Virus record (IMG/VR): IMGVR_UViG_3300050191_000007
Span: 1-24,628 of that record
Origin: a virus
Length of the DNA stretch: 24,628 nucleotides
Direction: 5' to 3' (one strand)
Notes under the pieces: model-generated
Database searches by the model: none
What the model was told of the DNA's origin: nothing
The model's input: only the letters and a program-made list of their open reading frames with translations
Position numbers and translations under genes: made by a program
Part shown: positions 1 to 24,628 of the stretch, in pieces
Position numbering within the stretch: the stretch's first letter is position 1
How the letters are laid out: every line of letters begins with the position of its first letter

Positions 1-3000
1 CGGGTGTAGTCGCACTTAGGAAGTTGTTGTTCGGGATAGACGTGCCCGATACGCCGCCTGTGTACGGTAAGAACTCGTTCCCGTTGAATATGACTCCGCT
101 GCCGGATGTCGTTACCGGAATGCCCGGGACGAACGTGTAGTTTCCCTTAGACCCGATGTTCTGCCACCAATAGATTCCCGATCCTTCTGGGACAGTACCC
201 GCCCAACTGATCTCGTTAGGGAAGGGGTTGATGTTGAACTGTGGCGGGGGTGTCGATTTAGCATTGGTCGAATAAGAGGAGAAATTCGATCCCGACCAAC
301 TCAAGTCCTGACCAACAGCCACGCCAAAAATCAAATTCGGTGTAGCGGTGTTTATCCACGAGCCGCCGAATAGCAGGATCGAAAATCGATCAGAACTATC
401 GAGACTTGTCATCTCGATCTCAAGGTTGTAGCACCCGGTGTTCCCGAAAGATACCTGCGCGGGACACTGCCATACGTGACCTTCTGTGGAGGAAGTTACT
501 CTCGTGTTCTTCCCGACAAGACTCGTGATACCATAAGCTGGTGTGCCTGCGGTGCTGAGGTTTCCGCTCGTGACTGGGGCTGTACCTGATATAGACTGAC
601 CTGCGAATCCGAAAAATCCGCCAGCATTGGTGTCTAGGTTGATAGTATACGTCCAACCTGCCAACGGGGCATATATGCTGCAGATCGTAGTTATCCCGTA
701 ACCACCGCCGCCGATTCCTGAATTGTGGGGGGCGTGAGTGCTTCCCGCTCCTATGCCATCACTAAGGATGTTCAGATAGGCGTTGCCGCCCTCGTAGTAG
801 AAGTAAAGGTTGCCCGTTTGTCCATCACCGACATAAGTGGTCTGCAGGCTGTCTGGCTGCGGTTGATACGAACCACTTCCGTCCCACGTCGCATACCACA
901 GGCCGAAAGACTGCTGCTGTGATGTTGGAGCGTTGCCTTGCGTGTAACCGAAGTCTGGCCACGCACCACCGTTCCCGTCGAAGTTCGGGTTTCCGCCGCC
1001 TACGTTCGAGTTATCGAAGTAGTACGCTGTGATAGGGGTTGTAGGTGCCGGGAACACGGCGTTGAGAGGTCTGCCTGTCGTTCCGCTGTTGGGCATGCTG
1101 TGAATGAAGGGCTGCACGCCTTTGTACAGCATCTGATAGTCTCCACCATTGATGACGAAGTCATCTTCGTAGTAGTGGGTGTTCGGCTGCCATGTAAGTG
1201 ACGCAGATGTCTGAATGTGAGTCCACTGCGACTGTCCACGAGGAACAGGACTCGCCGGATATACGTCAGGTTGGTGCGGGCCGCCCTGCGGCAACAGCCA
1301 AAGGTATCCTGCATCGGCAAACGCCCCTGAATTTATAGGGAACCCTACAGACGTGGCGCACTGGCCTGTGATGTAGCACGCAGCCCCCGGGCCGGGAGTA
1401 TTGCTGCGAGCCGTCACCGTAAATGCTAGACTCGTGGCGAGCGTCAACTGTTGCTGGTTACAGACCGTAGCATTAACAGGATTCGATGCGACCCGCAGAC
1501 GGCTAACCTGAAACACGTCTCCCACGGATATTCCAGCGAACGCTCGTGACTCGCAACCAAACTTCACTAAACCCGGTGTTACCGGAAGGAAATCAACGGT
1601 GTATATGTCGTACTTTACTGCGGGTACGGTCGCCCCTGTGGGGAGAGCACCGCCCGGGGGATTGAATCCGGCAGTAGTGACCATCCACAGTTCTCCGTCA
1701 GTGGATTGTGCGATACTCGCGGGAGCGTAGTAAGTTCCCGGTTCCCAGTTTCCCGCCGCCGCACCGAAAGTCGTAATGAGCCCGGGGGTTGACAAACTTA
1801 TGCTCGGGGCTGCAATCCCCCAATTCTCTACAGTCTCCCCACGGTTGACCCAGATGGCCTGCCCGTCGAAGGTGATGCTGCCACTGAAATTGTCCGATGC
1901 GCTCGGAACTTGCAGACCCCACGATGGTGTTGACGCACCGAACAGAAGGGTGTTGTTGACGGTATCTACTCCACCGTTCTCAATCTGCAAAGTGGCAAAG
2001 TTGGGATAAGTCGTATCATTAACCGGAGTCGAAAGGAGGTTTGGCCAGTCTATCGTAGCCGTAATCGTGTACGGGCCTGACAACGGCCAAGTAGTTAAGG
2101 TCGTGATAGTCATGCCCTGCAAGAACCCGAGCCAGTTAGGTACCGATTGGTTTGAACCGAACTGTCCCGTCACAGGATCATTATCGCTACTCCAAATCAT
2201 GTACTGTGTCCCGATTGGAATCGGGGCGGTGGCCGGAATCGTCGTGGGGTTGAACGGGGGCAGATTAGTCGTGAGAGTCAGGATATTATCCTTGACTTCG
2301 ACGTTCGTTATTACGATGTTCGACTGGGTAAGAGTCGTGCGCTGATCCGTCGTCTGTACGATGGCCCCGATGATTTGTTCGATGTTGCTGTTCGGGTCAA
2401 TGTAGTACGTGGACATGAACGGGTACGTGTTGAGCGGGAGGGTCGCACCGTTGTTGGATGCGTTGCGGACAAAGAGCGACTGTAGCCATTTCTTGTTGTC
2501 TACTCCGTTGCCAAAGTACCACTCGTTGCCAACCTGTGTGCCGTAAGACTGGCCCGCGCCTGCGGAACTACTTCTCCATATGGCCGGACCTGAATTAAGA
2601 TCGCCTACCTGCGTCTGGAATGGAATAGGGCTGCCCGGGCCTGTGATTGCGAACAGAGCGGCTTCTCCGGGTTCATACCCATACCCGCTCGCTGCCGAAC
2701 CCTCGCTAATCATGAGGTCGATCTGCTCGTCTACGAATCCAAAGACGTCGGGCAGGGCCTTGCTGATGCGGAAATCGTCGAACGACAGGATGTTCTGCCA
2801 CTCGTTCTTGGTGTCGTAAATCGGGTTGCCCGGGCGGCGACCCAGAGTCAGTTTATTCGTGACTTCTAGGTTTGAACCGTCAATCAGCGTGTCGCCCGCT
2901 GGCCCGATGAATCGCTCGTTGTATCGGGTCGTAGCATCCCGCAAGGGAGATCGATTTGTATTGATACCCGAGAAGAACCGACCTGTGTAGATCGGAGCGG

Positions 3001-3052
3001 CTTTAGTCTGCTTGCCCGGGTTGGCTCCGTTTGCTTGAAGGGCGTTCGCCAT
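1..3052 (-). CDS. Large tail structural protein, C-terminus outside window
   Basis: The minus-strand frame is open from ATG 3052 (SD AAGAAAGG, TTCTCA) to the left edge: 1017 complete codons and one extra base, with no stop. The N-terminus is conserved-looking: APIYTGRFFSGINTNRSPLR, then DTLIDGSNLEVTNKLTLGRR and PGNPIYDTKNEW. The rest is beta-rich, with many Trp, Asn, Gly and Thr residues, such as ITFDGQAIWVNRG and a Gly-rich GIGGGGYG near 800. A tail nozzle/hub or large tail-tip protein (functionally like P22 gp10/T7 gp12) would fit its place after connector genes, but I base this on position and character, not on a confirmed family. Confidence 0.72.
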   Translation of the reverse strand, partial: MANALQANGANPGKQTKAAPIYTGRFFSGINTNRSPLRDATTRYNERFIGPAGDTLIDGSNLEVTNKLTLGRRPGNPIYDTKNEWQNILSFDDFRISKALPDVFGFVDEQIDLMISEGSAASGYGYEPGEAALFAITGPGSPIPFQTQVGDLNSGPAIWRSSSAGAGQSYGTQVGNEWYFGNGVDNKKWLQSLFVRNASNNGATLPLNTYPFMSTYYIDPNSNIEQIIGAIVQTTDQRTTLTQSNIVITNVEVKDNILTLTTNLPPFNPTTIPATAPIPIGTQYMIWSSDNDPVTGQFGSNQSVPNWLGFLQGMTITTLTTWPLSGPYTITATIDWPNLLSTPVNDTTYPNFATLQIENGGVDTVNNTLLFGASTPSWGLQVPSASDNFSGSITFDGQAIWVNRGETVENWGIAAPSISLSTPGLITTFGAAAGNWEPGTYYAPASIAQSTDGELWMVTTAGFNPPGGALPTGATVPAVKYDIYTVDFLPVTPGLVKFGCESRAFAGISVGDVFQVSRLRVASNPVNATVCNQQQLTLATSLAFTVTARSNTPGPGAACYITGQCATSVGFPINSGAFADAGYLWLLPQGGPHQPDVYPASPVPRGQSQWTHIQTSASLTWQPNTHYYEDDFVINGGDYQMLYKGVQPFIHSMPNSGTTGRPLNAVFPAPTTPITAYYFDNSNVGGGNPNFDGNGGAWPDFGYTQGNAPTSQQQSFGLWYATWDGSGSYQPQPDSLQTTYVGDGQTGNLYFYYEGGNAYLNILSDGIGAGSTHAPHNSGIGGGGYGITTICSIYAPLAGWTYTINLDTNAGGFFGFAGQSISGTAPVTSGNLSTAGTPAYGITSLVGKNTRVTSSTEGHVWQCPAQVSFGNTGCYNLEIEMTSLDSSDRFSILLFGGSWINTATPNLIFGVAVGQDLSWSGSNFSSYSTNAKSTPPPQFNINPFPNEISWAGTVPEGSGIYWWQNIGSKGNYTFVPGIPVTTSGSGVIFNGNEFLPYTGGVSGTSIPNNNFLSATTP

Positions 3053-3064
3053 TGAGAACCTTTC

Positions 3065-4135
3065 TTACACACCGAAGAACGCTGCCGGAATCGCAGGTAA
3101 GTTGCCCGTGGAGTCTACCAGCGTTCCGAAGTTCGGAGGCAACGCTCCGTTGGCACCGAGTGCCGTTGAACCGTAGGCACACTTAATTGGGTTGGATGAA
3201 GCGTTCATGACTACCGCAAGCCGGGTCTGATAAGTACCGCCGCCGAATCCTGCAATCAAACAACCTGAGTAACTATATCCGCTTGCGAGGTAGTACACGG
3301 ACCCACCCTGTAATGTTACGGGGGTGATAGATGCTTGAACCGTGCCTGTGACGCTCATGTCCTGCGGGCCGCTATGAAGTAGTAGGTCTCCCACATCATT
3401 GTAAATCCCCACGTCTCCATATGTCCCCCCGAACGCCGAGACCACGTAGAATCCAATGGTGCCCACTGTCCAAGTAGACTCAAGGACAAACTGCCACAAG
3501 GTCGGTTTTCCGGAGTTCGATGGGCCAGATACGTTGTTGTTCGCTATGAAGATAACTTCTTCTGGGAACCCACATCCCCAGAATCCACCGTAGCCCGGAG
3601 TGTCAAAGTTGTTCCCGCTGGCCGCTACTTGGAAGTTCAGGAGCCCACCACCAAGGTCGGTAATCGTTACGGTGCTGTCTGAAGACTCGAAGTTAAGAAG
3701 GCTCGAAGAACTGAATGGCACGCCCGCGACTTCCACCGCGAGACCCGTCTGTAGTGTCGGGAACCAACTGATAACCGTATTCGGAACCCATGAGTCGAGA
3801 TTGAATGTCGCACTAACGGGAATTTGTTGGTTATTGGGTCCCCACGCAATTTGTCCTTGAAAAGTCTTACCCGTCACCCTGTAGTAGTTATTCTGCGGGG
3901 TCATGGCGAGGTTCGACCAGATGTACTGATCTGGGGCGGCTGGAGTTGATGTCGAAGATGCGACGTTGCCCATCGAGTCTAACTGAATGATGACGTCGAT
4001 ACCTGAGCAGACAGAGCCCACGCCCGAAACCAAGCAATCTTGACTAAGGTGGAACGTGAGTGTCCCGTTTGCAAGGGCATTGCCTTCGGAGTCTTGAAAT
4101 GTTCCTCCGATGAGCTGGGTCTTTATAGCGGGCAT
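3065..4135 (-). CDS. Probable tail fibre / receptor-binding-like protein
   Basis: 356 residues from ATG 4135 (SD TAGGAGCATTC); the longer frame to 4198 overlaps the 97-aa gene. The N-terminal beta domain (about 1-115) matches the 97-aa protein. Then comes a linker with LNFESSDSTVTITDLGGGLL (about 145-165), common in fibre proteins. The C-terminal part has a jelly-roll-like segment (STWTVGTIGFYVVSAFGG, VGIYNDVGDLLLHSG, SGYSYSGCLIAGFGGG). Role in host or surface binding is inferred from composition and layout. Confidence 0.65.
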   Translation of the reverse strand: MPAIKTQLIGGTFQDSEGNALANGTLTFHLSQDCLVSGVGSVCSGIDVIIQLDSMGNVASSTSTPAAPDQYIWSNLAMTPQNNYYRVTGKTFQGQIAWGPNNQQIPVSATFNLDSWVPNTVISWFPTLQTGLAVEVAGVPFSSSSLLNFESSDSTVTITDLGGGLLNFQVAASGNNFDTPGYGGFWGCGFPEEVIFIANNNVSGPSNSGKPTLWQFVLESTWTVGTIGFYVVSAFGGTYGDVGIYNDVGDLLLHSGPQDMSVTGTVQASITPVTLQGGSVYYLASGYSYSGCLIAGFGGGTYQTRLAVVMNASSNPIKCAYGSTALGANGALPPNFGTLVDSTGNLPAIPAAFFGV

Positions 4136-4143
4136 GAATGCTC

Positions 4144-4437
4144 CTAAGGGGTCAAACTGAATGTCGGTGCGTCTGGGACGGAGACTGGGCCGCTCCACGC
4201 CCGCTCACCTTTAGCCGTGTAGGCTGTCATGAGATAAGTCACCGGACCCCATAATGTGGGGCTACCCGTGACGTCGCCCGAAGAGTCGAGGTTGATGGTG
4301 TTCTTGATTCCAGCGCACAGTTGAACAATGCCGACGAGCACGTCCTGCTGCAGGTATACTTGGACGGAGCCGAGTGCGAGCGGATTGCCGAGGCTATCCT
4401 GAAATGCCCCGCCTGAAATGGTGGCCTTTTGGGGCAT
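4144..4437 (-). CDS. Small beta-domain protein, duplicate of the next gene's N-terminus
   Basis: 97 residues (ATISGGAFQDSLGNPLALGS, LCAGIKNTINLDSSGDVTGS, then TYLMTAYTAKGERAWSGPVS). It resembles the first ~110 residues of the 356-aa gene (IGGTFQDSEGNALANG, CSGIDVIIQLDSMGNV, AWGP). The ATG directly abuts the preceding stop (TAAATG) with a GAGG SD. A single-domain fibre-associated or tip protein is plausible. Confidence 0.7.
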   Translation of the reverse strand: MPQKATISGGAFQDSLGNPLALGSVQVYLQQDVLVGIVQLCAGIKNTINLDSSGDVTGSPTLWGPVTYLMTAYTAKGERAWSGPVSVPDAPTFSLTP

Positions 4438-5442
4438 TTATACCTCGCGGGCTTTCATCCCTTGCTGTGCAGTCATAGTCTGACGGCCTGTGAGCATATC
4501 CCAGTTGTTCAGGAAGATGTCTCTTTCTTCTTGAGAGATGCCGTCCTGTCGGGCGAGCAGTGCTGCCTTGAACTGTGAGTTGTACATCTGGGCTCTGGGG
4601 TCATCGTTGAATGCGAGCATCCATCCGAGGAATCCGAGGTCGTAGACGCACTGAAGATAGTCTGGGAGCGGACCCCACGTCTGGTTGATGCTCGTGATGG
4701 TCGGGGGTGTGAGTGCAACGTGAATGGTGATTGGATACGCTTTGTTGGGCGACGGCATAACTCTGAATGTCACGTTGCCGTTGGCATCCTCTGACTCGGG
4801 GCTAATGAAGGTAGCCCGACCGAGTGAGGAGTTCAACGACAGGTTGTTCTTGACCGTGAGTTCCATCCAGTTCGGGGACGCCACGTTAGTTATGTCGTAC
4901 ACAGAGGAGTGCTCGATATGCGAGAACCATCCGACCGTTGATCCACCCGTCGTGTTGTATCCTGTGGGCGGTGCGATGACGTAATCTTGAGTCGTAGTAC
5001 CTGTGAAGGTGCCCGCAGTTATATCCGCAGTGAGTGCCCCTGAATTGATCTGGGCTGTGAACCCCGTGTAGTTCGGGAAGGTGCCGATCACCGACTGTAC
5101 CGAGATGAGTGATCCGTTGAGCGGTGCGAGGGTTCCCGTGAATGCCCCGACTAAAAGCAATGCACCGACGCCTAAGTTGTTGGCCCCAGTCACCGTCAGT
5201 AGACCTGTTGCAGAGACGTTGGCTGTCGAAGACGTGGCTGAGGGTGGGGTCAAAGAACAATTGAAACTAAGTTCTTCGACGTTCCACCACCAGAAGAACG
5301 GCGGGCCGAGAATAGTCTGCAGCACGATGTTAGCAGAAGTCAAAGCGGGTTCCAGCGAGTTTCCAATCACGGGGTTGTGATTGAAGTTCAACCGCTTTGC
5401 CCAGTTGATTGAGTCTGCGATGGTACGGTTTGACAATGCCAT
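4438..5442 (-). CDS. Structural/connector-type protein B
   Basis: 334 residues. Contains FFWWWNVEELSFNC near 50, a Thr/Gly-rich beta domain (about 70-150, with SATGLLTVTGANNLG) and a helical C-terminus with LPDYLQCVYDLGFLGWMLAF, then DDPRAQMYNSQFKAALLARQ and RDIFLNNW. The C-terminus is related to the 368-aa protein. It starts 3 bases after the membrane-protein stop; SD AAAGGAC. A place at the head-tail junction or tail is inferred from the gene order. Confidence 0.68.
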   Translation of the reverse strand: MALSNRTIADSINWAKRLNFNHNPVIGNSLEPALTSANIVLQTILGPPFFWWWNVEELSFNCSLTPPSATSSTANVSATGLLTVTGANNLGVGALLLVGAFTGTLAPLNGSLISVQSVIGTFPNYTGFTAQINSGALTADITAGTFTGTTTQDYVIAPPTGYNTTGGSTVGWFSHIEHSSVYDITNVASPNWMELTVKNNLSLNSSLGRATFISPESEDANGNVTFRVMPSPNKAYPITIHVALTPPTITSINQTWGPLPDYLQCVYDLGFLGWMLAFNDDPRAQMYNSQFKAALLARQDGISQEERDIFLNNWDMLTGRQTMTAQQGMKAREV

Positions 5443-5445
5443 GAG

Positions 5446-5886
5446 TTAGTCCTTTACGGCTTTCAGTTTGCGGGTGACGTCGAACAAGAATACGAACGGC
5501 AGGAACGCGAATGACCACTCTGAGAGCATGAGCATGAAATCTCCGATGGAATATGTTGCATCCCTGAGGTCGAAGATGTCTGCCAGAAGGTTGAGATGGG
5601 TCTCCGGAGTCATGACGCAGTGAACGTCATCAAGGAAGCCGTCTTGTTCCAGAGCCACGATTGCTAACTGGTCTGTTTGGACTTTGTCAGGGTCGAGAAT
5701 GCTATCGCTCTTAGCCTTCTGGACGAGTGCATTTTCATACTGGGCGACCTTGTAGGTGCTCCACATCACTGGGAACTTGTCGTTGTTGGCAAAGAGTACT
5801 ACTTGATTCGAGAGCGCCCCGAGACCCCACAGGAGAACGGGGACGGCGAGAATGTACAGCGAAGTCCTGCGTAAAAACTTGAACAT
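5446..5886 (-). CDS. Small membrane protein, DUF5317-like
   Basis: 146 residues with two membrane segments, about 5-24 (LRRTSLYILAVPVLLWGLGA) and about 118-140 (FMLMLSEWSFAFLPFVFLFD). Between them are NNDKFPVM, DDVHCVMTPETHLNLLADIF and YSIGDFMLMLSEW. The NG-K-PV...H---T--THL--LADIF...SIGD pattern is like DUF5317 membrane proteins; function is unknown. I start at ATG 5886 (AAGGG about 9 bases upstream) because longer starts overlap the previous gene. A membrane protein in this position might act at DNA entry or lysis, but that is speculative. Confidence 0.65.
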   Translation of the reverse strand: MFKFLRRTSLYILAVPVLLWGLGALSNQVVLFANNDKFPVMWSTYKVAQYENALVQKAKSDSILDPDKVQTDQLAIVALEQDGFLDDVHCVMTPETHLNLLADIFDLRDATYSIGDFMLMLSEWSFAFLPFVFLFDVTRKLKAVKD

Positions 5887-5960
5887 ATGGAACCCTTCCG
5901 TCCAGAGCATCATTATACTGGTTTTCAACAAACGCTGAAATCCTCTGTTCCAGTGAAACC

Positions 5961-7067
5961 TTAGTACTGAAGTGGCCCGTATGGCCACATCGGACTGATG
6001 CCCGACCAAGTACTCCAGCCGGTGTCCATGACCGACGCCTGACTCGGGACGAACCCGAAGGCATCATCTTCACGCGAACCTTGGCTGACTGCGAGGTTCA
6101 GCGACTCTATCCACAGCATCTTCGCCTTGTCGAACTTCGCCCTGACCTTAGGGTCGGGGGATGCGTTCATACAATACGTGAAGAATCCTTGCTTGAAGTA
6201 CCTGAAGTAATCGTCCGGAATTGGATCGAGAATCTGATTGATGTTGGTGAACTGGGTGATGCGTGCTTGGGCGATAGGTGCGATTTGCCACACCGGGCCA
6301 GTCTGCGACGGCATAGGTGCGATGCGGAAACCTTGACCCTTCGGCCACACGGCTTGCCATGTCACAGTACCGTCGGTGACAAGAGTCGCCACGGTAGCGG
6401 GTGAAGCTAGGGTCGGGTAGACGGGATTGAGGTTCGTGAGGAATGGGTTGGTATTGCCGCATGTACCGTAGCCGCCCGCTGGGTTGAACGTCGTAGACGG
6501 CTGGACGATCCACAGGTTGCCGAATGCGTCCTGAACCTGAGTGATGGAGTTGATGGCGAGTGCGGTGAGCCCGAGAGGATTGGTGTACTTCACGCCGGGG
6601 CCAGGATTGGAGAGTCCCGAGAAACTGTTAATAGTAGACTGGCCCCACGTGCCGTAGGTCAACGTGTCGTTCTGCATCCAACAGATTTGTGCATATCGAG
6701 AACCCTGTCCATTAACACCTGTCAATAGAAGGTCACGTACCACTTCAATGACAGCCGTAGGCTTCGGAACGACGGTCGAACTGGTGTTATACGCTAGACA
6801 GGATTCGAGCCAGCCCAGACCAACATTGCTCGAAGCATAATCTTGCTGCCAACTATTTATGAAAAACTGTGGAACGATCATGCGATTGAATTTGAAGTTG
6901 AAACGGGAACCCCTCGCAGAGCCAAGCAGCATGTCGGTCATGACATCGTTGGTGATTGAGATGGCAAGCGTCTCATAAAAGCCGCCTGTCGGGAGGGTAG
7001 GTGCGAGATCGCCTTGCGTCCGAGCCATATCTACCAAATTTTGAATCGAATAACTAGAGTTGGGCAT
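5961..7067 (-). CDS. Structural/connector-type protein A (paralogue of 4438-5442)
   Basis: 368 residues, beta-rich, with aromatic and Gly/Asn-rich loops. The C-terminal part has IPDDYFRYFKQGFFTYCMNA-PDPKVRAKFDKA, matching the layout of the 334-aa gene (LPDYLQCVYDLGFLGWMLAF, NDDPRAQMYNSQFKAALL). The N-terminus starts SSYSIQNLVDMARTQGDLAP. It resembles uncharacterised phage structural proteins; connector or tail location is inferred from gene order. SD AAGGAGCGTC before ATG. Confidence 0.68.
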   Translation of the reverse strand: MPNSSYSIQNLVDMARTQGDLAPTLPTGGFYETLAISITNDVMTDMLLGSARGSRFNFKFNRMIVPQFFINSWQQDYASSNVGLGWLESCLAYNTSSTVVPKPTAVIEVVRDLLLTGVNGQGSRYAQICWMQNDTLTYGTWGQSTINSFSGLSNPGPGVKYTNPLGLTALAINSITQVQDAFGNLWIVQPSTTFNPAGGYGTCGNTNPFLTNLNPVYPTLASPATVATLVTDGTVTWQAVWPKGQGFRIAPMPSQTGPVWQIAPIAQARITQFTNINQILDPIPDDYFRYFKQGFFTYCMNASPDPKVRAKFDKAKMLWIESLNLAVSQGSREDDAFGFVPSQASVMDTGWSTWSGISPMWPYGPLQY

Positions 7068-7085
7068 GACGCTCCTTAAAATTTG

Positions 7086-7105
7086 GGGGCCGGTTCACCA
7101 GCCCC
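7086..7105 (-). terminator. Hairpin between two structural genes
   Basis: GGGGCTGG-TGAA-CCGGCCCC forms an 8-bp stem (one G.U pair) closed by a short loop and followed by CAAATTTT on the minus strand. This looks like a weak intrinsic terminator between the zinc-ribbon gene and the next structural gene. Confidence 0.6.
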
Positions 7106-7113
7106 TTTGAATC

Positions 7114-7806
7114 TTAGCGGAGGTTGGTTGAGGCGACGCTCTCACGATAGGCATCGTTGCCGTCTACCCATGTGCGAGTCTTGCTGTCCCACTTGTGGAA
7201 CGTGACTACGACAGAGGAAGACGGGGTTGTGTTCGTAGAGAACTTGACAGCGGCTTCATTCCATTCTTTGTGGGCGTCGTTGAACTTGCCCAGATCAAAC
7301 ACTCCGTCTGCTTGGGCGACTTGACGCCCTTCTGCATCGAAGAAGAAGTTCTTCTTGACGGGCGGTGCCCACGTCTTGCCGCAACGGGTGCAACGAACCC
7401 ACATGTCTCCGTTAATCATACGGTGACGGATGATAGACCGTTTCTCGGAATCGCCGCCTTCGTGAAGTACACGCATGTCTCGGGGAGAAGCCATGCCTCC
7501 CTTACGGTGCGTGCAAACGTTCTGGCGAAGTTCGTCAGTCGCTTTTGCCTGACCGAAGACCTTTGCCTTTGACTTTAGATCGGCCTCGAACTGCCTCTTG
7601 AGAAGCAGACGCTTTTCTTGACGAGCCTTACCTTCGTCGATGTTGGCGAGACGTTCTTGAATCTCAAGTTTCTTGGCGACGAGTTCTTCCTGTTTCAACT
7701 GGAGGTCGAGTTGTCTCGCCTGCAGTTCTGCCAGTTTGATTTGCTCGTCGATACTGGGCCCAGTGCTGCTCGAACCCGTGCTACCACTACCTGTGAATTC
7801 AGCCAT
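7114..7806 (-). CDS. Coiled-coil protein with zinc-ribbon-like motif
   Basis: 230 residues. A Ser/Gly-rich N-terminus (GSGSTGSSSTGPS) leads into a long charged coiled coil (about 20-88, LAELQARQLDLQLKQEELVA and on). Next come CTH (about 97-99) and WVRCTRCGKTW, which could form a CxH...CxxC zinc site, and a C-terminal beta-like part. SD TAGGAGGAGTC precedes ATG and overlaps the previous stop. Function unknown; position suggests a virion or connector protein. Confidence 0.72.
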   Translation of the reverse strand: MAEFTGSGSTGSSSTGPSIDEQIKLAELQARQLDLQLKQEELVAKKLEIQERLANIDEGKARQEKRLLLKRQFEADLKSKAKVFGQAKATDELRQNVCTHRKGGMASPRDMRVLHEGGDSEKRSIIRHRMINGDMWVRCTRCGKTWAPPVKKNFFFDAEGRQVAQADGVFDLGKFNDAHKEWNEAAVKFSTNTTPSSSVVVTFHKWDSKTRTWVDGNDAYRESVASTNLR

Positions 7807-7814
7807 GACTCCTC

Positions 7815-8525
7815 CTATTTGACTAACGTGCGTCCCTGATTACGGAACGATTGCAGCGTACGGTTATACCTGTCGAACGCTGGGGTGGTTGGAACTTTAC
7901 CGAACAGATCGACAGCCTTCTGCTCCGTGATGAACCCTTTGAGGATCATCTGCAGAACCCCGGTTCTCCAACCCCGATACTTCTCGGTAGTCGGAATCCC
8001 GTGATCGTCGAATCTCATTACACTCAATTCGGGCATGAACCCGAACGACACCCAGCAAGCAACAGAGGCTTCTTTCGTCTCGGGATGAACCGCTATGAGA
8101 GTCAACTTGTCTTTGTGGGGATGATTACGATACCAGCAGTTGAGCCCGCCTCGCTGGAGTTGGGTGATGAAAGTTGTCACGCCCTTTACCTTGCCTATGC
8201 GGTCGCCCGCATCTGCGTATTCATCAGGGGTGAGCCACTGATATTCTTGGGCCGAGCGGTTGTTGTTCTCCTGCAGTCGGAGTAACTCGTCTTCAGTCTG
8301 GGCGGTCGGGGCTGCATCAGAGACTCTCTGTGCGTACTCTTCGATTGCGGCATTGAGAGCGGCATCGTTGTACTCGCCCGCCATCTCTTTGTCATACGTG
8401 TTCCACGGTTTTTCCTGAATCTCTTTATTCTGGGCGGCTGCCTTCTGTTCAGGCGTCCACGAATCTACTAACTCGGGGGCCGCGTCCTCCCACCTTTGCA
8501 TATAGTCTTCGTTTGTTAATCCCAT
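7815..8525 (-). CDS. Unknown phage protein
   Basis: 236 residues. The N-terminal 110 residues are acidic and helical (Asp/Glu/Gln-rich); the C-terminal half is a folded domain with LNCWYRNHPHKDKLTLIAVH, CWVSFGFMPELSVMRFDDHG and YRGWRTGVLQMILKGFITEQ, then RYNRTLQSFRN. I have the impression of a conserved phage family with a GWRT--L--I--G-ITE segment but cannot name it. The SD is GGGAGGGGGTGT before ATG. It lies among connector/tail genes, so a structural or assembly role is likely. Confidence 0.7.
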   Translation of the reverse strand: MGLTNEDYMQRWEDAAPELVDSWTPEQKAAAQNKEIQEKPWNTYDKEMAGEYNDAALNAAIEEYAQRVSDAAPTAQTEDELLRLQENNNRSAQEYQWLTPDEYADAGDRIGKVKGVTTFITQLQRGGLNCWYRNHPHKDKLTLIAVHPETKEASVACWVSFGFMPELSVMRFDDHGIPTTEKYRGWRTGVLQMILKGFITEQKAVDLFGKVPTTPAFDRYNRTLQSFRNQGRTLVK

Positions 8526-8599
8526 ACACCCCCTCCCGATGTTGTGTAGGCTCCTCCGATTACGGTTCCGGGCCGCTTCGCGGAGGAACCTGCACTCAT
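8516..8599 (-). CDS. Possible 27-aa peptide in the gap before the next gene
   Basis: ATG at 8599 opens MSAGSSAKRPGTVIGGAYTT, continues SGGGVWD and stops 10 bases inside the next gene. No convincing SD precedes it, so this is weakly supported. The rest of the 134-base gap (8526-8659) shows no other clear feature. Confidence 0.2.
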   Translation of the reverse strand: MSAGSSAKRPGTVIGGAYTTSGGGVWD

Positions 8600-8659
8600 C
8601 TAACGCTTCTGTATCGGCACGTGCCGCAGTAGCAAGCCGCAGTCGTTGCCGACGCTTTC

Positions 8660-8935
8660 CTACAGTTGGCCACCAGTAGTTCCGCCGTCACCTGTCTCGG
8701 GTAATCCACCCGATTCGGGCTCGACTTCCGCGTCAAACTCTCCGTTGCAGTAGGCCTTGAACGTATCATCGTTCTCTGCGGCTGCTGCAATCTGACTTCT
8801 TAAACTCTCGTTCGTACGCCGAAGCGTACGGTTGACCACACGGAGCGTAGAGTTCGTCTCGCGCAACCGTGTTACTTCTTCTTGCAGAATGTCATTGCCC
8901 TCTTTGAGAGCAGAAACCACTAGCGTATCCTCCAT
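8660..8935 (-). CDS. Coiled-coil protein with acidic Gly-rich tail
   Basis: 91 residues. Residues 8-55 form a heptad-type coiled coil (ILQEEVTRLRETNSTLRVVN, then RTLRRTNESLRSQIAAAA), followed by an acidic, Gly/Pro/Thr-rich tail. There is no membrane segment. The start (GAGGAGGGTGT before ATGGAGG) shares its initiation sequence with two other genes in this window. Probably a small virion or assembly component; function unknown. Confidence 0.7.
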   Translation of the reverse strand: MEDTLVVSALKEGNDILQEEVTRLRETNSTLRVVNRTLRRTNESLRSQIAAAAENDDTFKAYCNGEFDAEVEPESGGLPETGDGGTTGGQL

Positions 8936-8952
8936 ACACCCTCCTCTGGGTA

Positions 8953-9114
8953 TTACTTACGACCACGCCCCACCGTCTGCCCCGTGCCCGCGTGGGTTGA
9001 GTTCCAGATCATTGCCGCGTGCTTCTTTGCGTTCTTCAGGGACATCGTCTTTCCTGTCTTCTTGTCTTTGTGTGTTAGGAACTTGTCCCTGATCTCCTCG
9101 TAACCCTTTGGCAT
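8953..9114 (-). CDS. Small basic protein (53 aa) in overlapping frame
   Basis: 53 residues (MPKGYEEIRDKFLTHKDKKT, then KTMSLKNAKKHAAMIWNSTH and GTGQTVGRGRK). The AKKHAAMIWN-TH--GTG-TVGRGRK ending resembles small phage proteins with an AA-I-N-TH-PVGRGR motif, whose function is unknown. The start at 9114 has GAGG 7 bases upstream. It lies almost wholly inside the 80-aa frame but in a different frame. Confidence 0.6.
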   Translation of the reverse strand: MPKGYEEIRDKFLTHKDKKTGKTMSLKNAKKHAAMIWNSTHAGTGQTVGRGRK

Positions 9115-9199
9115 ACCGTTCCTCTTTCGGTTTCCACTCTTCGGTCACCTGAGCAATGTTGAAGTTCTGCCCGTGCTTGCGTTCCGCTGAGTTCGACAT
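8957..9199 (-). CDS. Hypothetical hydrophilic protein, overlaps next gene
   Basis: 80 residues. ATG at 9199 has a strong SD (AGGAGGGATT). The first 30 residues (MSNSAERKHGQNFNIAQVTE...) look like a genuine protein start. From about residue 29 on, the frame overlaps a better-looking frame shifted by +1 (9114-8953), and the C-terminal half is low-complexity and looks like a shadow. Either both are translated or a +1 shift joins them; see findings. Confidence 0.5.
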   Translation of the reverse strand: MSNSAERKHGQNFNIAQVTEEWKPKEERYAKGLRGDQGQVPNTQRQEDRKDDVPEERKEARGNDLELNPRGHGADGGAWS

Positions 9200-9606
9200 A
9201 ATCCCTCCTGATGCTTCTCCAAGTATTCCGCTGCGAACCGGGCGTTATCCACACTTTCGAGTAGATGTCCTAAGGCAAGGTTGCAACGGTGATGAACAAA
9301 ATCACGGAGTTGTTTAGTCTTGTGATTATGGTCGAGTGCGGGACTGGTTGCCCGCTGAGAGAAGTCGAATGGCTTATGACACATGCCACACAAATTATTC
9401 TGGGAAGCTAGTTTAGCCTCGTACCGTTCTCGTGTTAGCCCGTAGCGGTACTTATAAACCCGCCCCACGGCCAACCAAGATTGTCTTCTAGTCCATTCTG
9501 GTGAAGCATTATCTCGTTGTCGTTGGGTACAGGAGCGTTCCCGTTCCCGACATTCATCTAGATGTTCTGCTCGGTACTTCGCCTGTCGTTGTGCGTTTGT
9601 TTGCAT
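9145..9606 (-). CDS. Free-standing Endonuclease VII-like HNH endonuclease
   Basis: 153 residues from ATG 9606 (SD TGGAGAATAAAA). The N-terminus (MQTNAQRQAKYRAEH) resembles the intron-encoded endonuclease. The core is CGMC (zinc pair), ALDHNHKTKQLRDF (catalytic HNH/His-Me strand) and HHRCNLALGHLLES, again with HxxC in the second zinc pair. It would make double-strand cuts that promote its own transfer. Flanking genes are intact and no splice pairing was found, so it is not in an intron. The natural end seems to be near EYLEKHQEG; the reading frame runs 55 bases into the next gene. Confidence 0.82.
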   Translation of the reverse strand: MQTNAQRQAKYRAEHLDECRERERSCTQRQRDNASPEWTRRQSWLAVGRVYKYRYGLTRERYEAKLASQNNLCGMCHKPFDFSQRATSPALDHNHKTKQLRDFVHHRCNLALGHLLESVDNARFAAEYLEKHQEGLCRTQRNASTGRTSTLLR

Positions 9607-9629
9607 TTTTATTCTCCAGTAAAGAATTT

Positions 9630-9654
9630 GGGGTGGCGTTACTGGCACCACCCC
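9630..9654 (-). terminator. Hairpin terminator before the free endonuclease gene
   Basis: On the minus strand GGGGTGGTG-CCAGTAA-CGCCACCCC forms a 9-bp stem (one G.U pair), followed by AAATTCTTT. The T-run is short and interrupted, so it may be a weak terminator or a stabilising hairpin. Confidence 0.5.
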
Positions 9655-9659
9655 TTCTC

Positions 9660-9681
9660 GTGGGTAATTAATCCAGAGATT
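9660..9681 (-). repeat. Copy B of the element shared with 22318-22342
   Basis: Shares GTGGGTAATTA, TCCA and AGAGATT (plus strand) with copy A, and lies in the non-coding leader between the DUF3494 gene stop and the free-standing endonuclease gene. Confidence 0.45.
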
Positions 9682-9706
9682 ATTGTGGGTGTTAAATCCT
9701 TTAGAA

Positions 9707-11017
9707 TTAGGAGGTTCCACCCGTCACGGTGACAATAAGTTGGGCATCGATTAAATCGATGTAACTTTCGTCCATCACGGTATTCACGTCTACCAGACTC
9801 TGGCCTTCGGTATTTCCGAAGGTAGGAATCTGGAAGTCGATGATGACCTGTCCGGGGAATCTTCCTCGAACAGTCCACGGATTAGCGTCATCGTCATCGA
9901 CAGTGGCCGAAGCCATATCGAGTGCGAATCCCGCATAAGCCTTCGCGCCGAGCACGTTCGCTCCACCGAACGGATTCGGTCTGTACCAAGAAGGGAGCAA
10001 CTCGTATCCGTATCCCTGCGATGTTCCCAGCGGAGCGGCAGCCTTCACGATTGCATTGCAACCGTAGGGGCTGACACCGTAAGGTACGCCGCTTGGAACC
10101 AAGGCTAGGATCGGAGACGTAATGAGTTCCGTTGTGGACATAGTAACCGTGGCGGTTGAAGCCAAGGCCCGTCCTTGGAGGTTTCCACCACCAAGGGTGA
10201 CGGAAGCCAACGCCATGATTGTTCCAACCATGTTCGACTGAATCCCGTTCCAAACTGTGGTTGCCGAAGACCCAACAACCCAGTAGACGTTACCCGCCTG
10301 TGCGCCATTCAGCAGGACGACTTGTGCCCCGCTTTCCAGCGTAAGTGTCGAAGACGCCTTGAATACGAACACCGCTTGGGGGTTTCCCTGAGCGTCAAGG
10401 TAGATCGTGGTCGGGATGTCTAAGGCCCCACCACTGTAGTTGCCTGCCTTGTACGTGTTCGCGGTCAAGTTGCCGTTGACGCTCATGTTGTCGCTACCCA
10501 GAGCGGTGAACGACAATCCGCTGTAGTATGCGATAGCGGCAGTCAAATCAGTCTGAGCCTGCAACGCCGCCGCGTCTGTGATGTGCTGCACGTTCGGGGG
10601 AACCACGTAATCGGGCGGGAAACTCGATATGGCAGTCCCGGGGTAGAGACCCACGTCTCCACCTGTGATTACGGAGCCCGCACCCGCACTACCAACGATG
10701 GATGAGTGGGCGAGGATAGCGAAATTCGCTGCCGTGCCGAGATGGGTCGCCTGAGGGGTAAGGACAATGCCGCCGCCTGTCCCCGGCGGATACAGCGAAA
10801 CTGGAGCGCCCGAATCATCGACAGGAAGTGCGGTGACCTGCACAAAACCGCCGATGGGGACACTCACCTTAAACTGTGATACGCCTCTCGTGCCCGGGAC
10901 AAAGGGGACGATAGGCAGAACTCCAAGACCCGTAAGCACCACGTTCGTAGCGATTCCAAGTCCGGTAGTCTGCTTCGGGTCATTCGCTGTAGGATCGTAC
11001 GGATCGAAGGAAGACAT
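9707..11017 (-). CDS. Structural protein carrying a DUF3494 (ice-binding-like) domain
   Basis: 436 residues in three parts. Residues 1-90 and about 300-436 resemble the two ends of the preceding 204-aa gene (TTGLGI start; DAQLIVTV near the end). Between them, about 93-300, lies a complete DUF3494/ice-binding-like beta-solenoid: LGTAANFAILAHSS, GGDVGLYPGTAISSFPP, YKAGNYSGG, LDAQGNPQAVFVFKASSTL, VVLLNGAQAGNVYWVVGSSA, and NMVGTIMALASVTLGGGNLQ-GRALA. Such domains bind ice in some bacteria and act in adhesion or biofilms in others. On a virion it could be a surface adhesin or decoration. The SD is weak (GAGAAT before ATG). Confidence 0.8.
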   Translation of the reverse strand: MSSFDPYDPTANDPKQTTGLGIATNVVLTGLGVLPIVPFVPGTRGVSQFKVSVPIGGFVQVTALPVDDSGAPVSLYPPGTGGGIVLTPQATHLGTAANFAILAHSSIVGSAGAGSVITGGDVGLYPGTAISSFPPDYVVPPNVQHITDAAALQAQTDLTAAIAYYSGLSFTALGSDNMSVNGNLTANTYKAGNYSGGALDIPTTIYLDAQGNPQAVFVFKASSTLTLESGAQVVLLNGAQAGNVYWVVGSSATTVWNGIQSNMVGTIMALASVTLGGGNLQGRALASTATVTMSTTELITSPILALVPSGVPYGVSPYGCNAIVKAAAPLGTSQGYGYELLPSWYRPNPFGGANVLGAKAYAGFALDMASATVDDDDANPWTVRGRFPGQVIIDFQIPTFGNTEGQSLVDVNTVMDESYIDLIDAQLIVTVTGGTS

Positions 11018-11049
11018 AGATTCTCATTTCTGTGGCATCGCCGCCACGT

Positions 11050-11081
11050 AAAAAGATAGGGCGTGTTTTTAGGCACGCCCT
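11050..11081 (-). terminator. Rho-independent terminator
   Basis: On the minus strand AGGGCGTG-CCTAAAAA-CACGCCCT forms an 8-bp stem, followed by TATCTTTTT. This is a textbook intrinsic terminator 19 bases after the 204-aa gene stop. It would end capsid and decoration transcripts or reduce read-through to the next gene. Confidence 0.85.
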
Positions 11082-11099
11082 TCAATTTCTCGTCATCCC

Positions 11100-11714
11100 T
11101 TAGGGGAGGACAGTCACGATGATCTGTGCGTAGATCATCATGATCGGAGTCTGGGTTGCGGGATTAGACCCGTCATTGACTCCGAGGGAATTGTCGTACA
11201 CGGGGTACTGACACTCGACGATGCACTGTCCCACCGCATTCGCAGTGATGACCACATCTGCATCGTACGTGCCGTACGAAGCGCCGAGGGTAACGACAGC
11301 GGCATTGTACTTCTTGCCCGCGATGCTACCGTTGTTCGGCTGATACCACGCAGGAGCGCCCGCCCCTGCAGGGGCGCAATACGCCTCCCACACGAAGTTG
11401 TCGTTGTAGTACTCCGATACTGGCACAGCGTTGTTCTGGACATCCACGAGGGATGCCACAACCGCTTCGGACTTCGGATCGCCGTAATCGTAGGACCCGT
11501 AGGCCCCCGTTCCGCCCGACAAACTCAGCGTCAGAGCATACTGTGCGACGGGAAAACCGCTTCCCGCCGTGGCTCCGATACCTTGCCCGTTGACGGGGTT
11601 CAGCACCGCGCCCGGGTGAACAGTGGTTCCGCCACTGGGAGACGTAATCTTCGTCCCTGCAATGTGGACATACGCCGCTACACCGAGTCCGGTCGTAGGA
11701 TTTGAACTTGGCAT
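11100..11714 (-). CDS. Structural protein, probable capsid decoration (paralogue of next gene)
   Basis: 204 residues, Gly/Val/Ala-rich and beta-type, with no membrane segment. It begins with NPTTGLGVAAYVHI and ends VGQCIVECQYPVYDN... MMIYAQIIVTVLP. Both ends resemble the next gene (TTGLGIATNVVL; PGQVIIDFQIPTFGN... IDAQLIVTV), so they are paralogues. The central part (about 120-175) looks like an immunoglobulin-type or similar beta domain (DADVVITANAVGQ). Its position just after the capsid gene fits a head decoration or head fibre protein. SD AAGAAAGG lies 7 bases before ATG. Confidence 0.7.
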   Translation of the reverse strand: MPSSNPTTGLGVAAYVHIAGTKITSPSGGTTVHPGAVLNPVNGQGIGATAGSGFPVAQYALTLSLSGGTGAYGSYDYGDPKSEAVVASLVDVQNNAVPVSEYYNDNFVWEAYCAPAGAGAPAWYQPNNGSIAGKKYNAAVVTLGASYGTYDADVVITANAVGQCIVECQYPVYDNSLGVNDGSNPATQTPIMMIYAQIIVTVLP

Positions 11715-11728
11715 GTTAACACCTTTCT

Positions 11729-11742
11729 TCCGCCGTAGCGGA
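11729..11742 (-). other. Leader hairpin after the capsid gene
   Basis: In the roughly 100-base gap after the capsid stop, TCCGC-TACG-GCGGA forms a 5-bp hairpin 14 bases before the next ATG. A weaker 4-bp CCCG-AAG-CGGG hairpin is at 11790-11800. Neither is followed by a T-tract, so they are more likely mRNA-processing or stabilising structures than strong terminators. Confidence 0.3.
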
Positions 11743-11813
11743 GCTAAATCAGATACCGGGAGCGAAGCGAGAGGGGTTATTAGCCCAGTCCCGCTTCGGG
11801 GTCCCGATTCCTA

Positions 11814-12773
11814 TTAGCTGATGGCCGAAGCCGCGTCGATCTCACGGATGCGGATCGTGGTGTCCGGACCCAACGAGGTCGTAAAGTGAACGCGGTAGGA
11901 AGTCCATCCCGGGATCAACCCTTCAGGGTCGGCCACGGTCGGTGCAGCGTTCTGTACCACGTTGCACTTGATGTTCTGCCACTGTCCTTCACCGAACGTA
12001 GTGTCGTTCTGCGCTCCGAGGTTGATGGAGAAGATTCCATCCTGCCCGAAGATGTACGTTCGCAGAGCGGTCAGGCCAGTCACGCCTTGGTAGTTGGCGG
12101 TCTGGGTGACGAGGTTCGTCTGGAAGAACTTCACGCCGGAAGACGGCAGTTCAACTGTGTCTTCGAGGTCGGTGCTCACCAACTCGTCCATGCTCATCTG
12201 ACCCTGAGCGGTGTGCTTCAGGATGTCGATGGGGGAATCGTTGCTGTTGTCAGCCAGCACGTCGCCAAGGGCGAACGGGTGGATAACGCCAGCGAACATG
12301 TCCTTCATGAACGGCTTCACGGAACGGCCAGCCAGTGACTGGACGGCGTTTCGGATTTGGCTCAGTGAAAGAGCGGTGAAACTGGAGGTCGAAGCAGCCG
12401 CCAACTCGATCAGCACGCTGGAGTCGATGCTGTTCGCACCGTCTGCAGTCGCACGGACCAGAGCCGACAGGGACTCGCCCAACTGATACGACAGTTCCTT
12501 CGCCACGTTCTCGACAGTGTTGTCGATGGCGGTCGCCAAAGACAGACTGGAGAAGTTCGCGTAGTCTGCGTACTCACCGATCGTCGCGGTGGTGTTCAGG
12601 ACGTTGACGCTCAAAGACGAGCCAACGGTTCCTTCGGTGGTCTGAGTGGTCAGAGCCGCCAGCGGAACGTACATGAACATCTCGTACTGGTTACCGGAAT
12701 TCTTCGGCAAGTCCAGACGCTGTGAACAACGGACGAACGGGGTCTGCGCCTTCAAGTTCTCGCGGAACCGTTT
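11814..12773 (-). CDS. Major capsid protein, exon 2 (N4-gp56-like)
   Basis: 319 residues here, 341 with exon 1. It forms the capsid shell (HK97 fold expected). Family features are FRENLKAQTPFVRCSQ, LPKNSGNQYEMFMYVPL, TTQTTEGTVGSSLSV and a conserved ATIGEYADYANFSSLS segment, all typical of N4-gp56-type capsids. The C-terminus carries a beta-rich region (INLGAQNDTTFGEGQ, then YRVHFTTSLGPDTTIRI). No ATG or SD exists at the front: the frame runs open to a TAG in the intron, and a TTG at 12755 would lose the conserved FRENL. This is what exposes the intron. It follows the scaffold-like gene, as usual. Confidence 0.9.
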   Translation of the reverse strand, partial: KRFRENLKAQTPFVRCSQRLDLPKNSGNQYEMFMYVPLAALTTQTTEGTVGSSLSVNVLNTTATIGEYADYANFSSLSLATAIDNTVENVAKELSYQLGESLSALVRATADGANSIDSSVLIELAAASTSSFTALSLSQIRNAVQSLAGRSVKPFMKDMFAGVIHPFALGDVLADNSNDSPIDILKHTAQGQMSMDELVSTDLEDTVELPSSGVKFFQTNLVTQTANYQGVTGLTALRTYIFGQDGIFSINLGAQNDTTFGEGQWQNIKCNVVQNAAPTVADPEGLIPGWTSYRVHFTTSLGPDTTIRIREIDAASAIS

Positions 12774-12855
12774 CAGGATTGTTACGCTGCTGAAGGCTTC
12801 AGCGGGCTAGACATTTCTGCTAACCTCATACGGTTTGGTTTTCCGTATGTTCGGA

Positions 12856-13221
12856 CTATCGCATCACTTTGAGATACGCAATCACGCCCTCAAGTGGCAC
12901 GGAATGTTTCTCCATGACACCGACGACCATGTTGCAATACCAGTGAGCCAAACTACGCACTTTATTCGTTGCGTGGTCATGCTCAACTTGGCAATCCCGA
13001 TTAAAGATATCAGGGAGTGGTCTGAGACAGACGGCACAAAGCCCCTTCTGTTCATCCCACATTTTCTGCTTATCCTCAATCGTCATGTCATACTTTCTGG
13101 ACAGGTGACGAGCGAGTTCATGACGTTTTCCGCTTTCGCTTTGACGCCACTTCTTGCTATATTCCGTCATCTTGGCACGGTTAAGTTTGAGCCAAGCTTT
13201 TCGCTGTTCAGAAGTTTGCAT
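12856..13221 (-). CDS. Intron-encoded HNH homing endonuclease (Endonuclease VII-type)
   Basis: 121 residues starting MQTSEQRKAW. The N-terminal half is a basic helical DNA-binding region. The C-terminal half has the Endonuclease VII-like His-Me core: CAVC (zinc pair), VEHDHATNKVRSL (catalytic HDH) and HWYCN, where the second zinc pair is HxxC rather than the usual CxxC. The enzyme would cut intron-lacking capsid genes and so spread the intron. ATG at 13221 has SD AAGGAG; the frame extends upstream to 13266 but the SD decides the start. The TAG stop lies inside the intron P7 3' strand. It is more A+T-rich than the flanking capsid gene, as expected of a mobile gene. Confidence 0.88.
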   Translation of the reverse strand: MQTSEQRKAWLKLNRAKMTEYSKKWRQSESGKRHELARHLSRKYDMTIEDKQKMWDEQKGLCAVCLRPLPDIFNRDCQVEHDHATNKVRSLAHWYCNMVVGVMEKHSVPLEGVIAYLKVMR

Positions 13222-13226
13222 GTGTG

Positions 13227-13233
13227 TCTCCTT
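13227..13233 (-). promoter_or_regulatory. Endonuclease SD that doubles as P3 3' strand
   Basis: AAGGAGA lies 5 bases before the endonuclease ATG and is its Shine-Dalgarno sequence. It is also perfectly complementary to TCTCCTT at 13310-13316, forming P3 of the intron. When the intron folds, the SD would be buried, so folding and endonuclease translation should compete. Similar RBS occlusion is established for T4 intron endonucleases; here it is inferred from sequence. Confidence 0.7.
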
Positions 13234-13340
13234 GTTTAGTCTCTCACGGTGCCCGACTCTTGTCAAGTCTGCTTCCGCCTTGTTGCCATTTCAGGTTTCA
13301 AGTCAATTAAAGGAGATTTTGTTACGACAAACGACTATCT

Positions 13341-13406
13341 ATCGTAATACTTAACCGTGCTCTGGGGCAGGTTAGATAACTGATTGCCTGCTGGGGAGAA
13401 ACTCAT
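13341..13406 (-). CDS. Major capsid protein, exon 1 (22 codons)
   Basis: ATG at 13406 with SD GAGG 9 bases upstream, starting 21 bases after the scaffold stop. It encodes MSFSPAGNQLSNLPQSTVKY then YD, typical of the opening of N4-gp56-type capsid proteins (LPQST-KYYD). Without splicing the frame stops after one more codon (AGA TAG). The exon ends in TTACGAT, whose last 7 bases pair with GTCGTAA in the intron guide, with T.G at the junction, as required for a group I 5' splice site. Joined to exon 2 it gives ...KYYDKRFRENLKAQTPF in one frame. Confidence 0.85.
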
Positions 13407-13427
13407 GATAAGTTACCTCATGAGATG

Positions 13428-14585
13428 TTAACGAGTGCGGGCCGCCCGACGGGATTCCTGCTCTTTGTAGAGTTGGTCTACCTGTCTGGCAAAAGCAGGG
13501 TCTAACATCTGCTTCTTATAATTATCGGCTGACATTCTGTCAACATCTGCTAGAGTCAGAGAACGATCACTCACGGGAGTGTTCCCGCTGGCTGAAGATA
13601 CTCGATCATTCAAGCCGGATGGTGTCTGATGTCTAGCGGTTTGTACCGACTGTGCTTCAACGCTAATCCGAGCGTCTGCGACAGCGGGAACCTTCGCTTT
13701 CGGTTCCGATTCCACGGTTGGGATGACGGCATCCACAACAGCCTGTGACGGTTGGACAACCGGGGCGGGAAGCTGCAATGCGGCAGTTCTCGCCAAGGCG
13801 ATTTCAAAATTCTCTGGAGTGGGGGCAAGGTCTCTCGCGCACATCCAATCGGTTAGTACTAGACGATTGGCTTCCACGTTGTAGAAGTTATCGCCCACGT
13901 TATCGATAAAGGCGTCGAAGCTACGAATGACTTTCTGCTCAAGCAGCAATCGCTGACTATCTTGCAGCATGTTCGTGATGACTTCGGGTCTTGCCCCGAA
14001 CGTCGCTTCGGCTAATCTGATCTTGGCGTCCTCGAACTTCGCAGGATCATTCAACTCCTGAATCAACTGGAAGCGTTCGTCTGCACTCAGTTGCTTCGGC
14101 TTAAACTCCGTGAAGTGGGTGCGAGGAGCATTCACAGGGACATCCTCTCCGGGGGTTAGCCCGAGTTTGGATTCTCGTGACAACTTACGCATCCGGCGTA
14201 AGATAAGGTTGTTCTGCTCCGTGAGCTTCGTAGTCAGTTCGTCGGGCGTCGTGTAGACGATGACTTGCTTGCCGCCGTACGACTTGCCGTTTTCGTCGGT
14301 CGGCTGCCATTCGTACCGTTTTTCGACGGGTGTGACGTCGTTTTCGACGGGGGCGAGCACCGCAGTGGACGGAACCGTCTCCACTGCCGTCTTCGGGACG
14401 GCGGGTAAATTCGTTTCGGGGTCGATGGCGACTTCACCAATCGGCTTCCCCGTCTCTGGGTCAATGATCGGGGCCGTCACGACCATAAGTGCGTTGACTT
14501 CTTCGATGAAGGTCGGGTCGCTCATACGCTTCGAGTACTCCGACGCCGACATCTTGTTCACTTCCTGTAACGTAAGTTTTGCCAT
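13428..14585 (-). CDS. Probable scaffolding protein with matching N- and C-terminal motifs
   Basis: 385 residues, polar, with Pro/Ala/Val linkers and helical segments. It lies between portal and capsid genes, where a scaffold normally is, and has the expected character (charged, helical, basic C-terminus ESRRAARTR). A 30-residue motif occurs at both ends: residues 4-33 (LTLQEVNKMSASEYSKRMSD and on) and 343-372 (LTLADVDRMSADNYKKQMLD and on), identical at 15 of 30 positions. Such a motif could be the capsid-binding or dimerising element. ATG at 14585 has a GGAGGAGG SD. A role in guiding capsid assembly is inferred from context; no protease is evident in the window. Confidence 0.65.
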   Translation of the reverse strand: MAKLTLQEVNKMSASEYSKRMSDPTFIEEVNALMVVTAPIIDPETGKPIGEVAIDPETNLPAVPKTAVETVPSTAVLAPVENDVTPVEKRYEWQPTDENGKSYGGKQVIVYTTPDELTTKLTEQNNLILRRMRKLSRESKLGLTPGEDVPVNAPRTHFTEFKPKQLSADERFQLIQELNDPAKFEDAKIRLAEATFGARPEVITNMLQDSQRLLLEQKVIRSFDAFIDNVGDNFYNVEANRLVLTDWMCARDLAPTPENFEIALARTAALQLPAPVVQPSQAVVDAVIPTVESEPKAKVPAVADARISVEAQSVQTARHQTPSGLNDRVSSASGNTPVSDRSLTLADVDRMSADNYKKQMLDPAFARQVDQLYKEQESRRAARTR

Positions 14586-14604
14586 GATAACCTCCTCCGG
14601 TTAT

Positions 14605-14964
14605 TTAGAACGATTCCTGTCCAGAAAACTCGGACGGGTAGTACGGACGCTCTGGATCAGAGATAGACCCAATCGTCGAAGCCTCATTCGCTGCCAGTGC
14701 AATCTCTTCGGAGATTCTCTGCAATAGGCCGGTGTAAACCATACCTGAAGCCTTAGCCATTGCGTGATTGGAGACAACCTCTGCGGCGTTAGAATTCTCC
14801 GTGTTAATCAGCCGCTGGTTGAACAGTTTCAGTTGGTCTTCCAACATCCGCTGGATCAGACCGAAGAATTCTCCGTTCACGGTGCCTGCGATGATCGACC
14901 TCTGACGTTGGTCGAACTTAGTCAGAGGTTCCATGCCAATCTTGGCTAGATCAGGACTCTCCAT
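14605..14964 (-). CDS. Small helical protein after portal
   Basis: 119 residues, predicted mostly helical (about 35-100: FGLIQRMLEDQLKLFNQRL and later AKASGMVYTGLLQRISEEI), without membrane segments. It sits between the portal and scaffold-like genes, so a head-assembly role is plausible but unproven. The start region (TAGGAGGGGTGT before ATGGAG) is nearly identical to those of the genes at 8935 and 8525. Confidence 0.7.
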   Translation of the reverse strand: MESPDLAKIGMEPLTKFDQRQRSIIAGTVNGEFFGLIQRMLEDQLKLFNQRLINTENSNAAEVVSNHAMAKASGMVYTGLLQRISEEIALAANEASTIGSISDPERPYYPSEFSGQESF

Positions 14965-15045
14965 ACACCCCTCCTAGAATTTTCGCCAGTGCCTCGCGGC
15001 CCGCTGGCGTCCCGGGTCGGCTTCATTGGCAGCCGACAGCACATC

Positions 15046-17178
15046 TTATTCGACATTCGGCATCTGCCCTTGGATTCCCTGTTGCGACGGGGTTCCATTG
15101 ACCGTCTCCGACATTCCGCTGGCCTTAGCGGCCTCACGGGTTATGTCCCGCTTGATTCGGTTGTCAGATGCTTGATCTTCGAGTTGCTGCTTCTGGACGA
15201 ACTTCTGTTGGTCGCCTTGCTGCTTGGCCTGCATTGCACCTTGCTGCATAGCGGCCTTCGAGTTCGCATCCCGGCGCTGTTTCATCTCAGCCGTCATCGG
15301 CTTGATGATGTCGTTCTTGTTCTTCCACTCACTGGCTTCGAGCCACATGGAGATGATCGGCTTGAAGTCGATGTACTCCTGATTGATCTCTGCCAGCGAT
15401 TGCTGAATCTGTGGGTTGTCGAGAATCTGCGTGAGCATAACCATCGACTGTGCCATCGTCCGCTTCGCAGCCAACGATGAGCCCGCAAGGACTTCGTACT
15501 CGATCTGGGCGTTGTGGAACTCCTGAATGTCGAAGCCTTCTAGGAAATCCGCACCCTGATCTTTGCCGAGGATGTGCAGGATCGCTTTATCTGACATTAC
15601 TGTGAACGTCAGCATTTCGATGATGCCAAGGAACGGCTTGAAGACCTGCTCGATGAAGTTGTCTAAGGGACCATCCAGTCTTGTTGCACTGGCCCCCGCC
15701 ATTAGGTTCGCCCCAGTGGCCGACCGACCCATGCCAGCCCGTGGGCCAGCAGAGGAACCTTGGACTAACGTCTGGTCTGCACCAGACGAACTCTCCGTCG
15801 CTGTCTCGGATTCCTTCAGAGCCGCCCAGATATCGGACGGCACCTTCGGACTCTCCATCAGCTTGTAAGATTTCTCCACATCCGTCACGCTTAGAATCTT
15901 GCCGATGCCTGTGCGGATGGTTTGCGTCGGGGCGTTGTCGTCCCTATTACGCAGATAGATCGGGTTCACACCATAACTCAGTATCTTGAGAATGGCGTTG
16001 ATGCTTCCTTGGTCAACCCGCTGATTCTGGCCAACGATCAGGCCGAGACCCATACCGTAGAATGCCCGGGGGCGATTCCACCAGTTGGATGACAGGAACG
16101 GAATTTTTTTGAATTCGTTCTCGCCCGTGAAGATCACTTTTTCTTGGTTGAGAACTATGATCTTACGACCTTTGTCCCAGTACTCTAATACTTCGAGCTT
16201 GGTTCTAAATGGGTCGGGGCTTGCGTCGTTGTTAATCTCTTCGGAGTGGAACACAACTCCACGAACCTGTGTCTCCTGATCGAGTTGTCGGGTGCCCGCA
16301 CGGGGCTGGCTCTCCCAAATGGCTCTGATCTGTTTGTCAGACGGGAACTTATACCCGTCGATTGCAAGGCCGTTCTCGCCGTCGTCTTTCGCGCCGACGA
16401 TAGACTTCTTGAGTTCGATGAACTGATACCAGTCCATGTACCGCACGTCGATAACCCAGCCTGCTTCTCGGATGTCCGAGACTTCGCAGTGTGGATCAAC
16501 GAGCACCCTGTTCAATGGACGATGCTCAAAGAACGGTAGCGGCACGACTCTCACCGTGCGTTCGATCTTGGGTGATTCATCGGTAGCGATAGACGTTGTA
16601 GACGTACTCCCGTCGGGATTCGTAGACTCGACGTTCGTGAACGTAGCCGACCGCTTGTATGTTTCTACCTCGTTCCAGTCATATCCCCACTTGAAGATAC
16701 CTGTTCCAAGGTGCGCCATCTGCTCAAGGCCCCACTTGACGTGGTTCTTGAACTGACACTGATCGAGGATGAACGAATACAAAGCCGTCTTCGCATCCAC
16801 AGCCTTCTGACTCGTGCCCGGACGTGGCCGAAGTAACATCGGTGGGTCGTCGTAAAACAAACCCTTGTAGAGTTGCGGTACAACCGCGTTGCAAACCTTC
16901 GCAACCGTGAATCGCTGGACGTTCGGCTCAAGAACATAAGTGTTCTCGTAGACCGTCATCGGTCGTGGCGATTGGAACAACAAGTCTGCATCGCGCCACA
17001 ACAAAGTCCACTGGCGGTTTGCAATGAACGCATTCGCCATTTGGGCCGACTTACAGACCAAGGTCAGTTCTTTGTCGATGGGTAGTTGGCCCTTCGCATC
17101 GAAGTCTTTCGCCTGCAGCCCGCCGTTTGGGTCACCGTCAGGTACGACGGTAGCCGTCAGTACAGATTCATCAGCCAT
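15046..17178 (-). CDS. Portal protein
   Basis: 710 residues, close to P22-type portals (about 725). It would form the dodecameric ring at the packaging vertex, through which TerL pumps DNA and to which the tail attaches. Supporting features are its position right after terL, an N-terminal alpha/beta wing and stem region with RPLNRVLVDPHCEVSDI (about 251-267) and a segment like PFLSSNWWNRPRAFYGMGL typical of portals, and a Gln/Lys-rich helical C-terminus (about 620-710) resembling a barrel or crown. ATG at 17178 has an AAGGAAGG SD. The assignment is from layout and sequence character. Confidence 0.85.
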   Translation of the reverse strand: MADESVLTATVVPDGDPNGGLQAKDFDAKGQLPIDKELTLVCKSAQMANAFIANRQWTLLWRDADLLFQSPRPMTVYENTYVLEPNVQRFTVAKVCNAVVPQLYKGLFYDDPPMLLRPRPGTSQKAVDAKTALYSFILDQCQFKNHVKWGLEQMAHLGTGIFKWGYDWNEVETYKRSATFTNVESTNPDGSTSTTSIATDESPKIERTVRVVPLPFFEHRPLNRVLVDPHCEVSDIREAGWVIDVRYMDWYQFIELKKSIVGAKDDGENGLAIDGYKFPSDKQIRAIWESQPRAGTRQLDQETQVRGVVFHSEEINNDASPDPFRTKLEVLEYWDKGRKIIVLNQEKVIFTGENEFKKIPFLSSNWWNRPRAFYGMGLGLIVGQNQRVDQGSINAILKILSYGVNPIYLRNRDDNAPTQTIRTGIGKILSVTDVEKSYKLMESPKVPSDIWAALKESETATESSSGADQTLVQGSSAGPRAGMGRSATGANLMAGASATRLDGPLDNFIEQVFKPFLGIIEMLTFTVMSDKAILHILGKDQGADFLEGFDIQEFHNAQIEYEVLAGSSLAAKRTMAQSMVMLTQILDNPQIQQSLAEINQEYIDFKPIISMWLEASEWKNKNDIIKPMTAEMKQRRDANSKAAMQQGAMQAKQQGDQQKFVQKQQLEDQASDNRIKRDITREAAKASGMSETVNGTPSQQGIQGQMPNVE

Positions 17179-17191
17179 GAGATTTCCTTCC

Positions 17192-19198
17192 TTATCCCAT
17201 CAGGTCTGCGAGGGGGTCGCCTGCATCTGACCCTAGCCCGAATCCTGTAGGTAAAGGTTCGCTATCAGCGGAGTCCGGAAAACTCGAAGCCAATGCCGCC
17301 ATGTTGGCGGGATTCTGAACCAGCCGTTCAAATACTTGTCGGTACTCTGCTTGCTGCTTCGGATTGAAGTACACATCCTGAGCCGCAGATACCTTCGCGT
17401 CGTTCGCGGCGTATGCCGAGAACTGGTTGATGAGGATCGCCAGTACATCCACGATGTCATCGTGCGTTGCCGCAGCGGTACCGAACTTAGACAGTTCGTC
17501 ATAAAGTTGATCGAGATTAGGACAGGTGTTGAGGAATAGCAAGTTCCCCAGACCTAGTGCATTGAGCACTGGCCCCGCCTTCTCAGTCTTCGACTTGGTC
17601 TTCTTGCCCTGACCAAGTGAAACCCATTCGATAGGAACACGGACTTTCAACTTGTCCATCTCCCTATAGGCCTCGCGGCCCATCCACTTCACACCAACTG
17701 ACTCTTCGATACAGATGCGCCGAGGTTTCCATTGGAGGGCCGTCGCCGCAATCATCGCTGGCAGTTCAAACTCGTTGTAGCGGTCACGCTTCAGGTCGAT
17801 GAGGAAGAACCTCCCGCCTAGAATCATGGCCGTCGCTATGACTGTGTAATCGGCCCACGACTTAGTCGAATAGGCCGTGTCCACACAGGTGACAATCATT
17901 CCCGTGGCTACCGTCGGCATCTGTGCCGCTGGAATTGTACGTCGTACCAACAACTCCCGTGGGAACTTGATGACGTGTAACTGAGTCGGATCGTTGAGAT
18001 ACTTAATTGCAAAGTACTCATCGGTCTTCTTCTTGTGATAGAGAAACTTGTACGTTAGCGAGTGCTCATTGTCCGGTACATTGAACCAGTAGTCGTAGTC
18101 ACTCTCGGACATCTCCGCTTCTATCAAGCCGAGGGCCTTCGCTGTGGGATTCTGCCACCACGCCGCACGAATGTAAATTTTAATCGGGAACTGCTCGGAC
18201 GACCCGCCCGCCTCTAAGTGTTTCTTGAGGTTGATGATGTCCTGCCCGTATGTGTCCTGTGTGTCGTACCACGTTCCGATCTTGTCATAGAATCCGAACG
18301 GGTGCATCATGGCTTGGTTGATACTGACCTGTTTGTTGATGTTGTGAATACGGTCAGCCGTCTGTGAGTTCTCGTTCGTCACGACGTCGTCCAACTTCAG
18401 AATGCAATAATGCCATCCAGCCAAGTTCTGCTCAATCGATGCCGCCTTGACCGTGCATTCCTTCTCGCTGGCGAACACCGCCGGGGTCTGGTACTCATAC
18501 CCTTTTCCATCGTCCTTCGGTATGCAATGCTCGGGGAAGAGAACTTGGAACATGCTCTCCGTGCCGTCGGGCATATACCGTGGCTTGAGGCTAATCTTCT
18601 TGATGAACAGCCCGGGAGTCCCGCCCTCGTCAAGAGTGAAGTGACCCTTGATCTCGCCTACAAAGTCTTTCGCCAAGTCGAGCACACCCGTGAGCACGAG
18701 GATCGTGACCTCGGGGTGTACGATGACCCACTGCACGCAGTCGGCCATGTTCATTGAAGACTTGAACCCGCCGCGAGGTACGAGCAGCAATCTATCCTTC
18801 TGCTCGATGTAGTTCTCTTTCGCCGCGAAATCTTTGAACATCTTCTTGGTCGGGTCTTTCCGTACGAAGAAATCGTTGCATATCTCCTCGTGCGTGTTGT
18901 GCGTTAGACCGTCAGTCCACATGTACTCGTGGTCAGTCATGTCCTTGTATTTCTCAAGGAGTTTGCACAGCGCAAACAAATTTGTCTGTGCTAGGAAGCG
19001 GAATCGCTGGATGTCTTCCAGTTTCTTGATCCCGTAGATAGAACCCACGGAGACCACTTTGGTTCGTTGATCTTGAGTGAGTCTGTCGAAACTCGTTTTC
19101 GCCCGCTCGTTGAACTCAGCCTCACCCATGTCACGGTGCTGGTAGTTCTTGTCGTGCCGATGTAGATCGAACCATCCCCCTAGATTCTCCGCTATCAC
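17192..19198 (-). CDS. terL: Terminase large subunit
   Basis: 668 residues. This is the ATP-driven DNA packaging motor and headful/cleavage nuclease, acting at the portal of the prohead. The N-terminal ATPase has a Walker A at about 140-148 (VPRGGFKSS) and a Walker B strand at about 265-271 (CILKLDD), with DD where many TerLs have DE. The C-terminal RNase H-like nuclease has acidic residues in CVDTAYS (about 438-444), CIEES (about 496-500) and THDDIVD (about 578-584). Length is at the long end of the family. The start is GTG at 19198 with an AAGGGGGAG SD. It is followed by the portal gene 13 bases after the stop, the usual packaging-module order. No small-subunit gene is recognisable in the window. 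Confidence 0.93.
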   Translation of the reverse strand: MIAENLGGWFDLHRHDKNYQHRDMGEAEFNERAKTSFDRLTQDQRTKVVSVGSIYGIKKLEDIQRFRFLAQTNLFALCKLLEKYKDMTDHEYMWTDGLTHNTHEEICNDFFVRKDPTKKMFKDFAAKENYIEQKDRLLLVPRGGFKSSMNMADCVQWVIVHPEVTILVLTGVLDLAKDFVGEIKGHFTLDEGGTPGLFIKKISLKPRYMPDGTESMFQVLFPEHCIPKDDGKGYEYQTPAVFASEKECTVKAASIEQNLAGWHYCILKLDDVVTNENSQTADRIHNINKQVSINQAMMHPFGFYDKIGTWYDTQDTYGQDIINLKKHLEAGGSSEQFPIKIYIRAAWWQNPTAKALGLIEAEMSESDYDYWFNVPDNEHSLTYKFLYHKKKTDEYFAIKYLNDPTQLHVIKFPRELLVRRTIPAAQMPTVATGMIVTCVDTAYSTKSWADYTVIATAMILGGRFFLIDLKRDRYNEFELPAMIAATALQWKPRRICIEESVGVKWMGREAYREMDKLKVRVPIEWVSLGQGKKTKSKTEKAGPVLNALGLGNLLFLNTCPNLDQLYDELSKFGTAAATHDDIVDVLAILINQFSAYAANDAKVSAAQDVYFNPKQQAEYRQVFERLVQNPANMAALASSFPDSADSEPLPTGFGLGSDAGDPLADLMG

Positions 19199-19234
19199 AA
19201 CTCCCCCTTGGCCATGTTAATTATCTTGGCCGTG

Positions 19235-20140
19235 TTATTTCTTGCCCGGATGCTTCCACCCATGCATGCTTACCGCCATGCGACCCATCGCGGCGACGTG
19301 CGGGTTATCCGAATTGGCCGCTTCCTTCTTCTTGGACAGCGGAATCGGTTTGCTCTCGTCTATCCCCAAGTGCCGATGTAGGCCGCCTGTATTCAGATGA
19401 CTCATCGCCCGATGAAAATGAGCCCTCTCTTCGGGACTGTGAACTGTTCCGCCCTCATCGTAGCAATCCATATCGCTCTCCTGTACTGGTGACTTCCCTG
19501 CTGCGGTTTTCGCCGTGATCTTCGTGGGCCCCTCTTTCGCGGCGGCTCCTGCGGCAGTCTTCTCGAACTTCTTGTTTTGCTCGGGCGTTAGTACCCGCTC
19601 GCCGTCCTTGAGGATTGCGAGGGTGTGCTTGCCGTCGTTGACGTTGATCTTCCCGCCTTTGTCTTTGACAGGGACGTTCGTTCCGCCTGTGGCTCCTGAC
19701 TTGCCCTTCATCTCAGGAGAAGAGGCTGGCACGGCTGGGAGGTCCTTGGACGTATTTGCTTCCTTAGCCTTATCATCGGCCTCGTCTTGGGCGTCCTTAT
19801 CTTCCCGGGCTTGTCGTTTTCTCACCCGAGATGTCTCTGCCGAAGGATCGTAATCATTCGAGTCATCGACGTTTACTCGCCCGCCTTGGTCGTATGTCTT
19901 TGCAGACCCCTCACCGAGTTTCTTGCTCATGCTCGACAGTTCTGCGTCGGGGATGCGCTTCCAGTTCTTGGGCAGCGTTGAAGAGTTCTTGGCTGAACCG
20001 GGGTCCGGTTCGTTGCCCTTTGCGGGCGTGCCCGTGACGGGCGGCTTGTAGGGGTTCAATTCTTCCATCGCTTCGCGGTGGGCCTTAGCCCCTTGTCCAA
20101 CTCCAGTATCACCCGGATGAAATACCGAATCCTGAGGCAT
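19235..20140 (-). CDS. Hydrophilic unknown protein with repeated GG motifs
   Basis: 301 residues, highly charged and probably largely disordered, with no membrane segment. Three short related motifs occur: YDQGGRVNVDD (about 83-93), DKGGKINVNDGKHTLAILKD (about 159-178) followed by GERVLTPEQNKKFE, and YDEGGTVHS in the C-terminal third. The middle motif is the type often seen in uncharacterised phage virion proteins. It lies directly before terL, so it could be a virion or assembly protein, but I cannot assign a function. The start at 20140 follows the His-rich gene by 9 bases with an SD AAGGAGCC. Confidence 0.7.
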   Translation of the reverse strand: MPQDSVFHPGDTGVGQGAKAHREAMEELNPYKPPVTGTPAKGNEPDPGSAKNSSTLPKNWKRIPDAELSSMSKKLGEGSAKTYDQGGRVNVDDSNDYDPSAETSRVRKRQAREDKDAQDEADDKAKEANTSKDLPAVPASSPEMKGKSGATGGTNVPVKDKGGKINVNDGKHTLAILKDGERVLTPEQNKKFEKTAAGAAAKEGPTKITAKTAAGKSPVQESDMDCYDEGGTVHSPEERAHFHRAMSHLNTGGLHRHLGIDESKPIPLSKKKEAANSDNPHVAAMGRMAVSMHGWKHPGKK

Positions 20141-20149
20141 TGCGGCTCC

Positions 20150-20494
20150 TTACATACCCGGCATCGGCGGTGCTCCACCAGCGGGCGGTGCGCCTGCGCC
20201 TGCGGGCGGTCCAGCGGGTGCGGGACTCGCACTCAACTGTGGGACGTCTGGTGCTCCAGCGGCGGGTGCGGCTTCTCCAGCGTTCGGTGTTCCGGCGTGT
20301 TTCTCCATGTGATCGTGAACGTCGGACATGCTGCCGTGCATGTGGGTCTCATCGTGGTCTGGGTGGTCGAACGGAGCATGATGCTTGTGAACGATGACGT
20401 GTTTGCCGTTGTGCGTCTTGGTGTGCGTCATCGACTTAATCGATTTCTTTGGGCCCTTCTCGCCTTTATCCTTCAGTACATCATAGATACTCAT
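20150..20494 (-). CDS. His-rich protein with Pro/Ala/Gly tail
   Basis: 114 residues. Residues 23-67 are packed with histidines (for example HNGKHVIVHKHHAPFDHPDH, then HMHGSMSDVHDHMEKHAG) and could bind metal ions. The last 45 residues are a low-complexity Pro/Ala/Gly tail (PAPAGPPAGAGAPPAGG). The start overlaps the phosphatase stop (ATGA), so translation is probably coupled. No family is recognised. Confidence 0.7.
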   Translation of the reverse strand: MSIYDVLKDKGEKGPKKSIKSMTHTKTHNGKHVIVHKHHAPFDHPDHDETHMHGSMSDVHDHMEKHAGTPNAGEAAPAAGAPDVPQLSASPAPAGPPAGAGAPPAGGAPPMPGM

Positions 20495-21012
20495 GGTTTC
20501 TCCTTGAAGAACGTCAGGAGTTCATCCCAGCGTTCCCGTACGTGTTCCCGCATTCCCTTGCCGGGGTCGTACGGATGATATAGTACTCTAAACTTTTTCT
20601 CTGCCCCTCTGAATGTCTCGGGCATCTCCCCAATCGTTCGGAGAAAGGCCAGCATCATTAATGGGCCGCGAGTGTGCCCTGCGATGCAGTGCGATAAGAC
20701 CTTGTGGCCCGCGTCGTACTGCTGTTTCAGAAATCTCAACCCCGCGTCAACTGCTTCTCGTGGAATCATGTTCGAGTCGTCCACGTCTATCAGGTTCAAC
20801 GCCATGTGGGTGCCTCGTTGCACGAAGTAATAATCTTTATCCTTCGGTGCCCCGAGTGTGGTGTATTTCAAGACTGCTCTGTGGCAGTCAGGCGAACCGT
20901 CCTTACATGCAGCGAGAATCGAGTATCCCCGCTTCTCCGCTTCGGGTACTGCTTCCTCGTCACCTACAAACAATCTCGGGATGATCTCTGTCAAGATTGT
21001 CTTGTATGCCAC
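20491..21012 (-). CDS. Dual-specificity/tyrosine phosphatase-like protein
   Basis: 173 residues with the catalytic signature of cysteine-based phosphatases, HCIAGHTRGP (Cys at about 109, Arg at about 115; CX5R). An upstream acidic cluster (IDVDDSN, about 75-81) could supply the general acid. The N-terminus (TEIIPRLFVGDEEAV) matches the opening strand of dual-specificity phosphatases (I-P-LFVG). The expected activity is phosphoester hydrolysis on protein or another phosphorylated substrate; the target is unknown. I choose the GTG at 21012 because AGGAGGGCTC precedes it; the longer frame to 21102 overlaps the upstream gene. The gene ends in an ATGA overlap with the next gene. Confidence 0.75.
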   Translation of the reverse strand: MAYKTILTEIIPRLFVGDEEAVPEAEKRGYSILAACKDGSPDCHRAVLKYTTLGAPKDKDYYFVQRGTHMALNLIDVDDSNMIPREAVDAGLRFLKQQYDAGHKVLSHCIAGHTRGPLMMLAFLRTIGEMPETFRGAEKKFRVLYHPYDPGKGMREHVRERWDELLTFFKEKP

Positions 21013-21020
21013 GAGCCCTC

Positions 21021-21458
21021 CTACTTTACGAAGTGGTAGAACACCACGGAAGCCAACGTCAGCAAACTGAACAGGGTCGAAATAGCCAACCCGACCATCC
21101 AATTAGTCTGCTTGTTGCCCGTGGTCTTCGCGGAATCTACGCCCGAACCTTGCGAGCGGCTCTCACGAAGAGAGATAACGTCCCTAGTCAATTCGGCAAT
21201 AACTTTGTTCACTTCGCTCTGTGCGGCTTCGGACTTTTGGATAGCCTTTTCAGATGCGGACAAAGCGGCGGTCAGAGCCTTTTCAGACGCCAAGAAGGCG
21301 GCAGAGACGGCCTTTTCTTGCGTAGCCAAAGCCACGGTGATAGCCGTCTGGGATGCGATAACCTGCTCATCCAGTCGCTTAGAAACGTTGGTGATGCGCT
21401 CCGTAAGTACATCCACAGGGGTGTTGCCGTTGCCGTTGCCGTTGCTAATGTCTGCCAT
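21021..21458 (-). CDS. Tail-anchored coiled-coil membrane protein
   Basis: 145 residues. After a Gly/Asn-rich start (NGNGNGN) comes a long heptad-like helical region (about 15-105) with repeated A-EKA units (ATQEKAVSAA, ASEKALTAA, ASEKAIQKS). A single C-terminal membrane segment follows (about 120-142, WMVGLAISTLFSLLTLASVVFYHF), ending FVK. This tail-anchored coiled-coil layout is seen in small phage membrane proteins of uncertain role, and a lysis or membrane-contact role is only a guess. SD is AAGGAACAAC before ATG. The TAG stop overlaps the SD of the phosphatase gene downstream. Confidence 0.75.
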   Translation of the reverse strand: MADISNGNGNGNTPVDVLTERITNVSKRLDEQVIASQTAITVALATQEKAVSAAFLASEKALTAALSASEKAIQKSEAAQSEVNKVIAELTRDVISLRESRSQGSGVDSAKTTGNKQTNWMVGLAISTLFSLLTLASVVFYHFVK

Positions 21459-21466
21459 GTTGTTCC

Positions 21467-21766
21467 TTAGTCAGTAATGATGATGCTTGACTTCGTCCGT
21501 GTTGCGGGAATCTGCTCGGACTGGGGCACTTGTGTCGCTGTCTGTTCCGCTTGCTTCTTCTGGGCGATAGCCCGAATCTCGTCAACTATCTGTTTTCTGA
21601 TAGCGACGGAATACTCTGCGACGAACCCCCGCAAGACTACGTTAGCGAAGTCGGTTGCGAATCGCATTGTGGTGTTATCAAGGATCGGCTTGACGCCGCA
21701 TCCGAGATGCCACGCATTCTTCTCATAGTCCCGTGCCTGAACTTCCGTCACCGTTGCTATGACCAT
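21467..21766 (-). CDS. Hypothetical protein
   Basis: 99 residues. The N-terminal part (TVTEVQARDYEKNAWHLGCG) is followed by an amphipathic helical region (about 36-78) and a polar Gln/Thr-rich tail ending SSIIITD. No membrane segment or known motif. The ATG at 21766 has a GGGGGAGACG SD lying inside the end of the preceding gene, with 44 bases of overlap. Function is unknown. Confidence 0.65.
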   Translation of the reverse strand: MVIATVTEVQARDYEKNAWHLGCGVKPILDNTTMRFATDFANVVLRGFVAEYSVAIRKQIVDEIRAIAQKKQAEQTATQVPQSEQIPATRTKSSIIITD

Positions 21767-22034
21767 CGTCTCCCCCTAGAATTTTCTTCGCATCGTCCAA
21801 TGCCTTCAAGGCCTCTGGACTGTAATCAGGAACTGTTTCAACGACTGGGGGGCGTATCCCCTTCGGTCTCTGGAACACCGCAGTTTCTGGCGGGAACAAC
21901 CCGTCGAGCACTCCGACTAGTCGCACGATCTGTACGACCAACGAAGGTGCCAGCGGGTGCTTACCGATTTTGTGCTCCTGCATGAGTTTTATTAGAGCCG
22001 TGCGGAGTCGCTTCTTTGACCTTGGCGTATTCAT
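21723..22034 (-). CDS. Hypothetical protein, basic N-terminus
   Basis: 103 residues. The N-terminus is basic (MNTPRSKKRLRTALIKLMQE), the centre has a hydrophobic helix-like stretch (SLVVQIVRLVGVLDGLF, about 31-47) and the C-terminus is acidic and Gly-rich. I recognise no family. The start at 22034 has an excellent SD (CGGAGGGGGC before ATG). The last 44 bases overlap the start of the next gene, so the two are probably translated together. Confidence 0.6.
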   Translation of the reverse strand: MNTPRSKKRLRTALIKLMQEHKIGKHPLAPSLVVQIVRLVGVLDGLFPPETAVFQRPKGIRPPVVETVPDYSPEALKALDDAKKILGGDDGHSNGDGSSGTGL

Positions 22035-22084
22035 GCCCCCTCCGGCCCATCATCTCTTCGGGTGATACTGCCATCTCCAAAAAA

Positions 22085-22306
22085 TCACTCAGATGATACG
22101 GGTGACATAATGGATCGAACAGTAGTCTGTTCACAGCGGTCTCGTTTTCTCGCCGCCCACCACTTAGTCATAGACTCGCTCCTCCGCTTTCGTGTTTCGG
22201 TGGATTGCGTTCTATCTATTTTCTTTGCCCACTGATTAACTGCCGCCTGTCGTATCTTTTCCACAGACTCATCAGTGCGACGCTTCCAAAAAGTATTCCC
22301 CAACAT
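22085..22306 (-). CDS. Possible NUMOD3-like remnant of a homing endonuclease
   Basis: 73 residues, very basic, with two short related segments: RRTDESVEKIRQAAVNQW (about 9-26) and QSTETRKRRSESMTKWW (about 34-50). Both resemble the NUMOD3 DNA-binding motif (S/T-EET--KI-E), which usually lies beside GIY-YIG or HNH nuclease domains. No nuclease domain is present, so this would be an orphan binding module or a decayed homing endonuclease. The start at ATG 22306 has only a weak SD (GGCGGGGCGA). The open frame extends further upstream through the Ala-rich gene, but that part is a shadow of that gene. Confidence 0.35.
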   Translation of the reverse strand: MLGNTFWKRRTDESVEKIRQAAVNQWAKKIDRTQSTETRKRRSESMTKWWAARKRDRCEQTTVRSIMSPVSSE

Positions 22307-22317
22307 TCGCCCCGCCT

Positions 22318-22342
22318 GTGGGTAATTAGTCCACAAGAGATT
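22318..22342 (-). repeat. Copy A of a 22-25 nt element shared with 9660-9681
   Basis: This stretch matches 9660-9681 apart from a 3-base insertion and one substitution. The shared blocks on the plus strand are GTGGGTAATTA, TCCA and AGAGATT. Both copies lie in a non-coding leader directly upstream of an endonuclease-related gene and next to a hairpin. It may be a common regulatory site or a footprint of how these genes were inserted. No function is proven. Confidence 0.45.
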
Positions 22343-22358
22343 GGGCCCCGAAGGGCCC
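22343..22358 (-). terminator. GGGCCC/UUCG hairpin after the Ala-rich gene
   Basis: On the minus strand the sequence is GGGCCC-TTCG-GGGCCC, a 6-bp GC stem closed by a very stable UUCG tetraloop, beginning 6 bases after the TAA of the Ala-rich gene. No T-tract follows, so it may be an RNA-stabilising or weak termination hairpin rather than a classical Rho-independent terminator. Confidence 0.5.
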
Positions 22359-22364
22359 GCTCTG

Positions 22365-22523
22365 TTAAACTTTGGCGATGACGGCTGCCTCCACCTTGGC
22401 CACTGCGACCTTGGCGGATGCTTCCGCTGCCTTCGCGTCGGCTGCAGCCTTCGCTGCAATCTTCGCGCCCGAAAAATAACCTACTGCGCCTGCTGCGGCT
22501 AGGGCCGCGATTTCAATGACCAT
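22365..22523 (-). CDS. Small Ala-rich protein with N-terminal hydrophobic segment
   Basis: 52 residues starting MVIEIAALAAAGAVGYFSGAK, followed by an Ala/Lys/Glu-rich amphipathic helix (residues 21-52, ending VEAAVIAKV). The N-terminal 19 residues could insert in a membrane; the rest looks helical or coiled-coil. The start is supported by a perfect SD (AAGGAGG, then TAAC, then ATG). A strong GC hairpin follows the TAA stop by 6 bases. Size and architecture would fit a small membrane-anchored phage protein such as a lysis accessory protein, but there is no family match I can name. Confidence 0.65.
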   Translation of the reverse strand: MVIEIAALAAAGAVGYFSGAKIAAKAAADAKAAEASAKVAVAKVEAAVIAKV

Positions 22524-22544
22524 GTTACCTCCTTGAGACTACCC

Positions 22545-22889
22545 TTACTCGCGTTCGGGCGAGCCAGACAGACCGTCGCTCGCGTGCGAGCCATCTGGGG
22601 CTGTCGGAACACCGCCGCCTACAGCGTATGTAGGCACGAGGCTGTTGTTCGCTGGACCGTTCACCAACAGAACATTCGAGCGTTGCACGACTCCGTTAAC
22701 CAACTTCTGGCCAGCCTTCCCCGGAGGGACGTTGCCCAGAATGGTTCCGCTGTCGTACGGATGGATGCCGGTGGAGTTCGGTGCTTCGGCCACGCCTGAA
22801 ATGCCGTCGGCCTGATACTGGGCGGATACGCCCTTGACTTCTGTTCCTGCTACTCCGCTACCTGCGGGTTCAAGCGTTGCGCCTGCCAT
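22545..22889 (-). CDS. Hypothetical Gly/Val-rich protein
   Basis: 114 residues with no membrane segment and no motif I recognise. It is rich in Gly, Ala, Val and Ser (for example GSGVAGTEVKGVSAQYQADG), like a small beta-rich virion or decoration protein, but that is only an impression. The ATG at 22889 has a good SD (AAGGAG, then ACATC) and follows the glycosyltransferase stop by 9 bases, so it belongs to the same transcription unit. Confidence 0.7.
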   Translation of the reverse strand: MAGATLEPAGSGVAGTEVKGVSAQYQADGISGVAEAPNSTGIHPYDSGTILGNVPPGKAGQKLVNGVVQRSNVLLVNGPANNSLVPTYAVGGGVPTAPDGSHASDGLSGSPERE

Positions 22890-22898
22890 GATGTCTCC

Positions 22899-24497
22899 TT
22901 ATTTCCGAGGATGGGTGTCGAACCAATCCTTCACCAAATCGTTCCTTAACGGACGCCTTGTCGTAATTCGACTAGGACGCCCTCGGTGTCGATCTCTCAC
23001 ATTCAGTTGACCTGCGGGTGTCACGGGTTCGTCTGTCTTACTCAGCCTGTAGGCTTCCCGCATCATCTCTTGGTTGTATACCTTCGGGGTATCCGCCAGA
23101 TGCTCCGTGATGAAACTGTTGTTCCGTCGGGGTTGACGCTTTTGATCGGTATTCCCGTATCGTTGGTCGAAGTTTAGATGAATGCCGTGTCGGCCTAACG
23201 CCCGTCCTACCCATCTGTCTTCGGCCCAATCATCTACGGGTTCCGTCAGCAGGGCAGTGATGGCCTTGTGACTTGTCCAGTATCCTGAACCGCCCGAGGC
23301 GAAATTCTTCTCGTTCCCGCCGAGTCCGATGCCGCTGTAATCGTAGTTCTCGAAACCGCTCGCCGTCAACTTATCGATGTCGATGAATGTATCGGGGAAA
23401 CACTGGAACACGAAATCGTATCCGTGGTCAATCGCCCACTTATGACTGTGCCATGACTTGAACCCGAGGTAAAGATACCCGTCGGGGCAATGCACGACAA
23501 CTTCGTCATCCTTCGGCACGTAGGTAAAGGGAGCCTGAGACTTAGTTGTCAGGGCCTTCATCTTGTGCCCCTTCGTCGCGTGATTGACAGAGGCTTCTAT
23601 TCTCTTCTCATCTTCCGCGCTCACGGGCGTGCCGTCTCCGATAAAGAACTTGTAATCGAGGTTCGGATACTTTGAAACTTCTTTCGCCCAAGTATCACGA
23701 ATCACTTGGTGGTCGCCGTTCATCGCGCCTGTGACCCACCCGCTGATCGTAATCAGCACTCGGGGGAGTTTCTCATCCTGTCGGCGGTGAACATCGTGCA
23801 TCATCGAAGGCTTGTAGCCCGCCTTGAATCCGACGTGCGTAGAAATCAAATCATTGCGGCGAGTAACGGCATCGTCGCTGTATCTCGTATCATTGTGCAG
23901 CGGGATCGAGACGTGGCAGAGGGAATTACTGATCCAGTGATCTTCCGCCCATACCTTGATCGGGGCTGTCGCCGAAACTTGGAGAGCCCTGCGGCTCAAC
24001 CAGTAGCCGCCGCCGCCCGCGACAACTGGGTGCTGGGGGCTTGAACGCCACCCGGTAAAGTCATGCTTCTCGAAACCGCTTCGCATCAACCGTTCAAGAT
24101 CGACGTAAGTATCGGTATCGCACTTGTAGACAAAATCGAATCCGTGGTCGAGCGCCCACTGGTGCATCTTCCTAACCTTGAAGACAAGGTGAAAGTAATC
24201 ATCGGGGGCAGTTAGGACAACTTCGTCATCCTTGGGGCTGTATATAGGAGGAGCGGCGTCTCCCGTCTTGCACTTCTCCGCGTAATCAATCCCTCTATTG
24301 GTGTCGTGTGCCCCTTGAACCATCGCCCGAAGCGGCGTCTCATCCTCGCCCGTCGGCGTACCATCGCCGAGGAAAAATTTATATGTAACATCACTGTACT
24401 TCGAGATGTCTTTAAGGAAGGTGTCTCTCTGTGCCTGCTCAACCCCGTTCTGGGCATCCCTCACGCAGGAAGTAATTGCTATGAGAACCTTCATCAT
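22899..24497 (-). CDS. Tandem-domain GT31/Fringe-like glycosyltransferase
   Basis: About 532 residues made of two homologous halves (about 1-240 and 245-465) plus a basic C-terminal tail. Each half has the hallmarks of GT31 (Galactosyl_T/Fringe-like) enzymes: an N-terminal beta strand (KVLIAITS, RVLITISG), an R-DT motif (QRDTFLKDISKY, IRDTWAKEVSKY), KFF-GDGTP, KDDEVV, a DxD-region strand, G-GYW-S and a WAED-W helix. The first half keeps DTD (about 127-129), which would bind the metal and nucleotide sugar. In the second half this is FPD (about 367-369), so only the first half may be catalytic. Acceptor and sugar are unknown; phage DNA, virion protein or host glycan are all possible. The frame extends to a TTG at 24530, but GGAGGGG directly precedes ATGATG at 24497/24494 and the upstream gene stops there, so I place the start at 24497. 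Confidence 0.8.
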   Translation of the reverse strand: MMKVLIAITSCVRDAQNGVEQAQRDTFLKDISKYSDVTYKFFLGDGTPTGEDETPLRAMVQGAHDTNRGIDYAEKCKTGDAAPPIYSPKDDEVVLTAPDDYFHLVFKVRKMHQWALDHGFDFVYKCDTDTYVDLERLMRSGFEKHDFTGWRSSPQHPVVAGGGGYWLSRRALQVSATAPIKVWAEDHWISNSLCHVSIPLHNDTRYSDDAVTRRNDLISTHVGFKAGYKPSMMHDVHRRQDEKLPRVLITISGWVTGAMNGDHQVIRDTWAKEVSKYPNLDYKFFIGDGTPVSAEDEKRIEASVNHATKGHKMKALTTKSQAPFTYVPKDDEVVVHCPDGYLYLGFKSWHSHKWAIDHGYDFVFQCFPDTFIDIDKLTASGFENYDYSGIGLGGNEKNFASGGSGYWTSHKAITALLTEPVDDWAEDRWVGRALGRHGIHLNFDQRYGNTDQKRQPRRNNSFITEHLADTPKVYNQEMMREAYRLSKTDEPVTPAGQLNVRDRHRGRPSRITTRRPLRNDLVKDWFDTHPRK

Positions 24498-24628
24498 CCC
24501 CTCCAAGCGGTTGAGCCGTCTGTCGGACAATGTCGTCCTGTATGACGCACATACTCCTTGTCTAGCGACGCGATATTGAAATGCCTGTCAAGCATCATCT
24601 GGGAGAAGTAAGTCTCGCGCCACGCATT
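24494..24628 (-). CDS. C-terminal end of an unidentified protein (cut by window edge)
   Basis: An open frame enters from the right edge and encodes 44 residues (beginning NAWRETYFSQMMLD and ending GSTAWRG) before a TGA stop. The stop overlaps the ATG of the next gene in an ATGA arrangement, which indicates translational coupling. Only the last part of the protein is present, so function cannot be assigned. Its position directly before a glycosyltransferase gene makes a sugar-related role possible, but that is inference. The frame is real rather than chance because it continues open to the edge and is coupled to its neighbour. Confidence 0.6.
   Translation of the reverse strand, partial: NAWRETYFSQMMLDRHFNIASLDKEYVRHTGRHCPTDGSTAWRG

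Follow-up and report, generated by a model that had tools for sequence, protein, structure and literature searches.

Why would a gene among the structural genes of a tailed phage encode a domain of the ice-binding protein family, and what could such a domain do there? The question is raised by ORF 9707-11017(-) of the window, as we call the whole 24,628-nucleotide stretch of viral DNA that was analysed. This ORF starts with ATG, has no internal stop and encodes a 436-aa protein to which no PHROGs family is assigned.

A DUF3494 domain with the ice-binding fold

The Pfam-A profile PF11999 (Ice_binding, DUF3494) matches residues 101-297 of the protein with an E-value of 5.3e-35 and a score of 121 bits against a cut-off of 28.7, covering positions 1-206 of the 208 of the profile. 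A phmmer search of PDB sequences retrieved 24 chains, mostly of ice-binding or antifreeze proteins, the best being 6eio (E 3.5e-28). The AlphaFold model of the 436-aa protein was built from an 84-sequence alignment, used instead of an input of five close homologues alone that gave a pLDDT of 31. Its pLDDT is above 90 across most of residues 92-300, which adopt the discontinuous beta-solenoid, with solenoid strands and a long alpha-helix at residues 149-166. The modelled domain aligns to AnpIBP structures with a Z-score of 32.9 in VIA-align and superposes on 7bwy with an rmsd of 1.1 Å over 199 residues; all 25 solved DUF3494 structures among the matches listed give Z-scores of 28-33. The match of this domain to DUF3494 is far beyond chance. 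A sequence-only reading of the same DNA had recognised the DUF3494 pattern at residues ~93-300 and named a Pfam search and an AlphaFold model as checks; both agree with it, and the domain edges lie at ~92-300.

Gene block and kinship of the phage

The 24.6 kb window carries on its minus strand a tailed-phage structural block in the order terminase, portal, scaffold-like protein, major head protein, 204-aa protein, DUF3494 gene, small genes, adaptor and tail protein (Table 1). Among deposited phages, only Tunturi 3 (PP885686) has a closely related major head protein (79% identical). Its terminase, portal, major head protein, adaptor and tail protein are orthologous to those of the window and stand in identical order. 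By these genes and their arrangement, the window phage is a member of a clade of Tunturi 3-like podoviruses. Tunturi 3, whose head measures 77 nm and whose tail measures 21 nm, is a podovirus; its host, Tunturiibacter psychrotolerans, is an acidobacterium (Acidobacteriota) of Arctic tundra (PMC11924767). A portal-based scan of IMG/VR found 200 relatives of the window phage, of which 80 were kept.

Table 1. Features of the structural gene block of the window and of related contigs, with the evidence for each assignment.
Feature	Sequence	Position	Strand	Evidence
436-aa Ig-like-looking head-module protein with DUF3494 insert	window	9707..11017	-	Pfam, AlphaFold, hhalign
N-terminal flank, residues 1-91	window	10745..11017	-	homologous to N half of 11100-11714(-) product
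DUF3494 (PF11999) domain, residues ~92-300	window	10118..10744	-	Pfam, AlphaFold model, dN/dS in homologues
C-terminal flank, residues 301-436	window	9707..10117	-	homologous to C half of 11100-11714(-) product
Insert-free paralogue, 204 aa, adjoining major head protein	window	11100..11714	-	position, hhalign
Major head protein, 3' part	window	11814..12773	-	phrog_1357 E 1e-12; 79% identity to Tunturi 3 major head protein
Major head protein, 5' part	window	13342..13406	-	colinear with uninterrupted 341-aa ORF of near-identical contig L002
Putative scaffold, 385 aa	window	13428..14585	-	between portal and major head protein; Tunturi 3 orthologue
Portal protein	window	15046..17178	-	phrog_332 / phrog_156; Tunturi 3 portal E 1.5e-267
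Terminase large subunit	window	17192..19198	-	phrog_38 E 4e-40; Tunturi 3 terminase E 1.7e-182
SU10-type adaptor	window	4438..5442	-	PF24175 E 6e-7; homologues L272, L276 carry DUF3494
Giant tail protein, cut at residue 1017 by record end	window	2..3052	-	six homologues carry DUF3494 near ~1270-1620
~75-aa module carrier (Tunturi 3 gp7)	L227	7573-8511		same loop as DUF3494
~75-aa module carrier	L107	16756-17679		same loop as DUF3494
~75-aa module carrier	L112	11022-11954		same loop as DUF3494

The carrier protein and its insertion loop

The two flanks of the domain align to the two halves of the product of the neighbouring ORF 11100-11714(-), the N flank to residues ~9-104 (hhalign probability 97.5%, E 8e-12 against the family of this neighbour) and the C flank to residues ~121-201 (98.9%, E 1e-17). 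DUF3494 is therefore an insertion in a paralogue of the neighbour, which BLASTP also links directly to the C-terminal part of the 436-aa protein (E 8e-6). This confirms the earlier remark that the ends of the protein resemble the adjacent structural gene. A relative of the 204-aa protein stands beside the major head protein in nearly all clade members whose contig covers the site. For the protein in this position, a role as head fibre, decoration protein or tail fibre is conceivable. The flanks are modelled by AlphaFold with a pLDDT of ~35-60, and the profile of the carrier family gave no match to PDB sequences at E-values up to 1. A Big_2 match in the relative from L006 (E 0.014; 15.8 bits, below the 22.8-bit cut-off) and a weaker one in L018 suggest, as a lead, that the carrier is Ig-like.

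The positional counterpart of the carrier in Tunturi 3 is gp7, annotated as "tail fiber protein". Gp7 is a 312-aa protein encoded directly after the major head protein that has two copies of another module of ~75 aa and no DUF3494. In L107 and L112, similar ~75-aa modules separate the two halves of the Ig-like-looking protein. Since other modules are found there in these three proteins, the carrier loop looks like a slot for exchangeable modules. The ~75-aa repeat follows the pattern VYTGTITGG..F.G.TFTVAGF..AANNGTF.A.A.....TL.NA.G..ETH, with one or two copies per loop, and occurs also in the adaptor of L276 and in an FN3-DUF3494 protein of L066. Directly downstream of the DUF3494 gene, window positions 9145-9720 hold an HNH-like endonuclease ORF that appears free-standing by sequence reading. 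Positions 8660-8935 encode a small coiled-coil-like protein of 91 aa (ESNEILQEEVSRLRETNATLR type), which many relatives retain behind the Ig-like-looking gene.

DUF3494 copies in other predicted virion proteins

The giant tail protein is interrupted by DUF3494 in six relatives (G004, G005, G006, G007, G009 and G010). The insert is clean, ~210 aa long, and lies between LLVGP and ILNRDL in four of the six and ~15 residues further on in the other two, which in the alignment are slightly different positions in one loop. The tail proteins of five homologues (G021, G026, G030, G036 and G038) run straight through without DUF3494, and the whole records of G021, G026, G036 and G038 have no PF11999 match. 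The tail protein of Tunturi 3, unlike that of the six relatives, also has no DUF3494. Wherever a record combines a head copy with a complete tail gene, a tail copy is present as well (6/6, not phylogenetically independent). Since IMG/VR contigs are fragments, such presence and absence counts give minimum values and are not independent. For the window phage, the record ends at residue 1017 of the tail protein, before the ~1270-1620 region, so that a tail copy in this phage would lie out of view. G004 has a third DUF3494 copy in a 351-aa protein encoded downstream of the tail gene. A relocation of the domain from head to tail in L008-L010 was rejected, as whole-record searches and the fetched regions show both copies. 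In G030 (L071 4614-5804) a DUF3494 gene of the Ig-like type is found away from the head protein, just upstream of a p20491 homologue.

A wider scan for DUF3494 relatives yielded at least 220 viral stretches and extends the range of carriers. The domain is embedded in homologues of the SU10 adaptor (Table 1) and in the tail sheath protein of L274, which matches both PF11999 (E 3e-28) and the sheath family phrog_2839 (E 7e-24). In three other phage groups (L026, L028 and L029) a DUF3494 gene is surrounded by genes for terminase, portal and head proteins. That DUF3494 is present in virions is strongly suggested by the homology of its carriers to sheath, adaptor and tail proteins. The sheath gene of L274 (1-4344) belongs to a contractile-tailed phage; its product, 1447 aa in the cut frame, has DUF3494 at residues ~287-489 and more insert-like stretches. 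L300 and L301 encode DUF3494 proteins of 244 and 492 aa with lipoprotein-like N termini. Two DUF3494 domains that belong to different subclades are combined in a protein of 824-840 aa encoded by large viral contigs of up to 223 kb (L253 5440-7914, L268 5443-7956 and L280 5458-7980).

A virus-only lineage that appears to be exchanged among virion proteins

In a tree of 121 DUF3494 domains, 55 viral rows and no cellular one form a clade with support 100/97; the nearest bacterial copies, from Acidobacteria, are ~46% identical. Head, tail, adaptor and sheath copies are intermixed inside this viral clade. A single clade of head copies is rejected (p-AU 2e-61), as is one of tail copies (p-AU 1e-11), and at least five changes of insertion site are needed on the tree. 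The head proteins of G004 and G005 are 91% and 77% identical in their flanks and just 56% in DUF3494, and the tail domain of G004 is 75% identical to the head domain of G005. A dN/dS of ~0.08-0.2 in the DUF3494 of homologues denotes purifying selection. The mixed tree, the rejected site clades, the G004/G005 swap and the dN/dS values together point to a maintained module that is swapped as a unit. DUF3494 looks like a mobile module of a phage-specific lineage, spread by these comparisons across head, tail, adaptor and sheath proteins.

Putative function and candidate ligands

We favour, with a probability of roughly 0.6, the reading that the 436-aa protein belongs to the virion surface of a Tunturi 3-like podovirus as an accessory component, with DUF3494 serving as a mobile display module and multivalent adhesin. 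The Ig-like-looking neighbour of the major head protein would have been duplicated and its second copy would have acquired DUF3494 in a surface loop, so that the 436-aa protein would present the domain on the particle. In soil phages, the phage-specific DUF3494 lineage would move from one kind of virion protein to another (head, tail, adaptor and sheath). Flat Thr/Ser/Ala/Gly B faces in many copies could then provide avid attachment to an extended, ordered soil surface, either the host envelope, a matrix polymer or ice, and this attachment would raise phage retention and encounter with host cells. The sequence-only reading had proposed a surface adhesin on the virion. That idea is upheld as the best reading of the data, given the location of DUF3494 in a paralogue of a structural gene and its copies in tail protein, adaptor and sheath, parts assigned to the virion by homology. 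The spread over several virion sites, the exchange of variants at one site and the acceptance of other modules by the carrier argue, by analogy with Ig-like domains, that DUF3494 most likely acts on these phages as a multivalent adhesin. The broader proposal is put forward tentatively: the virus-only lineage would be a freely moving decoration module, exchanged among the head, neck, tail and sheath proteins of many soil phages, and by binding ice or another ordered surface it would give the particles a means of physical attachment without earlier description.

The B face of the domain bears on the nature of the ligand. The ice-binding site of AnpIBP is known by mutation, replacement of S153/T156 cutting its activity to 17% (PMC7277481). 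The B-face positions, transferred from AnpIBP through sequence alignment, are T/S/A/G at 78% in the window domain versus 42% elsewhere (random-column test 0.0007), and S250 and T253 correspond to the AnpIBP residues S153 and T156 needed for ice binding. The same face also bears V108, L270, V255, E228, D200 and P202. Since a T/S/A/G-rich face is common to the whole DUF3494 family, this composition alone proves no ligand. Ice is a possible ligand in view of the conserved B face, and polymers of the host surface or matrix are at least as likely.

True ice binding would have virions attach to ice or gain protection from freezing, the multivalent DUF3494 keeping the phage in brine veins with its hosts or limiting freeze-thaw inactivation. 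We hold this to be unlikely, in spite of the retained S250/T253 site pattern, the provenance of all 25 DUF3494 structures among the matches listed from entries titled ice-binding or antifreeze (Z up to 32.9) and the Arctic tundra origin of the cultured relative Tunturi 3 (PMC11924767). The whole record of that same Arctic phage has no PF11999 match, and IMG/VR matches of Tunturi 3 and 4 come also from soils of Indiana, Colorado and Washington (PMC11924767). Across 1,512 metagenomes from soils of every kind, PF11999 is moreover listed among the abundant Pfams (PMC11237643), and the B face of the window domain also bears the six other residues given above. Another candidate role is that of a host receptor-binding or co-receptor-binding module: DUF3494 on head and tail would recognise an acidobacterial envelope or matrix polymer and aid reversible adsorption, and its swaps would be changes of host range. 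The in-place replacement with kept flanks in G004/G005, the insertions in tail and adaptor loops and the other modules filling the same carrier loop in Tunturi 3 gp7, L107 and L112 agree with such a role. However, dN/dS is low and the B face is conserved rather than diversifying, and placement on sheath and head is unnecessary for receptor binding, so that we consider it a minority possibility, if a somewhat better one than ice.

A soluble or secreted auxiliary product that shields infected cells against freezing is very improbable; such a role has been suggested for Arctic marine viruses with ice-binding-like genes. In its favour, three viral PF11999 genes have been interpreted as auxiliary metabolic genes (PMC11515562), and the L300 and L301 proteins have lipoprotein-like N termini. 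In the Tunturi 3-like clade, in contrast, DUF3494 forms part of paralogues or homologues of structural proteins encoded within the virion gene block, and no signal peptide is visible in these proteins. The fusion of DUF3494 to virion proteins leads us to set the auxiliary role aside in favour of the display module.

Relation to known systems

Binding to mucus and to other surfaces has been associated with the promiscuous Ig-like domains of phages. They are known as accessory surface adhesins (PMC5292684, PMC13370021). T4 Hoc, T5 pb10 and the modular adhesins of gut phages (PMC13370021) likewise put accessory modules on several kinds of virion protein, and these serve surface attachment where tested. 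Unlike the Ig-like modules of T4 Hoc and T5 pb10, DUF3494 is a beta-solenoid inserted in a loop, and its carrier is itself Ig-like-looking. The window domain shares family, fold and B-face pattern (Z 28-33) with type 1 ice-binding proteins (AnpIBP, 7bwx/7bwy; EfcIBP, 6eio; FfIBP, 4nu2; SfIBP_1, 6bg8), from which it differs by its place within a phage structural-module protein and in a phage-only DUF3494 lineage.

The PF11999 genes of Arctic marine viruses belong to the same Pfam family and are also found in viral contigs, but were read as stand-alone genes of host cryoprotection (PMC11515562), whereas in the soil phages described here the domain is built into predicted virion proteins. No PF11999 match was obtained here in S-SKS1, a viral homologue named in that work. 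In the viral structure library BFVD the sole matches at E ≤ 0.001 are DUF3494 proteins of Hyperionvirus, a giant virus of an unrelated realm in which they are not phage structural proteins. A tblastn search with three DUF3494 queries against 50,697 deposited phage records gave no match, and no paper linking DUF3494 with phage structural proteins was found in the open-licence literature, an earlier report elsewhere being possible. Both results agree with the first impression, from the sequence alone, that no such case had been described.

If the favoured reading is true, DUF3494 is a second promiscuous virion module, structurally unrelated to the Ig-like one, recruited from an ice-binding family by phages of soil bacteria. 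Virion surface adhesion outside animals would then seem to follow a general rule. The module makes retention of soil phages near their hosts and freeze-thaw survival testable, and it offers solved homologues and simple assays. "Ice-binding auxiliary metabolic genes" called in viromes should be regarded with caution, as they may encode virion proteins.

Other features of the window

An insertion of ~568 bases (window 12774-13341) interrupts the gene for the major head protein and contains an HNH-type ORF at 12856-13266. Contig L002, more than 99% identical on both sides, does not have the insertion and keeps an intact 341-aa ORF. The insertion resembles a mobile intron; it has no match in Rfam. 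Split head genes are also found in relatives L013, L016 and L018-L021. Upstream of the structural block, window positions 22899-24530 encode a 543-aa protein with two similar halves ('LIAITSCVRDAQNG...' and 'LITISGWVTGAMNG...'), glycosyltransferase-like by eye, that is kept in this position in relatives.
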